Assembly (NCBI RefSeq): GCF_025024155.1
Contig: NW_026251712.1
Coordinates: 610,501 to 674,500, forward strand
Direction of reading: 5' to 3'
Length of the DNA stretch: 64,000 nt
From: Gamsiella multidivaricata
Taxonomy: Eukaryota > Mortierellomycota > Mortierellomycetes > Mortierellales > Mortierellaceae
The notes beneath the pieces were generated by a model. That model was not told the DNA's origin, searched no databases, and worked only from the letters and a program-made list of their open reading frames with translations. The position numbers and the translations under genes were made by a program. This document shows positions 1 to 64,000 of the stretch, piece by piece (the stretch's first letter is position 1; each line of letters opens with the position of its first letter).

Positions 1-120
1 TACTGAAGCACGCTCTTTTCTTCTCATTATTACATATGCACTTTTTTTTTTTTTTACTTTAATCAATAGTTTATTAGAATAGTGGTGGACTTTACAAGTT
101 GGTTGGATGCAAGTATCTAT

Positions 121-1060
121 TTAGAAGGCGGCGACAATACCGATGGCACCGGCGACGACCGTGGCCATGATCTCCCAGGAGATGTACGAATGGGCAGCAG
201 CGCTGGGCTTGTTGGTGGGAGAGGTAACAGCACCGGTACTGGTAGATCCACTGCTAGGAGCAGACACGGTGGGGGAACCAGTAGCAGTAGCTGAGACAGT
301 GCCGGACACGGTAGGGAGGGAGGTGCTATTGGGAAGTGGGCAAACGCTACCGTCCTTCATGCTGTAATCACCAGGAATAAGATTCCAGCAGCCTTTATCG
401 GACTTGTCTGTTGATAGGGCAGATGGGTTTAAAAAAAATATGTTAGCTGAATTCAGGGGGAGGGGGACGGAGTAGAAAAGGTTGAATGAGTGTACCAATG
501 CAAACAATCCATGATCACCTACTGGTAATGCAATCGCGTTCGGTATCATCTTTGGTTCCTTTGCAGCACCGGATGCAGTAAGTATTGGATGATGGCTCGA
601 GCAACGAGACAAACTTGTTATACCCAATACAGCTATAACGCCATCCATGTGAATCCATCTGACCACCGTCATCCGTCGCATTCAGACCCCAGACGGCTCC
701 GTTCATGCATCCCGTAATCTGAACCCATCCAGAACCAGCGGTGCCGCTCTCATTACGGCCTGTGGACAGGTGTGAGGAAAGGATGAGGCCCTCGGGCATG
801 GCTGGATTATTAACGCTTGATTCCTCCTGCTTCAGGGGGTTGGTGGTACCCTTGCCGAAACAGTAGGAGGTCGCACAGGCCTCATCGGGGGCAACGTTCT
901 GGGAACCCTTGGGCGAGAGCATCGTGCAGAAGTTGTTTTCGTCCGTGATCGAGGTCCAGTTGTTGCGTGTTGCGGGAACAACGCAGTTGCTGGGCTCCTC
1001 AAGGGCCAGAGCTGGGGCTGCGATGGCAGCGACAAGGAAGAGGGCAGTGTTCCAATGCAT
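121..1060 (-). CDS. Secreted Cys-rich protein, probable GPI anchor
   Basis: Two exons, 1060-523 and 407-121 (274 aa), joined by a GT-AG intron whose phase fits (donor GTAGGT, acceptor CAACAG). The start is the ATG at 1060, followed directly by a signal peptide (MHWNTALFLVAAIAAPALA); a longer upstream reading frame adds only low-complexity His/Ser sequence. The mature part has many cysteines and several N-glycosylation sequons. It is followed by a Ser/Thr/Pro-rich stalk and a hydrophobic C-terminal tail (about 20 residues ending in GIVAAF), the layout of a GPI-anchored wall protein. I do not recognise a catalytic domain. The role is probably at the cell surface, which is inferred only from the architecture. 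Confidence 0.75.
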
Positions 1061-2492
1061 TATTGCTATGTGTGTGTGTGTGTGTAAGTGTGAGTGTGAG
1101 TGTGATGTATTTGTGAGTGGAGAGAAAAGAGAGGTAGCGGATGAGGATGAGGCAGAGAAATACGGAAACGAGATAGGAAGAGGAGTGGGGGGGGGAGGAG
1201 CGTTTTCTACCGACATATTTATACTCAAGAAGAGGACCAGGGAACTAGCTCCATCTCAAACATCCTCATCATCCAGGGGCGAAACTAGGTAATTTTTTTT
1301 TTTTTTTTGTATTCAATCGATGAATACACAAAAAAGGGAAGAACTTCACCCATACGTCGGACTCCGAGTCCTTCCCTTCTAGCCGCCTGATTTGTTTTAC
1401 ACTATTCGTCAACGACTAAATTAAAATTAGATTGCAACTTCCCTTTTTTATTTTGTTGGCGGGTTTAAACTCCAATGTACTGTTCATGTACTTTTTTTGT
1501 CCGCTGGTAGGTCGTTGGCTGTCGGCAATCATGATGAGAAGATATGACATGATGCCCTAATTTGTTTTACTTCTTTGCGCTATCGCTCTGCGCCAAGGTG
1601 CTAGTAAACAATGTGCTTATGCACTCTTTTTCGTGCCCTGCATCGATCAGGCACCTCGGCCCAGGTGATAGTCTACACCAGACTTATGAGGTGTATTCCG
1701 TACCCAGCGTGCGTGCAGCAGGACCGGCCTCGAGTGGGCCCATCTTCCCCCCCCAACAGCCGTTATCCGAGAGTAGTAGAAGGGGGAGGGGATCAAATGA
1801 TTTCTCACCTCAGCTGAGCGGTCTCGCTCGCACTCCGGTTCTTATGAACAAAGAATGTAATCATGGAATGAAAAGGGAACGACATAGGACCCTGTGTCGA
1901 CAAAAATAAAGTCCATGCAGGATATGCACAGGCATTCAAACTGCCCATGCATGATTCATGGCGATGCAAAAAAAAAAAAAAATAAGAAACAGATCCACTT
2001 CCATCGAGCATAGCCGCTAGGACAAAATAAATAGGACGAGGGCGCTGAACGGGTACCTGACGGTTCCAGAACCTCTTTTATGCGATGTTTCTTGTTCTAT
2101 CCAAACGACTAAGCATCTACATCGAACGGTCGTCTCCCACTACGCATAGTACCATCATAATAATCAAACGCAGTATCGTCACACAATGCTTTCTTGTCAT
2201 TGCAATGTGAAGCTTTCTCTCACAAACAATGGTATGTTGAATGGATCCAACATAGAGTCTATTGAGAGTTGGGAGATGATAATCTTTCAGTGGAATTTCA
2301 ACTATGTCTATCTCGTAAACGGGCTCTCTAAAGTTCTCTACCTGGTAAAAGCAGGCCAGGCGGCACGAGCGTCGATAAATGACGATCCAAGTCAGTGAGC
2401 ACATTTTTTTCAGAGTTTCGCACCCTCGATCGGACATGGACCTTGGGACCTAGATCTCAAGCCTTTCCGGGTAACTCTGTCCATCTCCTTCG

Positions 2493-2526
<34 letters not shown>

Positions 2527-3385
2527 CGTTCATGGACCCTTCATCCCAAAAATAGCAACGCAAGATCTTCCTTGTTCAATAGACCAGACAAAAGAATCCT
2601 TGCGCACAGGAAGGAGTCCGAAAATGAACATGAATGACAAGGACATTGCAGGTTAGCGAAGCAACATTTGGTTCTCCATCATCTCCAAAAAAAAAACAAA
2701 AATAGGGGGGTCATGCATACACGCATACATACACAAGGGCATCGGGATCGCAAGGTCGATATCTATGACGAGAGGTATCCGCTAAATATATCCTTTCTTG
2801 GCGCGCTGGTAGTTCGTTGCGCCATTAATCCTTTCGCCGAGGCTGTAGACCACACATACTTGTCGCGCATGATAAGTAGTCTAGAGCAGGTCAGCAGATG
2901 AGGGAGTTGCAAAAAGGTGCAAAGCAGACATGGGCTTTTTTTTCTATTTTTCTTTCTACTCCGGACAAAAGGAATCGGGGAACGGATCATTTTTCTCGAA
3001 CAAAGTTGGAACGGACCGTTTTATTTTGCCCAAACATGGTACAAGGGGAGTGCGGGTCCGCTTTCTATTTCCAAAGGACCGGCCCATACCAGGGTCCAGG
3101 GGGGTGCAGGTTTGGTCCACGAGGAGACATTCTTCCGCTTTTGGGAAGCTTGCTGTTGCATCGCCCGAACAAATGAGCTGTGAGCTCCAAAGAAGAATTC
3201 ACCTTTGACCATGGTACCATCCTTTCGTACTGCACAGTACTACATGACCTTTTATAGTCCTTCGTGGACGAAAAACACCCTCAAATTTGCCACACTCACC
3301 ACCTAGTCTGTTAGAGTCGAAGAGTAAAAGGCTGAAGAGGCAGGGTCCATAGGAGAGCTACCAAGGGTTTCGTCGAAAACGCAGT
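1061..3385. other. Gene-poor stretch with homopolymer and microsatellite tracts
   Basis: Apart from the promoter and leader of the gene to the left, I see no supported gene. The frames here are short, lack domains and overlap each other on both strands. The stretch contains a GT/GAGT microsatellite (about 1068-1104), a T run near 1291, an A run near 1968 and a run of 32 T at 2495-2526. Confidence 0.6.
1216..1223 (-). promoter_or_regulatory. TATA box for the secreted Cys-rich protein
   Basis: On the minus strand the sequence reads TATAAATA, about 155 nt upstream of the ATG at 1060. The 5' leader between them contains a TC/CA-rich microsatellite. Position and sequence fit a core promoter; the transcription start itself cannot be read from the sequence. 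Confidence 0.5.
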
Positions 3386-4135
3386 TTGATGAGGAAACGT
3401 ACAGCCACTCCTCATCGCTATCCTCCTCCTCATCGCTATCCTCCTCCTCTTCCCCATTGTCATCCTCAGTCTCCCCATTCGAACAAGCCTCGTACGCTGG
3501 TGATACTTGGCACAGCTCTCTCCTTACAGGATGCCGACCATGTGTACTCCGCTGTTGGCAAACTCACCAACTTCACAAAAATAACGGATTTCCCCCGGTT
3601 CGATGAAGATGATGTGAACAAGGTGCTCTCGGATCTGGTCGACATGTCGGGCTGTGATATCCCGTCTGCCAAGTGTCGCAAGCTATCAGGACGAGCCCGC
3701 TTTTCCATTAATATCGTCAACCGCCTCGTCGCTACCGGCTTTATCCAGGACTCCAAACAAGCTACTCTGGATAACGCCATTAACTACACGATTGAGCATG
3801 TGATGAGTGGGCTTCGGAATGGGATACACACTATTCTCGAGAGCGACAAAACAGGCGAGGCAGCTCGGCTTCTCTGTCGAATGGTCTTGGCCTATCATCT
3901 CCAAGATGTCAAAATATCGTTCTCGAGCCACCAGCAGTCCGACTTTGTGGACAAGGCCTTGTGCAGACTACGACCACATCCTGACGGCATTCACTTGATC
4001 ATGGACGAGCCAATGGTGGTTGAGGCGGTGCAGGAGGAGCTAAAGGCTTCGGATAAGGATCCCGAGTTCTCGGAGTACCTGGATCAATTTTTTTTCATAG
4101 TTAAATTAATCAATAAGGAAAGGATGCATGAATGA
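3386..4135 (+). pseudogene. Truncated Crinkler-type (CRN) NTPase fragment
   Basis: This single open frame of 249 codons has a conserved-looking middle part: a segment around residues 60-100 ending in GRARFSINIVNRL, then ESDKTGEAARLLCRMVLA, then LRPHPDGIHLIMDEPMV. From memory these resemble the C-terminal body of the Crinkler/STAND-like NTPases expanded in Mortierella-type fungi. The expected N-terminal ubiquitin-like header and P-loop are absent. The first 30 codons are a Pro/His-rich repeat made by a tandem CCTCATCGCTAT unit (about 3409-3460). The frame ends shortly after a conserved-looking EYLDQ in low-complexity T-rich sequence. I read it as a decayed 5'- and 3'-truncated copy. It could be a short expressed protein, but no start or promoter argues for that. 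Confidence 0.5.
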
Positions 4136-5005
4136 AAGAGTAGCCCATGCTAGTATTCCATTTCAGATCGTAGTCGATGCCCATGGTCCATGAACAGAGG
4201 GCGAACAGAATACTTCCCAATCTACCCTCACGCGGACAATATCATAATACGCAGAAGTATTGAACAGGCATCTAGTCAACGCGCCGCATGTGCCTTCAGA
4301 ATACGATATCGTTAAATGATGTGTCAAAGCTATCGAGTATCTGGAGATCAACACAAACGAATATCAACATCGATATGCAGTGCCCTCTCTCTATGGGCTT
4401 TAAACAGCTCTGTTTCCGTGCCAGCACACTCCTTATGGCCCATGTTCTCGAGACCCAGTCTCAATCTCCCCATGAGATTCGTGTGTCCTCAGATCGACCA
4501 AGATGTTGAGCTCGCAATGAAAAAAAAAAAAAAAAAAAAAAAAAAAAGAAAGAAAGAAAAAAGAAACAACATGAATACCTCGACAAGATTCGCTGTACTT
4601 GGGCTACGCGTCTCTAATTGCTAGAAAGTACCTTCAGAAGCGACGTGTAAAAGTGTCGAGATGGGAGGCCAATGCTGTCCTTCCTGGAGCCTGACCGCGA
4701 AGGGGTGTGCTGAACAATGAAAAAAAAAAAAAAGAATAAAACTCAGGGGGGTATTAGAGTGAAACAGGGTGATCTGCCAACCAATGACCGCACGATCAAC
4801 GGTCGCGTTGGCCTAAGATGACCCGGCTCATGGGTACTGTGCATGTCAGGGACGGGCCCTTGAAAAGTAGATGACAGCCCAAACACAGCATTCCGAAACA
4901 CTTCTTCATCTATGAATGTCAATCAGCTTTTATTATTGGCTTGGTCTATGATGAATGGTAAAATACGTAAAATACATGTATAGCGAGAACACAAAAAAGA
5001 TCAAA
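4136..5005. other. Intergenic, no gene seen
   Basis: Contains an A28 run at 4520-4547 followed by a GAAA microsatellite, and a second A run near 4720. The short frames have no recognisable domain. The right end holds the 3' untranslated region of the NAR1 gene. Confidence 0.55.
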
Positions 5006-7252
5006 CTACCACTTGACAGCCAAGGGATTAACAAGATTCTGTTCGACCGCATGGTACCCTGTCCGAAGCTGCTGCTTGGCCTTAGACGTACCGACGCCCC
5101 CAAGCCATTCCACATAAAGCTGCCCCAACAGAGGGTTCTCTTCTGGTTTCCTGGCCAGAACGCCATTGCGGTATTGCTGATCGACCTGCACAATCCAGTC
5201 CTTCAACGGAACAGTTGCATAATTGTCTCCATGAGGCTTCAGCTGCCCACCGCCATTGATACATCCTGATGGACATGCCATGACCTCCACAAAATGGTAC
5301 GGCGATTTGCCAGTCTTGACCTTACGGACCAGATTCTGAATGTTTCTGAATCCATAGGCTGCCGCAAACTTGAGCAGTACCTCACCCGTCCCAGGTATCT
5401 CAAGAGTTACCTCTCTGAAATCCGCGTTCCTCACAGTCTTGACCTCCACACCCACGCCACTGTCGACATCGATGCCGTTAACTCCAAACAGCTCCCGTGC
5501 GGCGAACTGCATCACGTACTCGAGGAATCCTCCTGAGGCATTTCCACTGGCACCAATCAATACCTGATCCACGCCTGTGGTAGGATCTTTGATCACAGAG
5601 TTGTAGCCGATATCCAGGCTCATTTCTCCAAAGGCACCCATGTCCGTCTGTCCTTGCTCTGCAAACATTTTTTCAACCTCTGTTGAGGTAATCACGCAGT
5701 CGACATCACGAGTCTTGTAGAGATCAGAGTAGAAATCTGAGCGGGACGCCTCCAGTTTTTTGTCGTAGCAGGGCATCACGCAGACATGGTATATCTGATC
5801 AGGTCTGAAGAAAATGATAAATAACCAAGAATGAGTAAACAACCTTCACGACAAAGACATCTATCAATATTTTGAATGCCGATGGCTCCTGCTGGTACAT
5901 ACTTCAATCCGAGCTGTGATCCGAAATGGTCCTTCACCATGGAGCCCATGATCTGTTGAGGAGATTTAGTTTCGCTGATGTATGGAAGCATGTATCCATG
6001 TGTCTTTTCTGCATAACAAATCCAACCTACGGAAGAGATCAAATCACCGCATTGTCAGTGCTCGATTCAGCACATTCACTGTCTTTCAAAATCCGAGTGA
6101 TAAAATATGGCAGTAGCGTGGCATACCTGGACAGGCAGACGCAAGCATGGGTATAGCGCTCTCTGTTTCCACTGCCACGGCTGGCTCATCTGCTGCTCCT
6201 GCTGCTCCGCGCTTCACAATCCTCTTTCTTGGCGCTTTAGTGGTGGCTGCTGGCTCCTGAGTATCAACATCCATGCCGCCCCCTGATGGAGCAGATCCGT
6301 CCATGTTTGGTGCCTTGATAACGCCCTTCTCGATTGCCTTTTTGTACCTCTCCACAAATTCCCGCCCAGTTTCAAGCAAGGAGAGGTCTCTGGAGAATGA
6401 GGTGTCAAAGACCGAATGCACACCCAGGTTTTTGAAGAACCAGGTCAGTTTCCGAGCGACCTGCAGTGGGGTTTGGTTGTATTTGGCCGCAAACGAGGCT
6501 CGTGTCTGCGGAGAAATGGAGATGACAACCGTACGATGTGTGCTTGGGTCGTTTGTCTGTAAAAACATTTTCGGGTTGTACAAAAGGAAATTCGGGGAAA
6601 TGTTAGATACCGGTGGATCTCGGGCGTAGCCATTGATACCCATTTCCAAGAGTCATCCCTGTCGTTCTCCGTACCTCAACGGCGATCTTATTCTGCTTCA
6701 GGATACTATACAATTCTTCCTGCGACTGTAATGTCACCAAAACACTCTCTGCCGAGGTAATGCATCCACTAAAGTTGTAAATAACGCACATGAAGGATTA
6801 GTCAATGAAGCTTTTGTGCTCTCCAAGGTGATCAATCCCTGCTTTAGCAGATCAAGCGAGTACATCAGCAACAGCGTACCTGCAGGCGAGACAGTCGTTC
6901 AGGCTGATAGTGGCTGTTTCCAGCTTGGTCTCTGAGCCATCTTGCGAAACCTCGTAGTAAGATCCACTGTTGTCAACCTTGATTGATCCCTATAGTTCAA
7001 ATGGCATTTGGGTTGATTAGTCATAACTATAAAATAAGGCGGACAAGGTGGCCATAGATAGCAAACGTAAAAAAAACAGCCGTCGTCAATGATACTGCTG
7101 CGCATACGAGGGAGAGCTGAAGAAAAGAGCAAGAGCCGTTGGCGCACCTGAGTGTCCGAGGTCTTGGCGACCTCGACTGGCTTGATGCATGCCTGCGAGG
7201 GTGAAATGAAATCGTTCAGGTCTGAAAGGGTCAATGCTCCGGAGAAAGCCAT
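5006..7252 (-). CDS. NAR1: NAR1 / CIAO3, cytosolic Fe-S protein assembly factor
   Basis: Six exons: 7252-7148, 6989-6880, 6768-6675, 6556-6127, 6026-5903, 5804-5006, giving 553 aa with consistent phases. NAR1 is an iron-only-hydrogenase-like protein that links the early and late (CIA targeting) parts of cytosolic iron-sulphur assembly. The N-terminal cluster ligands are visible as Cys22 plus Cys68-x2-Cys71-x2-Cys74 (DCLACSGC). The hydrogenase-like domain carries [18 protein letters not shown] and [13 protein letters not shown], the three motifs that hold the second cluster. An acidic/Ala-rich linker (roughly residues 155-200, with [13 protein letters not shown]) separates a predicted helical part from the CPGW motif. 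The last residues are VKW, matching the family's conserved C-terminal Trp, known to matter for CIA targeting. All key Cys are present, so the gene looks functional. The upstream neighbour on the same strand is the TMEM242-like gene. Confidence 0.95.
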
Positions 7253-7564
7253 TGTTTCGAATTGTATTTGTTGTAGAGAGTGAAAAGTTGAGGGAGAATG
7301 ACAGAATCGAAGAAGGAGAAGAAGAAGAAGAAGAAGAGGAAGGAAGGAATGAAAGAAACGGAGCTGAGGTTGATGCCAGAGTGCGATGCAGTTCCCCCGC
7401 ACTTTGAAACCGTTTTTCTCGGAGAGTGGCTTGATTCGGACCGAAATCAAAGTGGGTCACCACTTTTGAGTTTCCTGGAGATCCAGGGCAAAGCACAAGA
7501 TCTCTGTACTTTGCTGTCGACACACATCTCGCTGCGCTGGATAACATGAATGACCTCTCTTTCT
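7253..7564. other. NAR1 promoter and leader
   Basis: This 312-bp gap lies between NAR1 and the end of the TMEM242-like gene. On the coding strand it carries a long pyrimidine stretch (CTTCTT-type, about 7300-7340) just upstream of the ATG, as in several other genes here. No TATA box is evident. Confidence 0.5.
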
Positions 7565-8497
7565 TTATTTCAATGTAGACGCTGTTGTTACTGTTGTTGA
7601 TGATGGTGATGTCCGGGGTGCTGTGCTCTCCTCATCCTGCTCCAGCCTCCGCAATTCTCGCTCCAGACGTCCCAGAATGTTGCTATCATCTTCATGGTCC
7701 AAGTCCTTCTCCTCTAATCCTAATGCTGCATCTGACGCTGATGATGGCCCTTCTGTGGACGGTCCAGATCCAGATCTAGATCCAGAAGGGTTTCCAAATA
7801 CTGATCGATCTGCACCGACGACGGCATCCACAAACTTGGTCTTTTGCTTCGGAAACAGCTCTCGCATCTTTGACGAAAACTCGGGTATCTACAATTGCAG
7901 AATTAATAAAAAGTCAGCGTGGGGCCCGTAACAACAGCAATACAAATGGCCGTTGACATAGAGCGAGGTAAGACGCCATACCGTTTCAACATCCAACGCC
8001 CACCGGGTGGCCCCTACGACTAGCACCGCTCCCGAAAGACACATCGTCGTTGCAATTGCAAATGCTTTTACCCCAAGCATCCTTCCTTCCTTCAAAAGCG
8101 CCTCGGCTTTCTTGAGGTCGCTTAGTGATTGAAGGCCCGGATTCACAGGTGCTCCTACCGCTACTCGATCTATTTTAAAACATCAAAATGGTTGATATAG
8201 GTTGTGAGTTGATACCGTCCTTCGTATAAATGTTCCAATGCATGTCTTCTTTGCTACGAGAAGGTTGCGGAACAGGCACATACTAATGCCCTTGCGTCTC
8301 TCCTGTCGACCCTGATACCAAAGTGATCCAAAGATGCCAGTCAGGAAGGCGGCTCCTGAGGCGACCAAAAGCCCATTGGTGAACTGGGTGCTGGGTGGAT
8401 TAGATTCCATTAGCTTCGAGCCTCCTGAGCCTGCTGGCGCCGCTGCCCCCTGATTCGGCTTGAGGCCGTTTTTACTTGATGCTGTATTCGTTGCCAT
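7565..8497 (-). CDS. TMEM242-like mitochondrial/membrane protein
   Basis: Three exons, 8497-8284, 8169-7982, 7888-7565 (241 aa). The layout matches the small metazoan TMEM242 family: a polar N-terminus, a first membrane segment (LLVASGAAFLTGIFGSLWYQ, about residues 43-62), a soluble loop rich in Lys, a second membrane segment (FAIATTMCLSGAVLVVGATR) and then the conserved stretch with SKMRELFPK, comparable to the family's SKM-x2-IFP motif. Animal TMEM242 is linked to assembly of mitochondrial ATP synthase and complex I; a similar role here is inferred from homology by eye. The C-terminal acidic and Ser/Thr-rich extension of about 75 residues is longer than in animals. The start ATG at 8497 is the first in frame. 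Confidence 0.7.
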
Positions 8498-9212
8498 GCT
8501 TGTTTCATGTGTGTGATTCAGATTCAGCGGTTGATCGGGATCTATGCGGTGCTACAGTCAGGTGATCGGTAGCGATTTTTTTTTATGGATCTGGCGTTAG
8601 TCCTTCATTTCACTCCTTTGGATCGAAAATAACCTTGCCGAAATACTCCTGGCCATGAGTACCTTTGAAGGGCTAGTTTCATTGCCTTTCCCTCTACATG
8701 TTTCTGTGCGCCCTTTAATGCTATTTCAGCTCTCATCATTTGGCGTAAAGGTGATGATGACTATAATTATTGTATGCTGTTACCTGCGCTAAAGAACTAA
8801 AGAAATAAAGACGCGCGATTCCTTCTGGTTTTTCCCATGGGACTTTAAAAGAATGGTTGACTCAATTGAACAGCTTTCTTTATTGGGTTGCTGCATAGAA
8901 AGTCTTTTGGACTGATGACTGACTGTTGCGTGGTTGGTTGAATTGTCCTTTCATGCATGAGGTCCACTTACCTTCGCTTCCCCTCCTAATACGGCACAGT
9001 TCCATGGGGCCTCCTCATTGCCAAACGATATAAAAGATCTGTCGCGGCTCCACCTCCTGCACTCCTCTTCCATTCCCCTGCTGCAATACTCTTCTACCCA
9101 ACAAAAACCAATTGACACTGGATTCATTCCTCCCACCCCTAACCTTGACCTCATCTCACCCCATCTCACTTCAAACTCATCTTGTACTCATTCTGCATCA
9201 ACTCATTACACA
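8498..9212. other. Divergent promoter region, TMEM242-like and CDO
   Basis: This stretch contains the leader of the minus-strand gene on the left and the promoter and leader of cysteine dioxygenase on the right. It holds a TATA box at 9029 and a pyrimidine-rich stretch downstream of it. I see no other coding sequence. Confidence 0.55.
9029..9036 (+). promoter_or_regulatory. TATA box of the cysteine dioxygenase gene
   Basis: TATAAAAG lies 184 nt upstream of the ATG at 9213. The sequence between is C/T-rich (CACCTCCTGCACTCCTCTTC and similar), typical of a leader starting about 30 nt after the TATA box. Confidence 0.6.
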
Positions 9213-10210
9213 ATGACCTTCCTCAACACCTGCTCCACCATGTCTTGTACTAGTCCCCTGCTGGCTCCTCTTATGAGTCCTGCCCTGTCCAAGAGTGATA
9301 ATGTTACCGTCGATACTCCTGTGAGTGCCCTCCAGAAGGATCCTGTGCCTGTTCCCACTGACCTCGACGACCTCGTCCGTCTCCTGCACATCGAATTGGG
9401 CGCCAATGGCCTTGATAGCGATGGCGTCGATGTTGAGCGAGTCCAGAAGCTGATGGCCAACTACACCTCGAACAAGAACGATTGGGCCAAGTATGCCCTC
9501 TTTGATAAGGGTCGCTACACCCGCAACCTCGTCGACGACGGCAATGGCAAGTTCAACCTGATGATCCTCGCCTGGCCAGAGACTATCGGAAGGTAAATCA
9601 TTAAGAGAATATCAAACCATCCCACGGCATCGTACATGGTCATACCATGTGTTTGCTCATAACAAAGAAAAAAAAAGCTCTCAGCATTCCGACCCAAACT
9701 AACATATGCACTCTCCTACTGCATGTGTCCATTTATTTGTGTCCACGTCCCCTTGACTCATCCAGTGCCATCCATGATCATTCTGGTTCCCACTGCCTGA
9801 TGAAGATCCTTGATGGCGAACTCAAGGAAACGCTCTATCACTGGCCCGAGAAAGTTATCAACGAGTCCGATAATGCCGATTCTGGTGTTGGTAGTGACCA
9901 CAGCGACGATGAAGGCAAGGCCAAGGCTATGGCCATGAACGTCAAGAAGGAGACATTCCTCGAGCGTGACACTGTTGCGTATATGCATGACAAGTTGGGT
10001 CTCCATGCCGTTGCCAACCCACTCAAGACCCAGGGTTCGGTCTCGCTGCACCTCTACACCCCTCCGTATGAGACCTGCAAGACCTTCAATGAACGCTCCT
10101 CTAAAGCCCGCTCCTCTGGAAAATGTGTCTTCTACTCTTCAAAAGGCCAAAAGATCGAATCCTGTCCATCTGCAGAGTATTTGAAATGCTCCCTGACAAA
10201 CACTCAATAG
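9213..10210 (+). CDS. CDO1: Cysteine dioxygenase type 1
   Basis: Two exons, 9213-9592 and 9766-10210 (274 aa). The enzyme oxidises L-cysteine to cysteine sulphinate with O2 at a mononuclear iron. Iron ligands are visible as His130 and His132 in [11 protein letters not shown] and His207 in KLGLHAVAN. Cys137 and Tyr224 (in SLHLYTPP) correspond to the known Cys-Tyr thioether pair. The ATG at 9213 has A at -3 and lies after stop-poor leader sequence; an upstream in-frame ATG at 9018 precedes the TATA box, so I reject it. The protein is longer than the roughly 200-aa animal enzyme because of an N-terminal extension and an acidic loop at about 158-178 (with SDHSDDEGK) between the second strand and the third His. 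All catalytic residues are present. Confidence 0.93.
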
Positions 10211-12090
10211 GGTGCTCCCTGTTGTCATAATTGCGCCGGCTCTGCACTGTTTTCTTTTCTCTGTGTTTGTTGACGGGTCGGGTGTGGGAATTGTGGATAA
10301 TTGTAGGGCTGGGGTTGAGGGATCCGCGACCACGTACACACGTACTGCGTACCAAAAAAAAAGCCCAAGTCAATGTGTCAGCTGAGCTTCGTGTGTTTCC
10401 TTGATCTCCCCTGCAGATTTTCCTGTAATTCCAGACTGGACTATCTCTTCCTGTGGGTCTTTTCTGTTCTCTGCTCACTTCTCTACGCCCATTTTTTGCA
10501 AACTCTTTTCGTATACCAATGAGAGTGTACATCCTGTTCACTTTTTTCTTCCTCTCCCCTATCCAGTCTTGCCATCCCTCCTCTAATATAGATAAACATT
10601 AGCTAATAAACGCAAGTTGTGTTACCCCAGTCCATATTCCAAAGAAAACTGTAAATCTCTGTGTGTCCAGACGCCATACGTGATGTGGATTGAGTGAGGT
10701 GAGATATTGCACGTGAGGAAGGAAATAAAAATCGATAAATCCGTGCATAGTTAGACCAGCCAATATCCGACTTGCCTCGCTGGCAAGCCTGCGATGAGTA
10801 TCCAGTATCCACTGAAGGTAAAATCGTAATTGCGTGTCCAAAGATGAATTGGTGATTTGGATAAGATGTGGAGACGTTGAGTGAGTGTATATCTTGATAT
10901 GAAAAGAAAGAGGAGTGTATTGAAGGTGAAGGTCTTTAACCAGCGTGAAGTGAAGCATAAAGTATAAAGTAAAAGGAAGGGAACGATATCAGACAACATG
11001 GTCGGTTATGTTGCATGGCCGAAGAAGATGGAGAGAGGATGAGAGTGAATGAAAAGTGGAAGAGGGGGAAGGATGCATTCAAAAGAGAGAGGTAAAAGAA
11101 GTGTCAAACACCCTGGATACAGTAGCATATGGTCGCGATTCGTAGATCTTTGTCGCGATCACGCCATCGACGCTCCTATTGGCTGAATAATTCCAACACT
11201 GGGAACTTTAATTTTTGCAACAAAATGGGCAAGTGCTCATTTGGCCAATCGAAAGCCGCGCACAGTCCAATTCTAACCGGCGACTCCGCGTTGAGCAAGG
11301 AAAGGATTCGATGCTGATGATAGTCTGTTACTACTATCGCAAGTTGGTATCAATCATCAAAAAGGACTCCAGCTAGCGATTTCAATGGCAGCATAAGGAT
11401 ATGATATAATGTGAATACTTGTATGAAGCAATAAGTGGATGTTTGTTTCTGCATGTGGGTTGAAATTGGTGGTACGAGCTGCTGTTTTCTTTGACTTTTC
11501 TGATGAAGTACCAGACGATATGCAAAACGTATCCTTGTTGCACGCCAAGTCCATCTCTAGCCGATATACCCCGATAAAATGGAGGGACGGCACTGACGGC
11601 TGGTAATGAAAATGAATGGCGAACCGATGTGTATTCTTGTTTTGAAAGGGGATTTCGAAGCACTAGCGTCTATGTGAGATGGTTGGAGGGGAGGGAAGGG
11701 CGTGTATTTAGTTTGTCTTCTGGTGTGAATCGAGACGAGAATAGACGAGAAATGTTTTTTTGCGCCCCAAGGATGCCACTGGACATCAAGGGACGGCAAA
11801 AGTGATGAATAATGGAGTGCAGCGTGTATTTTGCTATGGATAGTGCTGAGGATACAGCTGACGGGGGCATCTTCAAACTCTCATTATATGAGCTGTTGCT
11901 TTACTGCATCATCCACCAATCTGTACCGCAAGTTTCACGATGACCAAACCACATTATTAACAAGTTGACAGTAAATCACGTAGTATTTAATGGACAATGT
12001 GAGAGGAGTTGTTGCTGTTGAAACGATATGACAAACGCTGGTATACATGTACAATGATATATTCACAAGACGAACGGCATCTTTTTTTTC
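10211..12090. other. Intergenic, no gene seen
   Basis: About 1.9 kb without a supported gene. The left part holds the CDO 3' region (TAATATAG around 10585). The right end holds the 3' region of the ankyrin-DIL gene. Open frames on both strands are short, overlapping and free of domain signatures. Confidence 0.55.
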
Positions 12091-15051
12091 TCAAAAATAA
12101 GTTTTGCTGTCCAGGAGAGACATGACATCCTCCGGGATCTGCGGGACAAATACCCTCTCGATACCTCCATCGCGGGCCGCAAGATTCTTCGGCATCAAGA
12201 AATGGTTCCAAATCTTGCTGTTCATCGTCAAGGACATTTGGTCCGCATCTTCCTCGTCCCGCTCAGTATTACTGTCACCACTACGCGATCCTGACCTTGT
12301 CCTCCTCGCCTTGTCCATTCGATTCTCCTCCGCCTCAAAAATCGAAGCCGCGCGGGAGCCCGATATCTGGCTGCTGGCTCTTCTGGACGACGACTCCGAT
12401 CCAGAGGATGCAGCCTCTGCTTCCTGTCGCCGGACCTTCTCCGTATCTGCAACGACTTGTAGCACATATTTGGTGACTTCAGCAGGCAGTCTCTGCTCCT
12501 TAACCTCGTAGCGGTACGCACTCACAACATGCTTGACCTGTGCTGGATTCAACAACTCGACCTTTTTTCGTGTCTCGATCCAGGTCGTCAAATCGCTCTG
12601 CTGCGAAAGCACTTGTAACAACTGCAATAGCTGAACCAAAGCTGCGAGTTGATCGGTGAGTCGGGAGGGCAACTGGTTGTTACGAAGCCAATCTTCCAGG
12701 ATAGAGAGGTTCAGTCGGGTCTGAAGAGCCTTGCTGCGCGACAGGAACTTTCGGTTCTCGACCATAAGGTTGAAGACCTCACAGGAGATGTAATATAAGA
12801 GCTGCGCGATTACATAATAGATGATCTCTGGATGGACATCGTAAATCTGCATCACAAACAGCAACGAGGACATCATCGTGGTCACTGTTCTCGGCGTAAT
12901 GCTTCTCTGTGTTGGCGAAGATGGCCGCTGGGCCTGTAGAGATGTCCGTCTCAATGATTCCGTAGACCGCGATTGAGAAGAGGGTACGGGTGGTGCACTG
13001 GCTCGCTTGTTCGTCCTGCCGCCGCTTCCAATACCTCTCCAGAAGTTGAACGCCCAGACGGACTGAAACCTGACTTCATCCAAACCCATGATGGTGTCGT
13101 GCTCGAGCATAGCGGGCTCTAGTATCTGCTCCATTCGTCGTTCTGCATCCTGAATAATCGTATGCACCATGTCCTGCAACAGCATTTCCAATTTCTCCTG
13201 ATACGCTTCCGATGTATGACGCAGCCCGGCATCCTTGCGAAGGAAATGAATAAAGGAGCTCGTATTCGATATCCAGTATGCGGTCAATGCCATATCATCC
13301 GGTTTGATCTAGAAGGACAGTATTATTCAAGAAACGTTCAGTCCGTTGTTTCTTAAACCTTGCCTGGTTATTGTCCTCGTTCGGCATCCCACCTTGGTGA
13401 CAGAACGGATGGCAGTAACAGTCGCCTCAAGCAGCTCCTCCAGTAGTTCAGGTGTACTGAAGTTGTGTGCGAATCTCGCGGACAGAAAGAGCACATAGGC
13501 TGGGATAGGCTTGTATGATCTTGATCGTGCAGGTTCAATGGTGGTGATCACGGTTTCGATGATGTGCGGGATGTCCCTGCTCGAAAACACGAACATCTGG
13601 TCCGGAAGGCACAGCTCCCAGTTGAACTCGTTGTCGTCATCCGCCTAAAAGAAATAAATTGGGATACCAATGTTAAAAGCGGGTTAGAAAATAAACTAAC
13701 GACAACAATGGAGCGGTTTTTTTTCTCGGCTAGAAAGGAGTGTCGTCAACTTGATAGATCGCTTGAGGATTAGAGCAAAGGGGATAATTGCCTCGTTTGG
13801 TCGTTAAACCTCGCGCCTGACTATCTCTCGTTATGTCTTCTCTCACATTATTCCCAAACCAACGACAACGCATGCACATGCACATCCCCATTGAATGTAC
13901 GTCCTGAAGACATGCAATTTTTTTTACGTTAAGACAACATGCACGATGCGCACCTGATCAGACAGGAACCTGTCGTTTTCCGTCATATCGTCGACCAGAT
14001 TTTGGCTGGAACCCATGTTCAATCGATGCTGACGCTCGTCCTCGGTCATGATCTCTTGGTAAAATTGATCCTGATTCATCAGCGCAGCGTTCGCTCGCAT
14101 GAAAGGACTCTTACTCGCAAAGTTGGAGCGAGTGGTGGTCGGTTCCCGAAAGATCTGGGCAATCTTGGTTGTGTCATTAGGATCATGTCTCAAAAAATCC
14201 GCAACCGTACGTCCCTTGACTGTCTGCGCCGAAGGCGAGGCACCATGGTCGAGCAGCAAACGAACAATGTCCTCGTGCTTGTTGTTCGTAGCCCAAACGA
14301 GGGCAGTCCATCCAAACTTGTCGCGAGCATCGACCTGGGCACCCGCATCCAACAGCATGAATACGACTGCCGTCTGTCCAAAGCATGCTGCATAGATCAA
14401 TGGGGTTGATCCGTCCTCTTCATGTGTGTTAATATCGACCCAATCCCGAAAGTTGTCGAGGATTTCGATGATCCTGCTTATATCTCCATTGGATGCCGCT
14501 CTTGCAAACAGCGTTGATATCTTGCTCTTCTTTTCCTTGTCAGAAATCGCTCTTTCCACGATCGTCCCTGGCTCGTCGAGCTGTTCGCGATCGAATGTGA
14601 AGGAGCGCTGCAAATGTGGTGAGCCTGGAATGGATTGTAGGACCTCCACGGTTTGCTTGACGCCCAGGTGTTCAACGTCGCGGCATGGTCGGTTGGCGGC
14701 ACTCTCAGGAGGCCTTGTTGGGGCCTGCATGGTGGAACGTACAGGCATCAGCTCGTTCGCATTGAAGGCGGCGTCTCCCTCTCCCTCCTGGCTGCTGTAG
14801 CAATCTTGGTTCTTGTCATAGCTCTGACTAAACCGATTCCTTGCGGTCAGCCCAGCCCATTTTGGACATGAATCCCCTCTCTCTATTGGCTCGTATTCGG
14901 TGATATCGGTTAAGAGAGAGTCCGTTCCAGAGAGACTGCATCGATGGAAGTCTGAAAGGACGTCTTCATCCATGGTGGAAGTCGAGAGGTGTGAGAGCCT
15001 GTGCAATTGAGGGTTGGGCGCAGCCATATCATTCGTGGTGAAGGGATTCAT
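12091..15051 (-). CDS. Ankyrin repeat and Dilute (DIL) domain protein
   Basis: Three exons, 15051-13954, 13644-13393, 13308-12091 (855 aa), all junctions in phase 0. Residues about 180-285 form three ankyrin repeats (GSTPLIYAACFGQTAVVFML, FGWTALVWATNNKHEDIVRL). The C-terminal half, from ALTAYWISNTSSFIHFLR through LTDQLAALVQLLQLLQ, is a DIL domain, the cargo-binding globular fold of class V myosins. There is no motor, so this is the stand-alone fungal DIL-ankyrin family, which probably acts as a membrane or actin-linked adaptor. A Ser/Arg-rich segment sits inside the DIL region (SSQSRSTESLRRTSLQ) and another near the C-terminus. The start at 15051 follows a C-rich leader on the coding strand. 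Function beyond adaptor is not known to me. Confidence 0.85.
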
Positions 15052-16532
15052 CGACCGTTATGTCTAACGAGTCGAAGGAGCCGCAATGAAATTAGCTGTG
15101 GTGGATGGGGGGGGGGGGGGAGAGGGGGGAGGGGGGAGGGGGGAGGTTGAAGGGGTTGAAAGAGTGAAGAAAGAAGAAGAGTTGGATCTGTAAGCTACCA
15201 CGAATAAGGAGAGCTGAATGAGAATGAGGAGAAATGAAGCTGGGAATCACACAGAAAGGCGATGAGTCAGTGGAGTGGCAGGGCAAGAGAGTAGAAAGGG
15301 CGAAGGCTCACAGGAATGGCTGGCTGGAGGTGTTCCGTGCCTCGTTTGCCTTCGTTTGTCTGCAACGTTGCGAGATAGAACAACAACACGCTAGAAACAG
15401 GAAAAAGCGGTACTCTGCTTCCGAGTTAGACAGGGGTGTACAGACGGGACACAAGGGGGGAGGAGTACGTGAGGGAAGATCAAGGAGATGCAGGATGGGA
15501 AGTGTGGAAAAGAGCAAGAGGTATGGATAGACGGGATAATATCCTCCTCTCCGGTTGACTCTTTGAGAAACTCTTTTGAGAAAGGGGTTGTCTGTATGTA
15601 GGGTAAAGATGACGATGAGGTATCGGAGAGGTGAGAATGTGGCGATAGAAGATTGACTGGGGGATTGCCTGCAGCCATCATCCCAACAATTCATGCACAG
15701 GATTGGTGTAGATGGGGAGTACCGCAGCGAAGTACAGTGCAAGGCACAACGTCCGCTATGCAAAATGGTACTTCAGCAATGCTTCTCTGCCTTCTTTCTA
15801 ATCTTTATCAACAAACAAAAGCAAGTAGCAGAGAGCATGACGGCAACGCAGATGCGACAACAACATAAGCATGCTCTATCTATCTGAGATGCCAATCGAC
15901 AAGCCAACTATTCATTCAGGTCTCAAGCATGTCCGGGAATCAAAGTGAAGCACGGAGGTATCATTCCAATAGAGTCAATGGGGATACGAGATGCGGCACG
16001 AGAAGACCAGGATTTTACGGACCGGACTTGCAAACGGGTCAAAAGATTCCTTCTCATCTTGGACTTATTTTTTTCTCTTGAAGACCCAGCCGTTTAGTGC
16101 TGAATAAAGAACATAGCATCATCCACGGTGCTGCTGTGTTGCATTTACCACTCATTACAGACCTCCATAACCAGCAGCAATAAACACGAAACACGAAAAA
16201 AACACGAAAGCATGGAACGCGCCTGAAACACGACGCGTCGACGCCACCAAACATATATACTACTTGGTTATCGCGATAGAGTCCTTTGGGTTCTGGCACC
16301 CGAAACAGGGCCAGTACTTGCCCTGTACTAAATGATGTGACTGTGAACCTTGGGAACAATTGAGACCTGCAATAAAACTAGAGCGCGGACCACTCAAGCT
16401 GATCGCCATCTCTTCTTTTCTCCCACACGCCTTCTCCATCACCGAACCTTTTACTCTTCAGCAGAAAGGACACTCTCGACCTCAAGTAACGAAACCAAGA
16501 AAAAAAATCGAGCAGTAACTTCACCATAAACC
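15052..16532. other. Divergent intergenic region with a G/C tract
   Basis: Holds the leader of the ankyrin-DIL gene on the left and that of the chalcone-isomerase-like gene on the right. The region 15107-15147 is an extreme purine tract on the plus strand: a run of 14 G, then three G6 blocks separated by single A. No gene is supported. Confidence 0.6.
15107..15147 (+). repeat. G-tract with quadruplex potential
   Basis: G14 followed by AGA and three G6 blocks separated by A. It lies 56-96 nt upstream of the ankyrin-DIL start codon, with the C-rich strand as the coding strand. Four or more G runs with one-base loops meet the usual G-quadruplex pattern; the complementary strand could form an i-motif. 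It may equally be a simple polypurine promoter element. Confidence 0.55.
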
Positions 16533-18278
16533 ATGTCTGCAGCAACAAGAATCACCAGGGTGCGCGCGCTTCTTGCGCACCAGCCGACGCGTACAACCTT
16601 CAACCCCGTCTCCATGCGCGCCCCTATCCACCACCATCTCGGTCGCGCCGCTGCCGTCACCACGGCTCGTGCCCATGCTCAGGTATGTGTTCAGCTCTGG
16701 GAACCCTACTAGAACCTCACTCTCAATTGCTTCATTAACAAGCTGTATACACAGCATCAGCTGTGCTGGGCGGCACCATTCGTGGAGATGTCTTTACAGC
16801 TAATTACCGAGAAATTCAAATGTTTACCCTGCAAAGCTATCTTTTTACTGATCATTTTGATCTTTCTAATAGGATCAATGGAGACCATGGTTGATTGCCA
16901 GTGTAGCGACCGCTGGAGTCGTTTCCTGGCAACTCGGACACTCGCACGTTGAGGCCGAGAGCCCTACTAAACTTAACACCGTCATCGGTAAGTCATTACA
17001 TATTCTTTTTAAAGCTTAGTCGATCTTCACACCATTGAAGGCTATTAAAAAAAGAAAAGTGATTTCGGCATGTCATCATCGCTCTCGCCCACCTTTTATT
17101 TTGAAGATCTGAGGATTTAATGTCCCTGCGCTTTCCTCTTTTTGGAACTTCTGGCGTCTTGTTTTATCGTTGCCCTGGAGTCTACCTGTTAAACGGCTGT
17201 ATCCACACATGTGCTTTCTACCAATTGGGCAATTGTCCGTCTCCTTCGGATATTCGCCATTCGGTGTTGTGGTTGCACCTTTCAATTAGGTGCTAATATT
17301 TTTTCCACCCCTGGAATCCCGGTTCCCAAAAATGTCTATCCTACAATGACTTCATACCCTCATCATTCACCTCGTTTCTCTATCTTTTATACTGGGCGCT
17401 TTCTCTCCCTTAGACCCGGATTCCAAGTCCGAGTTCCCTCTGTACATCCGCTCCGAGGACGGATCTCCAGCTCGCTTGCTCGGTCTGGGTGTGCGCAAGA
17501 TCACCTTCTTGAAGGTCCAGGTCTACACTGTGGGACTTTACGCCAAGGAATCGGATCTCGATGACCACAACAGCCGATTCCGTGCTCTGCCGGAGGTCCA
17601 AAAATTCCAGCGCACGGATCACATGAGCGCCGATACGGCTTTCAGGGCCATGGTCCAGACTCCAATCGAGTTGATCCTGAGAATCGCGCCCGTCAAGAAC
17701 ACCAATGGCCCGCATCTTCGTGATGGATTCACGAAGAGTTTGATGCAGGCTGTTAAGGAACAAAAGCTGAGCGAGCCCGATAATGAGGTAAATGACGCTA
17801 GGCGTCTCCTGTCAATGTGGTGTGAATGTACTGCGGAGAGAACGCTTTCCATATCTGATAAGAGGGAAATAACAACTAACCGAGGACATTCTCTGTATCG
17901 ATCAATTACCTACTACGTCTAAATAGGAGGCTATGGAGGGTATCATGGAATTCAAGAACTTGTTCCCCAAGGGCAAGATCAACACAAACCAGGCCCTGGT
18001 CTTCCGCAAGTCGCCCGACGGCTCCATGAAGGTGCAATTGGATGTAAGCAAAGAAAACCTCACATATTACAACTGTCTATCTCGAACAGATATCATCATT
18101 CTACAACTGAAATCTAATCATGATTCCTACACCGCATTAGAACGAGGACCTCGGAACCATTCGCAACCGCTGGGTAATCGAGAACTTCTTCCTCGGCTAC
18201 CTCCAGAGCGACAACCCTATCAGCGAGAAGGCCCGCGACAGCATTGCAGAGGGGATCCAGAACCTCTTGCTTCAGTAA
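16533..18278 (+). CDS. Mitochondrial chalcone isomerase-like protein (AIM18/AIM46 type)
   Basis: Five exons: 16533-16682, 16873-16987, 17414-17787, 17927-18043, 18141-18278 (297 aa). The N-terminus is Arg/Ala/Thr-rich with almost no acidic residues (MSAATRITRVRALLAHQPTR), a typical mitochondrial presequence. It is followed by a short membrane-like segment (LIASVATAGVVSWQLG). The body carries the chalcone-isomerase fold signature: LLGLGVRKITFLKVQVYTVG, then LILRIAPVKNTNGPHLRDGF and later FKNLFPKGKINTNQALVF. In fungi this family (yeast AIM18 and AIM46) is mitochondrial and non-catalytic for flavonoids; its biochemical role is unclear, with fatty-acid binding suggested for the plant relatives. 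Intron 2 (16988-17413, 426 bp) is long for this genome. Confidence 0.85.
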
Positions 18279-18524
18279 AAACAGGACGCCAGTCGTAACC
18301 ACCAGACAAACTGGAGTGAACCATGTTGTTAGAATCATCAACCTCACCACCCTTACTTTCGGGAACCACCACATGTACAGATGGTTGTAACTGTAATCAC
18401 ACACTCAGTAAAATATCAAAGAGCATTCGTGTTACTATTCTATCATGTCTATGGTTTCTATTTGTCTATGGAGTTTTCTTGAGTAAATTATATAGTTTTT
18501 GGATATAGTACTTTCCTACGCACC

Positions 18525-20049
18525 CTAGGAGCCATCGAGATGCATACGCCCGCGCCGGGGTAACGACAGCGATGCGACCATAGCTTCATTGTTCGTCAAT
18601 TTGTGCATCAACTTGTGCAGCGACGTCCAACTTGCTGTCTTACTCGCACTCACTCCCCCAGCACCGATATTTCCTACAGGACTCTTCGGACCCCTGGGGC
18701 TCGTCGGCGGCGTCGTCAGTGGCAACGAGAACGGGGTTGCAGGCACGGATTTCGATGGAATCCATTGGTCCACGAAATCGATGCTGCTAGCTGCGCGCGG
18801 AGGAGGCGCGTGGGGCATAAATGGAGAGATCGGCGCGGACTTTTGGATATTGAAATCATACCGCGCAGCAGCACTCTGCGAGCGAGGGAGGGTCGAGACC
18901 TTGGGGAACATGGAAGTTAGTGTCTTCAGGGCTGCAGCGGCATCTGGATGGTCGGTAGCGGGATTTTTGATGTCTGCGTCTGTGTCTGTACTTGTGTCTA
19001 TGTCGGAGACGATGTCCGAGACTGCCATGATGAGGATTGAGCTAGGAGGGCTCAGCTTTGGACATGGCATCTTGATAGGCATATCGTCCTCGGCAGTGGG
19101 AAGCGATGACGACTCTACTGGCGAAGACAAAGTGGCGAGCTCATCCTTCTCTTCTACGGAGGCGCTATCCACAATGGACACGATAGAATCGTCAGATACA
19201 GCCTTAGTCTTCTCCAAGCATGCTGGAACTGATGCTGGAGCTGAAGCAGTCGCGCACGACTTTTCGATAGACGCCTGCACGACATCCCTGAACCTTTGCG
19301 ACGTAAAGCTGAACCGGAACGGCTCCCTTCTCGAGTTCGGCTCCTGCTGCGGCACACCCTGCTCCTCCTGTCCTTCTTGATCCTTCGCGCTCCAAATCGA
19401 ACTCTTCGCCACTACATCCACACCCATCAGCTTCTGCTCCTCCGTCTGTGCCTCTGTCGTCCATTCTTCCAATGTCTGTTTCTTCATCGTTGGCACTGGT
19501 TGAGTCACACTCCTCTCCACTATAGGTCTCAATATCTCCAGTGCCGGTGCCGGTGCCGGCGCCGTTGCAGGTGGGTTCCAGCTCTTGATCCGGAACGTCG
19601 GTGACCGATAACTCGGATCCAGGATTTCCTGCGGGATTGCAAACGTCGCCCCGTTCTGCGGCGTCGTGGACGCCCTCACAGGTTTTAATCGCCCCATCCG
19701 GCCGCTGTTGCAGCTATTCGGTCGTGTCGCCGGCGGGGTGAAAGTGACTAGAGCCGGGTTCGGAAATGGTTGGATATCATGATCATTTGTGGAATCCGAG
19801 TGGCTCAAAGTCCTGGTTCGAGGCTGGTATTTCTCTATGGAGCCACGGTTTGCATACAGGGGTGGTGAAAAGGATTGGCGATGGTGATTTTGGTGGGGAT
19901 CTACAATCGTGGGGCTCACCGTCCAAGGGTGAAGAGACGGCTGGTGCATCGGCACTGGAGCACGCATCGGCGACGGCAATGGAGACGCCGTAAATCGCCA
20001 CGACCCTGAACTTGCCCCTCCAGACATATCCTGTAACTGCTGTGCTTGT

Positions 20050-20084
<35 letters not shown>

Positions 20085-21200
20085 CTGCTGCCAGGTGCTA
20101 TAACACACCGAGGGCGACAAATTTGAACACGTCGACGACGAAGAACTCTGCCGACTCCGACTCCGACTCCTGCATCTTGCTTCAACCTCAATATCATGAA
20201 ACGTCCACGGCCGCTGCGCCATCGGCTGTTGAAACTGCCTCACCGTCTCCAGTTCTGGCGTCGTCGTCGGCGTCAGCGGGGGCCTCCACACAGAATCCAG
20301 CCACTTCCTCACCCTCGACTCTGCCACATGATGCCTTAACGACCCTTGCTCATGCCACGCCCGCCCACTCCCGCTGGAAATCCCGTCCTTGCAATCCACG
20401 AACCACTCTCCGCAGACATAACACGGCGACTTGCCCTCATGGTCCTCCACGCCATCCGTCCCACAATAACATCCTTTCGTGAGGTCGCATCCACAGGTCT
20501 CCTTCTGAAACGATTGTAGGATCTCGATCAAAAAGGACATGGCCTTTGCGCGCGTCGAGAACTGAAGTGGATAGTAAGGATTAGTATCGGAGCTACTGCT
20601 GTTGTTGCTATTGTTGTTGTTGTTACTAATAATACTATTGCAGCGGGTAGTAGTTGTAGTAGTAATGGCCGATGTTACTGTCGAAGGTGGTATTGGTGTG
20701 AAATAGGATGATCCGTTTACGCGCCTGGATCCACATGGCGTGCTTGGTGCCGAGCTCACTGCTGCCCCCTGCGATCGAAGAAATTGAGATCTCTGGCACT
20801 CCTCGGCAAGATCTAGCACGAACCGTTCCCTGAATACCGAGGGGCTGGTTCCCCTCACTGGCGGTGCTGAAGAGGGCAAGGCCATGCAGGACGATACAGG
20901 TGATACTGTGGCTGTTGCAGCTACAGGTGTGGATGGGGCTTCATATGAGGGAGGCGGCGTTATTAAAGAAGAATTGCATGGTGATGATGATGACAACGAC
21001 GACGATGATGATAATGTTGTTGTTGCTGAAGATGCTGTGGTCGAGGAAAGTACAGCTGTAGTGGGGTAGGAGTATGTAGCGATCAGGGGTGAGGAGGCGG
21101 TCATGGTCTCGAGAAACTGAGGTAGGTTGTCGAGTGCATACGCCAGATCCTGTCGGTTACGCCAGGTTGGTAGGTGGGCGAAGTAGGGGTTCTTGGACAT
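18525..21200 (-). CDS. Hypothetical 891-aa low-complexity protein with Cys motif and polyQ
   Basis: One uninterrupted frame from the ATG at 21200. I do not recognise the family. The N-terminal 30 residues are predicted helical (YFAHLPTWRNRQDLAYALDN). Residues 50-205 are Ser/Thr/Asn homopolymer-rich. Residues about 215-300 form the only compact-looking part: a helix (AMSFLIEILQSFQ), then seven Cys at about 236, 238, 244, 246, 260, 263 and 270 (CGCDLTKGCYCG then CYVCGEW), which suggests a small zinc- or disulphide-stabilised module. A run of about 16 Gln follows near residue 372 (20036-20092 on the plus strand). The rest is Pro/Ser-rich with basic patches and probably disordered. Such composition is common in regulatory or RNA/DNA-associated proteins, but no function can be assigned. 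Confidence 0.7.
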
Positions 21201-23464
21201 TGTTCTTGTGTCTGATTGGCTGACTGCTGATATAATAAAACGTGGATTGGGCGAAGCAGAACGGATTTATCGGACACGATGTTACATGAGTGAGGGGAAT
21301 CGCGAGAAACAACGAAGGGGAACGGGTGGAGAGGAGGGATCGGGAAGACGCGAGAGGTGGATGGCTAAAGAAGATGAAGAAGGGCTGATGAAGGGAAAAA
21401 AAGGAAAGGAAGAGGAGGATACTGTCAGTAACGAATCGCACACGTCAGAGCAGATCGTCAGGAAAGGTGTGCAGGCGCATGAAATATGCCCATAAGCACC
21501 TGCAACTGGCTCGCACTTTTATTTGTCGGCCTTGTCCAAGACAACTAAAAAGGAGGGGGACTATTGGATGTAGGAGAGTAGACGACGTGAAGACAACCCG
21601 AAAGGGGGAAAGGTGAAGGAGGACTGGGGGTCGAAATATGATATGGCACAAAACACCAGGTGGAGTGGAGTGTGATCGGGAACAACCAATGAAAGCGCAG
21701 CCCCTTCTGTTTGCTGGTTTTTTTTTTTTTTTTTTTTGCATTATCCATGGTGCATTTGAGTAGATGGACACAAAGAAAAGGTGGGAAAAGAAAAAGAGAC
21801 GGTTGAGGGTTGTTGCTGTTGCATGCAAAGGAGGGCAGCGGAAAGCTGAGAGTAACATGAGACGGAACGTAAAAAAAAAATGGCCATTTGTTCACGAAGG
21901 GGATGATGTCCATTTGATTAGCATCCCAAAAGATAAAAGAACAGTCTGCTCCCCATGTTTCTCTCCAGCGTTACCAAAAAAAAAAAAAAAAAAAAAAAAA
22001 GACGCAGGAGTAGCCGAGTGACTAGGGGAAATTATAGTGTTCGGGCAAAGACAGTGCGAGACAAATGAATAACAGTAGAAAACCAAGGGTTGGATTGGAA
22101 TGCTGGTTGTTTGAATAAGTAGGGTAATTTCTGTTTGTACGATCTGAACCTGGACCTGAAGCACTTCTGTTCCCCACGTAGAAAGCAACGTTTTTTTGGA
22201 TTCTAATTCAATCTGAGCGCTGCTCCTCTTTTTTCTTTCTCGAAAAAAAAGAGGACCCGGGTTGAACGGACGAACACACGGAGACGATTTTTCCCAGTAA
22301 GCCGATGGGAGTGCGACTTAATGCAATGTTGCAAGTGGTTCGTAAGGGGGACGATTTGATCTGCTTGTGCATTAGGAGACAGAAAGGAGAAGTAGGGGAA
22401 TTCAATTTATATGGAGTGTATGGGATTATTACTGAGATACTCAGCGTAATTAACATGACGCACCACCAAGAATGTATGTCTCCTACCCAAGCGTGCCTCT
22501 GCAAGCGCTGCCCAAAGTAAACGCGAGAAAACCACAGGAATGGTAGACAGTGTATATAGCTCTTACGAGAAAGGGGTGATAGGAAAGAAGCAATATCAGG
22601 GACCCATTGAGCAGGAGCAAGAACAGCTTGAATGGCACTCTCTTTACGTTACCTCTTTGACAGCGTGTAACCAAGTTGTGTGCAGCAACAAGAAAGAAAA
22701 TGTAGAAGTTTTTTTTCCTCTTTCCTCTTTCCTCTTTCCTCTTTCCTTTTTATTCCACGTCCAGGTGCTTTCGCTTTCACTGGCAGGTCGAAAGCACAAA
22801 AGAACAAAAAAAAGAGAGTAGTAGGGCTGAGATGACGACAAGGGGGGGTTAGTGGTTCAAAACATAGAAACCACCTATCTGGTCATGGTCATTATTCAAA
22901 AAAAAAAATGGATCCGCTGTCTCCGGCGTGAATCCAGATCTTGATGTCTCTTGTGATCTCGCCCAAGCTATACGAGGACCTGCTAGCCTAGGCTACCTAC
23001 TATGGATCGAGGTACGATTTCTTGGCCCTTTTTGTTTCTTTTTGTCCACAGCTTTTGTTACTACTGAGCCTAGGATGAGATCGAATGGATCGCAAGTCGA
23101 ACCCAATGGCCAGATCACGCTCGCTTACACATTGAAGGGCCATTTCTCGACAACGGACGAGAATTGATATTACAAATAAAAAGGGAAGAGGCCAAAAAGC
23201 GTGGTTCAAAGGGGGTAATAATATGATGTGATATGATATGAAACGCGACGTGCTATAATAACGCACATCCTACCGAGGGCACTAGAAATCGTTTTTACCG
23301 CTCTGCAATTGCGCAGACAGGAGGCGTGACACTCATCTGGATAACTCCGCTGTAAAAGTAAACAAGTGGGAATTTTTTTTTTTTTTTTTTATTGGTTTAT
23401 GCATTCACAAAATAGCAAACGACAAGAATTTTGAAAGGCCACCATAGAAGATAACATGGAGAAC
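21201..23464. other. Intergenic, simple-sequence rich, no gene seen
   Basis: Contains T and A runs (about 21720-21737; 25 A at 21976-22000), a TCCTCTT heptamer array (22711-22748) and a T run at about 23374-23390. The 3' region of RPL7 lies at the right end. Frames up to about 137 codons on both strands are low complexity and overlap; none has a domain. Confidence 0.55.
22711..22748 (+). repeat. TCCTCTT heptamer tandem repeat
   Basis: About four perfect head-to-tail copies of a 7-nt TCCTCTT unit, bounded by T-rich sequence. It is a polypyrimidine microsatellite with no associated gene. Confidence 0.7.
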
Positions 23465-25358
23465 TTAGTTCATCTGGCGGATCAAGTTGTTGATCTTGGT
23501 CTCGCGGTCACCAGAGTCACCACCCTCAATGAAGTGGAGAGCCTTCTTGTTGGAGAAACCACCAGTGGCGTTCGACAACTTGAAGGGCCACAAGAAGTTT
23601 GAGGCCTGCTTGAAGTTGGGGCCGACGGTGTAGATCTCGTGGATCAAGTCCTCCATGCAGACAATGCCGAACTTGCCAAGGGACTTCTCGATGATCGAGT
23701 TGTCGGTCAAGGGGATGCGCTGCTTGTTGACCTTGCCGTATCCACGCTTGTAGATCAACTCGCGGACGGACTTGAGGTTGGGCTCACCGTAGGCAACGTA
23801 GGGGTTGATCAACTGGAGCATCTGGGTGGTAGCACGGGTCAAGCGGACAAAGACAGCGTTGTTGATCTGGAGAAGACGCAACAACTGGAGGACCTTGCGG
23901 GGCTTGGGGGCAATGTGGTTGATACCCTTGATGCGGATAACGAAGGCGAGCTTGGGCTGGGCAGGAACGTAGAAGTTACCGCTGGCCTTGGCCTGACGAC
24001 GGAGACGGATCTCATCACGCTCCTTGGCGCGGTACTCGCGGACGTACTGGTCGGCGCGCTTGAAGATGACCTTGCGCTGAGCCTTGCGGGCCTGTTGACA
24101 AATGAAAAAAAAACAGAAGATGACCCATTAGTTTTCCATGTCACAATAAATTAATGAGCGGTCAAAATCCTCCAACCAGCCAGCAAGCAAGCAAACGATG
24201 GCAGTTGGCATTTGTTATCAGTCCCGAAAGATGGTATAATGTTAGCAACATTGCCATTGGCTAGCCACAAATGCTTGAAGCTTGTCATCATTAAATGCCC
24301 TCCGTTGAAAAGGAAGATTGCCATCATTTGCTTGCTATGCAGTGCTGGATTGAAAAAAGAATTTTCGGTGACAATAAAGAGCGCATAAATTACCTTGCGG
24401 GCAGCGGCATCAGCGGTGCGCTTCTCAGCGGCAGCCTTATCCTGGGTCTTTCTCTTCTTCAAGAGGGTCTCGGGAACGAGGACGTGCTCAAGGGTGGGGG
24501 TGGTGCTGCAGATGGAGAGAAAATGAGCAAGAAGAAATGACATTAGGATTCAAAAGGTTCTCGTCGGACTGCCAGTATCTCATTTCTGATTCACAGAGAA
24601 CGTCAAAGGGCAATGAAACCAGAAGACAAAAGTATCACCCTTGTCAACCAGTATCCATTGCCGGGGGACAAGACGTCAAAGATAAAATGCAGAAAGAAAT
24701 AAGGATTGACATCCGACGAATTGTTTTAATTGGAGTTGGGCTTCAACTGCTGTTCAGTTCACTTCCTAGGCATTGAAGCCTTGGTTGTAAACTGGGTTAA
24801 TTGCTCCCTTGTCACACTGCCACGAAGTGTCAGCACAACCGAGATCAATAACCGGCAAGTCGAAGATCAAGTGCGAGAAAAAGAACTCGACTCAATTGCC
24901 CATCACACAACAACGAACCCCTACACGTTTATTTCCTTGGAAGGAAAAAACGGTCTGGAATACGACGCCATATATACTCGACTTGACCATGGAGGGGCTG
25001 AATGTTAACATCTGCATTGTAGAATTTACAATGAGAATCGAGATCCAAGCGACTGAAAACCTCCAATGGCTGACGATATGGGTCACAGAATGCATTTCAA
25101 GCAGAGGGAATGCAATGAAGCAAGTCCCTGAACTCAGCACCCCAGGTAGATGGTGGATTGAATCAGCGCATCCGAATTGAATGAGCTTCAAACGGGTAAT
25201 GTCGATGTCTTTCCGCTACCATCGTCATATCCCTGGGAACAAGCATCAACAAGAGCGGTGTCAACGCTCTGTTTTTGTCCTGTAGTCCACGTCTTTTTGC
25301 ATCAATCCTGATAGGGGAAACGATAGGGTAGGGGGTGTTCTTGTCCTTACGTAGTCAT
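23465..25358 (-). CDS. RPL7: 60S ribosomal protein L7 (uL30)
   Basis: Three coding exons: 25358-25351 (only 8 nt, ATGACTAC), 24505-24394 and 24091-23465, giving 248 aa. The body is an unmistakable uL30/L7: [19 protein letters not shown], then [40 protein letters not shown] and the C-terminal [13 protein letters not shown]. The second exon needs two upstream coding bases plus an ATG. The 8-nt exon at 25351 supplies them with a good donor (AC|GTAAGG), A at -3 and the right phase, giving M-T-T-T-T-P-T-L. The first intron is then 845 bp, long for this genome. Intron 2 (24092-24393) carries a box C/D snoRNA. The exon 1 choice is the least certain part; the rest is solid. Confidence 0.92.
24207..24299 (-). 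ncRNA. Box C/D snoRNA in RPL7 intron 2 (snR39/snR59-like)
   Basis: Read on the minus strand, in the sense of the host gene. The terminal stem is GGCATTT (24299-24293) pairing perfectly with AAATGCC (24213-24207). Box C is ATGATGA (24291-24285) and box D is CTGA (24221-24218). Immediately upstream of box D, 24235-24223 is a 13-nt guide perfectly complementary to CCCGAAAGATGGT, a highly conserved segment of large-subunit rRNA. The D+5 rule puts the 2'-O-methylation on the G of CCCG. In budding yeast, as I recall, snR39 and snR59 lie in the introns of RPL7A and RPL7B and modify this same segment (G805/A807 region). That makes both the target and the host gene conserved. Confidence 0.88.
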
Positions 25359-25775
25359 CTTGAGATATGTGTGAAAAGGAAAGAGAAAAGTCTTTTCCGT
25401 GTTTGTTTGTGTCTTTTGTACCCATCAAAAAAAAAACGAAACAGGTCACATCACGTGCAAGGCCAAGGATCTCGGACCATTTGCTCTGGTCTGTCGTTTT
25501 ATGGACCAACTAACCTTCAAACACGCTATAGAGCTCTATCTTGACTATTGACGAGTTCCGCTCAGCTGCATACAAATAGTCATACGGAGTTGTAAAAGAA
25601 TGAATTTGGATGTTTATTTGTATGGCAAAAAGATGGATAAGGGTTCTTCAAGTTCCTCTCCTGGCCTCGTTGTTTATGGTCGGATTGCTCCTGGCTTTCA
25701 CTTTTTTTTGGATGCTTTTTGTCTTTTTCTTTTTTGCTGTCGATTGGTTGTCCTGAAGACCGCGACGTTAGATGC
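25359..25775. other. RPL7 promoter and ARF1 3' region
   Basis: This gap of 417 bp lies between two minus-strand genes. It holds an A9 run and short T-rich sequence. No additional gene is seen. Confidence 0.5.
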
Positions 25776-27119
<1,344 letters not shown>

Positions 27120-27713
27120 GGATAGTGATGCTGTGTTGGATGTGTTGTTCTTGGTGGGGATGAAGTGGGGTGGAAGGGAAGGAAAGGGAAAAGGAAAAGG
27201 GAATGATGGGAATGGGAATAGGAATGGAGAAGGGAGTAAAGAAGGAGGGACAGACCCGAAAGACGAAGTAAGTAATACACAAAAATGTTTAGCAACGTGT
27301 CAGCTTCTCCTGCAAACATCCCTTTGCATTCTGAGATGCTCGGAACTGGATACTACCGCAATGCAGCTCTCTCGCCCTCTGCACCGCCGTGCATGGACTC
27401 TGGGTCTCATCTTCCCTTTCACAGCCATTTCGTTGTTTTTTAAAATAGTCTCGGGTGAGAGGATCTTGGTGTTTATGATACGTGGCATATGCCTTCCATA
27501 GCAGGATACGGTTGTAGACTGGATCGCGCCCCCTCCACGGACCACGTCGTACATTGCTGCGGCCATGGTTATGTTCTGCAATTGGATCCCGTCTTTGCCC
27601 AATACTTTCATGTTGGCATCCATCTATTCATCTCAACTGTATTCGTACACTTGAAGAACACTATGCCTGCTCAATCCAGGTGCTGTGCCATTTCATTGTG
27701 TCCGAATGGCACT
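27120..27713. other. ARF1 promoter region, no gene seen
   Basis: The coding-strand leader of ARF1 is rich in CCTTTTCCCTTTCC-type pyrimidines (about 27170-27240). The rest carries the 3' region of the neighbouring membrane-protein gene. No additional gene is supported. Confidence 0.5.
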
Positions 27714-29476
27714 TTAAAATCGATCTTGCGTCTTGTGATTTGCTCGTTGACTCTTCTCCGTGAGCTGCAGATCATCCTCCGAACCAATCTTCATCCGCTG
27801 CTCCCTCCTTTTAATCATCTCTCGCCAGGCCGTCGGGAGCCTACTGGCTGCTGCCGTACATCGCCACATCTCCGTATATGTCGACACATACCAATACCGG
27901 ATCGCAAAACATATGCATAATACCAGCAGGAATACCGCAGCACCGATGCAACCTTGCGCCATAGTTAGAGCATGACCATAATCACATGTTTCGTCGCACC
28001 GTGTCTCCCGTGGTACAGTATATAAAGAGGGGGGCGTTTCGATCTCGTCCTGGACTATGATATCGGGGAGTGAGGACCAGTTTGTGGAGGAATTTAGATT
28101 CACGTAGACAAGCTGAAGGAAGACGTAGATGATGCCGAAGAGAGGCTGTTGGTTTGTGCTTGATGGGATGATTGTGAGGGAGAAGGGGCCGTCCGTATTG
28201 GATGGAGCGATCCAGGGGCCCTGGAGCCGGTCTTTGTGTAAAGTGTAAAGTTGCAGAGTGTTTTTGGAGGATACTGGGTCGATGCGCTGAATCAAAAAAG
28301 AGCAACAAGCTGCGTGAGCATTTGTTTGAGCTGCTCGATATAAAATAAGCAAATATGGATGGGAAAGAGCACAACTTACCGAACAGAGGTAATAGAGTCG
28401 ACCGCTTGCTATTGCAGAAACTGCCGTTCCGTCTAGATAATCGTACGAGCAATCCAGATCCCAGGGTAAAGTGAATGCAGGATTGAGCGTACTGTTCGGA
28501 CTGACAGTGCTGTTAAAAATCACCGAAGATGAGAATGGGTACACCGCTAACGTCTTATTATAGCGGGGCGATGTTGAGTTGGTATATGGATACGAATTCC
28601 CTAGAGCCGTATCAAAGACCGCGTAGATATTATCGTCGCGGATCTTCAGGCTGTAAATGCTGCCGTTGACTTGGTCCTGGTAATATGACGATAAAGAAAC
28701 AGGAAAGTCGGTTGCATGCTCAGCGAGCTAGAAGTCTTCTGCACGGGACAAGACAATTGAGCTCTTACCAGCAATACTGGGCGGCTGTCGATGGCAGTGC
28801 GATTGTTTTTCTCCATTGGCCCAACATCAATAACGGGAGGTGTAAGCAGTGAGTCATTCCTATGAGGAATATAGCGTACTTGATAAAGAGTCTCATTGCC
28901 GTAGACTGTACTCTTTGTGTTTAGAAATTGAGCGTGAGGAAATGGATGTCCAATACCGACCGAGATGGCATCGAGCATCGACCATTCTCCGGGGTGGTCG
29001 TTGCTGCGCCCATGAGTCGTTTTGCTGTTGTTGAGTAAGGTCGCTTTAGGGTTGTACTGCACAGTCCACAGGTTCGATAGACATTGTGAAGTCATAATGA
29101 AAAGGCCCTTATCGTCCACAAAGCACTCTGTACTGATTGAGGGTGTGAGTTCCCGGGGTTCGGGTGGGTTGAATGGATCGAGTTGAGTGAGGGGTACAGT
29201 GCTGACAACAGACCAAGAGATGTTGCTGGGATCTTGGGGAAGCTGCTCAGATTTCACGAGAACGAGTAGCATGATAGGTGGTAGTGCTCCAATTTCGGTA
29301 GCGTATGCCGCCATGTATATGGTGTCATTGTTGGAGGTAACGCAAGTTGGAAACAGTTTGCCCATGGAGATATATCGCTTTGAGGATGTATATCGAAGAT
29401 GTGAAGGATTAGGTAACAAAGGAAGTGGAATCCAAGCCGGTAAAAATGAGAAAAGCAAGGAAGGGAAGGATCTCAC
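27714..29476 (-). CDS. Hypothetical secreted/type I membrane protein
   Basis: Three exons, 29476-28769, 28676-28380, 28286-27714 (525 aa), all in phase 0. The first residues are hydrophobic (MRSFPSLLFSFLPAWIPLPL), consistent with a signal peptide. A large extracellular part follows, with many N-glycosylation sequons and repeating short beta-like segments (LFPTCVTSNNDTIYMAAY, GSIYSLKIRDDNIYAVFD) that suggest a propeller-like fold. Near the C-terminus there is one membrane segment (GCIGAAVFLLVLCICFAIRY). A basic cytoplasmic tail of about 60 residues comes after it. I know this layout as a family of uncharacterised Mortierella-type surface proteins; no ligand or function is known to me. The exact start is uncertain, because an upstream frame runs on to 29672. 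Confidence 0.7.
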
Positions 29477-30275
29477 CTTTTAAATAACTACTGCGTTGTT
29501 GAGCAGATGCTATTGGCGACAGAAGGTTAATGCTGTAAGTGGCATGGCCTCTATGCGGCAGCATTTGGGTATCTGCTGGTCTAGAAATAGATGCGGCAAG
29601 CGCCTTGTTCGGAGGGCCTTTGTCGGACGGAGGAAGGGCAGTTGCAGTAACTTTGAACGTGGAAACGATCACCTGTTGGACTAGCTGGTGCTTGTCAACA
29701 AATTGAACTGGAGGGTAATTCCTAGACTGCCCCTGGAGCGAGGTACATGCTCATGGGTATATTAATGAGCATGGATTATGGACCATTGATCTCAGGGGAA
29801 AAATACAGGATTATAAGGATCAGAGCTTCGAGAACATCCTTCGCTGCAGTTGCAAGTAGACTACAGGATGGGGGAGCGCACATCCAGCCTGTCCCTTTAG
29901 AGATTAACAGACAATGACCCTCGGTCAAGAGGCTTCCCTATACGGGTTGGCAAGATCAACTTGTTTTGCCACCAAAGTGCTGCAGGATGTGGATGTTTGC
30001 GCGACATTCCTATGCTCTGCTCAAACATCCTTCTTGATATCCTGTATGCGTAATTTTTAAGGAAAGACTTACAAATTTAATTTTCTCTCATTAAACTACA
30101 ACCCAGGCTATTATAAAAATATATCGGTGTGGCTTTTTGTACTTTGATTTGTAATCAGAGGCGACTCTGAAAATCAAAAAAAAGGACGAAATCAATTATC
30201 TGACTTCAAAACGCACTTTCAGCACTTCACTATCCATCCTATATACCCTTATACCCTTACAACTTAACACCTTGA
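29477..30275. other. Intergenic, AT-rich to the right
   Basis: No gene supported. AT content rises from about 30050 onward. This stretch is the left flank of the accessory island and is where an element boundary would be expected, but I could not see inverted repeats or a target duplication. Confidence 0.45.
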
Positions 30276-31464
30276 ATGGATCATCAAGACCAATGGTTAT
30301 TTGGAAGCCAAAACGGAGAAAGCAGCAGCTCTGCTGCTCGTCAAGGTATTGCAGTTATTTGCTGGAATGTGTTAGTCATTGTCGCGCTCCAAGTCTTAGT
30401 CTCTTTTGTATGTACGTACTCTTGACTTTTACTATTGGCTAGGCATAAATACTGCTTATACCAACTACGAGGGTAATAGCAACGCGCAGGATGAAAGCAG
30501 CTATGCTGTCTTTACTGAAAGTGGTTTGCTTCCTTTCTCTATGGACAGCACTTGCAGCGTCCTTGTACATTGTCTTTTATCGCAATTCCCTTACATGCAA
30601 TCTCACCTCCTCCCTGTCATCCAGCTGCCGAAATAGGACAACAGCAATTACTTCCTGAAACATCTTCAGCTCTACAAAAGAGAAAGGCTCCGGAACGCCT
30701 GACAGGGCGGGCAGCTAAACAGACTGCTCATAACCAGTCCATGATGACTGCAGCAGATGTCGTTGCGCACCAGCAGCGGGAGCGAGACTATGCTCTTGCA
30801 AACGCATTGGCTGAAAGAGGAGCCGAACTACTGTTTGTGGCGGATCGGCAAGATATTCTTGCTGTATCGACGAGAAAACATTACCAACGATACCAGGCAC
30901 ATTGGATGGTCCGTTGCTTGATTCAACAGTACATAATAATCTGATCCGCAAAGCCTTTCGGCCTCGTTATTCATATCTTCATATCTTTGTCCTCTCTAGG
31001 CTTGGTGTAGACGTAAGAGATATAACGACGACATGAAAGTTACGCATGGAAAGTTCCTAACCTACGTACAGGAGCTGGTAGCTGATGAAATAGTTCAACA
31101 TGAGGACGACTACCACAGCATCAGGCCAATACGTATTAATACGACGGCGGATTATGAGGGCGACCTCCCTTCACCTGAAACCATTGATACATATGTGAAG
31201 GCTGTTGTTGATCTCTATGAGCAACAAAAGTCCATGGCTGGCCGCTCTATCGCACAAGAGAAAACCTCTTTGCGCACCTGCGGTGTAGGGGGGCTACTAA
31301 CGGGTTCTATAACTTCTACCATTAGTTCTATTACAACAAGGAATTACCACGCGAATAGGACTTCGGCAAGGGTGTGCTTCGGTCATTTACTGGTTCGCGG
31401 TGCAGGGTCCTCCTTAAGATCGGAATGTGTTGACACAAAGGTAAAACAGACTAGACAGAGATAG
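30276..31464 (+). CDS. Crypton-like recombinase N-terminal fragment
   Basis: Four exons, 30276-30345, 30443-30523, 30625-30908, 31000-31464, joined in phase to a complete 299-aa frame. Residues about 80-240 carry STRKHYQRYQAHWMAWCRRK, then VTHGKFLTYVQELVADEIV and LPSPETIDTYVKAVVDLYEQ. This is the helical SAM-like DNA-binding region that precedes the tyrosine-recombinase core of Crypton/Ndc10-type proteins, as I recognise it. The recombinase core with its R-H-x-x-R and Tyr residues is missing: after SMAGRS the frame runs about 65 residues of unconserved sequence to a stop. It is therefore a truncated, possibly domesticated, remnant. Two donors (GTTTGC, GTCCGT) are weak, so the N-terminal exons are less certain. 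Confidence 0.5.
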
Positions 31465-32179
31465 AAGGAAATAAATATAGCTAGGACTATGTTCCATTGA
31501 GAATGATTGGGGGTAGTTGCAAGATATTCACATATATGATGTCCGATGAAGTGAGAAGTCGTGACAATAAAGTCCACCCCTCTGGAGTCGTTGTATGGCA
31601 ATGTTCGCTGATCAGGCCTCCATTGTACCTTTATAATGCCGTTTCACGAGGGTAAGCCGATGACGGATGCTCAATAATGAGACGATCGGAGATCAGGGAA
31701 ACATTGCATTTGATAGTGCAAAGGTGGCGAATGATCAAGCTTGGCATTCTCTGTTGGTTGTATCTCGTTGCGTGGGTTGTTGACGACGGCAGTCAGTACC
31801 TGTCGATGATGCGGTGTTATCCGGACAATCTGGACGAATGCATACAAGATATATATGTGAAGAAGATTCTGGTTCAGGAACCAGACCGTTTATTCTTTTA
31901 TTCTGGGAGCGGTGCTCTTCCCCGTAATTTAATATCAAAAGTTCTCATAGGCTTTAGTCCTTTGAAGGTTGAGCGCGCTACTTGACTGATTTCCCTACCC
32001 TCCATTGCATCCCTGGCGACCTATCTAGATTTGCGCCTACCTACGTACGTTGGAAACAGCGAGGATGGCGATGTGGGTGGACATCTGTGTCAGGCCATGG
32101 CAAAGCTACTTGTATATCACTGATCGTGCTTCGTGTCAAGCGACTAGCATCTATCAGTGTGATGGCTCTTTATCAAAGC
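31465..32179. other. Intergenic inside the accessory island
   Basis: No recognisable coding sequence. Frames of up to about 100 codons exist on both strands but show no domain. If a recombinase core was once here, it is no longer readable by eye. Confidence 0.45.
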
Positions 32180-32297
32180 CTTTTGTTATTGTGGTAATGC
32201 CTTTCTTTATTGTGGAAAGTCTTTGTTATGGTGGTAATGCCTTTTTTATTGTGGAAAGTCTTTTTTATTGCGGAAAGTCTTTTTTATTGCGGGAAAG
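32180..32297 (+). repeat. Six-copy 20-nt tandem repeat
   Basis: Six imperfect head-to-tail units of 19-21 nt with consensus CTTTTTTATTGTGGAAAGT. Two units end in GGTAATGC instead of GGAAAGT, and the last two have TTGCGG. The array ends about 330 nt upstream of the nuclease start at 32624, in its presumptive promoter. Each unit has CTTT and AAAG ends that could pair. Confidence 0.75.
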
Positions 32298-32623
32298 CAG
32301 ACATTGCTTCTCGCCTATAAGTATTCTGCCACACACTTCACAGCTTTCTTCGCCACACTTTTCTTTCACCTTTTCACTCTTTCAGCGCAAGCGACACCAT
32401 CAACAGTACCTTTTCCTATCTTTTTCTACCTTTCGTTCATCATCCTTTCTCCTCATTGCCCTTTGCCCGCAGTTCGCTATCCATATACACCTTCACCCTA
32501 GATACTATACGCCTGTAGAAAAGGTAATGTACCCTCCAAGCCTATCCTTCCATATCTTCAGCGTTCTTACGAGAGGGTTTCACTAACACCGCTAAGCTTT
32601 CAACCCACCATAGTGATCACAGC

Positions 32624-33579
32624 ATGGGCATAAGAGGCCTTTACAGTGCTCTGAAGAAGCGCGGTTTGGATCCAGTTGCCGCGGATCCTCAGGATTACTA
32701 GAACCAATCTGTTGAGGTTGACCTCTTCGGCGCGTTTTATGGATCCCTCGTTCTCCAGATCACGGATGATTACGATCCAAGCAAGGTCCGAGCTGTCGGT
32801 CTCACGATGGCAGCGCGTTTGGCGAAGGACTTTACCCCTGCGCAATGTACGATTCACATCGATGGCGCCCCATCCCAGCAGAAGCGAAACGAGCACATCA
32901 GGCGAAAGAACAGACTGACAGCGGACCTCAAGAAGTTGCAAGCGAACTTGAAAGTCATGAGAACGAAGTCGTCGAACGGCCAATGGACCTCGAAGAGCGT
33001 GGTAGCGAAGATCAAGAAGGGCCTCCGTGATGTATACAGATTTGATACGGCCAAGCTGACACTCCGGGATGTCTTACGAGAAAAGGGGGTTTCTGTCTGC
33101 ACTTGCAGGACCGAGGCCGACACCTGCATTGCACGCACACTGACCATGACAGCCGGTAGCTTCGTGGTGTCAGCAGATTCCGATCTGTTGATATATCCGT
33201 CGGTCACCAAGGTTTTGCGGCCGATCTTCCACGGCTTGGCCTATGCGTTGCACACCAAGGAGAGTGTTACCAATGCACTTCAGGTCCCCAGCGCAGACTA
33301 TGTGACATTGCTGGGCATCGTGTCCAAGAACGACTATACCGAGAACATTCCCGGCCTTGGAATAGTTCGCAACCTGGAGATCATCCGCGCTCTACCCTAG
33401 TCGCCCGATATCAGCCATATGATCGATGCTTACAGATTCATGGCAGCCATCAAACCCCACGAGGTTATCGACCAGAGCCGATTCAAGTCATCAGAAGATA
33501 TCTTTTTGGATCTCGAGGAGAAAGTGCTCCAACTGCAGCGATTTGCCGTTGCCGCATATCAGCATGCGAGTAGAAGGTA
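32624..33579 (+). pseudogene. FEN1/XPG-family nuclease frame with two amber codons
   Basis: The frame begins with MGIRGLYSALKKRG, the XPG/FEN1 start motif, and stays in one frame to a donor (AG|GTAATT) at 33579. It is interrupted by TAG at 32699 and TAG at 33398. Between and after the stops, conserved features are clear: VEVDLFGAFYG (first metal Asp), CTIHIDGAPSQQKRNEHIRR (second Asp and basic helix), CRTEADTCIA then VVSADSDLLIYPS (acidic cluster) and YVTLLGIVSKNDYTENIPGL (H3TH). FEN1/XPG enzymes cut 5' flaps and bubbles in DNA. Conserved-looking sequence continues past both stops, so either the gene is decaying or the stops are read through or misassembled. A Fanzor-type sequence follows on the same strand. 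Confidence 0.7.
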
Positions 33580-33585
33580 ATTTAA

Positions 33586-34534
33586 GTGCGACACCACTTC
33601 ATTCACGCACGCGTTGTACAGATATCAAGTTCTCTAACACCTTTTGCATGGCGATGTATGCGTGTATTTACTAGCGCGGTTCCCTTCTACGTTGCGAGGA
33701 ACTCAAAGCGGAACCAGTTCCGGTCGATCTTTTCAGACAAGAAATCGATCCTACCGCGACAATCGATTGACTTCTCGACTGCCGTACCTCACGATCGCCC
33801 ACAGCCAAAAGCAAAGCCCCCCGTCAAGACTCGGAAGACGGTCGTGAAGAAGAAGGACAAGAAAAAGAAGAAGAGGGCACTGCCGAGAAAACGGAAAGGG
33901 GTGGGCTCTGCCGACCCATCGAACCCACGGCCCACTTCTGCAACTGCAGCGGAGCGCCGCCTCCGCAGGCTGCATATAACCAAGACACTCACTGTAGGGA
34001 GTATCCAGGCCAACATAAAGCGAATGGATCAGATCTCGGTTGCAGAAAGCAAGTTCCTTTCAGACAGGCTACGTTCAACGGTTGCGATCCTTAACGCGAT
34101 CCAGATGCATATGTATGGGGCTATTGCACTGGATATCGCGCGGCTTGTTCGTTCCAAGAACACAGCGGAAGGAGGATATTTCAGACATTCTCGACAGCAA
34201 GGCCTTCTACTTTGCACTCAACACACTCTTGTGCAGTGGTCAAGAAGGACGAGGTTCCCAGGCTGTTCGAGTATCAGCTGCCCCTGCGCGCAGAATGAGC
34301 ACTCGAAATACGCTGTTGGTTCCTGGCATCCCGCAACCGCAAGTACAGGCACAGGCACAACCACAACCACAACCAACAGCCACCCATGCCCGACGTGTCT
34401 TTGATGCGTACACGACGCTCACCGGCTTTGTCCCCTTTCGCCAACGAGAACCAGAGATGTTCCCTCCGACAGTCTCGAGGCTTGCTGTTGCGGCAGTCTA
34501 CAATGCAGCGCGAGTCCATTACTATGGCGCAAAG
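33586..34534 (+). pseudogene. Decayed linker/N-terminal part of the Fanzor-type gene
   Basis: Coding-like sequence continues from the XPG-type frame but changes frame several times. One frame carries a Lys-rich segment (VVKKKDKKKKKRALPRKRKG, about 33840-33900; a likely nuclear localisation signal) and a helical stretch up to ARLVRSKNT near 34165. A second frame then carries EDISDILDSKAFYFALNTLL. Near 34240 a third frame gives KKDEVPRLFEYQLPLRAE. From about 34380 the second frame resumes with RVFDAYTTLTGFVPFRQREP and ends at a donor (AAAG|GTATAT) at 34534. No GT-AG intron explains the internal shifts, so at least three indels are present. In family members this part would join the two nuclease domains or form the Fanzor N-terminus; which is correct cannot be decided here. 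Confidence 0.5.
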
Positions 34535-34625
34535 GTATATTAAAGAGTGTGCAAGATGTATCCGTTGTGTTCCTTGCTTTTCGGAGCACTAGTGTTGACC
34601 ATTAGTTCTTCAAATTCTTTAATAG

Positions 34626-36374
34626 TTTTCCGAGAACGAAGAGCGCCCCGAAGCTGTCAATCCGATCGACTACTTCTTCGAAAAGAATACCGAGAAGCGC
34701 ATGTTTGCAGACTTTGTCAAGGCAAAGTTTGCAGCTGGCTTCGTGTTCTTGTCAGAGGCGGACCTTGTCCATTTATTCTATACAAGCAATACGACACGGC
34801 CGATTATAGTCCGAATGCTGAGCGATACAACATCCAACGCTGCGGAAGCCAAGGTCGTCGGCAAGAAAGGGATCCTCATCGAGAAGCTGCTATACAGACT
34901 GGACCCAGCGACGCGCTTTGACGGGTATTACAGGAAGGTTTCGCTTCAGAGTGACAGACAGCACCACACAAGGTTCAAGCTTCGGGGCAGCATCTGCACG
35001 AATGGACTGGTGTTGCATCTTCTTGCGCATGACACAACGACAACGCGACGCCGAGCACCCCGCCAAAGCATCAGGGGCGATGACGACGAAGAAGAACACG
35101 ACAACGACGACGATGGCGACGGCGACGAGGATGTGACCCTGTTTCACGATGTTGACGGTGACTATGACCTCGACGACGCGTTTCTTGAAAGTGGAGGGGA
35201 CGAATCTGGTACAGATCCGGTCGCAGCTGCAGCAGGACTCGCCAAGGAGAAACGCATCACGCTCCCGTTTTCGACGCCAGAAAGTTCAAAGCGGCAGAGG
35301 CTGTCGATACACCAACTGCCACTCGTAGACCCTACTGCGGCTGTTTCGTCCTCGTCCAGCTCAGAAGCCTCATCTGTTCCAACGTCAGGCGCAGATACGA
35401 TCGATGTCACACGCAACACCATCAACTGGAAGCGAAGTTCAAAGATCCTAGAAAACGTGGAGGTGCGCTTCAACTCTCCTAGCACTTGTCCACCAGACGA
35501 TACTGTGGTCATCGGCATTGACCCGGATGAGGTTTACACAATGACAGCGACAAGAATCGACCCCGCCTTACCTACGAAAAGAGAGTCTTTACGGATCCGC
35601 AGGGCATTCCTCTACAGGCCTTACATGCTTTTCAAGCGTCTCCTAGAAAAGCAGAAGGCCGCGGCACGCATTGATGTTCTTGAGGCAAGACTGCCCTCAT
35701 TTACCGTGGAGAGGATCGAGGAATATCTGGCGTATCTTGAGGCACCTGGTACGGACGGCACTGCCGCGCCCACCACGAGAGTCTGCCTTTTTAACTTTTA
35801 CAACAGTCAGTGGATGCTAAGGAAGCGCTGGGATCTTCAAAAGGCTCAACAGGCAACGTATGACTACGCAGTTGCGGCCTTGCTTGACCTCGCCGTCAGC
35901 AAGGACTTTGTTGGTCAGCCGCTGAGCTCGCAGGATGGTGTAAAAGTGGTGTTTGCAATAGGATTGGGCTCTTTTGATTCGCAAACTGGCCTGCCAAGCA
36001 AGCATGGCGCACTCGAGAAGGAATTTGTCGGCAAGGTAAGAAGGAAAAAAAAAAAAAAAAAAAAAAGGGTGGCATACCATCTCTCATCCGCACTGCAACT
36101 TTTTCTCATCTGTTTATTTGTTCCTTGATGCTGCTGACAGGCAAAGGCTATGGGACACACTGTGGTCGGGGTGCACGAGTACTACACCAGTGCTCGGTGC
36201 CCTCGTGACAAGTGTATGGCGTTCTTAGAGTCCGACAAGAGGCGGTCAAAGTACTGCCGAAGCTGTCAAACGTTCTTTGATCGTGATATTGTCGGCTCTG
36301 AGATCATTGCCACCGTGTGTCTGTCGCAAATTCAGAACCAGTGCCGACCTGCCAAGTTCATGCCATCAACATAA
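34626..36374 (+). CDS. Fanzor (eukaryotic TnpB-like) RuvC nuclease, C-terminal part
   Basis: Two exons, 34626-36035 and 36141-36374, 546 intact codons in phase with the upstream donor at 34534. The sequence has the TnpB/Fanzor core. RuvC-I is TVVIGIDPDE, with the Asp codon at 35520. A strand GLGSFDSQTG has no canonical glutamate. VVGVHEYYTS follows, whose Glu (36177) fits the relocated alternative glutamate reported for Fanzors. Next is a zinc finger, C-x4-C (36198, 36213) and C-x2-C (36255, 36264), and finally FFDRDIVGSEIIA as RuvC-III. An acidic insertion (DDDEEEHDNDDDGDGDEDV) precedes RuvC-I. Bacterial TnpB and some Fanzors are RNA-guided DNA nucleases; activity here is inference. The C-terminal half has no stop or frameshift although its upstream part is broken. 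Confidence 0.8.
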
Positions 36375-36617
36375 TCATAGGGGGCCGGAACCCACTTTCA
36401 AAATTTGTAAGTTCAGCATACAAAAAATAACGTGCATGAACACCCAACCCATTCTGAATTCTAACCAGGCACTTTTTTACTTGATTTGGGTGATTTCTGG
36501 TAGACAGATACTGTAAGATAGACTCTCTTTCTTCTTCCCCTTTTCTCCCTTCTTTCCTATTCTTCACTCTCCCCATCATACCCTCTCACCATTCATCCCT
36601 CACCACCGAAATATAAA
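36375..36617 (+). other. Gap after Fanzor, candidate guide-RNA locus and ACOX promoter
   Basis: These 243 bp separate the Fanzor stop from the next ATG. In TnpB and Fanzor elements the guide (omega) RNA usually lies at the 3' end of the nuclease gene. The left half begins with a G-rich segment (GGGGGCCGGAACCCAC near 36380) that could form a short hairpin. The right half is a C/T-rich leader for the acyl-CoA oxidase gene. The RNA assignment is only a positional hypothesis. Confidence 0.25.
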
Positions 36618-39129
36618 ATGCTGCCGCTCAAGATAACCCCCGCCGACACCTCGTCCCTCTCCCAGGTTCTCGCGCACGACCATCATGACCTGCGTCGTCG
36701 CATGCAAGACTTTGCCGCCCGGGACCCGATCTACATCCCTCGATACGACATCTCCCTCGCAGCCACGCGCGAGCTAGCCTTCCAGCGACTCGACCGTCTC
36801 GCCCAACAGGGTTTCATCTCTGTGTTTGATTTCGAAAAGGACCCCCTACGCATCTTTGCCGCCCATGAAATGGCCGGCATCATCGACCAGTCCATGGCCA
36901 CCAAGATGACCGTCCAATGGAACTTATTCGGAGGCACGGTCATCAAGCTGGGCACGGAGCGGCATCGTGAGCTGCTGAAGGAGGTCGATGATTTGAGATC
37001 TGTAGGGTGCTTTGCTCTGACGGAGCTAGGCTTCGGAAATAATGCGATCGAAATGGAAACCACGGCGCACTATGTAAGGACCCCTTTGGAAAATCGGGAC
37101 ACCTGGAACTGGGAAGGCGATTAATTCGGTGGGATGGGGGAAGGGAGGGGGAAAGAAGAAATGGGTGTGGTACAAACCCCTCATATTATTCATGCATGAA
37201 GGTACGCACGCACAGAAGGACTAACGATAAAGTTCGTACCCTCTAGATTCCAGAGACGCATGAATGGGATGTGCATACGCCTACCATCAACGGCCAAAAG
37301 TACTGGATCAGCAATGTACGGAAAAACAGTGATTTTTTTTTTTTTTTTTTCATTCAAGTTACCCGTTTATTCCTCCCTCTTGTGCTGCATGGCCATGCAT
37401 ACGTGCTGACATTTGTTTTTTTTTCTCGTTTCTGGGGTGCATGTACAATGAAATACAACACATGGAATGTTCTGATGCATAGGCAGCCGTCGATGCGAAA
37501 TGGGCCGTTGTCTTTGCACAGACCTTTGTTCAGGACAAGAACGAGGGCGTGCATGCAATTCTGGTCCAGATTCGCGACAACAACATGTGTCCGACCAAGG
37601 GTGTGGTCATCCAGGATATGGGTGTGAAGATTGGATGCCAGGGCGTTGATAACGGCAAACTGTTCTTTGACCACGTCCGAGTCCCCGTCGAGAATCTCTT
37701 GAACCGGTACTCGGACGTCTCGCGCCAGACCGGCAAGTTCACCTCGTCCATTGCGAGCCGTCGTGGGTAAGAACGTGAAAGCAATTTTTTTTTGTCAATG
37801 TCGACCATTTCAACGGTTCCCGGCTAACACTTCGCCTCTTTTCGTCCGCTTCCGTGTTATATCATAGCCGGTTTCTCAAGGTTGCCGACCAGCTTCTGTC
37901 TGGCCGCCTCGCCATCTCGTCGCTCTGTCTGGGCGGTACAAAAGTCTGCCTCACCATCGCGTTCCGGTACGCGCACAGTCGTCTCTGTGTGGGCCCGAAC
38001 GGCAAGAGCGACACGCCCATCATGGCCTACCAGCTCCAGCAGCGCGCGCTCCTGCCACTCTTTGCCCAGACCGTCTGCCTGAACATCGGCCTCAATTACT
38101 GCAAGGAGCGCTGGTCCGCATCTTCGCTGCAGGCCTTCCGACAGCAGCGAGCTGCTGATGATGCTGAGGAAGTCATTCGACTCTGCTGTGTGATCAAGCC
38201 CCTCATCACCTGGAACGCCGAGCGTGTCGCAACCACCTGTCGTGAGCGCTCTGGTGGCCAGGGATACCTCTCTGTGAACAGGTTCGGGGAGGCGATTGGG
38301 TATGCGCATGCAGGTATGACGGCTGAAGGTGATAACAGCGTACTGATGCAGAAGGTTGCAAAGGAGCGATTGGCGCTGTTGCAGCAGGCACTAAAAAACG
38401 GAGGCACTGGAGTGGATATCGACTTGAAGGGATTGGAGCAGAAGAGAAAGAGTGCACAGGCGCTGGACGTGTTGTCCTTGGAGGGACTCTTGACGCTGTT
38501 CCAGTTGCGCGAGGCAGGACTTTTCCAGGAGGTAAATACCATTGCTTCATCTGTTTGTGCAGAATTCCTTGCCAATGTAAGAGGACGCCTTGCTTGATCC
38601 TAATGAAATCCTATCTCGGTTGATGTGATAGCTCGGTGCTTCGATGCAATCTAAGATGAGCAAAGGTAAAGCCCTCTTCGAGGTGTGGATGGGCGAGGAG
38701 TCCGACACAATCCAAGCGGCCGCAAAGTCCTTTGGCGAGCGTATGTCCTTTGAGCAGGTATTCAAGTTGGTCAGCACACTGTCCGGAGGACCTAAGACGA
38801 TCCTGGAGACCCTGCTCCGACTCTGGGGACTGACCCTGGTCGAATCTTACTCGACTTGGTATCTGACGCGAGGGCTCATTTCGATTCAGACGGCCCTGCA
38901 TGTCCCACAACATGTCCGCGATGTGGTTGAGTCCATTGGTATGAACAGTCTCGCACTGTGCGATATTCTCGGTGTCGACGAGCGCCTGCTGTTTGCACCT
39001 ATTGCAGGAAATGTAGGCGGCTGGGAGATATACAACAAGGACGATAACCACGGCGAGCTGATGGATATGCAGGACCTTGAGACCAAAGGCTTCAAGCCTA
39101 ATCGTGGTTTCGGAGTATCCAAGCTATAA
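36618..39129 (+). CDS. Peroxisomal acyl-CoA oxidase/dehydrogenase family enzyme
   Basis: Five exons: 36618-37073, 37247-37315, 37483-37766, 37868-38531, 38632-39129 (656 aa). The protein has the acyl-CoA oxidase layout. There is an N-terminal helical domain, then the flavin-binding [19 protein letters not shown] and [17 protein letters not shown], the middle beta domain ([20 protein letters not shown]), and the C-terminal helices with [20 protein letters not shown] and [17 protein letters not shown]. The last three residues are SKL, the canonical peroxisomal PTS1 signal. The reaction would be the first step of peroxisomal beta-oxidation, acyl-CoA to trans-2-enoyl-CoA with H2O2. For exon 4 I chose the donor at 38532 because it gives a normal-length intron and a collinear protein; GTAAGA at 38577 is an alternative adding 15 residues. 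It converges with the VTT gene. Confidence 0.92.
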
Positions 39130-39274
39130 GCTGTCAAAACATGGATTGGCTTCATTGCGTCAAAAGAGTAAAAAGGCAGGGTATATTATGAAGATGGATT
39201 CTACAAGTACAGAGAAAGAATATTGTCTATACGAAATTACGAAAAGAAATAAAAAAGAATAGATTCATAGACTT

Positions 39275-41767
39275 CTAGTAACGATAGTTCGACATGTCGA
39301 CGATGGCCGAGTCGTGCTTGTTGCCATAGTGGGATGATGCATGCTGAGAATCCAGCGACGACATGGCGATATTCTCCCGCTGTCGCTCTTCATCCACAGC
39401 CTGTTGACTTTGGTGGCGTTCCATGATCTCAAAGGTGGATCTGAGCAGATGCTGGGTTGACTCGTCATCTACAGCCTCCTCCTCGCTCTTCCTGCTCTTC
39501 CGCTGATCCCTCTCCACCTGCTTCTTCTTGGTACGCTTGCTCACAATGACCGCAGCTCCAGAAAGTACCAAAACCAGGACGACTTGGAAAAGAATCCAGG
39601 GCTGCTGATAAATGTCGCGCATCTCATGGATCTCACTAAGAATGGCCCCAGCCTGGGCGCAGATATAGTTGTAGGGCATACATCCGAGAAACATCGAAGT
39701 CATAAACGGCACCACAGGCACTCCAACCAACGGACTCGCCAAATTGATAAACCAGTAAGGCGTCAATGGGAACAGGCGGATCAACAAAAGTTGCATAAAC
39801 AAGCTAGTTCCTTCTTCGGATTCGTCTTGATCCTCGTCCGCTTCTGGATCCTTGTTCTCCTCTGCCTCTTGGTGATCGATCGAAAGCACGGAACTCTCCA
39901 CAGTCCTGTCATCACTAAGTAGACCTTCGCTTTCTTGAATTCCTGCGTCGGCTCGCTGATGTTGATGATAATAATGATGAGTTGGTGCTGCCGCTGATGG
40001 TACGTTAGTAAGCTGAGGATAGAAATATGCGCCTGAAGACATGTCCTGCTGAGCTGTCTCTGTCCTGCGAGCTGTGAATGAAGACGATCGCGTGCGAAGA
40101 GTTGCTCCTTGCTGAGGAGTCGATACAGAAGAGTCAGCAGACACAGTCGCATCAGACGGCGAACACGAAGAGGTCGAAACGTTGATCGAGGTCTGTACAG
40201 CTGTCGAGGTTGCAGTCGAGCCTGACCGTGACACTTTCTTCCCAGCGGAACGCATCGTCTTTTTCTGGACCTGGAGGCGCATCTGGTCCAAGCGGCTGGA
40301 TGCGTAGCGGTTCAAGATCGGCTCCATCAAGAAAAACGACATGAAGTAGGCCAGCACCGATCCAAGAGTCGTCAGCAGCGAGGTCAAAACCGTTCCGAAC
40401 CAGGGTCCATACAGTGCACCCGCAAGGATATTCTATTAAAGAATTCATTTGGGGACAATCGTTACAGCCAATCAATGTTAATATCTATGTCCCAATTGCG
40501 GCAGCCTTGAATAGGACAAATAGTAGGCACTTACCAGGAAGGCGCTGCCTGGAATTCCAAAACACTGCTTCCACATGTACACAACGCTGAAAACCCAAAA
40601 CGTCCTTATCCAGCCCTCATATGTCGCAGTCGCAAACTCCTGCAAGATCGCTGCATCGACCTTGACATCATCGATGGACTTCGGTAGAGACAGTGGTGGC
40701 AGCACCTGGGCCAGCAGATAGAGTCCCCCCAATGATGCACCAAAGAGTCCGATCAGGATCACAATCCGCGGAAGAAATCCGAGCTGCATATTGGCCCACA
40801 ACAACGACGACGCTGAAGAAGACCCCAAGACTCCACTAGTAGTGCCCTTGGCCTCATCTACATCGTAATACTGAGGCAGAATCGGTTCCGGTGGATAGTG
40901 CGAATGTGGGGCGTGAATTGTGTTTGAGGGCTGCGTGGTTTCTGGAAAGACAATAGTGGGCAATACTGGGGCGGAGTGGCTACCGGGTCCTGCAGAACGG
41001 TTCGCCAAGGATGATCGCCGGGGCCTCATGACATGTTCGTACTGGTTCATGATGGACGCTGCCGCGACCTCTACCGCATCGGTGTTTGTGGTGGTGAGGG
41101 TGTTGCTCCGGCTCCGCCCGGTGCAGATTGTCGGTGTATTTCCCAGCTCCTGGTCTCCGTGGAGATCGTTGTTTTGATCCGTGGGCGACGGCGGCAGCTG
41201 CCATACCTGGCTCCCGGTACTAGTTCCATTGCTGGTGTTGCTGATGTTGAAACTATGGTCTGTTGCGGAGGGGACAAGATTTATCCGATCACGGCCATCG
41301 TTCAGGCGTTGTTGTTGAGCCCTGGTGTTGGCGGACAGTGTGGTTGGGCTGACGCTTCCCATAATCGGGTAATTAGAATAGCTCGGGGATATCTGGGAGG
41401 AGGCGGGTAGAGACAGATCGCGGTGAGCGACGTGATTCTCCTGGTACAAGCCCTTGCTGAGGGTAGTATCTGAACCCATGGTCGGTCGTTTTGAAGATAT
41501 CGTTGGAGAGTAAGAACTAGCGGGTGAGGATGAGGTAGGAAAGTTGGTGCTGTTCCCTCTGCTGGTGAAACTGGAGGATCGCTGACGTCCAGTGGAGGAT
41601 TGGATTGAGTGGCCACTCTTGGCGCTGGTATGGAAACGACCGAGTGCAGCTGTAGTCGCTGTGCTGGCTGTACTGGCCACAGCGATAAAAGAAGACATCG
41701 TGGCGAAAGCAGCTGAGGACTGGGAGGCAGAGAGCTGTGTGGCAGCGAAGCTGGAACTGAAAAGCAA
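39275..41767 (-). CDS. VTT-domain (TMEM41/VMP1/DedA-type) membrane protein
   Basis: Two exons, 41767-40535 and 40432-39275 (796 aa). The N-terminal 270 residues are Ser/Thr/Asn-rich and disordered. Membrane segments follow (IVILIGLFGASLGGLYLLA, WIRTFWVFSVVYMWKQ). The VTT signature CFGIPGSAFLNILAGALYGP sits across the splice junction; then LLTTLGSVLAYFMSFFL. After a roughly 170-residue polar insertion come LLIRLFPLTPYWFINLASPL, VPFMTSMFLGCMPYNYICA and a final helix (PWILFQVVLVLVLSGAAVIV). The family includes lipid scramblases of the ER (TMEM41B, VMP1) and yeast Tvp38, so lipid movement in ER/Golgi is the likely role. The insertion in the middle of the domain is unusually long. The ATG at 41698 has a better context than 41767 and may be the true start. 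Confidence 0.8.
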
Positions 41768-42919
41768 TGCAAAGTTGGTTGATAGGATGAAATGGCGTCA
41801 AGGGGGAGGAGGATGGGGCGAAGAAGGGGAAGTAGGAAAAAAAAGGATAAAGGAAGTAAAGGTGTGAAGAAAAGGTGCGACGACAAGGTTGAAAAGTGTT
41901 TTGCTGCCTTGTTGTGGGACAACCTAAAAAAAACCCAACTTTGCCAAAAATGACTTCATTCGCCTCACTCAATCAAATTCGTTATTCGTTATTGCCGTGC
42001 CCTAGACCAAGTTCCATTTCCATCTCCTTCCTGTATCAGTGTGCACCTCATTTACGACCCCGGTGCGTTCGCATGCGCACGTGCTGCGCAAGAAAAAGGC
42101 ATAATTGCCACATCCATGTTAGCAAAATCAAGCAAGCAACGAAAAACGAAAAACGAAAAGTAGAGAAGAGGTAGGGCCAGCTTTAAGAAAGTCAAGAACG
42201 CCGTGCTCATTCGTTAACGTATATACACATCCATAAGCGAGGGATGAGAGCGCAAGAGCGACATGTATTAGGCAGTAGAGCGATCGAGAGTCCATTCTGA
42301 CCCTTTGCAGAGCTGTGAGAACGACTTTGTCTTTGTGCAAGGTTTGTCAGCCATGCGGAGTGCGTGGATGTTCATGTGCATCCGAATAGGGCAAACTTTC
42401 CTGGAAGTTCCAGTTGCAACGGCGAAAAGAGATCCCGGCGAATGCTACTTCCGACGGGCCAGCAAAAACCCTGAATCCGCTTTGGTTCAAAAATCCATTT
42501 GGACAGTCGAGATTCAAAAAAGAAATAAACTAGCCGATTATGGGTGGTCCACGAATACCGCAGCATGCCACATCTTCTCCATTGATGTCTATCCATGCTA
42601 AGTACGAGTGGACAAAAAAGGTCATTGCGGATGCTGGTTGAGGAACAATACAGTTGCTTTGCTTTCTGTGTCTACATGTCCACCCAGCCTTAGTCCAGGC
42701 AATACGATGGTGTAGGGCAAATTATTTGTCCGACAAAAGAGTTTTTTTTACCCGTAACCTCGGTAAACTGCCTCTTTCATTCCTCTTTTTCGCATATGCA
42801 GGTAGTATAGGTATCCCTTGTTCTTAATTCATCCCATATATGGTATGAATTTTTTAGAGTTTACATAGGATTTTTGCGTACCTCTTGAAATACAAATGAG
42901 GGCAAGGGATAGGAAATGA
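41768..42919. other. Intergenic, no gene seen
   Basis: Contains the VTT gene leader (C/T-rich on the coding strand) and the 3' region of the acyltransferase. Frames of under 100 codons show no domain. Confidence 0.5.
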
Positions 42920-44194
42920 TCAGATACGAGGTCTCTTCTTCACACTCTCATAGCTCACATCCTCAGTTTCCTTGTCCAGCGCCGCTTCTATCGGCTTCTT
43001 CTCTTCCTTCGACTGCACCACAGGGACATCAGTTCTGGATGACTGGTCCATCTCTTTCAAATGTTTCATCATCACGGAGCGAGTCCTCTCCATCAGGCTG
43101 TCGACGTCTTCGATCGTCAGTCCTTTCGTTGGGATGGGTTCCAAAATACGGATCTTAATCTCGCCGCCAGGGAAGGCTCGCCTCCTGGAGCTGTAGATAT
43201 GGCCGTATCCTTCAACGACGATGGGGAGGATCGGTAAGTGCGATTGAATCGCAAGGTGGAATGCGCCTTTCTTGAACGGCAAAAGGTTTGGTTTGTCAAA
43301 GTGGGAGCGCGTTCCTTCTGGGAAGATCCACATTCCAGACTAAGATCAGTGTACATCAATGGGATTTGGTATCAGTCTCTGCCTGCGTTCTTTGCTTGAT
43401 AGTTTTCAGCAATTTTGCCACAAAAAATAAAGAAAGGGTGCCTTACATGATGTTTCTTCATCTCAGCAACAGCATTGGCTGTCGACTCCAGAGCTTTTTT
43501 GTGGTTCTTGCGGTCGATAAAGATGACATTAGCCAGCTTCACTATTAACATAGCAACGTTAGTAAGTCGTATTAGAACAAAGGATGGGCCTTATTTCCTT
43601 GACTGAGCGAGAGAGGGACTTACTGAATAGACCCAAGACTGGGACATATATCAGCTCCTTCTTTGCCATGATCGAGCAATATGTAGGATAAAGCCTGCCA
43701 ACAATAATCAAGTCGATGTTGCTCTGATGGTTGCATACAACAATGGCTGGTGGCACTGTCTTCAGACGTTCTTCTCCTTTGACATTGAAGGTGATTCCGC
43801 AGGGGCCGGCGACAAATTTCGAAAACATCCCGGTGGCCAGTTTGTTAATGAGATGGCGTTTGTCGGTAAGAGTGCACACGATTGCGATGACACATCCTAC
43901 TGCAGACATGGTCAGGGCTCCGATAATGAAGGTAAGGTACTTGGCGATGAACTGGGGCTGCTGTGGAAGCACTGCCAAAATCCTAGGCAGTGTAAGATAG
44001 AAAACCACTGCCAGGGCGAGCTTCCCTGGAATCGAGCATAGCGCAGAGTCGGCGCAAAGCAGATCTACAGTGCGACAGCTAGTTAGTCTTTGCCTGCCTT
44101 GTAAATTAGTGGTGAAATGCACTGTCGCACCCAGCATCTCTTATAATGCTGTAGCACCATCCCAAAGAAATGTTGACCACTTACCTATCGACAT
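42920..44194 (-). CDS. 1-acyl-sn-glycerol-3-phosphate acyltransferase (PlsC/SLC1 family)
   Basis: Four exons: 44194-44185 (10 nt, ATGTCGATAG), 44064-43624, 43541-43447, 43339-42920 (321 aa). The enzyme transfers an acyl chain to lysophosphatidate to make phosphatidate, in the ER. Two hydrophobic segments (KLALAVVFYLTLPRILAVL, YLTFIIGALTMSAVGCVIAI) are followed by the catalytic block I VVCNHQSNIDLI (NH-x4-D), block II around IFIDRKNH, block III MWIFPEGTRS and block IV ILPIVVEGYG. All four acyltransferase motifs are intact. The tiny first exon is required to provide the ATG in phase with a good donor (G|GTAAGT). The C-terminus is charged and ends without an ER retrieval signal that I can recognise. 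Confidence 0.92.
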
Positions 44195-45015
44195 TCTGTT
44201 CGTGCGAAAAGCGCAATGTTAGCATAAGATACGTCTCATCAATAGTGGAAGCGAAGAGGATCAGAGATATCAGCATGTAGCTAGCAGAGTCCACAGAGAG
44301 TCCGAAAGTAGAATCCTGCGTCCTTCCAATCCTCCCATTCTTGTAGCAGTATTGTATATATTGTGGTGTGTGCTTTGATGCTTCCTGGATTTCTTGCTTT
44401 GTTCCTGCCTGCTTGCTGTGATAACATGCCGAAAGTCAAACCCCTTGTAGCCTTGTAAAAACAACAAGAATTTACCTGTATGACATATAATTTTTCCTGT
44501 TCTTGCAAGGTTGGTGGAGAGAAAAGAGATGAAGAGCGTGACGAAGGTAGGCTGAAGCTATGCTTAAATGTTCCTGGCCTGAACTGCACAAACGTCCAGC
44601 AATTGCTCTGGAGGCCTCAATCGACAGTGCTTAGCTATCACAATTTCGCAATTGTTGGGACATGCTGTAGTCCTGCTCTCCATAACATCAAACATAATAT
44701 TCTCCTTGCTGTAGCGCTTTAATGGGCAGGGCAATGCTACCCCACAATTTCCCTCTATGGACTGGATGCTAGTTGGGCGATTTTCAGCGTTTCTCTTGAG
44801 TAATCGATAATGGGAACTGTCGCTCAAAGTGGCACTTTGGGGACACAGCAACTTTATAAAAATACCGCCTGTAAACTGATGATTGAGTCCAATTGATCCG
44901 TGCAAACTGATGAGTTTATTTTTGGTGGCGCGCACGAATATTGCCCCAGCACCGCAGTCACCCGGCAAACTGGAAGTTGATCCTCCTCCGGAAATCAAAG
45001 ATCTCTTCAACAACC
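44195..45015. other. Divergent promoter region
   Basis: Lies between the divergently transcribed acyltransferase and ICT1-like genes. No coding sequence supported; the frames seen are short and antisense to each other. Confidence 0.5.
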
Positions 45016-46210
45016 ATGGCAACATCCCTTCTGCGCACACTGGCCCGCTCATGCACCGAGAAGCGAGCAAGAGCAATTCCTGGTGTATGGACAGTCGGGA
45101 CTAGGAACAGCATTATTTCCAACGTGGTTAAGACGGTTCAACTTCGTATACCCTTGGCACACCAACAGTGCTATCAGCAGCATACGGCCAGCAATCTCGC
45201 AAACACAGCTACTTGTAAAAACATTAGGATCCCCACAGCACGGCTATTAGTCTTGCATGGCCAAAAAAGGGGCTTTGCGTCGCGGAGTGAGAGCAGCACG
45301 GAGATCAGCTCTGGATCTGATGACGAGGAAGAGTTCCGAGACAGCAATGGCATGACGATGAAAGAGCGCGAGAAGATTGAAAAATGGGCAAGCAGCTTCA
45401 CAAAGGATTCTATTCCCAAGGGACTTTTGACGTTAAATTTCGTCCGCGCCAGTGGACCTGGTGGACAGAATGTTAACAAAGGTAAGCAAGTGTTATGCCC
45501 GCACTCGCAATTTCTATGCTGATTGATTTGCTGCTGGCATCTCGAGAATGGTGTTTCTTATGCAATTCGCCGTCTATTCCACTCTATATGGTACCTAGTG
45601 AACACCAAGGTGGATATGAGGTTCATCGTGGACGAGGCAATGTGGCTTCCGGAATATGTGCGCGATCGTCTCAAGTCAGAGGTATGCGGGATAGAAATAC
45701 AGCAGGTTTTTTTTATCTATTTATTTATTTGCATGCGCTAGGTTCTAATTTTGGCCAATTAACACTTTCGATTACTTCAATAAATATCTACTAGGAAGCA
45801 AACAGGATCAATAAGAGCGGAGAGTACGTCCTAACATCGGATCGGAAACGCACGCAGATGGCCAACCTGGACGACTGCATGGACAAGTTACACGAGATTT
45901 TGCTCAAAGCGGCTGAGTTACCCAAGCTGCCCGATGCAGAGTCACTGGAGAAACTGGAGAGGATGTAAGTGACCCAGATAAAGATGGCTATTTTTCGCTA
46001 TTTTTTGTGTATTAACCGGCGAAGCGGACAAAGCTCGGATATGGACTCGCAAGTCTGCATAAATGGTAGCTGAGTACTAATACAATATTATATTCCACAC
46101 TTGTTTATATATCTTTTGATAGTAAAAGGGCTGGGGACAACAGGAGAAAGTTAAACAAACAGCTTCACTCTAAGAAGAAATCCAGTCGACGCATCGGTCG
46201 TGAGGATTAG
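45016..46210 (+). CDS. Mitochondrial peptidyl-tRNA hydrolase ICT1 (class I RF-like)
   Basis: Four exons: 45016-45481, 45599-45681, 45795-45964, 46123-46210 (268 aa). The start ATG at 45016 sits in CAACC-ATG-G context and begins a basic, Ser/Thr-rich mitochondrial presequence. The catalytic motif GPGGQNVNK is at residues 147-155, with GGQ at 149-151. It is followed after the intron by VNTKVDMRF and then a helical region. The C-terminus is a Lys/Arg-rich tail (LNKQLHSKKKSSRRIGRED), as in ICT1/ArfB proteins, where it enters the mRNA channel. There is no codon-recognition domain, so it is a rescue-type hydrolase (mitoribosomal subunit or ribosome rescue) rather than a stop-codon release factor. 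The alternative, a C12orf65-type factor, is less likely because of the length. Confidence 0.88.
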
Positions 46211-48900
46211 AGCTCCACGAACATATGAAGCTTTAATCTAGCATAGACCACATCAATAAAATCTTTAATTTCTCTGCATGTGCTATCATACGTTGCCATA
46301 ATGAGGCATATATCGCAGATCGAGCGCTGTATCGCCGGAAATAACTAGAAGGAAGGAAGGAACATGAAGTACCCGCATTGTCCATGGACGACTGAACACA
46401 ACTGCGACGATGATCGAGGCTAATGTCAAGTGCTCATTATGTTTGCGTTTCGAAACCTGGGCCACCATTTCGTACTTTTGCACTTTCCCAGGCGCACCGA
46501 CCAACAACAGGAAACCTTGCCTTCTTGTCTTAATGAACTATGCAAATGAATAATAAACTACTCGAACATACGCGGGATGGGTACATAAAGAATGCAACCG
46601 GATTCGGATGTACTACCCCACACGATACCATTCCTTAAATAAAATGGACGCCAGCAGGTAGATCGGTACAGAGTACTTGAGTTAACGTATACATGTAATT
46701 ATCAGATGTCAAAGGTCTCCCAGGGGTTTGGGGATCTTACCTTTGATGCATTGGCACCCATTCATCCAGGAAGCATACATTGATATATTATTGCATAAAG
46801 ATCATCCGCAATACGATATGTAACAATATCAAATTATCAACAGAGTTATGCGAAATGCATGCATTGGAACGTCCCTTGGTCATAATTCTTGTCCCACTCG
46901 CACTGGGGGACAAAGTATAGGCGTGTAAACATATGCGTTGTAACACACGTAAAGCAACGAACGGAGATATGGACAGTTGCAGGATTTGCATAGCAGCCTG
47001 CATAAATCTGCCGAATTGCTGTTGTTACTACTGTTGCTGCTTCTCAAGAACGCTAACAAGAAAAAGGACGTTTTCTATTATGACCATGACTCATTCCATA
47101 CCTTTATGAGCTTAGCCGTTATACCTATTGCTAACCACTTGGTCTTCACTGAGGGCTCCTGTTCTTAACTCTTGACCCTTACATTAGGTCCCTATGTAAG
47201 GGATAAAATTAAAAAGATGATCCTTGCAGAAGGTAGGTATAATGTAGTACACTCATAATCTACTTATGAAGCCTAACGTCTTTTTTTTTATCGCGTTCTT
47301 TGTTCTTGAGGAAAGGTGTGTACGCCCTTGCCTATTCGCTAAGAAGAAAACAGTAAAAGAGCCAGTGGGATGGTTGCTCAAGGGCTCAGATTGTATGCAT
47401 ACAGGAACAAAAGTCGTGGGGTAATACAAGTTGTTTGATGGTTGATCAAAGACAGCGATTATTATCCATGGCCATGAGTTTGACGACAGAGAAGAGGTGG
47501 GAAGGGCGAAGAGGACGAGAGCAAGGACTCTCACCCTATTTTTTTTTAGCTTCAGTCGACACTATTGTTGAAGAATTTTATTTATTCGGGATTTGAGCCC
47601 TCTTCATCATTACTTGAGTATCCAGGACGGACGATTGATGGCGCGGGATAGCATATCGCTCATAATCTTTGACCCCAGGGGTAAGGAGGAGGAAGAGCAA
47701 CAAAGGGATGCAGTACACTGCCTTGGTTCTGTAGTGTGCCTCGCATCTGTTTACTATCGCCATCATTTGAAGATGCAACAAGTGTAACCAGATGTTTAGG
47801 TCTACATTGGAACACAAGGACGAATAGCAAAAAACAAAACACTTGAGCACAAATGCAGAATGAACACAGCAAGGTACACACCAGATAGGTTCATCCTCTA
47901 TACAATGTTTAGCCTAACTGTTAATATAAGAAGTCGAGCAGGACGAAAACGGCGAGAGGCTTTGATCAAGGAAAGCGAGAGAGGGATGGTTGAATAATAA
48001 GATCGGGCGGTCGATTGGGGCTGAACGACTAAGGATACTCGCGATGACAGTGAGGAAAGGAATATGTACTAATGGAACCCCATGTCGCATCGCATGTACC
48101 ACTTTTAGTACCTGCGACACTGTATAACCTAGCCCACTTTTAAAGTGCTGATCCAATGGGGAGAGGAGGCCTCACTCTCTCGTCTCCCCCTGTCGCGAAT
48201 TGGTGGTTGGCCGTGCTCAGCATGCATGTAGACATGTATGACACGATATGGCATGGTATGGTTCCCCGATACACCTTTTGAGCGCGGATTAACAATAGAC
48301 AATGGCATGGTGGTGGCGATGATGACAATGAAGGGTACGATCTGACCTGACTTTCTCCCTCTATTCCTACTTCGGGTGCGACCGTTGCGTTTGCAGTGTA
48401 TGCTCGATATAATATAATAGTTTGTATGTATGTCTCTTTATCATTGCGACCGCGGCTCTCTTTGCTCTCCCTCTTCTTCTTTCTTTCCTCCCCGTGATCA
48501 TCCTTCATCCCCCTTCCCCATCAGCTCACATCCTCATCCTCATCCTCATTCCCCTTCTCATACCATACCTATACCCATCTTCATTCGAAATCGCCTTGCA
48601 TTCCTTCTCGCTGCATTTCACATCCCTTCCGCCCTCTTTTTTTCATTCGTCTGGTTTCACCTTAAGAAGCACAGCACTATTTGCCACCAATACCGACCAT
48701 TGCACCTGTTTGATACCCCTCGTCCATAGCTTTTAATATTTATCCCTAAATTCAATTCTCGATCTGGACCCTCTCCTTCTCTTTATCAATACCAGGGTCG
48801 TTTAATTACCTCTACCAACTTGGCCATAATATCGCACGCCACTATTCTCTCGCCTATCCACTGTGTTCTCCTATCACATCCGTGAAAAAGAACGAAAAAA
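46211..48900. other. Gene-free stretch of 2.7 kb
   Basis: I see no supported gene on either strand between the ICT1-like stop and the G-alpha start. The last 450 bp are strongly pyrimidine-rich (CTTCTTTCTTTCCTCCCC, CATCCTCATCCTCATCC) and look like the promoter and leader of the G-alpha gene. The middle has no repeat that I could identify and may be old intergenic DNA. Confidence 0.5.
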
Positions 48901-51662
48901 ATGGCAAGTATATCATCTCGCTCACTTACTCGTCCTTCCTCATTTGCTCTTCGTGATCCTTGCGAACAGAGCACGAGGAAGACATAGCAGAACATCCGCT
49001 CCTTTTGTCTTTTTACGTTACTGCGCTTTCCTCTGGGCTTGGACCTGCACGCAAGACAGGGGGATATCAACACGACATCGTTCAATCACTCTGAGATATC
49101 TCCTATTATTTTGTTCCTTCTTCATCATATATCGTCTTGACGAGGTTGCTCTATTAGCAGTTTGCGTGAAATGGAACACAGCACACATGCGCCATCTTCG
49201 TCGATTTTAAAGTTTATTTGTGTATCGCGAAAAAAAAAAAAAAAAACGCTCAGCAGGAGGCACACCATTGTCTAGTCCAATATTCGTCTAGCCTAGCTAG
49301 TACTTTAATGTATACAAAGACAACCGGGGTACATGAAGTTGTGTCATGGGAAGGGAAGAGAGCAGGGTACGATGGCTTACCTTCATACTTTTGTTTCACT
49401 GAGCACGACGATCAACTCATGATATCATTAGAGGATTAACTGGACTACTGGCATTTATATCAATTGCACCGCAAAAGCGTACAGGCGTGGTAGAGTGTGC
49501 AGAACCGAGGGCGATCCAGGAACAATCAATTTCAACTTTGATTTGCCATCTTCTCTTGCTGGTTCTAACATTTCTTTCTCTTACGACAAAAATGTTGGTT
49601 GTAGGGCGCCTGTGTGTCAAATCCAGCGGACTCGCAAAGCAGGAAGATTGACCTCGCTCTCAAGGCCGATGGAAGGTTACGAAAAACAGAAGTCAAATTA
49701 CTGCTTCTTGGTAAGTACTGAACGCATACATGTTCTATCTTCATTTTATGCGTGTCTACTACGCACACCTATACAATGCACTTGCGCATCATCGGTTCGT
49801 GTTTGTCATATTTGTGTTGCTTCTCTGTTACTATTAATGCTGGTATTTTGGGAACATGAACTATGGACTACAGACAAAGTCCAGATATAACCCAGAGCGT
49901 TCTTACTGGAGTTACTCCTTCTACCTTCAACGGCATTTGAGTTGGTTGCACAAGAGGCGTAAAATCTCTACCGGACGCTTTTTACGGCGGTCTTTCCAAA
50001 TTTGTGTTCACAAACTTTGGAGAGCGACGAAAACCTTCTCGGTCATCCATTCTTGATACGCACGCAGCTTTTTGTATGGACTCGTAGGTGCTGCCAATGA
50101 TGATGATGATAATGACGAGCCTCAACTGGCGTTTGTATATGACGCATTTTTGTTGTCGCTTATAGGGGCGGGAGAGGCAGGCAAGACGACCATCATCAAA
50201 CAAATGAAGCTGATGCATGCTTCGGGATTCTCGGGGCCAGAACGAGAAGCCTTTCGCGGTTTTGTGTTTGGCAACATGGTCGGGGCTATGCAGTCGATGT
50301 TGCAAGCCATGGAGGAACACCACATTAGCCTTGCCAACTCTGAGAATGCGGTAAAGATACAAACGAGTCGCGTTTCATTAAGGGCCCTTTGGTTCTACCA
50401 GGAAGCCGCAAGACGCATTTCTTTGTATGCAGACGATTGACGCGTCGTTTTTCTTTTAATGTCGTTAGATCTATCTTCCAATATTTACAGAGACCCCACG
50501 GATCGCCAGCGGAGCATCCTACCCACCTCAATATCAACAAGCGATCAAGTCTCTATGGAGCGATGCATCTGTACAGCAAATTTACGAAATGGGACATACT
50601 TATGCGCTAGCGGATAACGTGAAGTAGTAAGCATTACTCCACTGTTCCACATTTGGAAATATCAGAGCCCGTTCTATGCTTGAATCCTTCATATAAACAG
50701 ATATTCTAAACAATCTCGTTTTTCCTGTTGCGACAACAGCTTCTTCGATGCCGTTGACCGCATTTATGCACCGGACTATATCCCAGTCGACGCCGATATT
50801 CTTAGATGCCGCGTGAAATCGACTGGTATTACGGAAACGACATTTCATCTCGGCAGTCTCACCTACAGGCAAGTCATTGCGCGATATGGTACTATCGCAA
50901 TCGCATAGATTTGGCATGGTTGAGCAGCGTTGCTAACCCCGTGACTTGTCCCTGAACTCCCTTACAGGATGTTTGATGTGGGTGGGCAACGATCCGAGCG
51001 CAAAAAATGGATCCATTGCTTTGAAGGCGTAACTGCGGTGCTGTTTTTGGTGGCCATTAGTGGGTACGACCAATGTCTAGTCGAAGACAAGGATGCTGTA
51101 AGTGTTTGGATTTGTATTGTCAAATGTTATTCTTGAATAACCGTATACCTTATTTTAACGAGCCATTGTGTAACATTATTGTGCTATTTTAGAATCAAAC
51201 CGAGGAAGCACTGATGCTGTTTGACCAGATCTGCAACTCGCAGTGGTTCATTGACACAGCCATGATCATGTTTATGAACAAGACGGATATCTTTAAGGAA
51301 AAGATCAAGCACTCGAACATAAGTACCTACTTCCCAGACTACAATGGTTAGGATTCCATCATTATATTTTTTTTCCTTTCTTTTTCCTGCTGAGCAAGTT
51401 AGAGAGTATGCAGACACTTTTTGTTATCTGTACAAATTCCTGATAATATCTCTGTTTGTTGTCTACTTCCTTAGGCAAGGAAGGCGACTATATCGAGGCA
51501 TCAGGGTTCTTTCGAGCACGATTCATGCGGCTGAACCGGAGTGAGCACAAAGAGGTGTACGTGCACTACACAGATGCGACGGACACGAATCTGCTGAGGA
51601 ACATCATGTCGTCTGTCAACGATATTATCTTGCAGAGAAATACCAGTGTGTTGGCTCTCTGA
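48901..51662 (+). CDS. Heterotrimeric G protein alpha subunit
   Basis: Eight coding exons: 48901-48903 (ATG only), 49605-49710, 50166-50350, 50469-50626, 50740-50868, 50968-51097, 51193-51346, 51475-51662 (350 aa). The N-terminus becomes MGACVSNP, a consensus for myristoylation of Gly2 and palmitoylation of Cys4. Diagnostic motifs are [18 protein letters not shown] (P-loop), RCRVKSTGI (switch I with the Arg finger), [13 protein letters not shown] (switch II with catalytic Gln), FMNKTDIF (NKxD) and DATDTNLL (guanine-binding TxA-like loop). The C-terminus is QRNTSVLAL, without the Cys at -4 that marks pertussis-toxin-sensitive classes. Two introns appear to use GC donors (ATG|GCAAGT and AG|GCAAGT). 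The assignment of the first exon is inferred from phase and the MGxC motif. Confidence 0.92.
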
Positions 51663-52920
51663 AAAAAACAAATAAGACAAATAAAAAATATATTCAACAT
51701 GAATGCGGCTCATTGGCGTTAAGATATCCGGGTCAATCAGTTGTGATCGTTGTCTGTTTATGCTTACGCAGCCGCATGCGCTTGTGAACCGTTTCCATTG
51801 TTTCTGGCGTTGGGGCCAGTTTTCATTCCAACACCGAAGAGATGCGGCGATTCGAACGCATGGTCGTGATGTATATTTTTTTATCACTATTACTTATCCT
51901 CCATTTCCGTCCAGTCCACTTCCAGAATAATTTACTCCGCACTTCTTTCGATGTTTCTTTCGCTCCACACATCCCTTTTCCAGACTTCTAGGATCGAGTG
52001 GTTGGGTCCTTGGTAGGACAAAGAGTTCATTCGCCTCCGCACGAGGTCTGAGCCTCCCCCCTCTCCCCCCTAATCCCACGCTGTCCACAAGAAAGCAGGG
52101 AAGGGTGGGCGAGATTATCTTTTTTACTTACTTCAATCGTTATCGGGTACTGTGATGATCCATATTCTCCTTCGCGCGTGATGGTGTTGAAGTTGTTGTT
52201 ACGCCCGATTTATCTTTTTGGGTATTTTGCCTTGCACGTCATGTTTTTCTTGTAAAAGATGGTAACAATATGCGGAAAGAAATTAATGTGTCAACCTTCT
52301 TTCATCTATCCACATGCGTGCATCCATGCTCAAGAAAAGAAAAAAAAAAAAAAAGTGTGCGTGCGAATGGGTGTTTCAAAGGAAAACGATGAGCACTTTT
52401 TGTGCACGCGTCCGAAATAGCCTTACGCCCAGTTGTTTACCAAGGATTCATGAAAAATACCGAAGGGGAAGGGGTGACGAAACACGAAACAAAAAACAAA
52501 ACATGCAGCACCGTTGATTTATTACCAGAGTTTTGTCCTCCCAACCTTCTCTCCCCTCATGCTGAACGCGGCGTAAGAGCTCCAAGAATAGGCGCTGAAC
52601 ACAAAAGGCAAAAAGCAGAAAAGGTAAAAGGCAAATAAGGTAAAGCAGCACGCTTTCGTTGTTTCCATCCGATCGATTGATACTAGTAGTACTCTCAAAA
52701 ATCAGGGTCCCTGCACTAAAGTCTGAGCCAAGCATTATTGCTCTCCCCTTCCGACCTATTACACGGAAGAGTTTTAATCGAAAATCGTCCTTTCGCATCA
52801 ATCAAGATAAAGCTTTTTTATTATTAATAATGTTCTTATGAAACGTTAATCTAGAAGCTTTGTAGTATACAGTAGGCGGAAAGAGGTAGTGCGAGGGGAA
52901 AGATAATAAACTCTGATGAT
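51663..52920. other. Intergenic, no gene seen
   Basis: Contains the 3' regions of two convergent genes and an A15 run near 52336. No domain-bearing frame. Confidence 0.5.
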
Positions 52921-54795
52921 CTACATCAGCATAACCTTGTGTCTATACCAGGCAGACCCACGCTGGGTTGCCAGCCGACTCATCCTCGAATTCGACATGC
53001 CGATCAAGTAATCGCCTCTGGTCAACAGCACGGCGTCCAACATCGGCGGGTAGAATGGTCCCAACGTCGTCATGGTACCCAGTTTCTTGGTCTTTGACGA
53101 CACCTCGTTGCCTTCTGTGTCCTTCACGGAGTCGCCGTGGTCGAGCATGATCCAACCCAACTTCTCGAGCTTCTCGAGTTCCTTGGGCCGCTTCTCGTTG
53201 GTTGCGACCAGCACCGGTAACCGCTCGAGCACGACCTCAGCGTTCGTGTCGTTCACAGATTCCAGAGCCTTGATCCGGCGCTGCTTCTCGATCTCGTCAA
53301 CCTTCTCGGCGATCTCCTCGATCTGCACCAAGCATTCCTTCTCATCTTGGCCCGGCTTGCACTTGTTCACGATATCTCCACGGCGCAAGTGGATGATAAT
53401 GAACTCAGGGTGGCGACGTCCGGAGTCCTCTTTGACAGGGGGGAGCAGCAGATCCAAGATCTCGTCGACCATGGTCTCGATCTTGTCGTTGAACTTCAGA
53501 TGGAGTCCAACCTCGTGCCACGCGCGGTCGTTCAGTTCCTCGCTACCGAGGAAGTATGGACACGAAAGGCATTTCCACATCTCGGGCTTGTCTGGGTTCG
53601 CATCCTTGAGGAGGACGTCGCGTGCATGGATGAAGTCCCCGGATTTGCCCATCGTCTTGTCGCTGGCAGGGACCGTGGCTTTGAAGTCCATCAAAAACTG
53701 GGTCCGGAAGTGGTCGTACAGGTTCTTGTCATTAACACCGATGCCGCCGTTTGGGATGCAAGGAAACTCCTCACTAAAGCTCGGCCAGTTGTGGGTGAAC
53801 TCCGATGGCGGGTTCTCGGGCGTGTGCTTGATATCGTGCCATTCTAGGACTGGGATACCACTCTTTACCGAGAAGGCCTCGAGGTCGTAGAATTCTGAAT
53901 ATCTAGGACCAGACCAGACCTGAGACCGAGATAGATAATAGACATAGAATGCAAAAGAATAGATTCAATTAAAAAAAAGGAATACTCGTGTGTTGCTATG
54001 CCTCGTTATTTAGGACCTGGCAACAATCCACCCAAACGGGTGGCCCCCATTCATTCCGATGTTTACCTTGATATGTGAATTGGGACTGATAGGGGGAATG
54101 AGCAAGGTGCGTTTGAGGTCCTTGGCGAGGATCGCTGCCTTCTGAAGCGACGTGAACTGATTGTTTCCGCCGCCCATGGGCAGGTACGCGAAGAAGACAT
54201 TCGTTGGTGGTGGTGCAACAACCTCCTTCGGGTTCTGAGTGTTCTTGTGGTCCCACCAGGTGCGCTTGGCAAGGGTATCCATAAACGACCCTATTTCCTT
54301 GCGGGCAGCACTAGGGTCCTTGTAGAATGCTGGCTTGAATTCTGTTTTGATCGTGCCATTGCTGTAGTGAGTCGTCGTCGTCAAATTCGTTTCAGTTGTG
54401 GAGGGCGCTGGAGGTGGTGTTGATTGCGGTGCTGAGTCGGATTCGTAAGATGGTGGGAGCTCATGTTCTTTTGAGATAAGGGTCTCAGTATCGATGTCGT
54501 TGCTGTTGGGGTGTTCGCGAGCGTGGCGAAAGACACTGATATAGTGGATATGAATTAGGGCGAGCGCCATGAAGGAGATGCATACCAGCATGATGACCCT
54601 GGCAAATGAGAGGTGGCTCTTTTTCATGATGGAGATAGAGAGACTGGAGGATGTAGAGGATGTAGAGGATGTAGAGGATGTAGAGGATGTAGAGGATGTG
54701 CTAAGGGGCCGCTGATGATGATATGAGGGGGATATGAACTGTGGAAGGGTAGGGGAGTGAGACTTTTGCTGAAGCAAGGGAGCTGTGGCCATCAC
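52921..54795 (-). CDS. O-fucosyltransferase-like type II membrane protein
   Basis: Two exons, 54795-54067 and 53919-52921 (575 aa). The protein has a cytoplasmic N-terminus with a Ser/Ser/Thr tandem repeat (residues about 32-51) and one membrane anchor (VIMLVCISFMALALIHIHYI, about 67-88). A Ser/Thr/Pro stem follows, then a lumenal domain. That domain begins with VFFAYLPMGGGNNQFTSLQ, the GDP-fucose O-fucosyltransferase-like start (G-G-x-NNQ), and carries IIIHLRRGDIVNKC, the conserved His-Leu-Arg-Arg-Gly-Asp strand. It ends with LIGMSNSRMSRLATQRG. This matches the fungal/plant O-FucT-like family acting in the Golgi. The acceptor is unknown, and substrate preference cannot be read from the sequence. 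Confidence 0.75.
54656..54703 (-). repeat. 9-nt coding minisatellite (Ser-Ser-Thr)
   Basis: About five copies of a 9-nt unit inside the first exon of the O-fucosyltransferase-like gene, encoding a Ser-Ser-Thr repeat in the cytoplasmic tail. The unit length keeps the frame, so copy number can vary harmlessly. Confidence 0.75.
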
Positions 54796-57700
54796 TGTCT
54801 TCCAAAATTTCTAGAGAAATGAATTTATATCCACCACGAGCAGGGGGGGGGGGGGGGGGGGGGCAAACAAACACAGTAGGATGGATCGGCGAGCTGACTA
54901 AAGAATACAGGATCCGAGAGTGGATGGGTGGTCTGGGAACGTGACAGTGTACAGGGCGAATGTAGGGCGTTATATAAGAAGAAGATCGGAAAAGACCAAT
55001 AGAACAATTGCTGAGAGGCGTTGGGATGGAACAGATCCTATTTTAAGGTGTTGTTATACAAGACGTGCTCAGACTGTGCTGGAGTGGCCGTTGCTGGGAA
55101 GCCGCGTCGATGATTCCCCTACGCTATATTTTAGGTCGGAATCTGGTTTTGGTGGTTGTCGTAAGGAAGAGTGATAGCCAGATAGATCGTTGACGATATG
55201 GACGACGATCGCGGTGCAGAACTTTACGATGTGGCCGTTAGATTTTATGACTCCGCTGAGAGATAAGAAATGCAGGAATGACGGGATGCTGCTCAGGTCG
55301 TGTTCCTGCCGTCTTCTGTGCAGTCGAGTCGAGTAGAGGAATATATAGAATGGGGTTGGATGTGGCGCAAAGGAAGGGCAGACCGAATTGTTTGTCTGCG
55401 ACGTTGGTTTGACGACTTGTGATTATTTTGGTGCTCCTGGTTGTTGTTGAATATGAGCAATGCCGTATATGTATATACAGAGGAAACAACGTGCGGTACA
55501 AATGAAGAATTAGAGTACGAGAGGGGAGGAGAGAGGAAGGAGAGGGCGGTAGAGGTTGTCTTTAAGGTAGCAGAGTGGGATTAAAAAAAAAAAAAAAAAA
55601 AAAAAAAGAGTTGCTGGCTTTCTGAGGCACGGTGGACCCTTTATATGGCGGTGAAAGACCCTCAAAGCCAAAGAACGTTACAGGGTTCCCCTCTTTTGCC
55701 TATTTGTAGGCTGTTGCAATGTGGATGAGCCAAATATTCTGTATTATTAAATCGGCCTTGGTTTCCCCCCCTCTCCTCCTTTCGGGTGTGTGTGCGTGTG
55801 TGCATGAATGTGCTCATTCAGGTGCATATGATTGAATGCATCAGCGAGTTTATGTCCGTATTTTACCATATAATCAATTGTTCATGCTAAAAAAGCTATG
55901 TCCGCTGTCCATCTGCCCTTCGGAAAAGGACTTGTAACTGCCGTAGCTGCCCCCACAAAAATATCCAACTGGACGGCCCCCAGTGAACTCTGCATTTGCA
56001 CACGTCTGGGCGCCAGAGGACCCTCCTGCTATTTGATACCTGTCTCAAGCGAGAATTCCTTTGATTCGAAAGAATACAGGGTCCTAGCCACTAGTGTTCA
56101 GCAGTTCATAAGTAAATAAATTACATCCGCACGCTTGCTACGCTTGTCGACACTAAACTAAATGACGATAAAATGGGCAGTCCATTGAGGGATTAGCTTA
56201 TTATCCTGTCAGCATTTATGCCTGGCTTGGGTATCCAGTAATGGTGTTACTGCGGTCTTCATCGTATCCACTGAGCTGAACGGCAGGTCGAGATCCCAAG
56301 TCCCCTTGCTATTGGGTCAGACAGCCTAAGGCTGTGGTTGCTGGACGAGTGGGAGCGAGTGGGAACGAGATGATTTGTTTGGGATGTCATACCACAGGGC
56401 GATCTCGCTCTCTCTAGTAAAAGAGTTACTTCGGAGGAAGACGTTGTTACATGTTAATGATGAGAGCATCTGGAGCTGTCCAGCTGCCCACTTGCGCCAA
56501 AATTAGTCGAACCATGGGAGGTGGTGTTTGAGATTGGTCCGGATGGACATGAAAAATCCTGAAAAGAGAGAACTATAGTGCAGTGCAGCTTTGCTAGTTT
56601 GTTGTCCAACAGCTGTCCCCCTCCCCTCCCCCCCCTCCCCTCCCCTCCCCCCTCCTCCTCCTCCTCCCTCGCAGCTCATTCGCTCGTCAGCTTTCTCCCT
56701 AACCTCTCAGCACACTCCGGGATGCACGATACGCAGTCGCAGACCAACAATAAATGCTTTTCTTTGCGCCCCAAGGTACATGTATACTTTCTCATTTGCT
56801 GTAACGCCGATATACTGCTGGATGTGTATCTGTGTCCACGTGCGGGAGATGTACGGCGGCGCCGAGTCTTGTGGCGCCGGCTCATAGGACAGAGCCGGCT
56901 TCCGGTTTGATTGCAATTTACATAAAAGAATAAACCAGTAATTGCCTGCGTCCGTATATCGAACAAAGCATTCTTCCAAGGCTCCACCGAGAAAAGACTA
57001 CGAACGTTGTTTGTTACATTCCCACAACATGTTTTGTTGTCCATCATTCGCCTTTTGCTCCCCTTGCCCTTCGTGCGAAATGACAATATGATAATTTATG
57101 TCAGTGAGCAGCACACACTCAAAATCTCGGTCTCTCTTTGAATCTAAAATAGCGCTAATTCCAAAAAGGAAGACTTGGGCCTGTGACACTCTGCTCTCAT
57201 CTTCGGTAGGTTATGGCTGCATCATCCAGAGAGGATCATTGTTTTTACGGTTGTCCACAACAGCTCCCTGCCCCTACCAAGATCCTTCTTCTTTTTGGTT
57301 TCCTTTTATTCAGGATGATGACATGAGCAAGTGCGGTTTGACCCTGAGTATATTCGCTGTCATCGATGTTCAAGTCAAGTAAATTGTTTTTTTTTATAGA
57401 CCAATTGCTTATGAACATTCGTCTCGTACTTCATGCACAAAGATCGATGCTACCAAAAATAGACCACAGCCTGATCAACCCTTCATGATGATGCATGCCA
57501 TACACATCGATAAGATCCGCGCATTACGATTGATATGACCCTCTGTGGGCCGAAGAACGTAAACCTCTCCATGTATGCTCTACTCTATTCAACTTTCGAT
57601 TATCGTGTTCTGGACAAGTCTGAACGAAGCATTAGTAATGAACGATACAAAGCGATACATGCGCCTGCCTCCACTACAAGGTATCATCTCGCTTTCCATG

Positions 57701-58536
57701 TCAGGAGACTAACAAGCTATCGCCTGCACGTACGAACTTTGCATGCCCTCCCAAAGATCCTTGTCCTTGTCAAATTGACGCTATGAGATACAACGCGTAT
57801 CAGAAATGTGGCCCTTTACAGAAGTAATGTCAGGGTCATGGACGCCTTGCCAAATGTATCCAAGCGAATATAATTCTTCTGGCTGGCGTTTAGCACGTCT
57901 GAGCCGATTTACGCTCCGAAATGCAGTGAAATCATTATCGCCATGAAAAAACAGGCTCCCAACCAATTAGCATATTACAGCACAGATGAGTTTTTAGTAG
58001 ACATCGGGCAAAGGCATGAGATTGCAATAGCCTACTCTCAGACGTGGTCATTCTATACTGGTATTTATTTGAGATAAATGTTAGCTAGACTAGCACTAAT
58101 ACAGGTCAAGCAAGTGCCGCCGAAAGCAACGTCCTCAGTTCAATACAACAAGAATACCACCGCATGAAATATAGAATCAAATGACGGTAACGACAAACGG
58201 CCACACTATAAACAGCTCGACTTGCATAACCTTTAAGGTCGTGAGAAGTGCAGGTTATTTATCACTCGGAGAAGCCAAAGGTACATCAAACGACAACAGT
58301 ACTCTTGGAGAGTTCATAATAAAGCAGGCGGAACAAATGCTAACATTTAATGCGATATCGTGGGCAGAGCGGGTCTTGAGACAAGAGGGGAATAGTGGGC
58401 GCCTGTTGCCCCTGGATTCATGTTGTTGGTATTGCCCTGTGTACGAAAGATCACGGTGTCCACTGAGAAGAGATTGTTTGCCATAGGTTGTGCTTCTGTC
58501 GTGCCATCGTATTTTATTTGGAGAACCTGCAGAGGC
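54796..58536. other. Gene-free stretch of 3.7 kb
   Basis: Apart from the upstream region of the fucosyltransferase-like gene I see no supported gene. Simple-sequence tracts include the G21 run, A25 at 55583-55607, a GT tract near 55793 and a C/T tract (CCCCTCCCCTCC) at about 56617-56670. Short frames up to about 130 codons lack domains. An old mobile-element remnant cannot be excluded, but no terminal repeats are visible. Confidence 0.5.
54843..54863 (+). repeat. G21 homopolymer upstream of the O-fucosyltransferase-like gene
   Basis: An uninterrupted run of 21 G, 48-68 nt upstream of the start at 54795; the coding strand carries C21. Similar placement to the G tract near 15.1 kb. Run length may be affected by assembly. 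Confidence 0.7.
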
Positions 58537-61035
58537 CTAGGCTGCTTTATTTGATCCGTCAGATCCTCTATCTTGATTCTTTCCGCTCACTTTGTCAAGG
58601 GCCGATAACAATCCCACATAGTCCCACTCCGATAGCCGATCCACTTTTCGCGCCTTGGTGTTCAACGAATCGGCTCTCAGTTGTCCACCCTCTTCCCTGT
58701 CTTCATCCCCCAATGGCGCAGATATTGAAAGCCATGCCCGATGAATATCAGACGCGTTTTTGTTGGGTAAAAACTGGGCTCGAATGTCCGTCCATGCAGT
58801 CCCACGCTTGCGAACACCCTGCAGCAGCAGCTCAAGTTCGTGGTCAGTCCAATTCTGAAGGAAATCGCCATCCTTGCCGTCCGATACGCTCTTTCCTTCA
58901 TCTGTTTCTGATGCCGCAGTCAATGCTTGCCGGTTTGATGAGGCACGACCGGTGGGCGAGGAGATGTACTTCCAACAGGTCTCACACTGCTTGGCGCTGA
59001 TGTAGGGATACTGGCGCTGGTGCTGCGTGTCCACCACCACAGAAGAGCCAGCCACAGTAAAAGTAGCGCTATTGTCAGAGGACGCATCTGCAGGGAAAAT
59101 AAACATGTCCTCCAGTTGCTCAGCGATCCTGTTCCAGTCCAACTCGAAATCCGCGCGCTGAACTCCTTGCTTTTCCTCCAGAACAATCTGGCGTAGCGCT
59201 TGAATCCTCTCCTTAGTCCATTCTGACCGCACAATTTTCAGAGGAGGGTCATCCTGCGTTGATTGAGCTTTCTCAATAGGTAGGGTAGACATCTCTTGAA
59301 CGAAAGGCTCCGCAACCTGCGAGAAAATAGAATCCATGAAGGTGGTCTTGTTCCTGAACACTGGCGCCAGCTCATGCCGTACATCGATTACTGCCTGCTC
59401 TAGATCCATTACTCCTTCCGTCTTCATCTGTTGTCTCCGTTGTCTGATCTCTGATTTGTACGCCCGAATATCTGCATTGGAAATGCCAAGGTGTAGTCTC
59501 AGGTTGGCGGAGGTCGTAAAAAACTTTTCGCATAGTGCTTCATTTCGATGGCGCATCCACTTCGAGATCTCCTTTGCAAATGACAGCTCGTTGCACGCCC
59601 TTTCTAAATCCAAAAGCGTATCGATCCTGCTGACGCTACCGAGATGGTTCTGACGTTTGTGCACTTGGTAGTAATGCTTCCACAACATCCAAAACTGGAA
59701 CTTTTCGAGCCAATGCCACATCTTTGACTGGGCTGATTTCTCATCGTCCTGCAATCTCCAGAGTCCGTCCCACCGGCGTTTACACTGCGCTGGTGAATGA
59801 TTCCCAAGGGCGACCGAGATCTCGCCCCAGTACTTTTGCTGCTGTTGCTGTTTCTGGTCCTGGCCCAATCTGGTATGTGAATCCTCAACGCTGAGTGGCA
59901 AAGGCATGCTAAGGATCTTCAAAATACTGGGCTCCGTCCGGCTCAGCTCTAGAACTTTCCGGGTCATGACCACATCGTCCTCCAACCCCCAGTCGACGCC
60001 ATGGCGCTGCAACATCCTGTACGTGCTCGCTACCTTGGATGGGCTCAGTGCCATCCTCTCCGGGATTGTGGCACCGTCTGCGGATTGCTGTTTTGGTTTC
60101 TGCGTCTCGGTTGGCGTCTCGGTGTTCGTCCATGCCTTCGATAGCGTCCACTGGTCCAGGAGTAAATCCGCATTCGCTGCAACCTTTTTCCAGTTCTCAC
60201 CATACAGCTCAACGCTCCGCCGAATGGCTCGATGAAGAAGATGTTTGTTCAGAGTGACAGCGGTTTTCTGCAGAGAAGCCTTATGCTCCATATATTTTTG
60301 CTGAAGTGCCAGTTTGTTGAAGGGCTGAGGAGTGCTGTCTCTTTCCTTTTTCTTCCCATGCTGCTGTTTCTGTACTTGATCCGCCATATCTGTACGGTTC
60401 CGTAAAACTGCCTCAGAAACATCTATTCCAGCCTCAGACATGGCAGTCAGCAGCTCTTGGGGCGCATAAGAAGTAGGTGTCTCCCACGGTTCATGCATTA
60501 GTCCTCGCCTTTCGATCTTCCCAAACGACTGCTTTTCGACGTCGACAAGATAGACCAGTCGCTTCAGTAGGGCTTCGTTAGGGCGTCCATCGGATAAATT
60601 CCAGGTCGCTTCTAGGCGCGGGTCTAGAGCTGTGTAATACCGGGCATAGCATGAGGAATAGGGTCGACCTAAGGTTTCGTCAATCTCCTTCCATGGGGTG
60701 CCCTTTTTGAAGAGTCGAATGATCTCATTGTCCGTAGCCTTGTCCCATTTGCTTTTGGTTGCCGTGTTGGTAGGTGCCCTGAAAGTGGGAGGAGCCGGCT
60801 CTGATGACCGACGTGGGGAAGAACGGTCGGCTCTCCTACGTGTATCGGGCTTTATTTTGCTGAGGATAGCGGAAGGCACGATTGGCGGCGTCGGTGCTGA
60901 GGTATCGGTAGAGTATTGGGACAGAGCAGGCCTCCGCTGGAGCAGTTGCGATTCCTGTGAGAGGAAGCAAACCCGATGTGGCCGAGGCAGCGCGGCTAGC
61001 GAAAAAAAGGATCTGGCGAGTCTTTGCTGGCTCAT
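58537..61035 (-). CDS. Myb/SANT-repeat protein with mitochondrial-type N-terminus
   Basis: A single exon of 832 codons from the ATG at 61035. Several Myb/SANT-like units can be picked out by their spaced tryptophans. These are SKWDKATDNEIIRLFKKGTP with SSCYARYY (about residue 93), YGENWKKVAANADLLLDQW, YWGEISVALGNHSPAQCKRR, SEWTKERIQALRQIVLEEKQ with KQCETCWKYI, and QNWTDHELELLLQGVRKRGT with DIHRAWLSI (about residue 745). These are DNA-binding or chromatin-type helices. The first 42 residues (MSQQRLARSFFSLAALPRPH onward, ending before STDTS) are rich in Arg, Ser, Leu and lack acids until Glu28, resembling a mitochondrial presequence. That would make this a mitochondrial Myb-like protein, possibly a nucleoid or transcription factor. 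A nuclear role remains possible, since basic patches (RRADRSSPRR) are also present. Confidence 0.75.
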   Translation of the reverse strand: MSQQRLARSFFSLAALPRPHRVCFLSQESQLLQRRPALSQYSTDTSAPTPPIVPSAILSKIKPDTRRRADRSSPRRSSEPAPPTFRAPTNTATKSKWDKATDNEIIRLFKKGTPWKEIDETLGRPYSSCYARYYTALDPRLEATWNLSDGRPNEALLKRLVYLVDVEKQSFGKIERRGLMHEPWETPTSYAPQELLTAMSEAGIDVSEAVLRNRTDMADQVQKQQHGKKKERDSTPQPFNKLALQQKYMEHKASLQKTAVTLNKHLLHRAIRRSVELYGENWKKVAANADLLLDQWTLSKAWTNTETPTETQKPKQQSADGATIPERMALSPSKVASTYRMLQRHGVDWGLEDDVVMTRKVLELSRTEPSILKILSMPLPLSVEDSHTRLGQDQKQQQQQKYWGEISVALGNHSPAQCKRRWDGLWRLQDDEKSAQSKMWHWLEKFQFWMLWKHYYQVHKRQNHLGSVSRIDTLLDLERACNELSFAKEISKWMRHRNEALCEKFFTTSANLRLHLGISNADIRAYKSEIRQRRQQMKTEGVMDLEQAVIDVRHELAPVFRNKTTFMDSIFSQVAEPFVQEMSTLPIEKAQSTQDDPPLKIVRSEWTKERIQALRQIVLEEKQGVQRADFELDWNRIAEQLEDMFIFPADASSDNSATFTVAGSSVVVDTQHQRQYPYISAKQCETCWKYISSPTGRASSNRQALTAASETDEGKSVSDGKDGDFLQNWTDHELELLLQGVRKRGTAWTDIRAQFLPNKNASDIHRAWLSISAPLGDEDREEGGQLRADSLNTKARKVDRLSEWDYVGLLSALDKVSGKNQDRGSDGSNKAA

Positions 61036-61871
61036 TAGCGACTATTGATCGTGGTGTTGTAACCTTCAGGGATCTGTTGATGCTTGCACAAAGGCGAAGG
61101 AGAGTCATCCCATTAAGGGCGCTTCTTGCCATGGCAAACGCCACCAACTTTAAACGCGTTTTGCCACCAAAACGCACTGACACCAGACGAGCCAACTCCA
61201 CAAATACCAGCAGCTATGATCGGGACCAGAAGGAATCGATGGCTACCCACCTTGCTGGACTCCTTGGCTCCATAGGTAGCTTTTGTTATGAGAAGGCTAC
61301 TCGGTCGAGACATGATAGAGTCGCACATTCCAGAGAACATCAAGGGGCTCTTTTTCGGCACAAAGGCTCCGAAGATGGTTGCTGATCCAGCTCTTTCAGG
61401 TCCATACCACGTTTCGTACTATTTCCACGCAGTGTTGCCGCGAAGAGGTGCTGCTGTGTCTATCATGTCCTTCCAAAGATACTAAAGAACCTGCCTCCTC
61501 TCTAGTAGTCTTCAAAACTGATATGACTCCTCATATTCATCGAATTACTGCTGTTTTCTCCTTCCATTATTTTCATGCTGTTTGCTAGTCTATACACGTT
61601 TTGATTTTGTTACTCTCTCCGTGCTCTCCCTTTCCCTTTTGGTTATTTAGATCGAAGATTGAGATGCGTCTCGGCATATACGGTTCCTTTCCAGATTGTG
61701 AACACAGAGCAGGAGCTGTATCCTCACCCGCTGATCGCTTTGTCTCTTCTTTGTCGCTTTGTTGTTCTCATTATTGTCAAGTCGTCTTTGTCATTCGACC
61801 TCGTCCCCTTTGCTCTATTCGCCCTATCGTAGGTCAAATACTTCCTCCACCCTTTATCCTTTGGTTCAGAA
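61036..61871. other. Intergenic between divergent genes
   Basis: Leader regions of the Myb-like and SOD genes. A short minus-strand frame (61361-61113) with a hydrophobic stretch is present, but I could not tie it to a family. A plus-strand frame overlaps it. Confidence 0.45.
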
Positions 61872-62816
61872 ATGGTGTGCAAACCATCCATATTACTTCC
61901 GGTACTGGTCGCCATGGGCTACTTCAACTTAGTCAAGTCGCAGCTAATGACCCCCCAGATTCTGTCGGCCGTTATCGACATGAGTATGTGTCCTTCTCTA
62001 CTATGCTACTGTGCGCTCTCATTACCACATTCTTATATATCACCTTCGAGTCTTTGACCGATTCTATTTTCACTCGTCCTCACCTAGACAATATCCAGGC
62101 GAATTTCATCTTTGCGCCACTGGCCGCCGGAGGTGCTCAGGTACTTGTTAATGTCCAAAAAGGCCTTTCCCAGTCCTTTGCAATTTCTCCAACAGGTGGT
62201 TTTGAGTACCATATCCATGTCAGCCCTGTGGGGCTTAACAACAATTGCTCAACCACTGGCGGCCATTTGGACCCCACTGACGTTGGAACTGCCAAGTGTA
62301 ACCCAGCCAAGGCAGACAAGTGCCAAGAAGGGGATCTTTCAGGTAAGGACCTTCGAAGTATTCTTTACCTGGATTATCTGCTTGTAACAATCATGCGTAT
62401 CCAGCCATCGCACTGGGTCTAAAAAAGTCCCTTTGTGAATTTTATTTGCAGGCAAACATGGGGAGTTAAAGGCTACGGAATCCGGTTCGGTCCCCACGAT
62501 CTCGTACGTGGACCCCTATCTCCAGTTTTCCGAAGAGGCAACGACAATCGCTGGTCGATCGATTGTGATTCACAACAATGGCACGCGAGTAGCCTGTGCC
62601 AATATCTTGCCCGTTGGAGGTACGCAAGGATCAAGCAGTGGATTCACTACTATGTCATTGGGAAGCCAGACGGTCAGCGATGGACCGGATGTTAAGGCTT
62701 CTCAACGCACGAATAATAGCAGTCGAATTGTTGCTAGATGGAATGTGGCGATAGTTACAGCAGGGGCCGTGGCCACCAGTCTTTGGAGGCTTCTTTGTTA
62801 TTTAAACAGCGAGTGA
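61872..62816 (+). CDS. Cell-surface Cu-type superoxide dismutase
   Basis: Three exons, 61872-61983, 62088-62342, 62452-62816 (243 aa). A signal peptide (KPSILLPVLVAMGYFNLVKS) precedes a SOD_Cu domain. The copper ligands are visible as His79 and His81 (EYHIHVSPVG), His97 (TTGGHLDPTD) and a later His in SIVIHNNGTRV. The loop CQEGDLSGKHG resembles fungal extracellular Cu-only SODs (SOD5 type), which lack the zinc site and the electrostatic loop. I see no canonical zinc Asp/His set, so copper-only is likely. A Ser/Asn-rich stretch and a hydrophobic tail (WNVAIVTAGAVATSLWRLL) suggest a GPI anchor. The function would be to convert superoxide to H2O2 at the wall. Confidence is high for the domain, lower for the anchor. 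Confidence 0.82.
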
Positions 62817-63076
62817 AGAGCTCGTGGAAGGCCTTATCAAAGGATATTAAACTGGCGTGGGACTATTAGAGCTATCTCTCCTTCGAATCAAGGACATGCT
62901 CGGTCCCATTAAAGATAATAGAAAGCCATAGTCGGTGCTGCTCTGACAAAATTGGTTTAGGGTAAATGTCGTGGTCTGTTGGCTGGTATGGCAAGAGAAA
63001 GTTGTATGAAGCAACAGTATTTTATTTCGCCTGATATGATAGCCGTCCTTGCTTCTTCATAGTGTCTTCTGTCCAA

Positions 63077-63677
63077 CTATTCCTTCTTCTCAATGCCATA
63101 GATCTTGTTGTCTGCCATTGTCAATGCCCATGCTGAGCCTTCTGTCAATACTATCCAATGTGGAAAATCCCCGTATGGAATTATTCACAACACGATAAAA
63201 AATGTTCAGTTACAACATCTGATAGACATCCTGAGCGATTGTTTCGCTGTGCTCCCTTTTTATATGCCGATAACAGTAAGAAACATAGCAGTGTCGTTGC
63301 CAAGCGTACCTGAGACTTTCCGGACAGCGCTGTCTTCTACATCTCCGGTTCCTGATAGGAGTCCTGAAGAGGCATTATGAGTATATCGAGATACAAGCTG
63401 TCCTACATCCTGCATCAACTTCTGAATGACGGTCGCCTGTTCCTGATTGACAGGTCCTTTTACCTAATTGAAGTGAGAAAATACAGGGTCGGTTAGCAAA
63501 AACGATCCTGCAGTGCGATATCCCTCCTCCTGCAGCAAAACGTGGCTGATAGGTGTTCCATGCTGTGGCTGGTCTTACGTTTAAGAGCTGGCCAGTGGCA
63601 AGATCTGCAGTGAAAGAGGCGACGTGTCCTGGAATGGTGGCCAATTCCTCGAAGACAGGATCTGGTGGAGAGGTCGT
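63077..63677 (-). CDS. Hypothetical protein, 3' part only
   Basis: Three 3' exons can be joined in phase: 63677-63579, 63463-63310, 63141-63077 (105 aa, stop TAG at 63077). They encode PPDPVFEELATIPGHVASFT, then GPVNQEQATVIQKLMQDVGQ and a C-terminus AWALTMADNKIYGIEKKE. The composition is that of a soluble, possibly secreted protein; I do not recognise the family. The acceptor at 63677 is preceded by a perfect TACTAAC branch site. The start exon was not found: the sequence upstream to the window edge is T-rich with an ambiguous hydrophobic segment (MLSLFLMATFPMLVLTCSIV) in another frame. The 5' end may lie beyond the window. Confidence 0.5.
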
Positions 63678-64000
63678 CTAGGAGCGTCGACAATGGAGCA
63701 GGTTAGTACCAGCATGGGGAATGTTGCCATCAAGAACAACGAAAGCATAACTCTCAGGCAGGCCAGCTGCGAAAAAAGGAATGCACATGTGAAAATAAAG
63801 AAAGGACAAGAAAAGAAAAAGAATGTAGGTCGAAGAGTACCATGGCTGTGCTGTATGGTATATGAGTGGCAGACAGAAGAAGAGCCGGGATGTGGGTCAA
63901 GTGAATGGATGCAGCGAAGGTGGATGCAAAAAAAAAAAAAAAAAAGCTGAATATAAACTTGGCCAGGGACCAAAAGGGGAGAGTCACATCCCGGGAAGAC
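63678..64000. other. Right edge, unresolved 5' region
   Basis: Contains an A17 run near 63928 and the upstream intron or leader of the partial minus-strand gene. A short hydrophobic frame could be a signal-peptide exon but does not connect in phase to the 3' exons. Confidence 0.35.

Follow-up and report, generated by a model that had tools for sequence, protein, structure and literature searches.

Structure of the Locus

The window, i.e., the whole stretch of DNA analysed, spans 64,000 nucleotides of the Gamsiella multidivaricata genome (positions 610501 to 674500 of contig C115, assembly G000), and the genome-wide searches reported below cover the 37.5-Mb assembly. The window harbors, on the forward strand, a copy of a repeated element, referred to as family 1, in which an XPG/FEN1-like 5' nuclease region precedes a Fanzor RNA-guided nuclease. 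The features are the following:

30042-36515, plus strand: copy of the family 1 element, of the subfamily shared with copy C175; 5' start near 30042, based on that one other copy, and 3' end fixed at 36515
30618-31281, plus strand: two open stretches of the 5' module (30618-30938 and 31000-31281)
32624-33576, plus strand: exon 1, XPG/FEN1-like 5' nuclease domain; in the window copy it contains two TAG codons in frame
33577-33674, plus strand: intron 1 (GT..CTAAC..AG), 98 bp, read from the sequence
33675-34534, plus strand: exon 2, with the conserved FYVARNSKRNQFR block, a basic linker and the first part of the Fanzor half; the window copy has a frame break here
34535-34625, plus strand: intron 2, from the splice-pattern scan and the C166 reading
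34626-36035, plus strand: exon 3, Fanzor body with an acidic insert, RuvC-I and RuvC-II region
36036-36140, plus strand: intron 3, with an A tract
36141-36374, plus strand: exon 4, TNB zinc ribbon (PF07282, E 1.1e-8), glutamate six residues before it, RuvC-III and stop
36375-36515, plus strand: 3' region, reaching to the fixed right end, expected place of a putative guide-RNA scaffold

The motifs on which a first-pass annotation had based the XPG/FEN1-like domain are all present, with MGIRGL at position 32624 and HIDGAPSQQKR, EADTCIA, SADSDLL and NDY/H3TH in frame within 32624-33576. In Pfam, the XPG piece of the window stays below the cut-off for both XPG_I_2 (E 0.0032) and XPG_I (E 0.027); used alone, it matches yeast Rad2 in the PDB (E 5e-6). 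The Fanzor half (34626-36374) matches the TNB zinc ribbon above the cut-off. The short spacing claimed for the two halves is borne out as well, exon 1 being separated from the coding exon 2 by the 98-bp intron.

The window copy is decayed and dead, and cannot itself make the protein, since it carries in-frame TAG stops at 32699 and 33398, an internal frame break in exon 2 and, compared with the sister copies covering that place, an in-frame deletion of about 84 bp near 33527-33539. The A tract of intron 3 (36036-36066) varies in length in the corresponding introns of sister copies.

Pairing of the Two Halves within the Genome

The same-strand position of the XPG/FEN1-like domain upstream of the Fanzor, already remarked upon for this locus, is found throughout the genome. 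In a first count, which compared 61 of the 73 Fanzor rows with 78 of the 87 XPG rows (the dropped rows being further pieces of copies already included), an XPG half was located upstream on the same strand in 32 of the 61 cases; among the close Fanzor copies (at least 79% identity) this was true of 13 out of 14. The second count used the Pfam zinc ribbon as a genome probe, which gave 109 matches (104 above the cut-off), and set all of them against a new set of 87 XPG rows (the 78 used before plus nine others, which lie partly at the same places). An XPG match lies upstream, on the same strand and within 7.5 kb, in 51 of the 109, against 0.95 expected, thus excluding a chance pairing.

Since the other 58 zinc-ribbon matches, some of them at contig ends or interrupted, have no upstream XPG match (XPG being sought with two query proteins), some Fanzors of this genome may lack the XPG domain. 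Thirty of the 87 XPG rows are without a zinc-ribbon partner, and eight are near zinc-ribbon rows but in another order or on the other strand. The XPG-then-Fanzor order is also maintained in four loci belonging to three more distant families (L067 and L068, L069, L071), as well as in L095.

Relatives in Other Species

A protein search with the reading of sister copy C166 disclosed four proteins, the best of which, from Mortierella alpina (1,186 aa), is 40% identical over the whole query. An alignment-based search yielded four more, one of them (1,121 aa) spanning the whole length, and a query with the protein of a second family (family 2, see below) retrieved 45 annotated proteins from nine genera of Mortierellaceae, that is, Dissophora, Mortierella, Linnemannia, Benniella, Entomortierella, Gryganskiella, Podila, Haplosporangium, and Actinomortierella. 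All the named relatives belong to the Mortierellaceae; this is no proof that the fusion is confined to that family, because the protein search was limited to relatives between 0.55 and 1.75 times as long as the query, so that single-domain relatives and other phyla are under-sampled.

In P0012 and P0023, XPG_I and TNB are both above the Pfam cut-offs in one chain; XPG_I was above the cut-off in these two among the seven proteins scanned, the other five being below it or unmatched. The database records of P0012, P0018, and P0023 already bear both Pfam labels. As the first-pass annotation had proposed to check, the annotations of other species do give one protein carrying both domains, and the opposite situation, with the halves always in separate or oppositely oriented genes, was sought and not found.

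Active Sites, Folds, and Conservation

Conservation was assessed on an alignment of 33 rows chosen from the 53 relatives found, the names of the XPG residues following FEN1 numbering. The seven active-site acids of the XPG/Rad2/FEN1 nucleases are kept in every row without a gap at the place, all seven being present in 21 of the 33 rows (the remaining ones have gaps, and a gap counts as a miss). As for the RuvC D-E-D triad, the three residues are retained in 32/33, 27/27, and 25/26 of the rows without a gap, and the whole triad in 24/33 when gaps are scored as misses. The TNB zinc ribbon (PF07282) was recognised in 25 of the 33 relatives at E 0.01; in the family of the window, its first cysteine pair is CxxxxC instead of CxxC. 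Structure prediction returned a Fanzor fold for the Fanzor half and an XPG/Rad2/FEN1 fold for the XPG half, the best fold matches of the latter being DNA enzymes.

According to the accessible part of PMC10711439, a catalytic glutamate placed six residues before the zinc finger distinguishes Fanzors from TnpBs, and DPG at RuvC1 is "near exclusively" a Fanzor trait. The E-x6-C glutamate is present in exon 4 of the window, in six alignment rows read individually and in the pattern-matched ones. At RuvC1, C166, P0001, and P0005 have DPG and the window copy has DPD; over the 33 rows, the second position is P in five and L in 19, DPG being kept in the window's family and DLG standing in most rows outside it. 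The combination of DLG with the relocated glutamate, observed in most relatives, is a mix of TnpB-like and Fanzor-like marks.

Mean identity is highest in the two nuclease regions (0.39 and 0.45), compared with 0.26-0.29 in the intervening alignment stretch 261-640 and 0.38 in stretch 641-860. The distances measured in the two halves are correlated over 30 rows (r 0.84; 0 of 2000 permutations). Codon-position differences among close copies are weak and mixed, and for this reason no claim of selection is made.

A Single Gene for Both Nucleases

In the sister copy C166, as it stands in the genome, four exons make up a single frame of 1,174 residues that begins at MGIRGL and ends with the stop of the Fanzor; one stop interrupts this frame, and the intron 1 joint is in-frame. 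The splice signals of the window gene recur in most of the five copies scanned with fixed patterns (for intron 1, the donor in four and the acceptor in three).

These observations bear on whether the locus encodes two adjacent genes of one transposon, wrongly joined by gene predictors, whose proteins are made apart. In agreement with such a reading, the XPG frame of family 1, if unspliced, meets a stop inside intron 1, and strict motifs found both halves in 16 of the 53 annotated relatives, XPG only in nine, Fanzor only in 17 and neither in 11, many of the one-half or neither records being partial or variants missed by the patterns. Nevertheless, we regard it as highly improbable in view of a joint that is in frame, across a well-formed intron, in several copies, the coding block conserved across that joint in the annotated P0001-P0004, the co-occurrence of three XPG acids and the Fanzor glutamate in 26/33 alignment rows and of all ten catalytic residues in 18/33 (eight genera; gaps scored as misses), and the constant spacing from XPG to zinc ribbon (median 3.0 kb, quartiles 2.81-3.19 kb).

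Between the two alternatives originally put forward, i.e., a single bi-nuclease protein or a tightly linked pair, the single frame of C166 and the annotated two-domain proteins of other species favour the former. Judging from the sequences, the product of the gene is probably one protein of about 1,180 amino acids, with an N-terminal XPG/Rad2/FEN1-family 5' nuclease, a basic linker and a C-terminal Fanzor, that is, a fused and conserved bi-nuclease. Sequence comparison and structure prediction show the fusion, its conservation across the Mortierellaceae, and complete active sites and the expected folds in both halves.

The Mobile Elements Carrying the Fused Gene

Family 1. Twelve of the 15 copies, window included, align up to the base corresponding to position 36515; the last 15 bases exist as a variant in C27 and C135 and are absent in C50. 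The family has at least two different 5' modules, C139 and C166 sharing a different one of about 1 kb. The open stretches of the 5' module in the window copy (30618-31281) bear a putative likeness to the N terminus of a Crypton-type tyrosine recombinase; Pfam gave no match to such a family. Neither a transposase nor a target duplication was found in the family 1 copies examined, and no empty site was detected; no match spanned a joined flank pair (40 of 200 candidates scored). No guide RNA came to light: the 3' regions do not fold significantly better than their shuffles (z 0.17 for 36375-36515 of the window), and Rfam gave no match in 29500-37000.

Family 2. This family, whose copies are about 99% alike, is a DNA transposon with a length of some 8 kb. 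All 13 copies examined have the same 3' end base and different flanks, and a 5' start is common to four sites, C93 having a short gap just behind it. Both ends are readable in two copies: the 10-bp target duplication AGCGCTTGTA flanks C93 on both sides, and in C126 it is matched at eight of ten positions. Like MULE DNA transposons, for which target duplications of 8-11 bp are characteristic, family 2 combines this 10-bp duplication with MULE-type transposase pieces, in which the SWIM finger is above the cut-off and the MULE domain (E 7e-4) below it; it differs from them in carrying the XPG-Fanzor gene on the other strand and in the lack of an obvious inverted repeat between the two ends compared. 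The two opposite strands can be seen, as an example, in L071 and L091 (G000:C93, about 971,940-979,900), several near-identical copies of which end contigs.

The 5'-truncated look of some family 2 copies, together with their fixed 3' end, had suggested a retro-like movement through reverse transcription, which was not upheld: contig ends truncate C111, C121, C88, and C62; in C131, C105, and C19, the 5' flank stops where a repeat found elsewhere stops; and C126 represents the 8-kb transposon, whose start is common to the four sites, with an internal deletion. C98 is the sole copy of this appearance left without explanation. Given the MULE-type transposase of family 2, the fused nuclease need not drive movement.

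Possible Role of the Fused Nuclease

Judging from folds and residues, both halves should be able to cut nucleic acid: the Fanzor would do so in an RNA-guided R-loop, the XPG half at bubbles, 5' flaps or the edges of R-loops. Cutting of the non-target strand in a Cas12-like R-loop produces, at the far edge, a free 5' end that is single-stranded. Moreover, one R-loop flank has been reported to be cut by XPG (accessible part of PMC7286691). Taken together, these two points suggest, as the likeliest use of the XPG half, that it trims or incises the R-loop made by the Fanzor itself, although we propose this tentatively.

As in other members of its family, the Fanzor half would bind a guide RNA derived from the 3' end of the element, open the target as an R-loop and cut it with RuvC; the cut non-target strand would then leave at the far R-loop edge a single-stranded 5' end of the type used as substrate by FEN1/XPG enzymes, and the fused XPG domain might trim this end or incise the edge. 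The break could eventually be repaired by copying, whereby the transposon is kept or spread. The whole might work as a two-blade RNA-guided system, in which the Fanzor forms the R-loop and cuts, its XPG partner cleaves the flap or the R-loop edge within one complex, and the defined ends or gaps so formed favour copying of the transposon into the cut site; it is a possible reading, which we advance with reserve. If true, an RNA-guided nuclease would here come equipped with a built-in enzyme for processing the ends.

The main alternative is that, within the same single protein, the XPG half removes 5' flaps during the gap filling that follows transposase insertion, independently of any RNA-guided cut. 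FEN1-type enzymes act on flaps in such gap repair, and family 2 possesses both the MULE-type transposase pieces and the 10-bp duplication whose repair makes flaps. However, the fusion partner is the Fanzor and not the transposase, and the halves are still fused despite divergence to about 39-45% mean identity, so that this explanation appears rather unlikely. Less probable still is that the XPG half serves in guide-RNA maturation, or only binds structured nucleic acid: 5' nucleases of the XPG/FEN1 family are able to cleave RNA that is structured, or junctions of RNA and DNA, but the seven acids that cut DNA are intact wherever a row covers them, as expected of a working flap nuclease, and the best folds are those of DNA enzymes.

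Comparison with Known Systems

The nucleases FEN1, EXO1, and XPG/Rad2 are repair enzymes, whereas here such a nuclease sits inside a mobile element; to our knowledge, none of them is known to be fused to an RNA-guided nuclease. Unlike the Fanzor1 proteins of Parasitella parasitica (PpFz) and Spizellomyces (SpuFz1), the Fanzor described here is preceded by a 5' nuclease of 300 residues, and its RuvC-I is DLG in most relatives. In the main text of the papers on PpFz and SpuFz1 (PMC11423790, PMC10432273), as in that of PMC10711439 and PMC3627910, none of the words XPG, FEN1, and flap is found. "Candidate Fanzor flap endonuclease homologs" of viruses are named in passing, without a fusion, in the accessible part of PMC11071296. 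The literature search retrieved no paper pairing Fanzor with XPG and none describing a one-chain fusion; supplements and most subscription journals lay outside its scope, so that a description elsewhere is possible.

As far as the elements are concerned, the accessible part of PMC3627910 describes Fanzor1 elements of Mucoromycota (MCi-2 and the MuDR-type ROr-4, PBl-3, and MCi-4) in which, as in family 2, the Fanzor lies in a MULE/MuDR-type setting. The Mucor element MCi-2 of Bao and Jurka, in which the 5' part varies, the 3' part is fixed and a Crypton transposase is partly preserved, is much like family 1, with the difference that it has 11-12 bp duplications, none of which was found in the family 1 copies examined; ROr-4, PBl-3, and MCi-4 encode no transposase, whereas family 2 carries transposase pieces (same source). 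Fanzors, XPG/FEN1 nucleases and Fanzors in MULE-like elements are each already known, and their fusion in one chain is undescribed in the literature found. With a FEN1/XPG partner covalently attached and complete in its active site, target finding and end processing would be united in one eukaryotic RNA-guided protein; the fusion makes the role of Fanzors for transposons directly testable, and could suggest editors whose breaks carry processed ends.

Genomic Surroundings of Family 1 Copies

In the window, an acyl-CoA oxidase domain (37779-38597; ACOX C-alpha1, E 4e-28) lies about 1.3 kb beyond the end of the family 1 element, which perhaps sits in the promoter of that gene. On the minus strand there are also exons of genes for an ADP-ribosylation factor (25779-26087) and for ribosomal protein L7/L30 (23468-24127). 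Upstream of copy L064 (G000:C115:483800-486500), an open frame with a short in-frame tandem repeat is reminiscent of a Tc1/mariner transposase. Lastly, copy L045 (G000:C93:1035837-1039094) seems interrupted, and upstream of it lies a piece reminiscent of a gypsy-type integrase.
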